From NCBI GenBank assembly GCA_018389105.1, contig JACATO010000121.1, positions 2,262,001-2,326,000 on the forward strand: a stretch of 64,000 bases of DNA, read 5' to 3'. Positions 1 to 64,000 of the stretch are shown piece after piece. Both the position numbers and the translations under genes were made by a program. Each line of letters opens with the position of its first letter. The stretch's first letter is position 1. The stretch comes from Nautilus pompilius. Its lineage: Eukaryota > Mollusca > Cephalopoda > Nautilida > Nautilidae. The notes beneath the pieces were generated by a model. It was not told the DNA's origin. It saw nothing but the letters and a program-made list of their open reading frames with translations, and ran no database searches.

Positions 1-3000
1 CGGCTTATTACAGCATAAAATAAGGATTCCACGTCGAGTGTCCGTGAAAAATCATTCATTCTGCCGCAGTAATGGGATCTGTTAAAACAATCAGATGGCA
101 GAAGCTACAGAGCCTGTGTGCAGTACTGTGTTCCAATCGAGACGAATACTATTACTCTTCCACGTGCCCCCGCCTCCCTACTGCAGTGACAGCATGTCCA
201 CGAGATCTACGAGAAGAATTTCATTTCATAAAATAACATCATCATCGATTAACAGCCGGAGTCGGAACTGTGTCGAATTTTTAATGGAAAAGCGATGTGG
301 ATTTTATATCTACTGTAATATCCAAGCACCACACAGCATTATTTAGAACTATTGCAATGTTAACATTTTATTATATCCATGGGAATGAATTTGGAAGTGG
401 AGGAGGGGTCCCACCTATTCCTGTTGAGTCAACATAAAGTGCAAATGTTTGCCTGATAAAAACAACAATGCTGTCAACAGAGCCAAGCATTACCCACCCA
501 ACCAGATTAGTAAGGCAAAATTGCAATAATAAACTGTCCAACGAAAGACTCATTGATAGGTGAGATTTGAACCCCATAGAATGTAGATAATAGCCAAAAC
601 AAAAGTATTTCACAGTCCATGCAGAATCCAGCCAGGTGAGGGGGTTTGATTCGATCAATAGCAATAAAATGAGACCAACAATATGGTTTCAAATTTGCAT
701 GTTTGACTGGAAAGGTTGGGGGGGGGGGTCACTAACAAAGCAGATCTTTCTAATTACATTTCTTTCTATAATACTTATTTATCTAACAGCATATTTAATC
801 ACAAAATGGGCAAAGTTTCTTAGATATAAATGTTATGCCCTCATTTTTCAAGTGGAAAGAGAAACCATTTTCATATATTTAAATAAAGCAAAATTAGTAG
901 TATCCAAGTATTACAAACCACCTAAGGAAGAAGTTTTTGTAAATTCTAAACTATTTATTTAAATAAAATGAAAACGATTTACAATCACCCATAACTAATA
1001 CAGTCTGGGTGTTTGAACTTAGCAGGAAATCAGTCTTCACACAAATCCAAATATCACTGACCTCACTGGTACATATCACTGTCAGTCAGTCAGTCTCAGT
1101 GACATGCAGGAACTACCTAATCTTTAACCTGAGATAGATGGATGGCTGGCCAATGTTCATGACATTTTCTCTCTCTATCTCAAGTGGTGGTTTTAGGAAA
1201 GAAGACTATAACAGTGGAGACTTTTAAACTAAACTCCTCATTTGCTTTCTGTGCCTTTATACTTTTCAGAGCTTCCATCTGTACTTTAAGCTTGCATTAA
1301 GAGAAATACCTGACAAATCCACTTCAGCTACATTTTATTCCACCTGAATAAAACTGAGTTCTTGATGCTTCTGACCTCTGGTATTTGTTGTTTTACAAAA
1401 GCCATCACAAGCATTAATACAGTTGTTTTCTGCATAATACCTAATGTTTGTGCTATGATTTTTTAAAAAAAAAAATATATATAATACCTTTCAGTGCCAA
1501 AACAGAACTTAATAACAATAAAATTTGTATAATTAGGCTCACCTTTGTCCTTTGGCAAGGGGTAGCACCACCTTGGAAAATGCAGTGTGTGTCATCCCCA
1601 AAACAATACCTTTGTTGGTTTAGCTCTTGACTCTTGTCAGCAGCCTTCTTAGTAACACTGAAAAAGTGCAGATAGCCCAGTCTGGAAATGTATTCTAATT
1701 CCAAAAGGAATTTCACTGTAGTAGTCAGGAATTCCATCAAACTCATAGAGGTTGAACTGTCTGAGCTAACTTTATTCCACTCCAATACCTGCCAGAATGC
1801 TCTTTGGTTCATTGGAAATTGTTCATGCCATCTTTTTGGTCAGGAGAAACTCCCTTTACAGAGATGAACATGGGAATCTGCATCCACTCAGCAACATTGG
1901 GTAATCCTGCTGACTTCAATTCTATCTATGCCTGATTTAGGTACAACATAAATGAAATGGTAGTGAGTTGCTTCTTCATTCTTGGTAATCAATGGATGTT
2001 AAGACAAGCTACTGTTGTTGTTCAGTTATAATTCTGGATGCAACTTCTCATCTTTTCAACCCTTGATTAATCAAAGTAACAATAACAGACTTCTTATGAT
2101 ATCTCAGCACTCTCCAATCTTGAATTAAATGAAAAATATGAAAAAAATTAGGAATTTAGAGGATAAAACAATTCAATATTTCATAATGCACAAGGACTTG
2201 GTGCCATTTTTATGAAAATGAATTGGCTAACATAATAGTATTTTCTGACAATTTAGAAGAATTGCATGTAATACCAATAAACCATATTTCTAGCTTGTTT
2301 TAATTATAATACAAATAAGGTGAGAATAATTTTAGTTGTCATACATACATGATAATATTAGTTTATTACTTACAACTGTGGATTATGCAAAGGATCCAAT
2401 AAATAAAAATAAGAAAATTTTGAACATAAATTTTAATTATTTGTGTATCTAAAACTCAGCTTTATCTATGTATCATAAAGCTATATGCAAGCTTCGTCTA
2501 TGTTATAGATTACTTAATACATATTAAGGAAAAGAAATTAGAAACTAAGGCAGACCTGATGTGGTGTTATGGCAACCACCATCTGTTCAACCCTGGCTAG
2601 GTTTTTTTTTTTTTTTTTAATGCAAGAAAAAAAAAAGCTGGTTACTAAGCTGAAGCTAAAGATAGTCTTTCTGTTGATATTTTTAATTTGCTGGTCTCCA
2701 GAAGCTAGTTTTCTTTGAAAGATTTGAATATCTTTCTAAATAAAATTACTGAAAAGACAGGGGACACATTTTCCTTATGTATGAAAAAGTTTCCAGAATT
2801 TATGTAAGTTGAGTGTTGGTCCAAATGGTATGCCACATATGTAGATTTGGTCTGGTGTTGTCTGTGGCAAGCGAAGGTACAGATTTCCTCTTCCTATTGA
2901 TTTAGCAGCAGCTCCACTCTCTATCCTGAGTGCGTGCATAGAAAAGTGGCGTCATGCAGTGCATCTCTTAGACTATCAAACAACTGAGCAAAGTTGCTTT

Positions 3001-3230
3001 TAATCTTGGCATGAGACTGAATTAGTCATAGTACAGAATCTCTACTTTAGCCTTTCTATTCTTAATGTTACCCCAAATTTAAAAAAAAAAAAAATTAACA
3101 TCTCTGAAACAATTAGCGGCCACATCATCTTATATGACAAACAAAGTGGATGCAAAACGTTAAAAATAATGAGAGCAGTTTGTTTTGTGTTTTTTTTCAC
3201 CACCATGAACAAGCCTGAACAAGTCGAGTT
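1..3230. other. AT-rich stretch, no gene recognised
   Basis: I see no gene I can support. The stretch has poly-T and poly-A runs (for example near 2603 and 3080) and a short CAGT repeat near 1078-1097. A minus-strand open frame at 1453-1812 ends next to a possible splice donor, but its product matches nothing I know, so it is not called. Confidence 0.5.
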
Positions 3231-3239
3231 TTAGACTTG

Positions 3240-3321
3240 ATATTAGGTTCTGCGTGAGTTACGTGCTCTTAGTTTCGACTTAATCCGCATTGCGCCACCC
3301 AACGTAGGAAAACAAGTCGTG
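3240..3321 (+). other. possible non-coding first exon of BBIP1
   Basis: A short island richer in CpG than its surroundings ends in a good splice donor, GTAAGC, at 3322. The BBIP1 coding exon begins after an acceptor at 6417-6418 and has only a short leader before its start codon, so at least one upstream untranslated exon is expected. This island is the best candidate I see on the plus strand. The start boundary is a guess; only the donor is defined. Confidence 0.3.
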
Positions 3322-5564
3322 GTAAGCTATGAATAAAGGCATTTCTTAAAACTTTTGAACTAATTGGCATTAGATACGAAAAGTCTTCTTATCTTTACAT
3401 TTGCGGGTTCGACAGTACAAGGTATTAGGGATATTCAAATGAAATCCGACAGAAGACCATTAGGGCGAGTGATAGACGGGACAGCCCTGTCAGTCAGTCA
3501 GACAGACAAAGGGCTTTAATCTGCGGGAATCAGAACATATTTACTACTAGTGTATACACAGTATTTGTTAATAACCTTGGGTGGGCGAAGTCGGGCAGAT
3601 AGACTCTCTCCCTCTTTAAATCCACTCTACAGACTTCATAAGAAAACAACCGGAAACTTTGAAGGGTAAAGGTGGTGAGATTGTCGCTCTGTACTACAGT
3701 GAATGGCCTTTTCTGTTTGCAAAAGCTAACTCATCATCATCATCATCATTATTATTATCGTAGAAAAGGGAGAAAATCAAAGGCAGTTTAATGAGATACT
3801 GAGCAAATTACACTCATATACCAAGATCATAACCAGTTCGAGGTGAGGTGGGGGGACAGACAGACAAAATTTTCATAAGTAAAATGAAAAACGAGTCGGG
3901 TTGGAATGTTGTGAAACCGCGCTATTTCTTTCTTTTCTTTTAATAACCCACTATACCTATTTATGGTTGTTATCGTCGTGTTCGGTACACTGGCGAAGTC
4001 CTTTAGTCATATCTTAGACTTTACGCCTAGCCGGTGAGCAGAAAGTTTTGCGCAATGATTAGTGTCTAACCTTTACAGGAGTAGATTAGCCAAGTTGTTC
4101 CCTGCAATTCAATAATTTAAACAAAACTAATAAAAGTATATATACACTGAATAACACAAGTAATAAAGAATATTTAATGAAATATTAAGGGGAGAAAGAA
4201 GCTCTTGTTTTTATTGTCAGAAGTTAGTTAGCAAACAGATATCACCAGCTGGTTGTTTACATAACTTAAGCATTTGTGCATTAATAGGATAATATATTTT
4301 ATTGATATCCCTTAAAGGAACAATGATGATAATTTGGAGCCATGTAATGTTGAATACAGCAGCTGATTTTTCTTACTTTTAGCAGAATAAAAATATCGTA
4401 ATTAAGAAGGGCTACTTATCTAACAAATGGAATCACTTTAGAATTATATGACTTATAGATGTACAATCAAGAGAATGATGTTAGGATCCATTATGCTTCT
4501 AATATCACCAGTCGCCAATGTAGGCAAAGCCACTATGCATCTAAGAGATATCAACTTAATAACCGTAGGGCTTTGAATGCTGGTCTGGGTTTTCTCTCTC
4601 ACATATCTCAACTCTAGTTTGATCAGCCAAATTTTGAATTTTAAATAACAAAAATCTATCATATACATTTTGAAGGATTTTTCAAACTGATCACTTCAGT
4701 TAATACACCTGAGTTTTATTTAATAATAATAATGCTTGCTAAATATACCTGAAGATGGTTCACATATTATATATAAAACCTGGGAACATGAATTTGTTTA
4801 TAGTGTAGGGAGGAGCACAACTACCCCACTTTCGGGTATTGTACTATAGTGTCAATGAGACTAGGCAACTTACCACTTGCCCTGACAGAACCATTATCCT
4901 GGAAAGTGATCCACCAAATTGACTAACAATTGGAAAAGTATACTCTTACTGTTAGACAAACATATCTTAAAAAACCCAGATTTATGACTCAAAATGCAAC
5001 TAAATTTGACTAATTTACAAAATTTTCTAGAGGCAGCCTTTTGGCAGGCAAAGCTTGCTTCACTATACTTAACACAAGAAAGAAAAAGGAACCCTTTCCT
5101 AATGGTGGACAATACATATACATACATAATAAGAGCAGTGAGAGCATAAATAATAATACGTAGTGGAAATGAATTTTGAATCTTTGGCTGATAATGGATT
5201 TTTTTTTTTTTTTTTAACCAGCTGAGCTTGTCAGTCTATCCATGCCTAGGGTTTTTTTGTGAGGTAAGAATAGTAAGTAATATTTTAATCTAGTTGCAGC
5301 AGCTATCTATTTTAAAATAGCATATAGTTTGAAAACACTTTCAAATTGTAAGGGTGATTTAAACTACATCTTTGTCTTGCAAATATGAAGCCAATGGTAC
5401 AAACATGGTTATTTCACAGAATCTTTAATTTCTCCCTTTATTTCAACTTGTTAGTGTGAAACATCAAGATGCTTTTCATCTTCACACATTTTGTATCCAC
5501 TTCCCAACATCACAGCGGCTTTTATCTTGTCTAAACCCATTTGTTCAAATAACCACAAGAGATT

Positions 5565-6100
5565 GCAAAAAAAAAAACCTGCAGGGCCAGTGCTAAGTTA
5601 GGATACGCTTATCACTGAGGTCTTATTTTGTCAAACATTTTAAAAAAAGAAAATAATAATAATGCATGAAAAGAGTAAGACTTGTTTGCATTTTATAAAA
5701 TTGATCAATCTTAAAAGATGAGGAAAAATTATTGCATGTCCCACCTGTACTTATTCCAACACATTTATGCTTAGTCTACTAGTTGGAAGCTGCAGAAACT
5801 TCAGGTGGGGTATACCAATGGTGAATTATAACAAAAAAAAAAAAACCTGCAGGGCCAGTGCTAAGTTAGGATACGCTTATCACTGAGGTCTTATTTTGTC
5901 AAACATTTTAAAAAAAGAAAATAATAATAATGCATGAAAAGAGTAAGACTTGTTTGCATTTTATAAAATTGATCAATCTTAAAAGATGAGGAAAAATTAT
6001 TGCATGTCCCACCTGTACTTATTCCAACACATTTATGCTTAGTCTACTAGTTGGAAGCTGCAGAAACTTCAGGTGGGGTATACCAATGGTGAATTATAAC
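5565..6100. repeat. 268-bp perfect tandem duplication
   Basis: Two head-to-tail copies of a 268-bp unit. The first runs from the A-run before CCTGCAGGGCCAG at 5578 to about 5832, and the second repeats it from 5846 to about 6100. I see no base difference outside the length of the joining A-runs. Each copy begins and ends in poly-A, so slippage or unequal exchange between A-runs is a plausible origin. It lies in the presumed 5' intron of BBIP1, about 320 bp before the coding exon. A very recent duplication or an assembly artefact are both possible. Confidence 0.9.
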
Positions 6101-6445
6101 AAAAAAAAAAAAAAACTAACACAAAAGTGGGCACATTCATAGTTACTCATCAGTATTTTTTAAGGGCAAACATTTTTTTCTAAAATTGTTCAGTCCTTTT
6201 TTAAAAAATCCTGCAAGAATGACCAATTTCACCTACCACAAAAAAAAAAGTTTATGTATGAAGCAAATTTATTAACTCAGAAGGGCACTGAAATGTAAAT
6301 AAAAAGTAGGGGTCAAATTATGCAAGAGAAAACTTAATTACTTCATAACTAAAAATATACAGTAGTTTGTTTTTTTTTAATCTATTTTTTCCCTTATATT
6401 TATTTTCTGTTTTGCAGGTGTTGATACTGTATAGTGAAAGATTTT

Positions 6446-6673
6446 ATGAAGATGGCAGAAATGAGTGGAATGTTCAAAGAAGTTTTACCAAAACAAGGAA
6501 TGTTGTATCATGAAGATGTTCCAACTGTTGTTATGTGCAAACCTAAACTGTTACCTCTGAAATCTGTAACTTTAGAAAAACTGGAAAAAATGCAACAAGA
6601 TGCTCAGGAGATCGTCAAAAAACAAGAATCAGAAAGCAACAAAAACTCACCCCACGTGTCTCCTTCCTTCTGA
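6446..6673 (+). CDS. BBIP1: BBSome-interacting protein 1 (BBIP1/BBIP10)
   Basis: This exon encodes the whole 75-residue protein, the smallest subunit of the BBSome, the coat complex that moves membrane proteins in and out of cilia; the vertebrate protein is also linked to microtubule acetylation. Recognition rests on the family core: FKEVLPKQG near residue 10, then a block reading [11 protein letters not shown] and [13 protein letters not shown], which matches vertebrate BBIP1 almost residue for residue. The C-terminal tail is lysine- and serine-rich and not conserved. A consensus acceptor (TTTTGCAG) ends at 6418. An in-frame GTG at 6434 precedes the first ATG at 6446; a second ATG at 6452 gives MAEMSGMF, which lines up with the vertebrate MAEVKSMF, so the true start is one of these two. 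The gene faces RMND5A tail to tail. Length is close to the short human isoform. Confidence 0.93.
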
Positions 6674-6898
6674 GCCGCCACCTTCCTCTGCTGCTTCTAC
6701 TCATCATTTTCTTTTTTTTTTTTTTTTTACATTGGAAATTCAACATCTATCATGTTAAGAATTTAGTTTTAAGTCTTATAAAATTAAATGTTGGCTTTTA
6801 GAAAAAAGGGACAATTTTATTCTTAAAGTTTTTTTATTTCTTACTGTAATTAAAGATCAGTAGGAACCTGTCATTCATACCATTAAATTGGATATGAT

Positions 6899-6904
6899 AA
6901 TAAA
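6899..6904 (+). promoter_or_regulatory. candidate poly(A) signal of BBIP1
   Basis: AATAAA about 225 bases after the BBIP1 stop codon. It is the first full match downstream. A T-run at 6711-6729 lies between. Position fits a 3' UTR end, but no transcript evidence is available. Confidence 0.5.
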
Positions 6905-8151
6905 ATACCAGTATTCTACTGCCTGATTTCAGATTTATACACAGAAAATATTTAGGAGTTATTTTCAAAAATCTATACTTTGGTTTTAAAAAAAAAAATT
7001 TATATGCAAAGTTGGTTATTGATTAGACAGAATATTTAAAATATGAATTCTATTTTGTGTTTATCCAGAAGCTATATACTGGTTTAAAACCTGTGGAGTG
7101 CTCTTCCTGATGCTGCTGTTGAAAGTAGATTGGAGCACATGAAGCATCTAGACCAAAGAAAGATGAGATAAGGATTTTTCATATAAAATAAAAAGGAAAA
7201 TTTGTTTGCATAGAAAAAAAAACCTAAGTCAATAGAAGAAAAACACCGGTCATCATAAATAATCAAAATAGCATAAATATCCTAGCTTACTGGCTATGCG
7301 GTAAGTTAGTTCACGTAGAGCAGATGTAGTCTTAGATAACATTTATTTTTATTTTTTAACAAATTTTCAGTAAAAAGCAAGGTTACATCCTTGTTCAAAG
7401 AGTTTTACTTAAAATATTCCAACTGTATTTGAAGTATGGTAGTTTACAAATAACTTTTTTCCACCATTATGAAAGTCGCTGACACAAAAAAGAGTCACAA
7501 TTTTATTAAAATTACTCAAACTTATTCCCTTATTATTTTAAACAGCTTTTATATATGATTATCCAGCAAAATTAATAAATCATAATGGTCAAGACTTTGG
7601 CAAAATGTCTAAGCTGAAACTATTTTATTCTTTGACAGGTGCATAATTTGCAGAGGACCTATCACAGTTACACTGTACTGTCTGTCGTAACATGAAGCAA
7701 AAATCTGCATATACTATGCAAATTAAATTAACTGGTTGAATAATTATAAAGTTCAGTTATATAATTAAACCATTTCAAATTTTTTTAAGACATACTGGCA
7801 ATGAAGCAACTTTTGGTTCAAACTGACATACAAGAGCGCACAAGTCTTCTATTGTGTACAGATCAAGTAAGATGATAAAAAGAATGGAATGTTCGAGTGT
7901 ATAACATTAGCTGGGAATAAAATTTGGTGACGCTTGTTGGCATATCCTGAAATTGGGGCTTAAAAAAAAAATAGTGATCCTGTAATTGTACTTAAATTAT
8001 GCTGAAACACCCTACATGAGCTAGATTCAAGCTAATGTTTGATTCAATATTACAATTAATAGTTTTGAATCTATCAAAGATTCCTGAATACAAGCGTGCT
8101 GTGTGTCCTCTTGAGTATTCAGATAGTAAACTCTTATTTCACTATATAAGA
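6905..8151. other. convergent intergenic stretch
   Basis: AT-rich sequence between the 3' ends of BBIP1 and RMND5A. I see no coding exon, repeat or RNA gene. Both 3' UTRs may extend into it. Confidence 0.5.
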
Positions 8152-8157
8152 TTTATT
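8152..8157 (-). promoter_or_regulatory. candidate poly(A) signal of RMND5A
   Basis: On the minus strand this reads AATAAA, about 160 bases beyond the RMND5A stop codon. Placement is typical; it is unsupported by transcript data. Confidence 0.45.
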
Positions 8158-8315
8158 AATTTTTGGCAATGTTTAAAAACAAATTTCAGAATTGAAGAAT
8201 GTGAAAATTTTGTTTTGTCCAAGGGTGAGATTTCTGATTTTTTTTTTTTTGTAATGTTCATTTATATATGATGTGTTAGTTAAATAAAAGATAAACAGCT
8301 GTCTTAATAATGAGA

Positions 8316-11300
8316 TCAGAAGTATATTCTTTTGGCATCAGCAGGTATCTGTTCCATCGGACAATACGGGCACTTCACTCTGAAATTTAAAAAAAAAAAA
8401 ACTAACTAAATCATCACTTTTTCTAAAGAAATCTCAGTTTTACATCTCTTTTTCCTGGGCATTTTCTTGTTCATACTTTTTTCTCCGACACTGAACAATC
8501 ATCTGTGGTTTATAGATGCCTGAAATAACTGTTTTTGCACTAATTCTACATTTCAAAAGAGTGATATTTATAATTACAGAACAAAACACACCTAAACTTA
8601 ATAACAACACCCCTCCAGCACAAGATAGAACCTTTTCTCCTGCAAGCCCACACCCTGAACATTTCACTAGATGTCGACTTTGCATCTAAATATTTAATGG
8701 ATTAAAAAACTCCAAAATTTAAAACTAACCTCCAACACTTATAGAATGGCCTAACTTACCTTCCTTAGACCACTTTTATAATTTCATTTTTATTATAAAA
8801 CAGAATTTCTCATATTCTCATGCTTACACTATACCTTCTAAAATTGAAATCAAAAATGAAAAAGTAGCATTAGAGAATAGAGCGATTTCTCCTTTTGTAA
8901 AGAACTATTGTGGTCAAATTAACTGATAACTGATTAAAAGAACTGACCAAGCACTGATTACAATGTTTTATAATTGATTATGACAATACCTTTTGTATTT
9001 AATACAAATCAAATCGGAATAAAACTAAGAACAACCTGTTATCGCATTAAGGTATCAAAACTGATGGCCTCATTTTATAATAATGGTACTAGTCCTAAGT
9101 ATATCACTAACAAATTTGAAGATCATGTGATAGCAGATGACACACGATCAATCTTTGTACTTTTTAAAACTCTCCAGTGACTCAGCTTATCTTTACAGGC
9201 CATGAAATCTTGTTTATACAATGTCTTCCAGAAACATTAAAATGTCAATCTGGATGGTGACCAAATAATTTTGCTCAATTTAGACAAAAACAGAAATAAT
9301 TTGTAACTGGATCATTTAACTATCTAATCATGTCTTGACCAATGTATTGTTTTAACTAGACTAGTTTTTCAAATAAGAACATTAAAAAACAGGTGGGTGG
9401 AATTAAGTACTGTGTACTAGCTTCAGAGTGTGTTTTGGAAATTAACAAAATAATTGGTGTTTTATAATTGTGTATCTGCTGTCCAGCCTGCATTTGTAAA
9501 TCCCTCCAAATTGCAGAAGATGGAAAGCACTTGCTCTATCAAAACAATTTTTCCAGCATCCCAACATTGAAACAACAACAAAGAAACCATATTTCTATGG
9601 TCAGTTCTCTTCCCTGTATAGTGGATAAAACTCACAATTTACGTCATCTCTTTCTCTATACCATGAAATATATTAAATAACTAATAAACTTCTAATTAAA
9701 TATTCCTTAAAAATTAAATAATTTTTTTAAACTCAAGATTGAATTCTATTATAAGATTCTGCAGAAACTTATTTCAGATTTTGTTCACAATTTTCTTTTA
9801 GCACCTTAGAGAACTTACAAAAGGTATTCATAGATATACCTTTAGTGAAGATGTAGACAACCACATTGGTTTCATTTTCTGTAAGATTGCTGCCAGAAAC
9901 TAGACTTTATAAGCATCTTTAAACATAACGTCTGTATTACATGTATGCCAGACGATTACTAATTGATCATTTCTTCTCATTAAAAAAAATTCCTGTATCA
10001 AATAAGATGGAAATTGTGTATTTACAACTTCTTATTTGAAACTAAGAGATATTTTACACCAATGTGAATTTTGAACAATTATTATTTGAATTAACAGATC
10101 CACTATTTTTTTCTTATTTTCTAATTAAAACAACAACAGAAAGCATACTGGGATGTTTAAATGAATTAAAACTGTCAAACCATTACCAGGGCTCTCTCTT
10201 AAAGAAAATTAAAAATTTCCTGATTTTTCCCCCAACTGAATAACATACTTTCTACTATTAATGTCACATATATAGAATGTTAAAAGAACTAAATAAATAA
10301 ATAGGTCCATCCCTAATCTTACATTTAAATTTTATTTATTCAGTGCAGCAATCAAGTCAGCTGTCCCATCTGGAAACAAGTCCAGTCTTGCATAAAATTA
10401 ATGATAGAAAACTTTTCAACATGAACACAAACACCCAACAAGATTTCTATTTACAATATGTGCAGATTCCTCAAATGGTAGTCATTGTTTAGACTACAAT
10501 AGATTAGCTTCATTTTCTTAATACAGTCTGCACAGCTTCTCTCTTTTGCAGAGCTATCAGACTTCACAATAAAATCAGTTTCCTATTTCTTTCACACTTA
10601 ACAGAAAATACTCTTTGTATGACAAAGAAAGAAAATAGAAAAATTTACAAATGTGCTTGCAGCAGTGTCTCATGCTTTCCTTGGGTTAACGTAAGTTATC
10701 TTATGTGAACAAAGTAATTTCCTTTCATTGTAAATAAATTAGAGAAGGAATCATATGCTTTATATTAGTATAAAATAATTTCAGATTTTTTCTCTCATTT
10801 TACTGGAATTGACTTAGATACATCAAATTACTGATATCAGCTAGCATGCAGCCTCACCTAATAAAAATAAAAAATTTTTCTAAAAACATTACAAATGAAT
10901 TGACGTTTACATTTTTTAAATTAAATTATCTCCCTTAGCCTTTCTTTGTCTCTAATGTGCTATATTTTTAAACCAACCAAACTGACATCTGCAGCAGCTT
11001 CTACTTACACTGGACAACAAAAAATAACTTTCGTCGGCTACTGAGGTATAATCTGAAAGACCAAGCAAGTCAGGATTTGTAGTTACAGAAAAATGGCATT
11101 TTCAGTCATTGTTTATTAATAAATCAAGCACATCACAAAATTGCAAAAAATTAATTCATTTCACAATATAAACACATTGTATAAAGTATACATTAACTGT
11201 TTAAAATGCTTTAAGTACCTGATTTTACACTTGTGAATAGCAGTGGTTAACATCTGAAGAAACCGACAATAGTCCCCCATTATGTTGGAGTTGAATCTCC

Positions 11301-14300
11301 CCTGATAGCAAGTCTCCATTGCCTTTGTGTTTTGGGGGAACCTTTCACTATGCTCATCGCTCACAGCACAAAGGTTGATTGGGAAGAAATCCAAGTGTGA
11401 ATGAAGAAAATGCAACTTCAGTGACATATGACAACCCATTTCTTCAAAGACTTTTAGCATGTCTTGAACTAAGTCGGCATATTTGTCTACTTTGTGGTTC
11501 CCAAGGAAGTTGTGGACTACCAGTTTGAAAACCTCCCATGCAGCCAGCTCCAAGTCTCGACTGGAAGACTGGATCAGAAAATAAATCACGAATTTGTGGT
11601 CTGACAAATATTCCAGCCTTCAATTTGGCATGAATTAAAATTGCTCCAAATTTTTCTTTCAGATAAAGAATTCCTGCACCTTCAATACTCATTGCCTTTA
11701 CAAAGCTCTTCATTAGGCCCAGCTTTATATGCAGTGGTGGAAGAAATATTCTTTGTGAACATACCAGTGGCGCATGTTTCACATTTAATTTTCCTGGAGT
11801 ATGGTCTGTGCTTGATGGACATTCTTTGATCTCAGTGATTTGCATCGTCTCAGTTATTCCATAAGCACGTGTGTGTACATGTAAGTAGGCGACCCACGTG
11901 GTTCTCCCACATAGCCTGCTGTGTGTACACAGTACTAAAAAGAACACTCAAAACATAATTAAAAATCCTTACATATTGGGTTAATTCTGATTTCAGATTT
12001 GAAAGCAGCATACTCGAATTAGTCTTAGACACTTACTTTTACCTCAGTAGCAAATTGGTTGTTGTCCAGTGTTATATGCATTACTGTGGGAATTTTCAAT
12101 AGCAGTATTTTACAGATTTTCCCATCTGAATGGTAGTACTATAATCTTTTGTAATTAACAGAAAGTATGCAAAATAGGACAAATTTCCCTCACTTTGCCA
12201 GTATTTCTTGAGAAAAACAAACAGCATCATACAGTGCTATTTCAGTGGATTTTCACTTGAACATCCCTATTAGAAGTGATATGGTGTGTAAAATCTTAAA
12301 TTAACAGTGAAGATTTAATGCAAAAATTATTAATATATATATATATATATATATATTAAAAATCAACAAACTTACTTGCTTCCATTTGATAATTTGTTGA
12401 GAGCATCCTGGGAAATAACATGGCCACATATCAGTCTCATTGGTGGGTTACTGTCGTTGCTTTGTTGACGTAAAATGGGGCAAGCAAAAATAGAATGATA
12501 TTGATAATCCTTTCCGAGATCAATTTCTACCTTAAAAAGAAAAACAACAAACAACACACCATTTTAAAATGTAATATTTGTCTTTGGAAGTTGTTTTTAT
12601 AGAGAATAGAAAAAAAAAAAAGCAAGCACAGGAATAGGAGGTGGCACAAAATAGTTTAACATGAAATAACAAAAGATTAAAGGATAAGACAGGCTGAAAT
12701 AAATATTATTGCTTACTGGTAGTTCATCCTTGGCAGTCCATACTCCTGTACACTGCCTCTGTTGCATAACCTGTCGGATATTCAGTAGGGGTGGAAGAGC
12801 AACACAGCCTGCGCGAATACTGAAAAAAAAAAAATGGCTGTATTAGCAAGAAAGAGAGAGGAGGTAAGACAAAGATTTTCAAAGCCATGTTGTATTTGGA
12901 ATAGACACTTTATATATGCTCAATAACTGCCTAAAGTACATACAAATTTTTACAATATTCTTAGGAACTTTGGAAATCAAAACAGACTTTCAAGATTCTT
13001 TAGAAAGCATGTCAATAAAGCAAAAATAGGTATAGTAGGGCAGTGCATCTATCCAAAATTGATATCTGTAATTTGCTCATCCAACTGTCAGTACAGAATC
13101 CTAGCTTATGAGTAAAAAATAGACACATTAAACTTCAAGAACACACACACCTCACACTCAAAGGACTTTCCACTGACAATCCCATCAGAGCACATGCATC
13201 CCTTGTGAATACATCACAAATCTCAGCCCAGTAAATTGGATCCAAGAGGTAGGAATACGGTGAATTTTCAATCTCTTGTTTAAGGTAAAGTAAACTTCCC
13301 ATAAGTACCTGTAAATCTGAGGGAAAGATAAAACAATGATGAATTAATTGATATGATGTAAAAAGAGACATTTTATGCAAAGCTTTAGCTAGAAATATAG
13401 TATCCTGCCACATTAATTTGGCCACCTGCACAAATTAACATAATCATGCCTGAAGTATGTAAATTTAAAGTATGTACATATTAGATGACTAGGTAACCAG
13501 ATAAACAGTGTACACTACACCAAGTCATCTCACCATGAAGTTCACTGAAGAGATTGTCAATGGTATAGCAAAGCAAACTGGAAGATCTCTAGCAGTAACC
13601 ACCACCAGAAGATTGCACCATTACTTGCTACATCTGCACTCACCATTGATATTCTCTTGCTGACATCATCCATGCAACAGAAATAATTTTTAAAAAAAAA
13701 TCCCAAGATCATCATCACTGAGTGCTCAAAGGGTATGTAGCATATAAGAAACCCCTCTGTCCAAGAAATAAAATGTTTTGAAAGGTTCAAACAAAGGGCA
13801 TGTCCAGCAAGAACCATGATTACTCTTCTAAGATTCCAGGTTTCAGCAATTCACACCTGGAAATCACACCTGAGTTTGGAGAAGACCTAATGAAGACAGT
13901 TAGTCCCAAAGTCTCCAGTCCACACAAGTATGGAGGTGGGAGTGACGATATGGGCTGCAATCTAGCATGGTGAAAAGATAGAAATGGTTTGTTGAAGAAT
14001 GTCTTAATTCCGCCAGGTATATCGCCATTGTAAAGGCACATCTACAATTATACCAACAAGATATACTGAGATTAATTCCCATATTCTTAGGATGATGGCA
14101 TTACATGCCACACCTCTCATGTGACCAGTCCCGAAAAGGAATCAATATATTAAACTTTTTCCAAAAGCCCTGATATAAATCGGATCAAACACCTGTGGAA
14201 GCATCCATATTGTCAGATGACAGCAACCATCTAAGTCATTCCAATGTGATAAATTAAAGAAAATTCTCTCACAAATATGATGAAACCCACACTATGATAC

Positions 14301-17300
14301 AAAATCTGCCAATTCAATGCCAAATAGGTAAAGGCTCTTTGTGTTACAAAAGGTGACCTCACCAACTACTAACAATTAATTTCACTATTACTTGTCTTGA
14401 TTTTCCATCAACATAATGCAATAACAGGAGGCTAAATTATTAAGATGAGACACTAATACAATTCTAATGCTTGAATCTAGCCTTAAGAATTTTTCTTTTT
14501 TTAAATTCTTCAGATTTACACTAAATATGCCAAAATAATTATGCTCAAATGTGTGCTCACAATCTAGTGACCAATTTATAATAGTAAACATTTCTTTTTT
14601 ACTGAAAAAATAAAAGGAAATTTAGAAAAACTATTAGCATATTAGAAAAGAGAGAATAAGTTATTACTAATAATGTGTCAATTTAAGAGAATATTTTATG
14701 TAGTTCATATCAAGATTTTTTTTTTCTGAATGTAGTTTAAAATATTTAAGTTTTCTTTTTTCATATAGAAATATCAATACTGAAAATCACAGAAAGCTGG
14801 AATAAATGTTGTGTATTGATAAACTCATCTAATACAATAAATGCCATTATTTCTTAATGGAAATAACATGAGTGTGCTGAAAGAGGGCAGCAATTGTTGT
14901 TTACCTGAAGCTATAAACTAAACTAAGAAATAGAAAGTGTTTATTTTTTCAAACAAAGATCCATCACCAGATAATATTTAAAATATGTAAATTACCTGTT
15001 TGAGTTTTCTAGCAATATCTGATAAAACGTTTTCTACCTTGACTAATAATTCATGATTACTTTGGGTATAACACAAATTAAGTAAAAAATGTTTACATCT
15101 AGTTATTAAATATACATTTTACTTTTGATCCTAATCAAGTACTGTAGATAACAGGAATATATATATATATATGTACACACACACAACCTACCTTTGACAT
15201 GATGGCTTGCAAAAGGAGCAAAGTTTTTTGCATATAACAATGCCTCCATCTGTTTGCTTTGCCCCTGGCGAATGAGATTGATAAACTGCAACCGGTGGAG
15301 TTTAAACTCAAGTGAGCTGTTCTGTGCTAAAAGATGCTCTCTGTTCACCTCAGCCCACCTGCCAAACAAGAGAAAGAAACAACAATACAGAAATCTAAAT
15401 CTAGTTCATAGCTGAACTGACTAAACCATGCAAATCAATTGATTTTTCCCTGTTCTTGAAAGACAATGAATAGTCACCAACAGATCTACCTCACATGCAT
15501 GCTAGGTTAAACATTTCTTTACTGTTTGTGAATTATTACTGTAAGCTTCACTAAAAGTGGAATGTGATCAGATCTATTTCCATTAACAGCACCATCAACA
15601 ATGACTATTTTACAGTAGATATTTGTTTCATATTGCAGAAACTAAGATGATTTAAAATAATTCTGATCATTCAATATTTTAACTAGCAATTTACATTCTC
15701 AGACAAAATACATTTTTAAAAATTACAAGTGAGGAAAGCAAAATAATCCTAAAAATTATCTGCTTTTGCATGAAAAAAATCAAACAAGATTCAGTGAGTG
15801 AGAATGGCTTGAGATGTCAGCTCCTTAGTCGAAATTTTACCATCTGTCAGCCATGCTCAAATAAACACCATCACCTACTTCAGTCCCTCAAAATGCTTGT
15901 CTCTCTACATTGATAAATATTCCCAATCTCGCTTTCCTCCAACCAATGATTAGGGTTATGAGTAGGATTAGAAATTAATTTAAAGAGTTTTCTTCCAATA
16001 AGAGCCAGGAATGGCTCTGTATTTAAAAGGGAGTCTTCTATTAAGTACTTTATTATCCAAGCTCTAGTCTCAAGGGGAACCCTAATGATAAGGATACCAT
16101 ATGCAGTGGGTGTATTCTGTATAGAGTCTGGGTGGGCTTCTAAATGTTTTGTTTTGGGGGGGCCCTCACATGCTGTGGCTCAGACTATTTCTTATGAGAG
16201 GAGGGTAGCCTTAATTTTATTATCCTGCATACATGTATTGTTCATATGATTTAGTGGATGGGCAGGGTTTTTTTGAGATTATAAAAACAATGGGGATAAC
16301 CAAACCCAATGCGATTTGTTTCCTATGTGTCATTAAGCCCCTTTTGATTTAGCAGAAGGGGAGTCAGAGTTGGTTTCTAGCTTTAATATTGAGTATGGGG
16401 AAAGGTGGCATTTGCTATGCTTTTGTGTGTGTGTGTTTTTTTTTTTCCTAATTATCGCTATGATGTTGATGTATCTGATTTGGAATGGACTTTTACCATG
16501 AGTGGTGGGCACTCTGTTTGGTTATTTGTGTGTGCACGTGTGGCTGTGGGGGAGTAGATAGGCCAGGAAGTAGTTTAGTTGTGAAAAATTTTAATACTGG
16601 AAATTAATGAATAAAAGCCAGCTATTGGTTAAAGTCAGATGTAACTTCCCTTAAGGTTCTTTTCACCAATAAAGTACCAAACCAGTGATAAACAGACAGT
16701 GATATCACTGTTTGGTAATAATTTAGAAAGTGCCTTTTATTTGGGAATGCGATTGTCACATCACTTATCGCGTGACATTCTGCATTCAAGCAAAATAAAT
16801 ACACTTATTATGCCAAATCATTTGTTTTGCTTTTACCATATTAGTCTTTCTACTACAACACCAATTCCTTCCCACACATTAATTCATTCATTTAATATTC
16901 TTGTAATGATCATCTCGTATTACACCTCTAGAAGTTCAAATGCCAAAGATCGCAAGCTGAATGATCAAGTTAGATGCTGCAAACTGTGCTAAATCTAGAA
17001 CAATAGTTTAAGCAAAAAAAGAATTTAGTGTGGATGTGTTGTTTGATAGTGGATACAAAAAGCTCATGAGAAAACTGATTATGGAACTGCCCGAGACAAG
17101 AAAATGGCTACCTGGGATTGCTCAAAAACTGATAGCTGCTGAACAGATCAACCTTTTCACTGGTTTGTCCGAATGTTGCGATTATGACATGAATCACGAG
17201 AAAAAGATGAAACAAAGCACAGCAAATTTTTATCTCCACAGACCACAAATTTCTGTGCATCAGATGGATTCACAACGGATGAAGTGATGTAATATTTCTA

Positions 17301-20300
17301 TGAGACTGAAAACTGTTGTGCAAAAACTGCCTTTAAAACCAGGAGGAAAAAGTAGAAGAATTACACTGTTACATCCTGAGAATGCAATGTCTTCACAAAC
17401 ACCTCACTGCTAACATCAGAAACATGGATAAAGCAGCTGTCTATTTTGATATACAAGGCAATGCTTCTCTGTACCACCCCAAGTAAAAAGAAAAAAACTA
17501 AATCTTGACATGAAAAAAAAAAACACAGTAATGATTGGTGCAATAGTTGATGGGAAAAACTATCCCTATCCTTCCCATGTTGTTTTGAAAGAAAAAAATC
17601 TATGCTTCATTGATTTCTGCAAAGTATTAATTAGAATGAGCCTAAATGAAGGCATTGTTCCTTACTGGCTGCAGAATGTGTTGGGTTGCCATATCCAATG
17701 AAAACTTGTTTGAGACTTGTTTAGGGCACACAGGACTGAAGCAGTGAAAGAGACAGCAAATATGCATATGGTAGCTGCACTCAGACCATGCAATCAGTCT
17801 GGTTGGTTGCACTAGACCAATAAAACTGGCTGATCTATCTCTGAATTAGTCATTGAAGCAAAACATTTTTTTAAGAAATGGAGAGCCCATGTACAAGAGC
17901 ATATGCATAAGAAAGCTAGAGTTACACCTCTACCTTCATTTGGTCAAGGATGCATGGAATTCCTTGTCTCCTGATCTAATCAGGTAAAGTTTCAAGAAGT
18001 GGATATCCAATGCTCTAAATGGCACAAAAGATGTTTTGAAACATGGATTTAAATTCAGATAGAGGATCAGAATTTCCAGAATTCACAATCACAGAATTGT
18101 AGAATGTCAGTTTCAGTGTGAGAAGCAGCTAGATACAATGTTGAAGATGAAGAACTAAATCAAGTGTCATAACAAGAAGTGACTCAGTGAAGTTAAATCC
18201 TGTGATAAAATTGTAAAAGCAAATGCACTTGATTTCTGTACAGTCATGTTTTATTTTCATTTTATTTTTCTCCCGCTTTTCCAGACAGTGAACTTTCCTG
18301 GAAATGTTCTACCTTTTCAAATCAAGTGTTGTGATTTTCATTTTTTCTTGTTTGTCGATGACAAATCAAAGTAATTTTGCTCATAGATGCTGTTTTGTTT
18401 TTATTTTTCATTTTTTAATTACACACAGATCTATATTGCCTTTCATGTATGTTCCAGCTTATCTAGCTTGAATATTGTCATAAGGGGATATTCTCATACA
18501 AGTACATTCTTACATAAGGCATTAAGTTTTGCTACTTGTAGGAAGGTGTGTGTTTCATTTTCAGCAGATTTAAACATTTGTCCCCAATAATTGCCCACTT
18601 CCAAATTTCAAATTCTGGTGTAATCAAATAAATGTCTGGGCAGTAATTAGAATTATTTAGGATATATATTATTATCAGATAATGAATGCAAATGCTAAAA
18701 TCATAAGTTATTTAAAGGAAAATTTTAATAATTTTGTTACTAATTTTCGAAACTTCATTGTTTGTAATGGTGATAAGAAAGTTAAATTACCTCAAGGCGG
18801 GTTCAAGATTTCTTTCCTTCAAAGCCTCTAAGATCCTATGCAATTCCAGAAAAGGTTCTTTTCTGCTTCTTTCCAAATTCAACCCAGCTTCCTTAATTTT
18901 TTTAATGAAAATAAAGAAATTTTAAAAATCAATAAAGTATCAATTTAAAAAAGCCATTAATAATATTTGCAGTTTAAGCCAAAGTTCAAGTCTAGAATTG
19001 TATCCAGAGACTCACAAAGTCAATCACTCATGCATGCGCGGAGTCTCCAATGCACAAATTATGTTAAAAATTATTTTATGTATTACAGTGTCCCAAAAAA
19101 TGTATACACTTTCATATGCTACCATACAAAAGCATTTTGTCTTGCAATGCTAAGATATTCATTCAGAAGCTCAAAGATGATGTACCATGCAATGACTCAG
19201 CACACCCCTGCTGACGTTGTGTGGTTTCAGTGTAGCAAAAATGTACAGACATTTTTTTAATACACACTTTACTGGGAGGTGGATGTTACAACACAAACCA
19301 GTTGAATGCCCACCACTCTCTCCAAATCTCACACCACCAGATCTTTTTCTGTGGGGTGAGTTGAAGGACAAGGTGTATGCCACAAATAGCTACCATCCAG
19401 AAATTTCAATAGAGAATTGTTGATGCTTCAACAGCTATTCTTGTGAAAAGATGTGCCACTCATACCACTATTAATAGAAGCTGCAATAACTATGTGGATA
19501 TTGATAATGGGCATTCTGAACACCTATTGTAACATATCATGTTTAAGGTGTCTGATTCTGGTGTATAAAGCGGAAATTCTATCCAGTAATATTTATTTGT
19601 TTACCAGACTATACAAAAAAAAGTGTATACACATTTTGGGGGGACACTGTGTGCGCGTGCGTGCGTGTGTGCGTGTGTGATTTTAGAAAAAAATAAAACA
19701 GTCTCCAGCATAAAATGTTACAAACATAAATGGATTAATATATTGTTTTTTCTGATATCTGATTATGTACAAAACATTTCAAATTACTAACATGTAAAAC
19801 ACTACCTCATTGAGTGCTTCTGCAATATCCAACATCCCTTGTCGCAAAAAGTGTTCACATACGACTTCATTGAGTATTTTCTGTTTGTCATCACCTTCAA
19901 ATGCTCCTTCTGTTGTAACTGTGCTGAAGTCTGTAACAAAATTCTTAGTAAAAAAGAAAAAAAATTAGCATTTACATAAACTAGGGATATTCATATAAAA
20001 CCCGGCTGGAATAGCACTGCCATGATGATATCCAGCCAGGTTTCATTTGAATCTCCCTAGTACTACTGCAACACAAACACACAAAGAAACCAAGTTTATC
20101 AATTTTATAAGCCAGGATTATTACATGAAATTAGTGGTAAACTAGTTCACACACTAACCAACCTATTGCCAAAGAATGTTTTTTGAAACATAATATTCTT
20201 CTAGATTTAAATAACAAACTGGTGGCTCCTAATAAACTTTACAGTTAAATTGAAAAAGTTTTCATTTAACATTTATATTTTGAAAAATGTAAGAAAATAA

Positions 20301-22015
20301 TAATAAGCAAAATATAAACAAAACAGAAATAGAAAAATAAAGCTTTGTAAGCTGGCTGAATGATGCTACGGGATGCTATTTGTGAAAGAATGCTTCATGT
20401 TAAGAATACTTATTTCTATTTTTGACTAAAGAATACCACTTCATTCTATTTAAGAATGACAAAATCATATTCAACATACTCTGTCAATTGCCTTTCCCAC
20501 ACGTGAAACTGTGCTGTGCAGGTCTTTGTGATCAGTACTCATTCTTGATACTGCATCCCGTATTTTTCTCAGACACTGTGTCAGAATCAGCGTCTGTGTG
20601 GTGGTTACTTCCCGATCTTCCGGCACTGCAAAGAACAGTCCTGTTAGGACTTGGTTTGAATAATTACTAGTTTTAAATGGATAGTTTTGAAATAAGAAAG
20701 CATTCATAGTTAACAAACAAACAAACATACATACTCTTTTTTTTTTACTAATAAATGCAGAAAAAAGACAGGTGAGAAAACAGCCATATTACAAGCTTTC
20801 AAATTATCAACAACAAAAAAAAAATACATAACATTTGATTTCTGCAAAAAATTATTCTGTGTTTATAACAAATACTTTTTAGATGTTTCATTTTTCTCCC
20901 TTTGTAAACAGATGAATCGGGTTACTCAAAGTATAAATCATTAGTAACTGTTTCAAAACAAGGATGGAAGTAAAAAATAAAGTCCGTAATATACTTTAAC
21001 TCTTTGATGTATGACAGGTAAAAATCTTAACAATTCAGTCTGCAGTATGAAGTCCTTAGAATAGGATAAAATTTTAATTGTTTAAAACTTAGCTTCATCT
21101 CTGAATTATACTTACCTTAATACTATTAGATCCTTAAAATATAAATATAGTATTACATATAAAACTTAGTTAATAAAATAAACTAGAATTTATAACCAGC
21201 AGATTTAGAGTTATGATGTGCTAAGTAATATTTTCAGATCAAAACTTTGTAATGCACGGGGGCACCACAACCATAATAGAAGCAGGGCAGGATCTATGTA
21301 AAAGGAATAATCCAACACTAATTTACTCAGCTTCAAATTGTCAGTTTGCTGGATATAATGGTTATAAACGGGAAAACAATCAGGATCAGGGATGGGAATC
21401 TCATAGCGAGCGAGCAGACACTCACAGGTTTTAAAGTATCTGGCCTGCCTTTGTTAGTAAGTGAATCCCAAATAGGATGCTGTTGTTTCGCTGTTTTTTT
21501 TGGCGTGAGAAGCATTTTAAAAAAAAAATTAATGACTCAGTGAAAAATATTCCCTTATAACTAACTAACATCCGTACCATCGAAACAGTTACAGGCACCG
21601 TAAGCCATTAGCAGGGGGGGGGAGAGGAGGAGGAGATGAGAGGAGGGGGGGAGGGTTAATGTTGGAAAACAAAACAGCAAGGATTCATTTATTCATAACG
21701 GAGTTCACTGTCAGGGGGGAAGGGTTCATGAGAGAACATGGCGGCTTGTTGATCGAAAAGGGGCTAAGCAGCTGTGGAGATGGATACTTAAGGGGGGATG
21801 TATACAGTAGACGGACGACATGATGGAGATGATGATGTCAGGGAACAGACGGGAGGGATCCACTTCCTTATGGCCTTACCTTCGGACAGCTCGCGTTTTA
21901 TATTTTGAACTACGGTCACCAGTTCATCCAGGGTTCTGTCGGTATGGTCGCGGAGGGCGGAGAATTTGTGCAGGACCTTCTCCAGCTCTCGCTCGACAGT
22001 GCTGCACGACTCCAT
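8316..22015 (-). CDS. RMND5A: RMND5A/Gid2, RING subunit of the CTLH E3 ubiquitin ligase
   Basis: Nine exons join to a 391-residue protein, the same length as human RMND5A: 21880-22015, 20480-20625, 19806-19943, 18791-18891, 15192-15358, 13151-13316, 12717-12819, 12376-12530, 8316-8379. Every junction is GT-AG and every codon phase closes. The protein pairs with MAEA/Gid9 to form the catalytic heart of the CTLH (GID) complex. Exon 1 starts [18 protein letters not shown], like the vertebrate N-terminus. Exon 3 holds the LisH stretch (about residues 114-140, ending [16 protein letters not shown]); exons 4-6 hold the CTLH/CRA helices ([39 protein letters not shown]). The unusual RING spans residues 336-377, with C336, C354-G-H356 and C374-P-Y-C377, and the end reads PADAKRIYF. 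The gene looks intact. Its introns are crowded with transposon relics, listed separately. RMND5B is the alternative name; invertebrates usually have one gene ancestral to both. Confidence 0.96.
8380..11155. other. RMND5A last intron, proximal part
   Basis: AT-rich intron sequence of about 2.8 kb. I see only short A and T runs and no recognisable coding or repeat element. Confidence 0.5.
11161..11950 (-). mobile_element. fossil of a multicopy element of unknown class
   Basis: Minus-strand frames here contain [35 protein letters not shown] and [11 protein letters not shown]. Preceding them is a stretch including [19 protein letters not shown] recall this combination from a protein family present in many copies in aphid, spider and other invertebrate genomes and generally taken to be mobile-element derived; I cannot assign its class. 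The copy is broken, with the conserved stretches in more than one reading frame. It sits in the last intron of RMND5A, on the same strand as the host gene. Confidence 0.55.
12328..12357. repeat. (AT)n microsatellite
   Basis: About 30 bases of alternating AT, about 20 bases from the RMND5A exon 8 donor on the intron side. Being next to a splice site it could vary in length without touching the donor itself. Confidence 0.9.
13510..14330 (+). mobile_element. Tc1-like DNA transposon relic
   Basis: Plus-strand translation gives scattered Tc1 transposase landmarks: [17 protein letters not shown] near the start, then GGGSVTIWAAI, a decayed ALHAT segment in the position of APCHT, and [12 protein letters not shown] in the position of SPDLNPIEHLW. 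These come from different frames with several stops, so the element is dead. It lies in the RMND5A intron between exons 6 and 5, antisense to the host. I could not find clear terminal inverted repeats, so the ends are approximate. Confidence 0.7.
14331..15191. other. RMND5A intron between exons 6 and 5, remainder
   Basis: AT-rich, with a short (AT)n/(AC)n tract at about 15158-15185 next to the exon 5 donor. Nothing else is recognisable. Confidence 0.5.
15359..16940. other. RMND5A intron 4, distal part
   Basis: About 1.6 kb of intron. It contains T-rich runs (near 16437) and a GT-rich stretch, but no coding similarity that I recognise. The part just before 16950 may contain the decayed 5' end of the neighbouring pogo-like element. 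Confidence 0.4.
16950..18180 (+). mobile_element. pogo/Tigger-like DNA transposon relic
   Basis: Plus-strand frames give successive landmarks of a pogo (CENP-B/jerky type) transposase: QKLPLKPGG, then [17 protein letters not shown], which matches the family's GNMDETPVWFDMPGN with the catalytic Asp of NMDE retained as NMDK, then [18 protein letters not shown] (family: KNRFTVVLTCAADGTKLPP), [26 protein letters not shown] and [15 protein letters not shown]. Order and spacing are right, but frames change repeatedly and stops are present. It lies in RMND5A intron 4, antisense to the host. The N-terminal DNA-binding half is not clear, and no terminal repeats were found. Confidence 0.72.
18181..18790. 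other. RMND5A intron 4, proximal part
   Basis: T-rich intron sequence of about 600 bases without a recognisable element. Confidence 0.5.
19086..19649 (+). mobile_element. 564-bp inverted-repeat element with transposase tail (Tc1/mariner group)
   Basis: The left end reads CAGTGTCCCAAAAAATGTAT and continues ACACTTT; the right end is its inverse with a few extra bases (CAGTGTCCCCCCAAAATGTG on the minus strand, then TATACACTTT). Inside, plus-strand frames read [20 protein letters not shown] and [14 protein letters not shown], the C-terminal end of a DDE transposase like those of the Tc3/mariner group (family: SPDLTPPDFFLWG). Most of the transposase is absent, so this is an internally deleted, non-autonomous copy. 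A TA precedes the left end; the right flank is a TG/CG microsatellite and no TA is left. It lies in RMND5A intron 3. Confidence 0.75.
19980..20061. repeat. 82-bp hairpin (inverted repeat) element
   Basis: The left arm starts CTAGGGATATTCATATAAAA and the right arm, read on the minus strand, starts ACTAGGGAGATTCAAATGAA; both end in GGCTGGA. Arms are about 31 bases with a few mismatches around a 20-base loop. A related single arm, TAGGGATATTCAAATGAAAT, occurs at about 3427. This looks like a miniature inverted-repeat element or a degenerate palindrome. It lies in RMND5A intron 2. Confidence 0.75.
20626..21879. other. RMND5A intron 1
   Basis: About 1.25 kb. It includes a G/A-rich tract at 21610-21660 near exon 1 and otherwise AT-rich sequence. 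No coding or mobile element was recognised. Confidence 0.5.
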
Positions 22016-22140
22016 TCACGGGAAGAGACTGCCTTCGCCAACAAACACAACGAAATCTCTCCCGCGCGAGACCTTGACTATCCACTGCTGACACCTATCG
22101 GAAATATGGCAAATGTAAGAGCGAACAATTGACCGCGTTT
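22016..22140 (-). promoter_or_regulatory. likely RMND5A 5' UTR and core promoter region
   Basis: Sequence immediately upstream of the RMND5A start codon is richer in CpG than the neighbourhood. I see no TATA box at a suitable distance. The call rests on position only. Confidence 0.4.
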
Positions 22141-22461
22141 ATTTATATTGAAATTGATATAAATAGTGGAAGTTTCTGAAATAGTGAATGAAGATAATTT
22201 ATATATATATATATTTATTTGTTTGTTTATTTATTTTTATTCGGTAGTCATCCATAGTTTTTATTAGTTCCTCAGAACGTTTTTAGAGTTGATAATGTCT
22301 AATATTCTTTCAAATGTATTAACCGTTACACGCACTTGTTAAGATAAATGTTTTATATTACATTTAAAAAACAGAAATCTCCGAAAACTGTGGCAACTAA
22401 GCACATATCTAGTAAACGAAGTTTCCATATAAAGCAATAAATATCCTTATATGAAGAGCAT

Positions 22462-22462
<1 letters not shown>

Positions 22463-22539
<77 letters not shown>
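22463..22539. repeat. (AAT)n microsatellite
   Basis: Uninterrupted AAT triplets for about 77 bases. Confidence 0.95.
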
Positions 22540-23570
22540 GAGCCAACAGCTAAAAAAGAGACAAACACCGACACAAATCAGAGACAAGTAGGAAGTAAAA
22601 GCTATACTTGGTCAGTATCTAACAAGAATTAGCAGCTGTGGACCAAGAAAAATCTTATCACTTTCTAAAAAGCTCAGGATTCAAGGCAGAAACAGAATAA
22701 TTGATAAGTAAAGTTATGAAAAATGATCCAGATTCAGAATGCAGAATATAATAAATACGAAGGGACAACAAACCACCTAATTTTAGGATGTTTTCGCTGC
22801 TGGAATCAACTCTGCAGCGGTTATCTTTAGATTTAATAGGATGCAGGAATTGGAGCGAAGGAGATTCCGTAAAAAGCTGCTTTTGCGATCCGGTGCCATC
22901 CTCTATGACTCTGACCGTAGTTTGCCAGGTTTAGACAGGAAGGGTGAGTGGTGCAGAGAGCCCACCCCCATCTCGTGGAAACTATGAACGAACGGGTGAG
23001 ATTAGTGCCGATATTTACTAGTACTAGTCGATTGTGCACTAAATGAAACCGTAACTAGTAACTTGTGGGAAAAAAAGTTTAAAACTTTTGAGAATGTTGA
23101 TCTCGGATAAGTTAATGTAGCTGGCAAAAGGCTGTGCTGTGCATTATATATATATAATGTATGTATGTAAATAATACTACATAATAAATAATGTAAATTT
23201 TGAGTTAGTCGGGTATTTTGGCCGGGTGGGGAACCAACCCTTTTCTAGTCTTTTTTGTAGAAATTAACGAGGCTTCGGAGGAATGATGCTGGCTCGTATC
23301 GAGCGGATGGTGAAGCGGTGTCTGCTGTTTTTCATTTGAAGCTCGGTTTGTCAGTAATTTTTTTCTTTGTTTTTGAATTGTAGAACCTTTTAAAGCTGAT
23401 GCGTTTTTTTTTATTTCGTAAAGTTTATAGATGCTAAAAATTATGTAAATTTGTGGGGAAAGGAAGGGGGGTAAGGGTTGTCACTGCAGTGTTTTTTATC
23501 TCGCAGGTTAAGGCGGGGCTCCCTCGATCGATAGGAAGAGGACCGACCCGGAGATCGTGTGGTCCAGCGG

Positions 23571-23764
23571 ATGTGCGATGCTGAAGTTGCATTGTGTGTG
23601 TGTGTGTTGGCCATCCCGTTATCGAGGCGAGCAACGAGTACATGCGAATATTTAGTTGGAAAGTTGGGGCTTACTGAAGGGGGGAAAGAGCCGGTGGATG
23701 AACTGATTGTTTCTTTATGGCTTCTATCTACAGTTTTTCTGGGGTTGTTGGTGATGATGCCTGG
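23571..23764 (+). CDS. possible first coding exon with a membrane segment
   Basis: An ATG at 23571 opens a 64-codon frame that runs to a strong splice donor (GTAAGT) at 23765. The region upstream is CpG-containing and GC-rich compared with its surroundings. The product has a short hydrophobic N-terminal stretch (ALCVCVLAIPL) and a clear membrane segment near the end (IVSLWLLSTVFLGLLVMM). I do not recognise the family and find no second exon to join in the following sequence. It could equally be a chance frame in a promoter region. Confidence 0.25.
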
Positions 23765-23799
23765 GGTAAGTTACTGACTGTAGTGGTCCACCGTTCCGC

Positions 23800-24240
23800 T
23801 TGGCTGCTCGCTTTGCCAACTGTTGAAGTGAAGTGAACTCGCTGTCTCCCCTGATGACCGACCCCACGTGCGGAAGATCGGCCTCCAGCCACCCTCACTA
23901 ATGGACGATTTTAAAATAAGTACCTTCTCGTGAACGCTACGTCGACAAAGCTTGTACTTTCAGGTGAGGAAAGGAGCTACAAGTAAATAAGATAAATATA
24001 TGCTTTTGTTTAACTAAATTCTTTCGACTCCAAATTTCTGGGTGAGAAAACACCTTTCTGCTGGTCAGAGCATTGGGACAATCCTACCTCCAGAGAGAGA
24101 GAGAGGGAGTAGGGTTGGGTGGCCGGCTCGCAGTCTCAATGTAAACTAATTTTGGCTAAAATCCTTTAAGACCATAAGTTTTCATTTTTAAAAAATTATC
24201 AATTTTTGTTACTAATCGAAATTTAAATAAAATTTCTTTG
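23800..24240. other. no gene recognised
   Basis: Short GA run at about 24090-24108; otherwise nothing that I can name. Confidence 0.4.
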
Positions 24241-24244
24241 AACT

Positions 24245-24805
24245 TAAAAAAAGATGAATGCATACATAGACACGATAGAATAGCAAGGTACATCCAATGT
24301 AGAATCTGTTAAAACTACCATCCATCGGTCACAGAGAGAGCATACATCAGGAACAGTACTATAAAACGATAAACCCGCATCCCTATGGGAGATATAAGTA
24401 CATACAGATCAACAAATCAAGGCGAACAGACCAGACATTATCATCAAGGACGATAAAACAGAAGGCATGCCTGCCAATAGATGTGGAAATATCACCAGAA
24501 AGAGATTTATCCATTAAGCAAACAGAAAATCTGACAAAATAGAATAGAAATTACCAAAATGTGGGAGATGAAACACAGACAGTACTAGTTGAAATCGGTG
24601 GAGAACCTGAACTAGTTAACAAAATAATGATGAAGAATATCAGCAAAATCGGCATTGAAGAACTCCAGAAAAATGTCCGACATCCCATATACTTACTTAT
24701 GAAGACACTTTCCATCAGTTAAACTCCGGCATCCACTTCAGGACCGTGGTGAAGCACGAAGACGAGTACATATAACAAAATAATAAGAATAAGAATAATA
24801 TATAT
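24245..24805 (+). mobile_element. LINE (non-LTR) 3'-end fragment
   Basis: Plus-strand translation reads IDVEISPERDLSIKQTENLTK and later EELQKNVRHPIYLLMKTLSI. This is the C-terminal end of a LINE ORF2, where families read IDVSIPSDRNVSAKEFEKLSKY and ELQKIALLGTAHILRKVLSI. Upstream, RRTDQTLSSRTIKQKACLP corresponds to the ANRPDIVVKDK segment in a shifted frame. One stop and at least one frameshift are present. An AATAAG-rich tail follows at about 24775-24800. The copy is 5'-truncated, as LINE copies usually are. Confidence 0.72.
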
Positions 24806-24809
24806 GGAC

Positions 24810-27800
24810 AGCAACTGTTTGAAACAAAGATAATATGTTAAACAGATATAGAAATCTCTAAGTTGAAATTTAGCAATTAGTTGCACTGCGATTCAGAAGA
24901 AACAAATTTTTTTAAAAAATGATGATGCATATAAATCAGAATCATCATCATTTTTCTTTTACATATAATAGATAGATTACAGCAGTGAACATTGTTTTAG
25001 ATGATTTATTCCAAACCTAATAACTCCTGCATTATTATTTAGCATCAAAAGTATTACAATTCACGAAAGATGGTAGATTGGTTCCAGTTTTAATAAATTT
25101 TTCACGTGGAAGCATCACATAGTGGATGTTTTTAGGCGTCGCTTAGATTAATTACTGAGACAGTTTTTTTTTTTTTAAAAAAAAAGTAATTAAGAAAAGG
25201 AAAAAAAAGTGGATAGACACGCCTGTATGGAAATCTTTGACCGGCCTGGCAGCAGGAATAAAGCACAGGCTCACAAAAAAATTTATTCAGTTTACTAATT
25301 AGCTGACCTCCTAACCTGTGCGCGGGCAAATAAAAAAAAAAAACAAACACAGTGACACAAAATAGTCTTATTTATTTTTTTTTTGCCTTCACTCATACTT
25401 TACAGCTTTCACTTAATACTGAATTCTTCGTCCCAAATAGCAGCAGCCCCCCTCCCACCTTTTTAACGAGTTATGTCCCCTATCCAATTTTTCAAAAATT
25501 AGAAAGGGACGTAAGTCAAGTCCTCCTCCGCAATGACGTCATCCAAATCTGAAGGAAATGTGGCTGCCTTGGCAGAGAAATCCCTTCCCTGTTAAAGGTT
25601 TTCATTCCTAGATGTGCATGGAAAAGCAGTTTAAGGTTTAGCAGTCCAGCGGTCTAACCAGCAGACCCCCAAAAGAAGAATAGGCACGCAGTAACACCAG
25701 TAGCACTGGCGGACGACAATGGAGGGAGGAGGTCGCTTAGCGCTGTCGACATATCAGGCCGCTACCGCCTCTAAAAAAAAAAGAAGAAAAAAGAATATGC
25801 TTTTTCTAGATAAACAGCCGCAGATTGGTCTCTCAGTGTTGGCGATGTACCAAATGCTAGAATGATTGCTGATTCTGGAGCTACTGTTAATGCCAGACAG
25901 ACAATTATGAGATCGTATTAAAAAGAGAGGAAGAGAGTCGGGGTGGACACTGAGTGTTAACATGGTGGGGAGGCTCCACCGGCTGGTGTTGAGAGCTAGA
26001 TGACAAAAGTGTCGGCGCATAATTCTTTGTGATCGAGATAAGAAGTCTGACATTATTGGGAAGAAAAGACTGCTGCAGATCTGGGAGCTTTTCGCCTTTG
26101 AACGTTATGCATGATATAAATTATACAGAGTGTATGGGGAGATAATCGCATTGAAGATAGAGTCGATTGCATCCCTTAGACTATAAGCAGATTTCCGAAA
26201 CATTTTTTTTTTTTGAGATGGTCGCAGGATTGGGCTGTCAATTAAAGATTCAAATTTATGGCATTGTACAGTCAGTTGTTTAACCAGTGGATAAAGTTTT
26301 GTATCATCCACGTATGAAGCTGAAGAGGAAGCTAAAAAGACTAAATTAATTATACGTTGTTTTACTGGTTGGTGCACCTAGCAAATGGGTTTCGTTTGTG
26401 ATAGTTGCACCCAGGAAAAATTGAGACATTTGAGTATGTGTAAGCTACGCCCCAGAAATAGGGGATGACCATGACCAAGAACAGAAAGAAAAGTGGAAAA
26501 GTTTACAATGAAAGAATTGCTATGAAAAGTGATATTGAAGTAGGAAACAAAGTGTTGTAAAAGCAAGCTCAAGATAGTTAGTTGTCAACAACCTTCAATC
26601 TAAGTCAAATGAAAGTGGTTCAGAAACATGGGCAGAGGGACTCAAATAAACTGCAAGTCGTGAAGTCACAAAGAGTAATATAAAAACTAACTGATAAGAG
26701 TATTGAAAGCACATCAAGCCCAACACAGGTAACAGATGGCTTGGAGTTGAAAATCTAAATTTGAATAAATGAGATGTAGGCCAGGGAGATCTAGACTATC
26801 TGATAAAGAGATCAGGAAGAACAGAAATTACCTTTCAAATTTGAAGACTATCAAGCAATAATTTTTAAAGTTTGGTATTAATCTTTATGGAATGAAAAAA
26901 AAAATATCTAGATTTTAACTTTTTGTTTTATAAAAATGGAAAAAACAAAAGAAATTTGGTATTGTACCAAATAAAGTAACTATAATTACTTGGCATAGTT
27001 ATCCGCTTTGTATAAGAGTAGGAAATTTTGGTAAAATAAAAAGTGATATATGTAGACCTTTAATGGTATATTGATTATTCAGTTTGTTGAATCCTAATCT
27101 CATTTAATACGAAATTTCCATTAAAAGTTATGCATAAAATGATAAAATGTTAAAACTATAAGTTTCAAATACATATGCAAGATTTTGTCCTTCTGAATTT
27201 AAAGAAAATGTTTTAAAAAATAAGTAAATTTAGTAGTGATATCTGTACAGACATGGACATCCATTTCTATAAATAAATATAAGATGTGAAAATCTAAAGA
27301 AAAATAGGAAAAAATGCTTTTTATTATCATTTTACTATCTTTAATTAGCATAAAAAGATATCAATAAGTAGCAAAGTAAAAAAAAAATAATGATATTGCA
27401 AAAGAATTAGTAAGTATTTTGTGTGAAATTCATTTTCTGCAAACAGCTTGGCATTCTGATGCCATGCTAAAATAGAATTTGCTGTGAGATTCATGAATAT
27501 TATTCTAAATGTCTTGAATGCCTTAATTTAGCTACATTGTTTGGCCCTCTTCTGTACTGATGCAAAACTACACAGCGTTAATGGCAGTTAAGTCTGAACT
27601 TTGCCCGGGATAATTTGTTTTTCATCAGACCACTTTATCCACCCAATTTTGTTCTTTTTTTTTCTGAGTATCATTTGGCTATGTTTACTAATTGGCAGAG
27701 TTCCTGGGTGGAAAAGAACTAGCTCATATTTGGCAGCACTTAAAGTGCCACTATCACTAACCGGTTGTAGATGCCCAGACTTGAGTTGATCCACCTTCAT

Positions 27801-28590
27801 GCTTCTAAAAAGGTGTGGTAACATTTTCATCTTTCTCTTTTGTGTTGTCAAACGAACCGCAGTTGACTGTTTCAAAATAACTGACTGAAATTTTTATTTA
27901 TTCGTAAACAGGACTGTTTTCCCGTCATTTTCTTTCCAATATTTACTTTATGCTGCCCATTATAGAATTTGAATTTCATTTTTCTTATCATAAATGACTT
28001 CCGAAAAGCAACATATGCATTCAGTCCATCTTGCGCTAATTAATCTAATGATTTTCTTGATGTAAAAACTGCTCACACCTGTATTTGCGGAAAGATTTTT
28101 TTATCACCTTCTATACACATAAGGAACCTTACTTCTTATATATTTGGCATCACTTTGAAATAGGTCATTTATAGTTTCTGCCTCAGTCTTTATGATCATC
28201 AGCAAATCTGGTTTCAGATAATCTCTTCAAATTTTTACTTATAACACTTGATTGAATTAGCTGCATTTTGTCTCACGGAATTTTCCTTGCGAATCCAAAC
28301 ATGCACCTTTATACTTTTATCACTAGGTATGTCCATTCTGGGCTTTATATCTGCATTCAGCATACTGCCAGTACTAATACGTATCACTCTAATGTCATAC
28401 GGCTGTGAGGTTCTTTAATGGCCTCTGAAAACCCAATGACAGCTATCTCACTAGCTACTACTTATTATTATTGTACTATTAATTTATTGCTTATTTTTAA
28501 TTTACCCACCGTTTATAAACAACAGTTGTATACATAAACATGAACACTTTTTTTATCTCATGCACGTACACACATACCTATATTATTATA
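24810..28590. other. gene-poor AT-rich stretch
   Basis: About 3.8 kb in which I recognise no gene. Short A/T homopolymers occur near 25165 and 25330. A minus-strand frame at 27588-27875 has a WSDEKQI motif that recalls transposase DEK motifs, but the remainder matches nothing I can name. Confidence 0.4.
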
Positions 28591-28597
28591 TAAAAAA

Positions 28598-29112
28598 AGA
28601 GAGATATGGTGTCAGTACACACACACAGAGAAAGATGACGTCAGTTCACAGAGAGAGAGAGAGAGATGGCATCAGTACACAAAAAGAGAGAGAGATGATG
28701 ACGTCAGTACATGGAGAGAGATATAACGTCAGTACACAAAGAGAGAGAGAGAGAGAGATGATGATGTTAGTACACAGAGAGAGAGAGAGAGAGAGAGATG
28801 ATGATGTTAGTACACAGAGAGAGAGAGAGAGAGATGGCATCAGTACACAAAAAGAGAAAGAGATGATGACGTCAGTACATGGAGAGAGAGAGAGAGAGAT
28901 ATGACGTCAGTACACAAAAAGAGAGAGAGAGAGATGATGATGATGTTAGTACACAGAAAGAGAGAGAGAGAGATGATGATGTTAGTACACAGAGAGAGAG
29001 AGAGATGATGATGTTAGTACACAGAGAGAGAGATTATGACGTCAGTACATGGAGAGAGAGAGAGAGAGAGAGATTGTGTCAGTACATACACAGAGAGATG
29101 TCGTCAGTACAC

Positions 29113-29143
<31 letters not shown>

Positions 29144-29311
29144 TGGCGTCAGTATACAAAGAGAGAGAGACGATGTCAGTACAGAGAGAGAGAGAGATGA
29201 TGGCGTCAGTACACAGAGAGAGAGAGATGATGTCAGTACACACACAGAGAGATGTCGTCAGTACACACAGAGAGAAAGATGACGTCAGTACACGAAGAGA
29301 GAGAGAGAGAT
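28598..29311. repeat. GA minisatellite with TGACGTCAGTACA spacers, locus 1
   Basis: About 700 bases of (GA)n runs of 6-28 bases, each separated by a conserved spacer of the form ATGATGACGTCAGTACACA. The spacer occurs about 20 times with small changes (GGCGTCAG, GATGTTAG, GGCATCAG). Many copies contain the perfect palindrome TGACGTCA, for example at 28636-28643. Open frames across it come from low complexity and are not genes. Confidence 0.95.
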
Positions 29312-29399
29312 TGTATTAAAATAATTATAGAAACTAAAAAAGTTTGTTATATAATGCAAATAACGCGTAATAAAATCGTATCTCATTTTTGAAAATGAA

Positions 29400-29490
29400 A
29401 TACTCCCTTTTGATGTAGTGCGCTGCGATTGGTTGTCATGTGAGTAATTAGAGAGTGCCACACCTGCAGGACTATAAAAGTAAAGACAAT
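29400..29490 (+). promoter_or_regulatory. promoter-like stretch with CCAAT and TATA motifs
   Basis: An inverted CCAAT box (GATTGGTTG) at about 29428 is followed by TATAAAAG at about 29472, about 50 bases before an open frame with transposase-like content. Spacing suits a promoter. It could be the promoter of the adjacent element. Confidence 0.35.
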
Positions 29491-29499
29491 AATATTGTG

Positions 29500-30090
29500 G
29501 TGTGGTGAATGCTATCGATTCTGGGAAGGAAATATCACGTGACAAGCGCATAGAAATCAAAGTCTTAGCCATTGAAGGCTGCTCCGTGCAGCAGATCGCA
29601 GCCCAACTTCTCGCTTCGGAGAAGATATATCCAAGAGTCTGAAGAAGCTACGCGAAACTGGTTCTGTTGACAGAAGAATGCCGAAATTCTCCAAAAATGA
29701 TATTGAGCACCTCGGGGTGCGTTCTCCACACGATAGACGGCGGTCCAGTGGAGATCATTCGAATGGCTTAGCTGCAAGTACAGGTTTTAACGTTTCTTCA
29801 AGAACGGAGTGAAGTGGTTCCAATGGATGTGCAGCTGCTCGAGAAAAGGCAATGAGACGGCGGCGGCGAGGCTGAAATTGGCATCGCGAAGCCTAGAAAA
29901 TGGCGCTCATTGAGGATGAGTACGAGTCAGAAATGTTAAACAGTAATCAGCATCGCTTTGTTGGAAAGCGAACCGAGGAGCGGTATAACAGCGGTGCACG
30001 ACAACTGCAGTGAAGCGTCGGGCTAAATTAATATAAGTACGAGGAATCATATCAGCCGAAGGTGTCGGAGATCTACGTAAAATTGAAAGT
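29500..30090 (+). mobile_element. Tc1-like transposase N-terminal relic
   Basis: Plus-strand frames read SRDKRIEIKVLAIEGCSVQQ and, in another frame, SLKKLRETGSVDRR, the helix-turn-helix and linker of Tc1-like transposases (family: LRKFRETGSVKDRPR). What follows to about 30080 is low in recognisable motifs. The DDE catalytic domain is not visible, so this is a fragment or a badly decayed copy. Confidence 0.45.
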
Positions 30091-30099
30091 ATCTTAATT

Positions 30100-33095
30100 T
30101 TCGACAGCTATAGGCAAATTCTCACTCATCCATCATGCCATTCCCTCAGGAAGGTATCTCATTTAGACAGGGATTCATCACCCCATGCCTGTAGCCAATG
30201 GAGTTTTAAAATGTACATAATAAAGAGGCTGGTGAATCACTCACAGAGGAGATGCTCTGGCCTCAGACTATGCGAGGTTATACGGTACTGAGAAAGTCAA
30301 ACATATGCATTGTATTACGTATTATATACATCTCTTATTTGCCTTTACTTATTATTTGTGCATATCATGTGCGTTTCCATAATTATTTCCAATATTTACA
30401 GGCTGTTTTTGTAGCGTCTTTGAATGGGTTAATTGTTTAGTAATTAGGTTAAATACGCAAAAATTAACGGAATAAATTGTACTACAATGTCATATGCTCG
30501 AGTTTTTTAGATACGCAGCCATAAACTTTGGCCAGCCATTTTCGGTGATGCTGGGTTCTTTCCTATTTGCCTAATCTGACTAATAACTGCTTCGATAATG
30601 GAACCTCATTCTCTAAACTGTACGAACAGTTGGAATGGAAATGTTCAGTCTTTTATGTTGCACGAAAAGCCATTTCCATGAGGTCTCCTGATAGGTACCT
30701 GGTCTACCAAAGTGTTTCCTACCGTTAACTAACCCCGCTCTTCTAACGGTCATCCTTCTTTTAATGGAGTTAAAAGTAAGTTGCCGGTTGGTAGGTTCTT
30801 GTCGTAACGTGTTCTATACTTTCATTCTGCTACAGTATACAATTCACCAAGCCACAGATGCAGTTATTCTTTTACTCGTTCGTCAAAATTCCTGCCTCCA
30901 TGTTTTTAACTTTGTCATAAGTCCCACCTTTATATATCCGGTAACCAGCCCTGCCTCAGTTGGTGTAAATGATATTCTAACATTGCTTGTGTGACATTAA
31001 AACCTAAGGACATTGTCCTCGTTTACCTCAGCTAATTTAAATGAAAGTTCGTTTTCTTATCGACAAAAAAATTTTGAGAGCAATGAATACAGGTTTCGGT
31101 TTTCCTTTGACACAAATATTTAAAAAATACAACCCGGATTGTGCAAATACAGGTGCAGCTAACTTTATGACTACTTTACTTGTTTCTGTTGTATTTCAGC
31201 TAAGAAATACAGTAGCTATTTATCAGGGCTCTCTGGCCCAGTCTTGCAGGTATTTTAGCCACTCAGTGTTCACGCATCCAACCGGCTTCGAGTCATCATC
31301 GCTAAACCAACTCCGGGGACGGTGGGAATCTTTTGATTGCATATTTCTAACGGGAAAAACCCAATTCAACCCAATTTTTCTTTAACTGACCTTATATTGA
31401 ACGCAAACATCTTGTACTCGTTCACTGTTTATATTTTAAGACATTAAAAACAGATTCGAAATAAATATTTCTGTATTGTTTCTGTTCATTTCTGTGATGG
31501 CGAACACTTCCTACAATGGTTCCGAGCGAGAACAACGTTTACGAACAGAAACATTTGACTCATCATTTTTCTCTTTTCTTTATTTACGTGGGGAAGACGG
31601 GGGGGGCTGGTCTTACCTTGCAACAACTATCACCGGTTTCTCCAAATCAGAATTACATAAACGTAAGCATTTGCCCATAGCTATAAAAAGAATTTACAGA
31701 GCAGTAGTAGTCGGGTAAAGCAAACACTTCGCGAGTCAAAAAAGAATGATTGTTCGTGGATCCATTGCATTAGCTTTTCTTCCCCTCCCCCGAAGCTTTT
31801 TTTTTTTTTTATTATAACAAAACAAACATCAAGGTTCTCGCAATAGGTTTCGCTGGAATTAGAAAACCATTCATACAGTTGCTTTTGTCGCAAATATTTG
31901 GCGCGTGACCTCTCGCTGGACAATTTGACTGGAGTCTTGTCAAAAAGACTGTGTGTACTATTTGACAAAAGGTATAGTATTTCGCCGCAAACATGGCTGT
32001 TTCCAGAACACTGCACGTACGTATGACAATAAGATTTTTTAAATAAAAACATGGATGGGAAATTATTCTGCCTCGTCCGGCTTTTGGCCCTGTCTTTGGA
32101 ATTGCATCTGTTCGGGCTTCTGAAGAAAGTTGTACGTGGAGGGCGTTTTAAGGGTGATGAACCTCTGAAAATAGTGGTGGAGTCATTTACCTGCTAAAAG
32201 ACCTGTAAGCCACTATTTTACAGCCATACTCCGTTTTCTTTCCACATCTGGAGAATAAAGTAGTTTAGTATGGAATTCTGTCGTCGAAGTACGAGTACAG
32301 CAGGAACTTTCGAATCGGCCATGATTGTCTGTCTCACGGTCCCCTACCAACTCCTAGTATCCACACGCGCTCAGCAGAAAAATGAACGTGCCACGAAAGG
32401 TAGAAGTTCGCTATAGCATCTTCGCTCGCCATTTGCAGTCGACAAATGGCGTTGTTTGAGCCGAGGAGTAGTGGCTTCATCTCGCTGCTTTCCCGTTACA
32501 TCTCTTGCCGTGAAGATAACACCAGATGGTTCTCGTGAACAATGCAAATAATCTGCTACATTTTCGGACGATTACCGATGTTTGGTTTTCCACGTTCATC
32601 TTCACAGTGCGAAGTTCCTTTCCTGTTCGCTCCAGTCCTTCAGGACGCACGTGAACAATGGCTATCTTCTCGTAAGCTGAACGGTCGTGCCCTGTTGACA
32701 TTGGAGCTCGGAGATTCCTCGCTCGACATCTCACTGTCCGACTAAGCGCCCCACCCCCTTTTAAAGTTCAATTGCCGTGAACCTCTTCTTCATTCTGTGA
32801 ACCGAGGCTTCATCTGACCTGTACCTGTTTTTACCACGTGACTGACGGGACTGACCGTAGGGAGAATGCAGTATAAGGTTGAAGTGTCGTGGTCACCCAA
32901 TTATTGGGTGATCTCGCACTGACGGAACACTGCCTCACGGGCACAGCCGCCTCCTACTCTCTCGTGCACTTCTCCTTGCGCCATACAGTTCTCTCCATAC
33001 TGCGCCATAGACGATTAACTTCGATTCTAACACGAACTTGTTGTTATATTCAGTTAAGAACCTAGTTATGACAGATACATATCTTTTTATCCCAA
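30100..33095. other. gene-poor stretch
   Basis: About 3 kb with several small frames (for example 31041-31385 and 31681-32052) that match nothing I recognise and lack splice context. A perfect 19-base palindrome (TCACCCAATTATTGGGTGA) sits at 32893-32911. Confidence 0.4.
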
Positions 33096-33100
33096 AAAAA

Positions 33101-33115
33101 GAGAGAGAGAGAGAA

Positions 33116-33155
<40 letters not shown>

Positions 33156-33176
33156 GATGATGATGATGATGTCAGT

Positions 33177-33225
<49 letters not shown>

Positions 33226-33273
33226 GATGATGATGATGATAATGATGTCAGTACTGAGAGAGAGAGAGAGAGA

Positions 33274-33304
<31 letters not shown>

Positions 33305-33321
33305 TCAGTACTGAGAGAGAG

Positions 33322-33403
<82 letters not shown>

Positions 33404-33437
33404 AATGATGTCAGTACTGAGAGAGAGAGAGGGAGAG
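33101..33437. repeat. GA/GAT minisatellite with TCAGTACTGA spacers, locus 2
   Basis: (GA)n and (GAT)n runs alternate; every junction from GAT to GA carries ATGTCAGTACTGAGAG. The spacer appears four times. It is the same family as the locus at 28.6 kb, with the palindrome TCAGTACTGA in place of TGACGTCA. Frames of alternating Met, Asp or Arg/Glu across it are artefacts of the repeat. Confidence 0.95.
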
Positions 33438-33439
33438 TT

Positions 33440-34920
33440 TTCAACTTACTTCAAGTTTTTCTTCCTACCTATCAAAGGAACATTAAATAAATTAATAAAG
33501 ATTTTTATTGATAATTTAAGTTGCTATTAATTCCTATTTTACCTCCCCTCCCCCGGTTCGCTAGTCTCTCGGATAATCAGCTGATACCGGGCCATTCTTC
33601 TCGGGTGGATCGTCAAGAGCACCTGTCAGTCTCCTTCTCCATCTGTCGCTTAATCCCGGCAAACGACGATGGCGCGCTCCTTTCTCCCAGTCCCTTAGTG
33701 AGCTAAGTCTGAGAATTGTAGGGATGTAGGGAATCATTCGGCTCCCCAACTTTGGAACACCTACTGTTGTTATGTCCACACCTTACACGTTTCACCGCCA
33801 ATATTTTACTAATTGTTACAGAGTTATTTTCGGATGCTGGCGGAAAGAAGGAAATCTTTCTTTTTTTTCCTTTTGAGATTCAATTCTAGGCTTTCGTTGC
33901 GTTCATTTGTAGAAATAGAGTAACGGCGAGAACGACAGGTACACGGGCTGCAGGTGTGATGAGCAGTAGATACGACTTTGATCTGTGGGTAGTATGCATG
34001 CATATAACACTGGTGAATTATTATTAGAGAGAGAAGCATCTTTCCGGACACCGTCTAGAGTCAAGGTTAGCCAGCCACCGGAGGAAAGTGTTGATGAGGA
34101 TAGAGAGAATATTTTTCTTAAAAACCATCCGTTGCTGCTAATGAGTTCCCTTATAAATGATCTCGGCTGATTCGCTCTGGTGATATTTCTGCACCCTGAC
34201 TCTCGAGGCCTTTAGTCGTTTAATCATTGGACACGCACGCACGCACATTCGCTCAGATGTAAGAAACTGTGGACCTAGGCTCCTCAAAATCAGAATGGAT
34301 TGGCCCACGAGGAACATTCCACTGCCGACAGTTGAAAGCCACATTTCCTAGATAGCGGGCTTCACAAACTCGTGCATCCACTTCAGCGTGTTCCCATTCC
34401 TTTTTGACGCTTTCTCATTCACACCGGGGTAAGTAAACTTTGTAGACCTGGACGATACGTGAGACTGTCCCTTAGTTTCCACTCGACACTTATTTTCGTG
34501 TAAACAATTTCCCAGACGTAGACGTAAGGTAGCGGTACGTAACCATCTGGTCAGTCAGTTACTCGGTCTTTGCTACGTGCGACTGCGGAGCGGTAATATA
34601 TCGAGCTGCATCTCATCATCCAGGCGAGTAGTGCTTCTCTTCTCCACACCTTCCATCGATCACTTAATGAAAACGAGATGCCTGGTGCTTGTCCTCAGGA
34701 CCCAGCAAGGCAGCAGGTGATACAGACAACCCAACTACGCCCCCCCACTTGTTGTTGTTGTTGTTTTTTCTCGTTATAACATTATTCCTGTATCCCGCTG
34801 TTCTGGATGCAGTTTATTCGTGGCGTTACCACTATTCGGCTTGTTTTAAAGGAGAGAGAGAGGGCAGGTACTAATGAATTATCGACTGCTCGTGTCCATA
34901 CTATGGTGCGAATGGCATGG
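33440..34920. other. no gene recognised
   Basis: About 1.5 kb of balanced base composition with several small frames and no recognisable product or repeat. Confidence 0.4.
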
Positions 34921-34921
34921 T

Positions 34922-35323
34922 CGCACACACACACACAGTCACACACACACACACTGTCGCACACAGTCACACACACAGTCACATACACTCACGCACACGT
35001 ACAAACACACACACGCACACACAGTCACACACATGCACACACTCACGCACACATACGCACACACTCACGCACACACAGTCACACACACACTCACGTACAC
35101 AAAGAAACATACACACGCACACACACACACGCACACACACACACACGCACACACACACACACACGCACACACACACACGCACACACAGTCACACACACAC
35201 ACGCACGCACACACACACACAGTCACACACACTCACGCACACACACACACACACACGCACACACACACGCACACACACTGTCGCACACGCGCGCGCACGC
35301 ACACACAGTCACACACACTCACG

Positions 35324-35355
<32 letters not shown>

Positions 35356-35382
35356 CGCACACACCACACACGCACACACAGT

Positions 35383-35418
<36 letters not shown>

Positions 35419-35615
35419 CAGTCACACACACACACGCACGCACACACAGTCACACACACACACACACGCACACACACACACACTCACGCACACACACACA
35501 CGCACACACTCACGCACACATACACACACACACACACACATACACACACACGCACGCACACACACACACACACAGTCACACACACACACACTCACGCACA
35601 CACAGTCACGCACTC
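34922..35615. repeat. 700-bp CA array with GTCACAC and CTCACGC interruptions
   Basis: Nearly pure (CA)n for about 690 bases, broken by short variants such as CAGTCACAC, CTCACGCAC and CGCACGCAC that themselves recur. All three plus-strand frames stay open across most of it because the repeat has no stop codon; these are not proteins. Long alternating purine-pyrimidine DNA like this can adopt Z-form. Confidence 0.96.
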
Positions 35616-36104
35616 ATTCGCTCACCAGATAGAACAAAGCAGTATAAAAAGTTATAAAAGGGCAGTCGACCTGACTAGCTCCACTCTAAATAATACGTAA
35701 GACGACAGCAATAGTAAGCAGACTGATGGTATATTTAAAACATTCTCCAGTTGAAAAGCGACCTGGCTGACACGAATTGAAATATTACTTAAAAAATATA
35801 AAAATAAAATGAAATCTGTTGGTTGGGTAGGCGAGTTAGTGGGGCAGCAGAGCGATTTCGTTAGCAGTCTGACCTCCGTTATTTTGTTTTGATTTTCTAA
35901 CCCGGCTTCATCATAGATGACCCCCCCCCCGCCTTCTTCGCTTTCCTTGCTGTTTTGTGCCTACAAATATATTGGTTTTGAATACCACTCCGAGTATCAC
36001 TGAATTTATCTCATTTTTATAGTAGAAAACAAATCTGTTCACACTTCTGACCAGCGAATTCCGCATCAGTATATTTATATTTCTGAGTGAGCCGAATATC
36101 TAAA

Positions 36105-36150
36105 TGGAAGCTGAGAGAGAGAGAGAGAGAGAGGAGAGAGAGGAGAGAGT
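36105..36150. repeat. (GA)n tract
   Basis: Short GA run followed by matching (TC)n runs at 36220-36241 and 36465-36482. The opposed purine and pyrimidine runs could pair. Confidence 0.85.
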
Positions 36151-36482
36151 GTGTGACAGGCAGAGAATGAGAGAGGGTGACAAGTCAGTGATGGATCAAG
36201 ATTCCGTCTGTTTTGGTTTCTCTCTCTCTCTCTCTCTCTCTTCTAGACCCATTTTTCGAAGCCATTTTTTTTTCTTTTTACTCGTCCATCTCTTCATCGT
36301 TACCCCCTTCAACCCAATTTGTAAGCGCCTCACTTCTCTCGGTCGCCATAGAAACCATCTATCAGCAGCAGCTCGCGATGTAACAGAATTTATTATCATA
36401 TCATCGAGCAGACGGCTTCATTTCTTATTTATCCCAGATAATTTGAATATGCTTTTATTTTACTCTCTCTCTCTCTCTCTCT

Positions 36483-36800
36483 CCGCCCGCCGTCACTCGC
36501 GCCCATTCCCAGCTGTCGGGCCAGCGGGCGTCTGACCCGCGACCGACCGGTCCGCCGGTTCGGCCCGTGACTTCGTGTTGACCTCAACCCGCGCGCGGCG
36601 TCGTGGCTGAGTCAGAGCGAGGCCCAGTCTCAGCAACAGTCCCAGCCATCCATCCCCAGCGCTTCGTATTCGCTTCTCGCGTCCTGCAGACGAACGGATC
36701 TTTGTCAGCGGCTCTTCGCAGAGGTTTGTTTCTGCAGGATATCCGCTGAAGCCCGGGAAAGAGTCTTCTGCTGCAATGCGGAGACTTTGGTCGGGAACGG
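36483..36800. promoter_or_regulatory. CpG-rich block, possible promoter
   Basis: About 320 bases much richer in G, C and CpG than anything within several kb, with runs such as CGCGACCGACCGGTCCGCC. This has the look of a CpG-island promoter. I see no first exon I can name on either strand; a 75-codon minus-strand frame at 36584-36811 matches nothing. The nearest plus-strand gene starts at 41449. Confidence 0.35.
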
Positions 36801-38060
36801 GAAGTTACCACCGGTGATAGGTTATTTATTAAGGATAATTATTATCTTAAAACGCCTAGCGATGGCTATATGAAAGGACTCGAAACGGGGGCATAGACTT
36901 CTAATTATGAATATTAAGTTGGTGAAAATACCCCCCCCGCCTCCTCAAAAAATGTATTTCTAAAAGAGTTCAACAACAACAATAATAATTTAAGCGCATT
37001 TTACAATTATTGGTTCCGTCTACTAATCTTCGGTCCAAATAAAACTACCTTTCCCAAAGGTAAACACCTGTTGTGGATGCTTTCCGACTTGTCGGAGAGT
37101 GTGAAGCGGGGGTTCGAGTCCCATTTGATGTCCGAGCTGCTCGAGCCTCGCATCTTTGGCGCTGGGTGCGACCTGTTGTGTTTTTTTTTAATATGCACGC
37201 AGCAGCGCTAACATCTGCTCTGGCTGCTTATTGTCGGTATAAAATCGATGTAGGCGTTGATCGTTTATCGCTCATTTCAGATGATATTCAGCAAACCCTA
37301 CACAACAACCCGCCCCACTAGTTCACACGCACACGCACTACTATTTCCGAATCTGGAAACTTTCGATCGTTCTCAGTTAAGTTATTCTTTATACTTAATG
37401 GTAATTATAGAGACGTACAGCTGAGGACGCTTTGAATATTGAGTATTACGAGCTAAAAACCCAACAGAGATTATTAACGTTACATGGGACACCCACCCAC
37501 ACGAAATTCTGAAGTCTGTCAGAGGGTCTACCCTGAATTCCTGAACACATCGTGCTCGTTCGGTGTTGTTCTAGATCTAGATGACCTGATCGTATAAAAA
37601 ATGCTTAAATAAAATAATTTATATTTGAAATCTTTGTTTTTCCGTATCCAGTAACTTAGATATTTAACTTTCTTTGTATAATTTCGCCTGTCAGTACAGA
37701 TGGAGACGCTGTCATCTGCCACGAATCAGAACACGCAGACCATTAATTGTGTCTCTGCTATTCTGTCGGGACGGGGTTGTGTATTTATGGACCCAACAAC
37801 TGTTTTCTAAAAATGTTAAATTTAATTTACATTTAAAAATGCGATATTGCGGCGCTCATCCGATTTCGTTTCTACTAATTTGAATATTTATAGTTATATA
37901 TACGAGTATAAATGATGCATATTTTAATAAACCGTTTTATCTATATCTTCTATTGCTCTGTGCGGCAGATGAAAATGGCGCCTGAGAAAAAAATTCCGTA
38001 CCAAAGTAGGCTGCTGCTATCTGTTATTGCCTTTTGTAGAAGTGGATGTTTTCAACGGTA
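36801..38060. other. no gene recognised
   Basis: Mixed composition. A GGTTCGAGTCC string at about 37109 looks like a tRNA B box but lacks an A box and a cloverleaf. Confidence 0.4.
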
Positions 38061-38064
38061 AATT

Positions 38065-38588
38065 GTGGAGGGAATTGTAGTGACACGAGGTGAGGTAGGA
38101 CGTCGATCGCCAACAATAAATATTATTCCGCTTACACAAGTCTTCAACTCAGAATTTCAGGTAACTCATCCCATCTCGATTCCTCCTCCTCAAAGACTGA
38201 AATGCCCGAAAGCTTGGGAATACTTCTCAGCGACCAAAAGGGATGAGATAAAAGCGCGACTCTTCAGCAAAGATGCTGCTAGCGTTGATAGGATTCTCCG
38301 AGATCTTTTCAAGCGGACGAAATTCAACCTGAACAGAGTTTTTCTTCAACAACAAAGGATGAATGTGAGAGCTATGTGGATCTGGAAATTTTGGAGCAGT
38401 ACCCCCAAACCCATAGATTTTTTTGGAGCTCTTCGAGACTCGAAAAACTGAAACCTATTGCAATCAAGATATACTCCAATACCCGCCTCTGGCATTCGCT
38501 GCCAGAAGAATTTTTCTCGATCATCGCTTACGCTATCGAAATTGAGAAACTAAGGGGACTAAGACTACAACGATTACGGCGGGCATGA
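38065..38588 (+). other. two overlapping frames, unrecognised
   Basis: A 128-codon frame (38065-38451) is overlapped by a second in another phase that ends at 38588. The first includes CPKAWEYFSATKRDEIKARL and DRILRDLFKRTKFNLNRVFL; the second includes LWHSLPEEFFSIIAYAIEIE. Both look protein-like in composition (amphipathic, charged), unlike the surrounding noise frames. I do not recognise the product. A decayed element next to the MULE relic is possible. Confidence 0.3.
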
Positions 38589-39099
38589 TAGCAAACGATT
38601 TTTACTCATTTAATAATAAATGAATTGTTCTAAAATATCTCTTGTTTAAATCCGTTTTACAGATACGGATCGGTTCGTCGCTTATCAAAGCCGGTGCGTG
38701 TCGAGTTCCGATGCAGGAATTTCTCGAATGTATTTCCACTGATATAAAGATGCTTTTTTATATACGAAGTCGATAGGTTGTGTCTCGCTACCCGTTGACA
38801 TGGTTCTCTCAGAGGTGTTTTCATTGAATCATCTGTAAACTGTCAAGCTTTCCACTAGTAATAACAAAAACGATTAGTGTGCAATATCGATATAATGATG
38901 GAAAACTTTAGAACTTTAGGTAATACAATATGCTTTGCGTGCCCATTGTCTAACTCTGAAACGATTGCTGGAGTTCATCAATGTGGGGTCGACAGCCCTG
39001 TCGGTGAGCGGCGAATGTTCGTAGCCCGCGGAGTTTATTAATACAAATCGAGGCGGTCGGGAACTACTCTTCAAAGGTTTTACCTACATTCTCGATAGA

Positions 39100-40165
39100 A
39101 CAATAGTCGGTCAACTATTGTAGGAGTGAAAAGAGGACAGTGTGCATTGCAAGACAGACAACGAGTAACGACGTCTTGAGAAATCAACTATCTGATCCAG
39201 CAAGGTAACATGTTGTGAGGATGGTATCTACCATCGAATCGGACGAACCGACAAGCAGCGTCGTCCGCTACTGTACTCTAAATTTCCCACCAGCTGCTGC
39301 AAGTTTGCTCCCGAAAAGGGGTTCTTTAATATGAATGGTACGACGAAAGCGGCAAGCTTCCGATGGTGAAGATATTCCTGATAAATTACACCGGACTACC
39401 CGAGGTGGTCATTTTTTCTCTCTTCATGACGATAATCTGGGTTTGTAATTCTTCGCAACAGACGATAATCTCCGGATTCTATCGTCATATCGATATTGGT
39501 TCTGCGATAGGACATTTGACGGTGCGCCGGAAAAATACCAGCTATACACCATGGATGCAATAGCAGATGAGATCAGGAGAATCTTGTCTATTCAAACGCC
39601 CGGAACAAGGACCAACCTATGATCAGGTGTTTTTTATTTGAAAAGTCGACAAAGCAATCTTGACCCGATATCTGTGGCTATTGACTTTAGCAAGCTGTGA
39701 TTCAGTCTCTTAGAAACCACTTCTGTAGTTCCTCCTACCCAAGTATTTGATGCATTTAACCAGCTTGTGCAATTATTGGATGAAGAAATTGATGATATTC
39801 TCTGGGACGACTTTTCTTTTTTTTTTCGGATGACATCGATTGGAATAATTCAACGAGGCCGTCGTCGCAGACCTTTCTTTGCTATCGATCCGTGGAATGT
39901 GTACGGCTAGTGGAAAATGACTTGCCAACGCACAATTAAGAGAGATGGTTGTCGTCATCATGCCTTCGACCAACGTGTTCGTGTCATACATCCTACACTC
40001 CGCGGGCTCGTGATGACACTCCGAAATGAACAGGGTGCTAACGAACTTCTATTAGAACAACTTTCTGCCGGCATTCCCGTTTTGTCTGCGATTAAAAGCG
40101 ATCATGGCAAGATTAGAATAATTCGAGAATATTGTGCACTATCTGGCCATCGCTGCTCATAACTC
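39100..40165 (+). mobile_element. MULE (Mutator-like) DNA transposon relic
   Basis: Plus-strand frames show, in order, TYDQVF, YLKSRQSNLDPISVAIDF (the segment before and at the first catalytic Asp in MULE transposases), VPPTQVFDAFNQLVQLLDEE, DPWNVYG and VENDLPTHN in successive frames, then HHAFDQRVRVIHPTLRGLVM and TLRNEQGANELLLEQLSAG. The last three correspond to the MULE C-terminal region (family: WNVYERV, RTNNHVEGWHRSLNRS, HPSIWKLI, LRKEQ). Several frame changes and stops separate them. I could not define terminal inverted repeats, so the left limit is approximate. Confidence 0.6.
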
Positions 40166-40169
40166 GTAA

Positions 40170-41440
40170 AAGTGTGATTTTAAAATTAAACTATTTTAAC
40201 ATTTTGTAAAACATAGCATGATATTGTTATAGATGGAAAAAAAAATCAATTTTACTTAATATATCCTAATAAAAGGTCCGGACGCCTGTATAATGAAGTC
40301 AACTGGCTCAGCCCAAAACTTAATTTTCCATGGAAGAAAGAGAAAAACTAAGGATCCTGAAAATAATTACTGTTTCAGGAGTTTAGAACAAACCCGTTCT
40401 TGACACATATCCAATTAATTGCTAATTACGTTTCCTCTGCATCAGCTTCTCAACCTCTATGTAACTTGGTTAAGAGAAGTTGGACTGATTGCTCTAGTTG
40501 CTGGGATAGAAACCATCGCTTAGATACAGTAACAGAAATAACCAAAAAAAGCCGACTTGACCACGCCAAACATCTCGGAGCAATGGTGTAGTGTATTGTA
40601 GTCGGATGGAAGTCGCTTTAAAGTATTTATTTCAAGAAATGGTATATTGCCAGAAGAAAAGCTGCTGAAAAGAAGCTTGATGGTGAAAATGTGAAATATC
40701 GTGTTTCGCTGGTTATTTGGCTGTTGATGAAGCTGATGGCATTCTCACAAAAAAGAGATATCACATGCAATTCCATCATAGTGTCCTTTGATAGGTCGCT
40801 TATCTGCCAGAAGGCAATGAATTCTATGAAGCTTAGTGCAGAGCTCGTTGCACAATTCTTACTAGGATAAAATATTGAAAGGGGAATGGAGGGGTTTACA
40901 AAACATTAGTTTGAAAAGTTAATAACCAGGATGCCAAAAGATGGGCAGTAGTTACTCCTGTGAAGGATGCTGTTTAGATGGAAAAATCTTGAAACGATAA
41001 CAACACAATTAATGGATGGTATGTTCTGGTTCGTGGTTTATCAGATCGTTAACGTTTCGTCCCTAATTTACTCAGGTACTTAGCAGTTTAAACCCAAAAT
41101 ATAAATTAAATTTACCACTGAAGAAGGTAAGAAGCTATTATGGATCACACAAAGCTCTCTCTCGTCAGAAATATTATAGTATAGGTTCCAAAAGTTTTAT
41201 TTATCTTTTTACCCCCATAAATTCTAATAGGGAAAAGAGATCTTCATTACAAACTTAATGTTCACGTAATTCATTAAGTCTTCTTATTCTATTAACTCGT
41301 TACCTCGATCATCTTTATAGGGCTTTTAAAATGTCAATGGCCACGACAGCATCAACTTTCATTTCTACACCTTTGCCGTGGTGTTCAGAAATGACTTTAC
41401 CGTATAGTGCTCATGTTGCTTACGTCATTTCCTTTATTAA
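40170..41440. other. upstream of the methyltransferase gene, no gene recognised
   Basis: A 63-codon frame at 40400-40591 (PLCNLVKRSWTDCSSCWDRN) looks protein-like but is unassigned. Otherwise AT-rich sequence. Confidence 0.35.
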
Positions 41441-41448
41441 AGACCAAG

Positions 41449-41627
41449 ATGGCAGGTCACAAAGCCGAAGAGTATATTGAAAGTCATGACGAGAAGGACG
41501 CCGGCGCCTACAAGGCAAACTACGGCGTGCATAAAGAAGGGATGACTAGGAAGGAGATGGCCGAGTACTATTCAGAGTGGGCACACAATGGAAAATACGA
41601 ACAGGTTGGGACCCATTTCTGTTATTT

Positions 41628-41677
<50 letters not shown>

Positions 41678-41678
41678 A

Positions 41679-41714
<36 letters not shown>

Positions 41715-41790
41715 AGAGAGATGGAGAGAGAGAGAGAGGAGAGAGAGAGGAGAGATGGAGAGAGAGAGAGATGGAGAGAGAGAGATGGAG

Positions 41791-41825
<35 letters not shown>

Positions 41826-41830
41826 TGGAG

Positions 41831-41872
<42 letters not shown>

Positions 41873-44800
41873 AGAACTTAAAAAAATATAGGTGGACATG
41901 ACAAATGCCACTCTTTAGGTGTTAAGATTGCAACAATCATTCTTTTAATGAATTTTCAAAAACGAAGTGAATCAAACGAGTACTTTAGTAACGAAAAGAA
42001 TAGCAAGATATTTTGTAAAAGGTTTTCTTAAATATTTTATCTGATATTGGCGCAAAAACATAACAACACGAAAACACGAACCTAACCACACTAGAGTGCA
42101 CACAGATAATTTGTGCAATATCTTTATGCTTTTTAAAATAAATACATTCAGTGAAACTAAATATTATGACAAATTTGTTAATTTATTTATACTATAAGAA
42201 TACAAAATGTTGTTTTGAAGTTTAACTATAAAACGTTGTTGTTTGTTAGTTTTAAGAATTAATAACCTTTTCAGAATTTTTCCCTTGCGATTTTAAGTCA
42301 TATTTTTAAACAATCAATTAAGCAATCATTTTCTTTTTTTACTTATTAACAATATCTTCTTTTAATATGTAGATTTGAACCGGTGTTATTACGTTCACTA
42401 TTCGTTAACTCGTGTAGTAGACATATCTTTTCTTCAGCGAGCCACCCGCGACCTACCTACTGACAATAAAGGTGCCAGTTATCTATCACCTGGATGGTTG
42501 GCATCGCCGATTTCACTTTATGTCAAATGATATCCGCAGAAAGAATTACCGATTAACAGCAGCTGTTTCAATACGAAAATAAAATGTCAGTCCATTTAAC
42601 GTTGTTCACTTTCAATGTGAAATAAAAGGCTGACTTAACCGTGTCCTCAGGTTGTTTGCGTTGCTTGGCTTACACGAAGTAAGAAAATTGTCTGAGGTTA
42701 TTTTAAAATTACTTAGAGCTCTCTAGTGCTGCTCTCGCCGAGCGCTTCTCTGGAATACTTAGATATCAGAATTCTTTTTAAACGATGAATATTCACTTTT
42801 TTAATGTGAGCATCGTTGATGACTGACCAGTTGTTCTGCTTCCTACTGTTCTAGTCTCCTTCTAGTAAACGCTTACTCATTAATGTAGGAGACTTTGCGC
42901 TTCAGGAACGTTGTTGTAATCATTTATCATCAAAAACGAAATTTACGTAAACAAAAGGAATGCAAAGTCTCGTGGTTGAATTAGATGACAAGGGAGGGGA
43001 CCATGTAACAAAGATTGGGTCCAAATTGCTCTCTTTTGGGTCGAGGTACTCAGACTCTTTCTGCGGTCCTCTGTCATGGCTCTATTAACATTCCTTGGAT
43101 TTTAACTCTTTTAACCCATGCCCTGTTTTGTTTTGTTTTCTTAAACATCCGCTACTCCAAAAGGTTCAATCCAGATTTCGCACATGTCACAATTCTAATA
43201 TGGCGGATTTAACGATTATAAACCAGCCCGGCTTCCCAGATATCAAGATTCCAATATGGCGGAGCGGAAAAGACTACAGCCTCCTCCATAAGCACTTCTC
43301 ACGTTTTGTCCACCATTGTCTATATAAAAAGTAATGATTTTAATTATCTTGTTTTTATTTATCTGTTCGATTTGTGTAGGACCTGTGCCCTTCGAGGTAC
43401 CGAGGTCCTTTCATAGCTGCGGAGGCTCTCGATGGCATCTACGGCTCAGACAGGGAACATATCAGGATTCTGGATGTCGCCGCCGGCACAGGTCGGCTTG
43501 GAGAGGAGGTGAGATCTTTAAAACATTCGGCAGACAACAAAATGCTTGTTAATGTCCACTGTCGTTTGTCAATTTGTAACTGTTTCCAGTAATTCCCTTC
43601 AGGCTCTTGTAGTCTTTTGTGCTTTCTGTTCTCTGCTGCTCTTGCTGCAGATATTATCACTCATAATAACTAATTCTTAAAGTGGTTATTCTTGATATAC
43701 TTAAAGCTGCCTTCACTCTTTAAACTCGTGTGTGAGAAAGAGCGGCGATCGTTTACAAAACCATCTCCTTTTATATACAAATTTTAGAACAGTGTGAAAC
43801 CCCTGTTTAACCCTTCATATACAAGGGAGTATTTGTTCTCCAGCCCATAAGCACCAGGTTATACTCCTAACAGGCTGCTTATTTAGTCAACATTTGTAAT
43901 GCAAAACCTAGGAGACGGATTTGATGTCACGAAATTGAAGATTAACGAGAAAGGTATTGTATTGCCACGGCCTCTATGGCTCAGCTTAATCTGTGCTGAG
44001 GAATACAGATATTGAAGGCTTATAGGGTGACGAAGGAGTCACCAGAGAGTTAACGTAGTAGGCTGGTTACAGTGTAAGTAATATAACTTCGGAAATTCTT
44101 TCTTTTAGATGTTGGCCGCCTCTCTACAGTTGGGAGACGTGCCGGGTGTTCAACTTACATATTTGCTATGGTTCAATAAATTCAAGACAAATAAATAAAT
44201 ATTATACGGTGCTTGTAACTAATCTCATAATAATAATATTATTATTATTCCGTTTTTCGTTTGTTTTTTCTCCTAGTTAGTGAAGTACGGCTTCAAGAAC
44301 ATCGATGCTCTTGATCCATCGCAGGGGATGCTAAACGAAGCAAAAAAGAAAAACATTTACACAAATTTATACTGCGAATTTATTGACGATAACCGGCTTC
44401 CGATCAACGACGGTGAGTCACAGCATGTTGTTTATCCGACAGAATAACACGTAAAAACTAGTGTAAATATAATCTATTCTGAAGCCATTGCGATTTAATA
44501 GTATCAAAATAGCGCGAATGCGAGAGCATAACTAAGGTAGACAGTGAATGGAATCATTCTCAATCGTCAGGTTTTTGTTGCAGATCAATAGCAGAGCAGT
44601 TTGACTTCCTAAAGCATTTAAATAATTTCCTTCATAATATGAATCTACGGGGCTTGAACCTGTGGCCAGAAGTATTTATTGTCTCCCGTAAATCAACAAT
44701 TTTCTTTAAACTTAGAAATCTGAATAATTACAGGATCGGAGCTGCTTCATTCAGTTTCTGACATAATTATCCAATATCTCTTCTGGCCTTAAAGTTGTAA

Positions 44801-45831
44801 TCCTCATAATAGCAGGAAAAACAAAGCAGAATTATTGCCACAAACTGCACAAGTACTGGTTAACGAGGAAGAGGGAGAAAGGACCCATTGTACTTTATTT
44901 GAAATTTGTATTTCGTGAAGATTAAGAGTTCAACTTTTTCTTGCCAAAACTGAGGCTTCGTTTGTTTGTCTTTCTCTCTACAGATGAGTACGATGCGATT
45001 GTCGTTGCAGGAGGAATGGGAGAAGGTCACATTCCCACTATTGCTTTGAATGAAATGACGAGAATTGTGAAGCCAGGTGAGTGATGGAATGTCCGATTTT
45101 GACATATTGTCACCGGCTATTGATCAGGGTGAGCTCGCCTAAAGACGGGATCCCTGCTTCAGAAACCCTTACCGGATACAACCAATTCCGAGAGAAAAAT
45201 TAGTCAAAACAACGGAAACCAGCAACGGAAGGATTCAAGCAAAAGTCCAAAGGCTAAGACGATGTCAAAAGCGACGTAGACGTAGATGCTACTATCAACA
45301 CAAAACATTTTTAGTAAAGCTAAACAGTTTTATAAATCTATGGGAAAACATCACCAAAGAAGGAAGATGTTGAATCGTTTTGGAAGTTGATGCTCTTCAA
45401 TAAAGAGAATTTTGCAAAGAATTCTGAGATAAATAATCATATCCAAAACATACATAGCAGCAATAAAACGATTGAAACCGTACTGCGAGTATTAAATAAA
45501 TGTTTATTTTTCACTATAAATTTAAGAATCCATTTAACAATCCTATTGTGACAGGTGACCTACTGCTTTAAGAAATCATTTTTGTCAGATAGATTGAAAT
45601 GTTCTATGATCACGTGAAGCCTTGGACATCTCTTTCTGTTTCTTTGTAGGTGGATTTGTATGCCTAGTGATGAGAGAAGAATACCTGTCGTACGTGGAAG
45701 ATTACAAAAATTTGGAGCAGACAATGAAGAAAATAGAAAGTGATGGAAAATGGAAATTGTCGTCTCGTCACAAAGTGCCTTTCTACTCCTTCAACAAGCC
45801 AGGTGTAGTTTTTACATTCCAAGTCTGCTAG
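41449..45831 (+). CDS. METTL27-like SAM-dependent methyltransferase, copy A
   Basis: Five exons, 41449-41604, 43380-43508, 44277-44412, 44984-45076 and 45650-45831, join in phase to 231 residues; all junctions are GT-AG. The fold is a class I methyltransferase: motif I at residues 82-95 (ILDVAAGTGRLGEE), the acidic end of strand 2 at D108 (IDALDPSQGML), the YDAIVVAGGMGEGHI strand at 143-157, and IVKPGGFVCLVMREEY from 168. Exon 1 encodes YYSEWAHNGKYEQ just before the catalytic core, matching the YDxWAxxYDxD entry of METTL27 (WBSCR27). Human METTL27 has 245 residues and an uncertain substrate. The first ATG of the longer open frame is 41407; I chose 41449 because it aligns with copy B, where exon 1 has the same 156-base length. 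A long GA microsatellite begins 23 bases after the exon 1 donor. Confidence 0.92.
41628..41875. repeat. (GA)n microsatellite in intron 1 of copy A
   Basis: About 250 bases of GA with scattered GAGG and GATGG interruptions, beginning almost at the exon 1 donor. Frames through it are low complexity. Confidence 0.95.
43190..43330 (+). promoter_or_regulatory. possible internal promoter ahead of exon 2, copy A
   Basis: Two AATATGGCGGA/CAATATGGCGGA strings, close to the YY1 consensus, lie at about 43196 and 43250; a TATATAAAA run is at 43321. Exon 2 begins at 43380. Copy B has the same motifs at the matching positions (about 60965, 61020 and 61089). A transcript starting here would lack exon 1. 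Motif matches of this size can occur by chance. Confidence 0.25.
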
Positions 45832-46200
45832 GACTTTCTTCCATATCACCTACTGCATCTTTGTTTAATTTGGACCAGAGATTATTTGTGATGTATTTCT
45901 AATCGTCTTATTTAAACATTGTCCTTCTGCCTTCCAATTTTTTTAAGTAAACAAGCAAGTATAGTTTCACATAATAAGAGCTTTTTGACAAATACTTTGA
46001 AAACGTCCATTAAGAAAATTCTGAGATATATTTGTAGTAAAGGCAGAACGAAGTTGTTCATATTACTGCCACCAGTCTTATTGTATTCCGTCTATAATTC
46101 TTACGGTTTTTTTCAAAACATTTAAATTAGAACAATTTTGAGAGAAATGGCCGCTCTGTTCATTATGAAATATAGTAAACGACAGATCGAAACCAAATGA

Positions 46201-46206
46201 AATAAA
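46201..46206 (+). promoter_or_regulatory. candidate poly(A) signal of copy A
   Basis: AATAAA 370 bases after the copy A stop. The same signal is kept in copy B at 63947-63952. Confidence 0.45.
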
Positions 46207-46254
46207 TGGTTTATAATTAAAGTTTTCGTCCGCAGTGCGATATTAATAGAAGAT

Positions 46255-49200
46255 TTGTTTTTGTTTTGTTTTTTACTTCACTGAAATTCGGCTTTGCGAA
46301 CATCGTGGTAACTCAAACACGTCATCTCTTTATCTCGTTGTGGGAACAGCGGTGCCATAAGTCAGCGAAAGTTTGGTTTAATCTGACCTCTGACCTCTCG
46401 ACCTAATGTTGCTTTCGACTCAATGACTGGGCGGAAAACGTCAGATAAGATCATACCCGTCCAGTTAACTCGGAATCGTTTGACCATTTTCGTTTAGACT
46501 GCAAGCCGCGGTTCTCATCAATAGTCGGGTTAAAACTGGTGTGGTTGGCTGGCATATTTACGTACGATGACCGAACCTGGTCAGAAGCCTTTACCATGGA
46601 GACCCGCCATTAGTTCGTGGTTTGGTTGGTCATCACTTGAGTTTCGGTTACATCACCAAAACACGGAATCTGTTTAAATCTTTCCATCTGGGGTTAACTT
46701 TCTTTTTTATTTCATTATTTTGAAATATCTCAAATTTACTCAGGTTGTCGTTAAATGGCTTTACATATTTTCGAAGATATATATGTATAAACGGGGTTTT
46801 ATAAAAATAAAAGAAATTGAATACAACAGGGAAAAGGGAACTGTTAAAAAATCTGGCTATCTTTGGGGAAAGTGTTAACACAGTAATAGGCTGAATATTT
46901 CAACTGTTTTCAGTGTCATATTTCTGTTTTAACAGTGTATAAAGATTCCATTCTTAAGAAATTAGACTGAGAAGGTTAAATCTAAAAAAAAAAATCGTTG
47001 CTTTTATTGTACATTATTTTTGGCATTTGGTATCTTTTATGCTTGTCGACATTTTTGAAATTTTAAATCAACTTTGTACCAATTCAGGAAAACGAGATGC
47101 TTATATTTTTTAACTGTTAATAAAGAATATATTGTCATGTTTGCTTTTCTGTTTATGTCGATATTTTTTTAGTGAATAGAATTTTATCGAAAATACAACC
47201 ATAAGATTAAATGATTGAAATATAAACCTTGAGTGAGAAGGTTGTACGCATTTAAAATTACAGTAATACCCCGTTGAAAGCTGATCCGCTATTAAGCTGT
47301 TGGTTTTGTTTTTTTAAAATTCTATGAAGTAAAAAAAATGGCGAATTCGAATGAACCGGGCGCAGTGGCCATCTTTGTTTACGCTTGCTGAGCCAATGAC
47401 AAGCGGCGTATTAGATCGCTCTGAGCCAATCAGTACTTTTCTGCTTCAGCCTGGACTCGAATGCACCTACCTGTACTGTCATCACTCAAAGGGGTGGCGC
47501 TTGCACTTAATAAATGGTATTGTGTGTTTGCATGTACTCAGGTTTATTCTTTAATCAATTGTTTATGTTAACCAGTAGCTAAAATAAGCCGTCATGTATC
47601 ACTCATAGGTAAAACATAGCACCGGACGGGACGCATCTGATAATGACCCTATTGAAAGCTGATTTGCTGAGGAACGCACCCTGAACTTTCACCGGGACCG
47701 AATGGGCTACTTGCCAAGAATCAAGATTTATAAATCTTTCTCTCTTTTATGAATTATTGGATCCATTCATAATTTCTTAGACTTAAAATTATCCCTAACC
47801 TTAAAACAAAACAAAAAGGAATAGAAAAAAGACCTATTTCCTTCCCCGTAGTTCTATTTTAATAGATAATCGATAAAAGTTTTATTCTAAAGATATTTCG
47901 AATAATTATTTGTTTTACCATGAAATACATATGCATTTGTTTGTTCATTAACATTTGAAAAAAATATGTTTATATTTCTCTTCTCTGTCGTTCGAAGCAG
48001 CTTTATTAATCTGTTGGTAAAATTCCCCATGAAAAAAAAAAAACAAAAACAACAGCAAAACCTTATGATAATTGAATGTCTTTTAAGTAGTGCTACAATA
48101 ATGACTAACTATTCTATTACAACCTACGGGGAGAGCAACATCAGCGTGGCTCTCTTCGAAGATACCAAGTAATTATGAGATGTGCCAATTAGATGTCTAC
48201 GTATTCTGCACACTAGCTGCCATTGAGATGACTGAGTGATATAAAATTTATCCTTACAACATTAGCTGATTATAACTAGAGAAGACCAGAACTGGTTATT
48301 AAATATTTAAGCTGTTACCGTGGCAGTATTTCCCAATTAAACTTATAATTGACATTATAGGCTTTGACTTACGCCGATTAGAACTCATCCATGAGATGAA
48401 TTAATAATAACTGAGCCCAATCTACCCTGTGCATCATTATTTCTTAATGAAGCTCTGTTATAAACCAGTGTAAAGAACAACATATTCCATTTGAATTTAG
48501 CTTATTGGAAAAGTTCCAATTCTGCGACAGGTTGTAGGAGTGGAATATTCCGTGACCTTGATGAAGGCGAATCCTACCATCAAGAACCTTCATGGATCTT
48601 GACTTCACGAATTTCCACAGCATTTGAGCTCGCTTTCTGTTCAGGCAAGTAGTCTAACAGTGAAATCGGCGCATTGAATTCTAGTATGCTATAAATTCTT
48701 CCATAGCGCTTCGCTCTGTTTAATGCTAGCTATTTGCTTTACAATTACTTTCAAATTCAACCGCGCTACAATGCAAAGAGAAATTGACGGATGATGTCGC
48801 CATGGCTGATATCCAGTTGGCGACCAGTATTTTGACCAAAGAGTTCAGTTCGTTTCAATCCAATGGTCTGCCATCTCTGTGTTTTCTTAAAGCTTTTATT
48901 CAAACTCTAATGGGACACGCGGATTTACGGTACATTGCCATCCATGTTCATATTCCGGTTACTCTCCGTAAAAACCATGGTGTCAGTGGAAGTTTGGGTT
49001 AAGTTAAATTGTTGAGCAAGAAACAAAATGGCTTGTCTGCACGATGCCAGTCTAAAAATAATTGGAGAAAAACTGACATCGTTAGAAAACACTTTAATAG
49101 CATGTTTGGCAACTACTGACATCAGTGGAAGCCTGTAGACACTTTGATATCGACCAGGTCAGACGAACCAGCTGTTATGTCAGATGTGTAAACAAAGAGC

Positions 49201-50420
49201 AACACTGATAACATGTACACGTTGGGACGGACGTCGTCATCTATTGGTCCAGAGACTGGTCTCTGGATAAAACACTCCATCTTATTGATTGGAGAATCAA
49301 TTCTTCAGCCATTACAATCAGTCAAGCAGCAGTCGCCACAAAATCAGTCATGCTAAGTAATGGCTCCGTTAGCAAACAGTTATCAGACTTATCTACACAT
49401 TACAGCCAGTCCTTTGTTGATATCCTGAAATAATCGAAACTCATCAGTAGAACAAACAAAGAACCGGTGAATCAACTCCCAGCTGTGATGATGATGTCAC
49501 CCATTGCATGTACAACTGTCGGTGGTGTCGTTGTAGCGTGGTGCGCAGCATTGGTATTCTGGACCGCAGACCACTGCCATAAACCCAGTTCCAAAACTGT
49601 GATGAAATTCTAACGTCTGTTTCTCTCTGCAAGCTATTTAAAAAATAAAATGCTTATTGATAGACGGTATCTTCTGACCACAAGTTAACGATCCTCGGGA
49701 GTTGGGGTAGCTTCTGTCGAATTGAATGAGATCTCTGCGTAAACTGCCCAGTCAGATGGCACACTGCTCGTGCCCTGAAAACGACACTTTTATGACGGGC
49801 AGTCTGGTTCATTCATCTTTGGAATAGCCAAAATGGCATAAGCCACCTTATTGTGTCCTAAATTACGCCCAGGCATACCTAAACTGACTTTCCCTACAGG
49901 TGTGGCCAGTTTATAGAGGATGTAGGCGGATAAACTCCCAGAAGTAATTTCTAGATTAGTTTCTGACGTCGCTCAGCTCTGGAGAAAACGACTGTAGCAT
50001 CGCATGGTGTAGGTGCATCGCCTTGTTCAGGTGCCTTCCCTCAATAAGCCGATTGCCTTGAACATGAACACGTTCTACGGGACCATACAAATAGTGAAGG
50101 CTTGAAAACGTTTCTTTATTCCTTTGTACACAGTATATAATGCAATTCTAGGCAAATTTGGATATTCATATGTTTTACACAGCCAGGAGATAATTCAAAA
50201 ATAAACTTACAAAACCAGAAAAATAGAATGCATTATTTATCATTGTTTTGCTTCAGGTAAAGGCACTGGCGATGAACAAAGTAGTTGAAAATTTTGCGGA
50301 TTTAACGCAATGAATTTAGCGAAAATACAGGTTCAGCACTAAGAATAAACAATATCAGGGTGGATAAAGGAGTTTGTTGTACTGATGATTTCTAGAGTCA
50401 GTTTTTGTCTCACTCTTTGT
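46255..50420. other. between the methyltransferase copies, no gene recognised
   Basis: About 4.2 kb. Near 47266-47300 there is CAGTAATACCCCGTTGAAAG, which recalls the ends of pogo/Tigger-type elements, and the string TTGAAAGCTGAT recurs at about 47650; no full element can be drawn. Frames at 48784-49002 and 49444-49632 are unassigned. Confidence 0.35.
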
Positions 50421-50608
50421 AATGACGTCACCTCTCTCTCTCTCTCGTACTGATGTCGTCATCTCTCTCGTACTGACGTCACCTCTCTCTCTCTCTCGTA
50501 CTGATGTCGTCATCTCTCTCGTACTGACGTCATCTCTCTCTCTCGTACTGATGTCGTCATCTCTCTCGTACTGACGTCATCTCTCTCTCTCTCTCTCCCT
50601 CCCTCCCT
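50421..50608. repeat. GA minisatellite with TGACGTCA spacers, locus 3 (inverted)
   Basis: The same family as the 28.6-kb locus, read on the other strand: (CT)n runs separated by CGTACTGACGTCA and CGTACTGATGTCGTCA alternately. About eight spacers are present, of which several keep the palindrome TGACGTCA. It lies about 270 bases left of the piggyBac element. Confidence 0.95.
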
Positions 50609-50874
50609 TACAATCACCTAAGGAAAAAAATGTAACATAGGTCTAATGCATTTTAATTTTAAAATAACGATGACTAATAAAAGAACAGAGGAGAGAAGCC
50701 TGTGTCAGGCTTCGTTTAATATTTATTTATTTACTGTGAATGTAACCATTTTATTTAATTTCTTCGTTATGTTGAAGCTTAAATATCGTATGGTGGCCAT
50801 TTTTACCAAGACTTTCTGTTTAGTGGATTACACATGAAAAAAGAACAAGGTTTGCTAATTAGTAAAACAGCCTG

Positions 50875-53070
50875 TTAACCCTCCGTTACTGCACCGAAGT
50901 GTGAGCTACCCCACAGTTTTTGAAAATGGTGCCGTTCCAAGATGGAAGTACTTGAGACGCCGCCCTTTTCGGTACCTACCTGAAACGATGGCTAGAGTGC
51001 AACACAGGCGGCAGCTCAGTAGCCGGACAACTTCTGAGAGAGGAGGTGTTTTGTTGTCGTCTGGGATGGCGACCACCCCACTGCACTGTCCATGCATGTT
51101 TTGATTTAGGGTTGAAATCTTTTGTGTTTCAGATTACAAACAGTATTCACTATGCATAGAAATTCCTGTTGCATCACTATAATCTAGTTGATTTGTTATT
51201 TAATTTGAGAATATCTAGTCCTGAGTCACAGGGTGCTCTTGGCGGTGTATAACAAAGGTATCCCTACTTGTGGTATTATTTTATTTTTTAATATCTTGGG
51301 TGTGTGCACTTTTGCTGACTCACGATGGATTACGAACAGAGAATGGTAGAGGCTGAACTCGACAGACAAGATGACGAGGAGGATCTGCTTGAAGAGCAGC
51401 GAAGTCAACCTTGTTGAAGACAGCCAGCATGAGACCGATACAGAACAAAGGGAGGAGGATGAGGAGGAGGAAGAAGAGAGACAGGAAGAACGATCAGATC
51501 ACTATTATCTTCGTAAGGATGATAAAATCAAATGGAAGAAAACTGTTCCAAAGGGAGGTGTACGCACCAGTGCACACAATATAATTTGAGATTTAACATG
51601 ACCTCGAAGTCGTGCCATAGACAAGAAGATTCTTGTAGAATGTTTGTCTCCACTCCAGACATCATCGATATGTTAGTTGGGTGCTCACGCATTTTTATAG
51701 AAGAGCAGAAAGGGAAATATCAAGAAGCTTCGAGAACCAAACTCACCGACGCGATTGAAATAAAGGCACTCATCGACCTGCTGTATCTAGCAGGAGTTCT
51801 CCGAAACAACCGAATGAAATTAGATGATTTGTGACAAACTGATAGGTCAGGGGTTGGAATTTTTCGAACAATGTTGCTTCAGCGTTTTGGTTTCCATTTA
51901 AGATTTGACAACATCAAGACACAGGAAGACCGAAGGCCACTTGATAAACTTGCGCTCATTCGACAGTTTCTCACTCGAAACTGCTCCTTCCCGGAATATG
52001 TTACCATAGGTGAAATGCTGGCTGCTTTCAGAAGGAAATGTCCGTTTAGACAGCACATACCAAGTAAAACAGCGAACTATGGGCTCAAAATATTTACGTT
52101 GGGTGATGTTACATCATTCTGCGTGTCAAAGATGCAAGTTTACGTAAGTAAAACAAACTGCGGGACCTTCCAAGTGGGTAATAGACCATCGGAAATAGTA
52201 AATCGGCTTGCTTCTCCAGTTCTTGGGACTGGGAGGAATGTTGCAATGAACAACTGGTTCATGAGTTATCCTCTCGTGTTTGACTTGTTGAAAAACCACA
52301 AGTTGACTGTTGTTTGCACTGTGAGAAAAAACAAAATTCAAAATCTTAAAAGGTCGAAAACCATTCTCAGGTATGTTTGGCTTCTCTGAAGATGATGACA
52401 CGTTAACGTCATAAATTCCAAAGAAAAAGAATGGTCACATTCTCCTGAGCATATTGTATAACTTCGCCTAAAGCAGCTAGGACTAAATTTGATTTCAAGT
52501 TCATCTAAGAGAGAGAGAGAGAGTCTGCTTTGAGGATCTGAAGAAAATCCGAGAAAGCGCGATCGAGAAGGGTCTCAAAAGGAATGCACAATGTACCCCA
52601 GAAAAATAGGAAGGCAAAAGTCACTCGTCCTATATGTGACAAATAAAACTGTTCGGAGCACACTGAGCATCTCTGTGAAGACTGCTGACCAACAGGAACA
52701 TGAAGTGAAAAAGTCAGAATTAATGGAATGTTTACCTGTGAAATAAATAAACAAGTAATTGATTATCCAAACATTAAAATCATGTTTATCTTACTAATTG
52801 TGATTGTGAAATGCAAGAAACTACATTTATTTTGATTGATTATGATGTATCATAAATTTTAAAAAACGATTTTTAACATTATTTTCGATTATTTCACTAT
52901 CTATTAGATTAAATTGTCATATAACTAGCCATGTATCATACAAAACTTATAACTGAACATTGCTTAATGTATCAATGCAGCCATTAAAAAAACAAAATAT
53001 ATTTCAAATATTTTATTAATTATTAATTATGTGGGGTGTGCCATACTCCACTGCACTAAAGGAGGGTTAA
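50875..53070 (+). mobile_element. piggyBac-type DNA transposon, ends intact, transposase decayed
   Basis: Flanked by TTAA at 50875-50878 and 53067-53070, the piggyBac target site. The left end reads CCCTCCGTTACTGCACCGAA, and the right end on the minus strand reads CCCTCCTTTAGTGCAGTGGA. Plus-strand frames cover most of a piggyBac transposase: an acidic N-terminal stretch (51371-51589), then VEIKALIDLLYLAGVLRNN written here as IEIKALIDLLYLAGV (51532-51834), and a 172-codon frame (51871-52389) with EYVTIGEMLAAFR, CPFRQHIPSKTANYGLKIF and GRNVAMNNWFMSYPL. Families have YVTIDE and VTMDNWF here; the Asp residues are replaced by Gly and Asn. Frames are interrupted in at least two places. The copy could still be mobilised in trans because its ends remain, but it cannot encode active enzyme. 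Confidence 0.93.
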
Positions 53071-53246
53071 TAAAACTCTGTGAGGTCATTACTTTCAGGT
53101 AATTAAATATTTGACATTTTTTCAAACATGTAAGGAAATATATCTGACCGAAGATATGGCACATGTAATACTAACGACATTAAGCCTACTGCACTATTGC
53201 TAAGTCTAGGAAATACAACCCAGATTATTGATTTTAAATATCAGGT

Positions 53247-54500
53247 CGTTACAAAAAGTTTGTCGGTTTTTATATTAAGTTAATCTGGGTTCATTTTTTG
53301 CATGCCTGCGAGGGTGTATGCAGATGAGTTATATATCGTTTTGTAGCGTGGGCTCTGGCATGCATTAGACAAAACCTACCTTTTTAAAAATCATAAAATG
53401 GATATTTGTTTCAGGGTCCCTGAGTAAAACGTGGATAGAAAAGTTTTTCGTGCCATTTTCCTTCACCAATCCAAACTGGGCCACAGAGCGAGCGAGGCAA
53501 CTGGTAATATTAGGCAAGCATGGGGCGAGGATACAGAAGATGAGCGGGCAGCACAACGATGGTTTGCAAAGTTTCGATCAGTAGGTGTGAGTCTCGAAGA
53601 TAAGGAACGTGTCAGACGTCCTTCCAGCTGTGATGACGACCGTCTGAAAGCCTTAATTGAAGCCGATCCAAGAAAAACAGTGTGAGAAATTGCTGGAGAG
53701 CTTGACGTGAGAACTGCAACTGTTTTCGGCATCTTGACGCAATCGGCCAGGTGAAAAGGCTTGACAAGTGGGTGTCTCACGAGTTGAAGGAACAGCAACA
53801 AAATCGTCGATTGGAGATCTGCTCTTCGCTTGTCATAAGAAACAGAAAAGACCCATTTCTTGACCGAACCATTACGTGTGATGAAAAATGGATCCTTTAC
53901 GACAATCGAAAACGATCAGCGCAGTGGCTCGACGGAGACAAGGCGCCTAACCACATTCCAAAACCCAGCCTCCACCCAAAGAAGGTGATGGTCACTCTCT
54001 GGTGGACTGCAACTGGTGTCATCCACTAAAACTTCTTGCAACCTGGCGAAACCATCACAGCTGAAAGGTACCGTCGTGAATTAAACGTTGTTCATCAGAA
54101 ACTCTCCCAACGACAGCCAGCATTGGTGAATCGAAGAGGCCCAGACCTGCTACACGACAGTGCTCGTCCTCAACTTGCAAAAGTGACTCTTCGGAAACTG
54201 AACACGTTGGGATACAAAGTTCTCCATCACCCAGTCTATTCACCAGACCTTTCTCCCAGAGACTTACACCTTTTCAAACACCTGAGCTTCCTCCGTATGA
54301 AATCCTTCTGCAACCAAGCAGCAATTGAAACTGCTTTCCAACAGTTTATCGACTCCAGAAATCCATTTTTTTTTTCAAATGGTATAAATTCTCTGTACCT
54401 CGTTGGCAGAAATGTGTTGAAAATACAACTGTTGTTCTCGACGCCCCCAAAATTGTTGTTGACAGCACGAATACATAAATCCGCGTCCTGAAGGTAGATT
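53247..54500 (+). mobile_element. mariner DNA transposon relic (DD34D)
   Basis: The left end resembles a mariner terminal repeat (TTACAAAAAGTTTGTCGGTT at about 53249). Plus-strand frames give FRAIFLHQSKLGHRASEATG and AQRWFAKFRSVGVSLED (DNA-binding half), then TCDEKWILYDN, LLHDSARPQ and YSPDLSPRDLHLFKHL. The three catalytic aspartates fall at codons 53880, 54156 and 54261 in one frame; 34 residues separate the last two, the mariner DD34D spacing. Stops interrupt (for example TAA at 54027 where families have Tyr), and the N-terminal half is in another frame. I did not find the right terminal repeat. Related to the SETMAR/Hsmar1 type by sequence. Confidence 0.9.
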
Positions 54501-57500
54501 ACAACAGGTACAGAGGAATGCACGTCCCGCTTTCAGAAGTTTAGATTGGTTTTCGTATCAGCGATTGTGCTGTTTATTTCAGCTCGACCTTTGACATTGA
54601 ATCGTATTCAACACGACCACCTGTTAAGTATGTCAACTGTCAAGGCTTCCTGCTTCAAATGTTATGCAAACAAACATATTTTAAAGCTGTAAGTGTGGGG
54701 GGAAAAAAGATAAACAAACACAATCAACGTAATAACTGATATGCATGAACACTCCGACAGATTTCACATGACTCTCCAAATATTCTATATTGTATTGTTA
54801 GATTTGTGTGTACGATTAATATCATAAGTATACATCACATACCTGAAAATACCCGTTACCATTATATTCCTTTTTGTACTATATTTACCAAAAGATTATT
54901 ATTATGATAATTATCGTTATTATTATTGTTATTGTTGTTGTTGTTGTTGTTGTTGCTGTTGTTGTATCAGGTAAATATAAATGCGAGAGACAAAGGGATT
55001 TCCAATGAACGGTCTAAACATCCGAGGACGTGTGAACCTAAGTGTCTCTTGCTATTACTTGTTTTCTACCTTTATAGGCTATCGATCTAAAATAATCACT
55101 TTGTCTATAATACCGGGAAAGCTCAGCGCGACACTTACCAAGTCAATTCTTTCGGTAGGTTATAGCAGCAAAGACTCAGTGGGAATGGACTTTCTGACTT
55201 CTAATGCCCTCCTATGCTCCAAATGGAAGGGCCACAAGTCTACCGGTGGACTGACTGTAGGTCTCTGTGGGCAACCGTGTCGTCCCCAGCATTATAGATG
55301 CACCTAGAAGGTAATCTGCTAATTTCTGCTGGTGCCTATTAGCACGGGTAGGCAGAACCTCATGGAGGATTTTCAAATAAACATCGGGTGTAACTGTCAC
55401 GTGATTTGTTAAACTGGAGTTTTAAAACGTGCGCCATAGATGGAGGTCCGCGCCATGTTGAGAAACTATTCCTCTATAGATACCACTGTGGAACTTTTAA
55501 TAATATTTGTTTAAAGTATTAGTTAATTTCTCGTAAGTAACTATTGTATGCCTAACAGAACCTAGTCAGTGCATTACTGTTTTGAGAGGTCGGTTTAATC
55601 TGTTCTAAGTACACGTGAATTGCTATTTTGTTAAAATAATTATTACTGTGTACTCACGGATGTCCGCAAGGTATTTTTTTTTTTCAGTGGGAGACGGGCA
55701 ACATAACAAAACTTGGCCAAGGATGTATTATGAGGTTAGGGTATTCCCACGCTTTGTCACTGCTGTCTCGGACCGCATTTCCCTACATCGCTACTCTCTT
55801 CCAGATCTTTGAGCTTTCTGTTATCAGCAGGGTGCGGCTGGGCCGTTATTTCTTGACTGATTCCCCCACGCACCTGTGAGCGTAATGAATCAACGGAGTA
55901 ATCTCCCCTCGAGGACGCCCGTGTGTATACTCCACCTAAGGCTTTCTGAATTAACTGATCAGCAGTTGTGTTCTTTGTGTTTACCGTCTTAAGGAAGATG
56001 GACCATGTGTTTCTCTCCCTTCAAAATAAAATATAGTATATGGTCACGTTTTTTAACGGGTTGACGGACCAATGTCGACATCCTTATTATGATTTTCCTG
56101 CCTTAGGGCTGTGCTACATCATTTATAAGAGTACATTCACCCATAAAGCTCAGATCGCGGGCTCGCCAGCCCCCGGGGCTTTAATTTGTTTAATAACTGT
56201 AGCCAACTTTAGGTACATTCATATATTTACCTTTAGTTTGGCAGGGTACAGTTCGGACACCTGGCGCAGCTTCGTAAATGGAAAAAAACAAGCAGTTATG
56301 GGCCGTAGTCGTGGTGAGGAAGGAATGCCGTATCTTTGATTGCGTGGTTGATCGATCGATGGAACGCCTAAGATTTCAAGTTTCTCCCTAATCTTGCAAC
56401 GTGGGGAGCCACTCTACAGCGCTTCTCCTCTGCAGGTCTAAGGCACGCCGACGTGAAGAGATTTTGGCTACTTCAAGTCCGACCTCAGCCGTAAATATTT
56501 CTATACGCAGCTAAAATTGCAGATAGGCTCCGAAGTCCGGCATCAAACTGAAGAGCGTTGTCACTGCTTCCGGTGCATGAGTCACGTGTGGAGGACAACG
56601 CGACTGGTCGGTGCGTTCGGTCCTCGGCCGAGCGAGAATAGTAGCAGATGGGCGGTCAGTCGGCGATTTCGATCGGTGGCCTCGTTTCCGATACCGGACC
56701 CTACAATACAGAAACAAACACTCAAATAAAAAAACAAGCTCATAAATATCGTGACCTTTGCTTGAGGAGATATTAACCCCCAACGGATGTTATTGTTTTT
56801 TTTGTTTGTTTTCTATATTCGCATCTGGGAAAAAAATAACAATGCATCTGCAGTAAAACTAGGTAGGCATCTATTTCTCGTTCAGGTGTGTTTCACAATT
56901 GAATACAAAGAAATAAATATAAACTGAAAGCGGACTAAGTAAACCTTACGTAGAAGTACTGTTTCTTAGACCAGGATATGCATTTGTGTGTGTGTATATA
57001 TATAAAATACCTAGAAGCGATTTCGAAAGACGTCAGTAATGCGTCAGATCCGTCTGAGAACGCGAGTTCTGTCATTCAGCAGTATATACTGAATACCGAA
57101 CCACTTGTCCGACAATAGCGATTGGAATCAGTACAGGTAATAATATTAATTCTTTCGTTTTTCCCTCTAGTAGCAGATCATAATGTCATAAGAAGTCCTA
57201 GATTCGTGTCGTAGATGAATCCCCTGAGCGGCACAAAACATAAAAGTCATATTAAGTTGAAAGTATGAAGACAGAGGGGCTCGAAATTGATTCTTTCATG
57301 TCACATTTTACGCATCGGTAGAATTTTCCAAAAGAATCCATTCTAGATCTAGCGGTGAATACAACGGACTGTCCGGTGAGGAAAATGAGCCTTAGGCATC
57401 AATCGCCACGTGGAAAGATACTTAATTTATACCGCTCTCATTACGTACAGCGCACCTATATTTACCAGTGGGGTGACTGATCTCCTACCTCTAACCTTCC

Positions 57501-57640
57501 TTAGTAAATGGCTCTTCAGACGTAAAGAAAGCGATAGATTTCAGAAATTCCATATGATTTTCAGTTATGTAGGCAGATCATTGATCCGAGGTTCGATAAA
57601 ATAACGTAGATATCATTAACTTCCCATTCTGTAGAGATTC
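54500..57640. other. no gene recognised
   Basis: About 3.1 kb. A GTT-rich run at 54920-54965 is a simple repeat. A CpG-containing stretch at 56560-56700 carries GTCACGTG. Small frames in this part (54981-55307, 56040-56339, 56511-56783) look random. Confidence 0.4.
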
Positions 57641-57651
57641 CGATGGTTTTT

Positions 57652-58867
57652 CTAACTTTTCGCAGATTTTCCCCTAAACAGCCCAAATTCGTATTTTACG
57701 TAATCAGTTGCAATTTCATTCAAAACATTTGACGGGTAATGTTTTCTATAATATTTCGGGTTTATATTTTGAAAAGATGCATCCGGTAAAACTCTTTCAA
57801 ATCTGAATATATTGGAGAAGCCACCTTCGATTTTGCTCAAGGGTTTTAACGTTCCAATTGTTTACAAAACACAAAATAATTCCAGCTCCTTGCTACACAC
57901 CGGCGGAAAACGAGGAAATTCCGACCTGAGAGACTCTGGAATACAATTAACGGATTTGCATTTCGGTAGGAAAACACGGAAAGTCTGCTACCAACGTTAA
58001 CGGGCAGAGAAACATAACCACAACGTATGAGTTGATAGTATTAAAGTAACTTGATACAGGATCTAATGAGTCACTTTTAGAATCAATCATATCACCATTG
58101 GATGATAATAATAAATAGAAGACATGCATTATTAATTCTTTCTCTCGTTTGGCTGTATACCGAAGAAAATCTTCAACCATGTGACCGTCTACGTACAGAA
58201 CATGCTCGAACTGACAAATACAAGAATTTATCAGTGAAATAACCAGTCTGGTTATGATTGAGAATTACGGACGCTTATAATAGCTGGCCGTTACCTTTGC
58301 AAATGGATGTTCCAGCAATGGCTGCATGTCTGCTCTTGCGTTTCGATGATGCCATATCTGATCGAAGCGAGGTAGGCAGCATAGACCAGTGTGGAGTAAC
58401 CTGACTGAAACACTGTCATCTCACCGGCAGCTGTTTTTGGAGTTTTCCAGTAATGGTGGATTCCAGTGAGAAACTGATAATTGACCATTGGGTTTTCTAC
58501 TTCTTCATCAACTAGTATGGAACCAACGACAAGAAAGCGAGATGGTAGATTTTTTAAGTTCCGCTCCACCAGTCACCTTACAAGTCTTCAATAGCCATTT
58601 AACTGCCTTGTAGTATAATCAGCGCACGTTTCCAGTAATAGACAGCATCTTCGCTAGTACATGTAGCACAGAGACGGTCACGACACTAGTGACTGGCTTT
58701 GACGTATTAGTAAATTCTTGAATGTTGAAAGGGTGTTTCGAGTCGTCTGCTTTAATCCGCAGAGCGAGCGTAGATGAAGTAAATGTAGCGGCGTGCTCGG
58801 ATGTTATAGAACACCAATAACATACACTACGGTCTTTATAACGGTTAATTAGCAACCAAAACTTCAC
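57652..58867 (-). other. cluster of four unassigned minus-strand frames
   Basis: Four frames of 62 to 92 codons follow one another on the minus strand: 58619-58867, 58291-58569, 57947-58180 and 57652-57840. They look more protein-like than the surrounding noise: for example RFLVVGSILVDEEVENPMVN and RYGIIETQEQTCSHCW in the second. I recognise no family. It may be one decayed element or an old pseudogene; I draw no joined product from it. Confidence 0.3.
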
Positions 58868-59284
58868 ATTTACATCTTTCCTGAAGATGGGTTACAATGG
58901 GGGGGAGTGTTGTGCGAGATATTTTAAGCAATATTTTGAACTTCTTCCAGTCGAACTTAAGTCATGACTTGCAGGGGAAAGAAGAGGGATATTGGCGTTG
59001 GTGACCTAAACGGTTACCTAGGTACGCATTGTGGAGCCCGTCGGGCCGTGGTTAGGGTACGAGCCAGCCAAGAGTTAGATTACATCTTCAACATCGTGAC
59101 TTATTGTTGTCCGTTATATTATCAAATCAATGGACAGACGGCTTTGACGGCATCAAGGCCATTAAATGTGCAGTTTACAATGTTCAAATGCGTTCTACTA
59201 AATGATGGAGAAAACGTGTAATGTAGCCCTTGACAAATTTTCTTTCCACTAGACATCAAGAACAATAACAGCAACAAGAACAAA

Positions 59285-62200
59285 ATGGCGGAGGAAAGGG
59301 CGACTACTTATATCGAGAACAACAGCAAGGAAGATGGCGAAGCGTACAAAACGACTTATGACGTCCATAAGGAAGGAATCTGTAAAGAGGACTTGGTGGA
59401 CTATTATTCAGATTGGGCCCGGAACGGAAAGTATGAAAAGGTATCGCAAAACTATTTTTATAGTAAAACTCGGGTATACAAACATCAATAAACAATATAA
59501 ACAGAAGTAGTTTTGCGAATTTCCTCGTGTATATAACCATCACTCACTCGGTTAGGGTTTAATGTAGAAACCTTGAAATAACCTTGGCGTCTGTTAATAA
59601 AGTAAACTCACCTTATTCAATAACGAAGATCATTAAGTACCATGTACGGTCGGATTCAAAGGTTATACGACATATCTAAACTGTGGATAGATATTGTTCT
59701 CGTTAAAGGACTGGTAGAAGAATTAGCTTCCCAAACGAGAAGAGCACGTGACGTTTTTTCTCGTAATGTTACACTGTAGAATGAAAATAAGATTTGCATT
59801 TTAAAGATTCTATCACAAGCACACGCGCACACACACACGCGCACACGCACACACACACACACACACACATACACACACACACACACACAGACGCACGTAT
59901 ACACAAACGCAATAAGACATCGATGAAGAAACTAAAGGTCAAAAGCCGTTGCTCTCTCTTACAGCTTCAGTTGAAATAATGACAATTCTTTCTCTTATGC
60001 TACTGGTATTAAAGAGCAGCGTGGTTCTTCAGTAGTGTGGTTGGTTTACTAAACCACTTAGGACAAGGACCGGATTTTGAATTCTGACCAAACCGGCTCA
60101 GTTTGACGTAGGCAGGGTTACATAGATTTTCCTCAGATTCTCCGATTTACGTTCCCATAACTAAAAGGAGAGATCTCTAATAGAGACAATCGCTCGTCTC
60201 CTCCCACTGTGCGAAGTATGCACTCCCAAATTAGTGGGTAAGCAAACGATCACTCGTCGTGTAACTAAGAGAAGCATTCAGCAGCTTCCGTAACCGAATA
60301 AACCTAAAGTGTCGCCTACGATTCCTTTTATAGCGATGTCTGAAACACTGCTGTTTTCAAATTTCTTGCGTTGTTCACTTTCAATGTGAAATAAAAGGCT
60401 GACTTAACCGTGTCCTCAGGTTGTTTGCGTTGCTTGGCTTACACGAAGTAAGAAAATTGTCTGAGGTTATTTTAAATTTACTTGGAGCTCTCTAGTGCTG
60501 CTCTCGCCGAGCGCTTCTCTGGAATACTTACATATCAGAATTTTTTTTAAACGATGAATATTCACTTTTTTATGTGAGCATCGTTGATGACTGACCAGTT
60601 GTTCTGCTTCCTACTGTTCTAGTCTCCTTCTAGTAAACGCTTACTCATTAATGTAGGAGACTTTGCGCTTCAGGAACGTTGTTGTAATCATTTATCATCA
60701 AAAACGAAATTTACGTAAACAAAAGGAATGCAAAGTCTCGTGGTTGAATTAGATGACAAGGGAGGGGACCATGTAACAAAGATTGGGTCCAAATTGCTCC
60801 CTTTTGGGTCGAGGTACTCAGACTCTTTCTGCGGTCCTCTGTCATGGCTCTATTAACATTCCTTGGATTTTAACTCTTTTAACCCATGCCCTGTTTTGTT
60901 TTGTTTTCTTAAACATCCGCTACTCCAAAAGGTTCAATCCAGATTTCGCACATGTCACAATTCTAATATGGCGGATTTAACGATTATAAACCAGTCCGGC
61001 TTCCCAGATATCAAGATTCCAATATGGCGGAGCGGAAAAGACTACAGCCTCCTCCATAAGCACTTCTCACGTTTTGTCCACCAGTGTCTATATAAAAAAT
61101 AATGATTTTAATTATCTTGTTTTTATTTATCTGTTCGATTTGTGTAGGACCTGTGCCCTTCGAGGTACCGAGGTCCTTTCATAGCTGCGGAGGCTCTCGA
61201 TGGCATCTACGGCTCAGACAGGGAACATATCAGGATTCTGGATGTCGCCGCCGGCACAGGTCGGCTTGGAGAGGAGGTGAGATCTTTAAAACATTCGGCA
61301 GACAACAAAATGCTTGTTAATGTCCACTGTCGTTTGTCAATTTGTAACTGTTTCCAGTAATTCCCTCCAGGCTCTTGTAGTCTTTTGTGCTTTCTGTTCT
61401 CTGCTGCTCTTGCTGCAGATATTATCACTCATAATAACCAATTCTTAAAGTGGTTATTCTTGATATACTTAAAGCTGCCTTCACTCTTTAAACTCGTGTG
61501 TGAGAAAGAGCGGCGATCGTTTACAAAACCATCTCCTTTTATATACAAATTTTAGAACAGTGTGAAACCCCTGTTTAACCCTTCATATACAAGGGAGCAT
61601 TTGTTCTCCAGCCCATAAGCACCAGGTTATACTCCTAACAGGCTGCATATTTAGTCAACATTTGTAATGCAAAACCCAGGAGACGGATTTGAGGTCACGA
61701 AATGTAAGATTACCAGCTTAATCTGTGCTGAGGAATACAGATATTGAAGGCTTATAGGGTGACGAAGGAGTCACCAGAGAGTTAACGTAGGCTGGTTACA
61801 GTGTAAGTAATATAACTTCGGAAATTCTTTCTTTTAGATGTTGGCCGCCTCTCTACAGTTGGGAGACGTGCCGGGTGTTCAACTTACATATTTGCTATGG
61901 TTCAATAAATTCAAGACAAATAAATAAATATTATACGGTGCTGGCAACTAATCTCATAATAATAATATTATTATTATTCCGTTTTTCGTTTGTTTTTTCT
62001 CCTAGTTAGTGAAGTACGGCTTCAAGAACATCGATGCTCTTGATCCATCGCAGGGGATGCTAAACGAAGCAAAAAAGAAAAACATTTACACAAATTTATA
62101 CTGCGAATTTATTGACGATAACCGGCTTCCGATCAACGACGGTGAGTCACAGCATGTTGTTTATCCGACAGAATAACACGTAAAAACTAGTGTAAATATA

Positions 62201-63578
62201 ATCTATTCTGAAGCCATTGCGATTTAATAGTATCAAAATAGCGCGAATGCGAGAGCATAACTAAGGTAGACAGTGAATGGAATCAAACTCAATCGTCAGG
62301 TTTTTGTTGCAGATCAATAGCAGAGCAGTTTGACTTCCTAAAGCATTTAAATAATTTCCTTCATAATATGAATCTACGGGGCTTGAACCTGTGGCCAGAA
62401 GTATTTATTGTCTCCCGTAAATCAACAATTTTCTTTAAACTTAGAAATCTGAATAATTACAGGATCGGAGCTGCTTCATTCAGTTTCTGACATAATTATC
62501 CAATATCTCTTCTGGCCTTAAAGTTGTAATCCTCATAATAGCAGGAAAAACAAAGCAGAATTATTGCCACAAACTGCACAAGTACTGGTTAACGAGGAAG
62601 AGGGAGAAAGGACCCATTGTACTTTATTTGAAATTTGTATTTCGTGAAGATTAAGAGTTCAACTTTTTCTTGCCAAAACTGAGGCTTCGTTTGTTTGTCT
62701 TTCTCTCTACAGATGAGTACGATGCGATTGTCGTTGCAGGAGGAATGGGAGAAGGTCACATTCCCACTATTGCTTTGAATGAAATGACGAGAATTGTGAA
62801 GCCAGGTGAGTGATGGAATGTCCGATTTTGACATATTGTCACCGGCTATTGATCAGGGTGAGCTCGCCTAAAGACAGGATCCCTGCTTCAGAAGCCCTTA
62901 CCGGATACAACCAATTCCGAGAGAAAAATTAGTCAAAACAACGGAAACCACCAACGGAAGGATTCAAGCAAAAGTCCAAAGGCTAAGACGATGTCAAAAG
63001 CGACGTAGACGTAGATGCTACTATCAACACAAAACATTTTTAGTAAAGCTAAACAGTTTTATAAATCTAGGGGAAAACATCACCAAAGAAGGAAGATGTT
63101 GAATCGTTTTGGAAGTTGATGCTCTTCAATAAAGAGAATTTTGCAAAGAATTCTGAGATAAATAATCATATCCAAAACATACATAGCAGCAATAAAACGA
63201 TTGAAACCGTACTGCGAGTGTTAAATAAATGTTTATTTTTCACTATAAATTTAAGAATCCATTTAACAATCCTATTGTGACATGAAAATGGACCCACGTT
63301 GGTGACCTACTGCTTTAAGAAATCATTTTTGTCAGATAGATTGAAATGTTCTATGATCACGTGAAGCCTTGGACATCTCTTTCTGTTTCTTTGTAGGTGG
63401 ATTTGTATGCCTAGTGATGAGAGAAGAATACCTGTCGTACGTGGAAGATTACAAAAATTTGGAGCAGACAATGAAGAAAATAGAAAGTGATGGAAAATGG
63501 AAATTGTCGTCTCGTCACAAAGTGCCTTTCTACTCCTTCAACAAGCCAGGTGTAGTTTTTACATTCCAAGTCTGCTAG
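59285..63578 (+). CDS. METTL27-like SAM-dependent methyltransferase, copy B
   Basis: Five exons, 59285-59440, 61148-61276, 62006-62141, 62713-62805 and 63397-63578, give 231 residues, the same length and phases as copy A. Exons 2-5 are identical to those of copy A, so all methyltransferase motifs (ILDVAAGTGRLGEE, DALDP, AGGMGEGH, KPGGFV) are the same. Exon 1 differs: it keeps the length and the frame of landmarks (VHKEG, YYSDWARNGKYEK) but shares only 26 of 52 residues with copy A. The start at 59285 follows AACAAGAACAAA and is in good context. The coding sequence is complete inside the window; the 3' flank continues beyond it. Both copies appear functional by sequence. Confidence 0.92.
59818..59902. 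repeat. (CA)n microsatellite in intron 1 of copy B
   Basis: About 80 bases of CA with some CG steps. Copy A has GA instead in the corresponding unduplicated part of its intron 1. Confidence 0.95.
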
Positions 63579-64000
63579 GACTTTCTTCCATATCACCTAC
63601 TGCATCTTTGTTTAATTTGGACCAGAGATTATTTGTGATGTATTTCTAATCGTCTTATTTAAACATTGTCCTTCTGCCTTCCAATTTTTTTAAGTAAACA
63701 AGCAAGTATAGTTTCACATAATAAGAGCTTTTTGACAAATACTTTGAAAACGTCCATTAAGAAAATTCTGAGATATATTTGTAGTAAAGGCAGAACGAAG
63801 TTGTTCCTATTACTGCCACCAGTCTTATTGTATTCCGTCTATAATTCTTACGGTTTTTTCAAAACATTTAAATTAGAGCAATTTTGAGAGAAATGGCCGC
63901 TCTGTTCATTATGAAATATAGTAAACGACAGATCGAAACCAAATGAAATAAATGGTTTATAATTAAAGTTTTCGTCCGCAGTGCGATATTAATAGAAGAT
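60369..64000 (+). repeat. segmental duplication block, copy B (cut by window end)
   Basis: Direct repeat of 42600-46254, starting in intron 1 of copy B. The homology is still unbroken at base 64000, so the true block is longer than 3.6 kb. The exons do not differ at all; the introns differ by scattered single bases and the few indels listed for copy A. Confidence 0.95.
63947..63952 (+). promoter_or_regulatory. candidate poly(A) signal of copy B
   Basis: AATAAA 369 bases after the stop, matching the copy A signal. Confidence 0.45.

Follow-up and report, generated by a model that had tools for sequence, protein, structure and literature searches.

A mosaic gene in a Nautilus cluster of putative METTL27-type methyltransferases: first exon and body with different nearest paralogues

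Introduction

Two neighboring genes of Nautilus pompilius, here called A and B, carry the same body (exons 2-5) behind first exons that agree at only half of their residues. How did two such different first exons come to stand before one body, and what would this mean for the two enzymes? The genes lie in a stretch of 64,000 nucleotides (the window, C120:2262001-2326000). An earlier note, made from the letters of the window, had read them as an old gene pair whose 3' part was recently overwritten by gene conversion or unequal exchange. The analysis described here compared the two genes with each other, with their homologues and with the rest of the genome, the genome searches covering the 727.6-Mb assembly in 2,558 contigs.

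Structure of genes A and B

Copies A and B have five exons each, all four introns of both are GT-AG, and both coding sequences are 696 nt long without an internal stop (Table 1). The products translated from the DNA have 231 residues each. Both copies match class I S-adenosylmethionine (SAM) methyltransferase domains in Pfam (PF13649, E 1.4e-13; PF08241, E 6e-12), and among solved structures copy A matches mouse METTL27/WBSCR27 best (PDB 7QCB, E 1.2e-27, residues 39-209, that is 171 residues). W44 and Y50 of copy A align with mouse W37 and Y41, and copy B has the same residues there. Judged by these matches, A and B are complete genes for putative METTL27/WBSCR27-type methyltransferases.

The identity of exons 2-5 over 540 coding bases, as claimed in the earlier note, is borne out (0/540 nt differ). 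So is the count of 26 of 52 like residues in the 156-base first exons, in which 60 nucleotides differ (12, 14 and 34 at codon positions 1, 2 and 3). The introns had been called near-identical, which holds from mid-intron 1 onward and fails at the 5' end of intron 1, where 995 nt of A and 928 nt of B show no match better than E 0.38. The donors of exon 1 (GTTGGG and GTATCG) fit the consensus more poorly than the body donors (GTGAG-). In A and B, and also in a third gene, C (see below), the end of exon 1 is in phase 0, which makes this exon a frame-neutral module.

Table 1. Features of the methyltransferase cluster (numbers above 64000 continue the window coordinates beyond its end)
Feature	Position	Strand	Remarks
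Gene A exon 1	41449..41604	+	52 codons, putative N-terminal lid; separate old lineage
Gene A exon 2	43380..43508	+	
Gene A exon 3	44277..44412	+	
Gene A exon 4	44984..45076	+	
Gene A exon 5	45650..45831	+	with stop
Body block of gene A	42600..46449	+	second part of intron 1, exons 2-5, 3' flank; AATAAA at 46201; sharp ends
Upstream stretch of gene B	57424..57921	+	near-identical only at B and inverted fragment T
Exon 1B with flanks	59270..59564	+	homologous to exon 1 of gene C, about 74% overall
Gene B exon 1	59285..59440	+	52 codons, putative N-terminal lid; C lineage
Gene B exon 2	61148..61276	+	
Gene B exon 3	62006..62141	+	
Gene B exon 4	62713..62805	+	
Gene B exon 5	63397..63578	+	with stop
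Body block of gene B	60369..64000, on to 64195 outside the window	+	AATAAA at 63947; sharp ends
Fragment T	68676-66890	inverted	B's upstream sequence and an A/B-type body piece
Gene C	75870-76025, 86097-86234, 86818-86953, 90161-90253, 92438 on		exons; starts 11.9 kb outside the window; open frame throughout, one GC donor
D	107110-111100	inverted	partial copy of C, 95-99% identical to C

The shared body block

The block common to A and B begins inside intron 1 (A 42600, B 60369) and continues to about 620 nt beyond the stop, so that it spans about 3.8 kb at about 99% identity. The homology reaches the window edge, and with the outside sequence included it stops at A 46449 and B 64195. It takes in the AATAAA of both copies (Table 1), a poly(A) signal. 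Among its 3,269 aligned noncoding sites, 32 are substituted (0.98%), and there are five indels; the absence of any coding difference has a chance of 0.0075 under a uniform rate (Fisher p 0.018).

When the flanks were compared, no convincing alignment was found past either end of the block. In classical interlocus conversion, donor and recipient are still homologous where the tract ends, whereas the ends here are sharp and lie in unalignable sequence; the mechanism of the first transfer is therefore not established. Later conversion may have taken place within the block. Its last 107 nt hold 4 differences versus 28 in the 3,162 sites elsewhere, as if a later conversion had halted before the edge, and the associated p of 0.02 is too small because the stretch was picked post hoc and starts at a difference. 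If the first introns of A and B had undergone unequal exchange with a repeat unit of 17.8 kb, an A-like run-on outside the window and a second exon 1B would be expected. This is ruled out, as homology ends at 64195 and the body piece that follows lies in inverted orientation.

It is very improbable that the block is an assembly artefact, with one body locus placed twice and the two copies representing alleles or a bad join. The divergence of about 1% does fit the range generally known for alleles in animals, the window has an exact 279-nt direct repeat at 5567-6113, and the published Nautilus assembly, if it is the same one, is described with two drafts and a Quickmerge step (PMC8257504). However, the 144 kb around the locus are without N, and the flanks of the blocks are unrelated between the copies, unlike those of haplotigs. 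Common long reads generally exceed a 3.8-kb block, and apart from A, B and T the best identity in the genome search was at most 69%.

Further copies in the genome

A tblastn search within the 64-kb window found no third copy. The wider genome holds a third gene copy and more: gene C, the fragment T and the partial copy D follow beyond the end of the window, and C2, C2071 and C2536 carry additional paralogues or parts of them. The tandem pair on C2071 is also patchy, though at a different place, as exons 3-4 differ at 7/234 nt and exons 2 and 5 at 53/297. In protein trees, the available octopod proteins are not nearest to A/B.

Genes A, B and C have separate exons 2-5, with a full body behind each first exon. 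A single gene with alternative first exons and one body is thus no fitting description of the present locus.

Gene B is a mosaic

The homology between exon 1 of B and that of C extends over about 295 nt, starting 15 nt upstream of the ATG and stopping about 124 nt inside the intron (nhmmer E 1e-34), with 124/156 exon nucleotides and 88/137 flank sites identical. Between A and B, the similarity takes in exon 1 plus about 10 nt of adjoining sequence. Exon 1 nucleotide patterns join B with C at 38 sites, A with C at 13 and A with B at 10 (p 4e-6 versus equal thirds). Synonymous divergence (pS) in exon 1 is 0.32 for B-C, whereas A-B (0.96) and A-C (0.94) are both saturated, and the B-C flanks differ at 49/137 sites, which is of the same order as the B-C pS. 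The earlier note had proposed comparing synonymous divergence in exon 1 with that in exons 2-5: for A and B, a saturated first exon stands against a coding body without a single difference. The split between the A/B body and the C body is old (pS 0.79; 114/179 residues).

Exon 1B is thus nearest to exon 1C, and the body of B is equal to that of A and far from that of C, which makes B a mosaic of two lineages: its closest relative switches inside intron 1, where a C-lineage first exon gives way to the 3.8-kb body that B has in common with A.

Protein trees gave no placement for the lids (exon 1 products) of the three genes, and all clades tested remained unrejected. The p-AU values for the lid were 0.28 for an A-B clade in both the 47-sequence and the 23-sequence set, and 0.48 for B-C and 0.29 for A-B-C in the 23-sequence set; a body clade of A with C had a p-AU of 0.24 in the 23-sequence set. 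In the body tree of the 23-sequence set, C is found apart from A, which groups with the paralogue on C2 (91/82). The lid trees have 52 columns, and lid and body trees were built on a hand-picked 47 or 23 of 180 homologues. The proposed kinship of B and C is based on the DNA comparison.

Fragment T and the probable order of exchanges

Read on its own strand, T consists of B's upstream stretch 57424-57921, an AAACGA microhomology junction, intron 1, exon 2 and a partial intron 2. In the genome search, two of the six matches to the upstream stretch cover its full length, B (100%) and T (96%), and the remaining four are 83-nt pieces. T is therefore most likely derived from B's locus with the loss of 2.6 kb that included exon 1. 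Relatives of the upstream stretch at 64% lie next to exon 1C and, in inverted orientation, at 79477-79857; they may be due to common descent or to a repeat.

Over 1,259 body sites, T has 19 private changes, A has 8 and B has 5 (star p 0.002). T and B differ at 24/1,259 sites in the body alone, and A and B at 13/1,259; with the upstream stretch pooled in (15/492 for T-B), the T-B divergence exceeds that of A-B at p 0.015. This excess suggests that B's locus probably had the present body before the last homogenization of A and B. T appears to be older than that homogenization, which would require more than one exchange. If the published Nautilus neutral rate is applicable, rough dates are 58 million years for B-C, 4 for T and 1.8 for A-B.

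These comparisons bear on the reading of A and B as one old duplicate pair in which a single recent conversion or unequal exchange overwrote one 3' part. The part of this claim that stands is that the first exons split long ago (pS 0.96) and sit on a recently homogenized body, 99% alike. It is nevertheless an unlikely account as a whole. A and B are no simple old pair, as exon 1B is far nearer to exon 1C (pS 0.32) than to exon 1A, yet the body of B is that of A. One overwriting event also seems too few, since T carries the body beside B's upstream DNA and seems to split off before A and B, and a 17.8-kb unit duplicated once in tandem is contradicted by the end of homology at 64195.

The favored explanation, which is considered probable, is that of a local METTL27 (WBSCR27)-type cluster in which non-allelic DNA exchange has brought first exons and bodies into new combinations. 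Long ago, exon 1B or its gene would have been copied from (or to) C, and T would have been copied from B's locus once the present body was there. The bodies of A and B would then have been homogenized once more. The simpler course would be that the body of B replaced that of A, a direction suggested by a single 1.8-kb fragment, T. The block edges may be left over from an earlier duplication.

Constraint and likely function of the lid

In the cofactor-free form of mouse WBSCR27, residues 1-51 are disordered (PMC9240639). With S-adenosylhomocysteine (SAH) bound, they fold over the cofactor as three helices, which form part of the cofactor site and the presumed substrate site, and W37 and Y41 lie near the methionine moiety (PMC9240639). 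Exon 1 ends eight residues past the Trp aligned with mouse W37. By analogy, the body would be the SAM-binding Rossmann core and exon 1 a cofactor-induced lid, and the earlier suggestion that exon 1 may bear on specificity is supported in so far as exon 1 is a plausible specificity part. A and B both keep the substrate-site Trp and the SAM-site Tyr and so would have their chemistry in common, while lid and promoter differ.

The lids of A and B are alike at family-constrained positions and unlike at variable ones (mean entropy 2.16 versus 2.99, p 0.0004). Their exon 1 profile scores are 106 bits for A and 88 for B, compared with 117 for C and a family median of 93. Both first exons had been said to look selected, which is a fair description of exon 1A. 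The case is weaker for exon 1B, which keeps its frame, donor and landmark residues but has a B-C omega of about 0.75, a value that fits 1 (p 0.16) as well as 0.3 (p 0.15) and does not fit 0.1 (p 3e-6).

Gene B could on these grounds be a hybrid that is turning into a pseudogene, neutral in origin and without a separate function. In favor are this omega, which does not differ from 1, and the replacement counts: 5-12 changes fall on the B branch and 2-4 on that of C with the six listed outgroups. Over 97 outgroups, which are non-independent, the B branch has more in 81 and the C branch in 11, with 5 ties. Moreover, T and D are broken copies that arose in this cluster. A neutral B is still somewhat unlikely, because its body differs from that of A at 0/540 coding versus 32/3,269 noncoding sites, it has no stop, both active-site aromatics are retained, and exon 1B has no indel relative to C while the flanks have four (p 0.05). 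Most likely, the pair would represent one core with two lids, of which B's lid is drifting or adapting through relaxed or adaptive change.

How unusual the pattern is

Pairs drawn from A, B and the 180 homologues were compared when they had at least 46 aligned N-terminal and at least 120 aligned core positions, so pairs with short N-termini or cores are excluded; the homologue database was clustered at 90% identity. Among the 462 pairs with an N-terminal identity of 45-55%, the median core identity is 57% and the runner-up to A/B reaches 81%. A/B, with a core identity of 100%, is the sole pair in this band with a core of at least 90%.

Outside the band, a Sinanodonta pair under one gene name (P0038/P0087) has identical cores and unrelated N-termini (8/52), an unrelated first part being joined near the exon 1/2 position.

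Significance and comparison with known systems

The locus offers a natural domain-swap series: A and B would combine one body with two lids, and B and C related lids with different bodies. Its main use would be that the lids are already exchanged in nature, in an enzyme family for which no substrate is known: an assay of A beside B could show directly if the cofactor-induced lid determines specificity. It also exemplifies how exchange can homogenize a catalytic core while the front end stays distinct, although the relative dates are rough. A limited literature search found no paper on METTL27 duplication in molluscs, which is a weak negative.

Mouse METTL27/WBSCR27 (7QCB, 7QCC) resembles the Nautilus proteins in its sequence match to copy A, its Rossmann SAM domain and its lid Trp and Tyr; the difference is that here linked genes share or swap bodies. 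Mosaic tandem duplicates formed by non-allelic conversion or unequal crossing-over are found in the color-vision opsins and in RHD/RHCE. Like these, the Nautilus genes are neighbors that are similar in one part and old in another, with an intronic breakpoint. Unlike these, they form a three-way mosaic, in which the lid and body lineages differ, with sharp edges in unrelated sequence.

In the UGT1 and protocadherin clusters (PMC1885805), a variable first exon encodes the recognition part and later exons the common part. The likeness to the present locus is a variable front part on a common body. In those clusters one constant region is shared by splicing, several first exons being spliced to one downstream set in the UGT1 type, whereas here each first exon has a separate DNA body. 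A bolder reading, which is held to be doubtful, would make intron 1 a recurrent exchange point between phase-0 lid exons and exon 2-5 bodies with their own 3' end, a DNA-level counterpart of the UGT1 variable-first-exon design in which exchange homogenizes the bodies and the lids diversify. Gene B is a real mosaic of a known kind, slightly complicated, and it is instructive for the evolution of duplicated enzymes but has precedents there.

Related METTL27 Sequences and Neighboring Repeats

A second tandem pair of METTL27 genes is found on another contig of the same assembly, C2071, and identity between its two members is patchy along the gene. The two share 96.8% identity across the 726 nt that comprise exon 3, intron 3 and exon 4, and approximately 73, 77 and 84% over the stretches that include exons 1, 2 and 5, respectively. 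Downstream of the window, locus D carries inverted pieces of gene C (the third METTL27-type gene), namely the last part of intron 1 together with exon 2, as well as intron 4, at 95–99% identity; exons 1, 3, 4 and 5 of gene C are absent from D.

Around genes A and B, a long GA-rich microsatellite lies just 3′ of the exon 1A donor site, and transposase pieces of piggyBac type and of broken mariner-like type lie between the two genes. Near the window start is an exact direct repeat whose copies overlap by 11 nt; the repeat stems from a tandem duplication of very recent date or from a slip in the assembly.

Coordinates of the features (window numbering carried on past 64,000 for D)
Feature	Location	Remarks
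Exact direct repeat, 279 nt	window 5567-5845 and 5835-6113
Long GA-rich microsatellite	window 41628-41875
piggyBac-type transposase piece	window 51835-52383	PF13843, E 1e-20
Mariner-like transposase, broken	window ~53400-54520	PF01359, E 2e-4, under the model's cut-off
D (L013)	window-style 107110-111100	inverted
Second METTL27 tandem pair (L019, L020)	C2071 156528-159184 and 164042-170000

Among the METTL27 homologues, two predicted Sinanodonta proteins listed under the same gene name (P0038 and P0087) have a common sequence from approximately the exon 1/2 position onward and unrelated N-termini, a difference that may come from an alternative first exon or from an error in the gene model.
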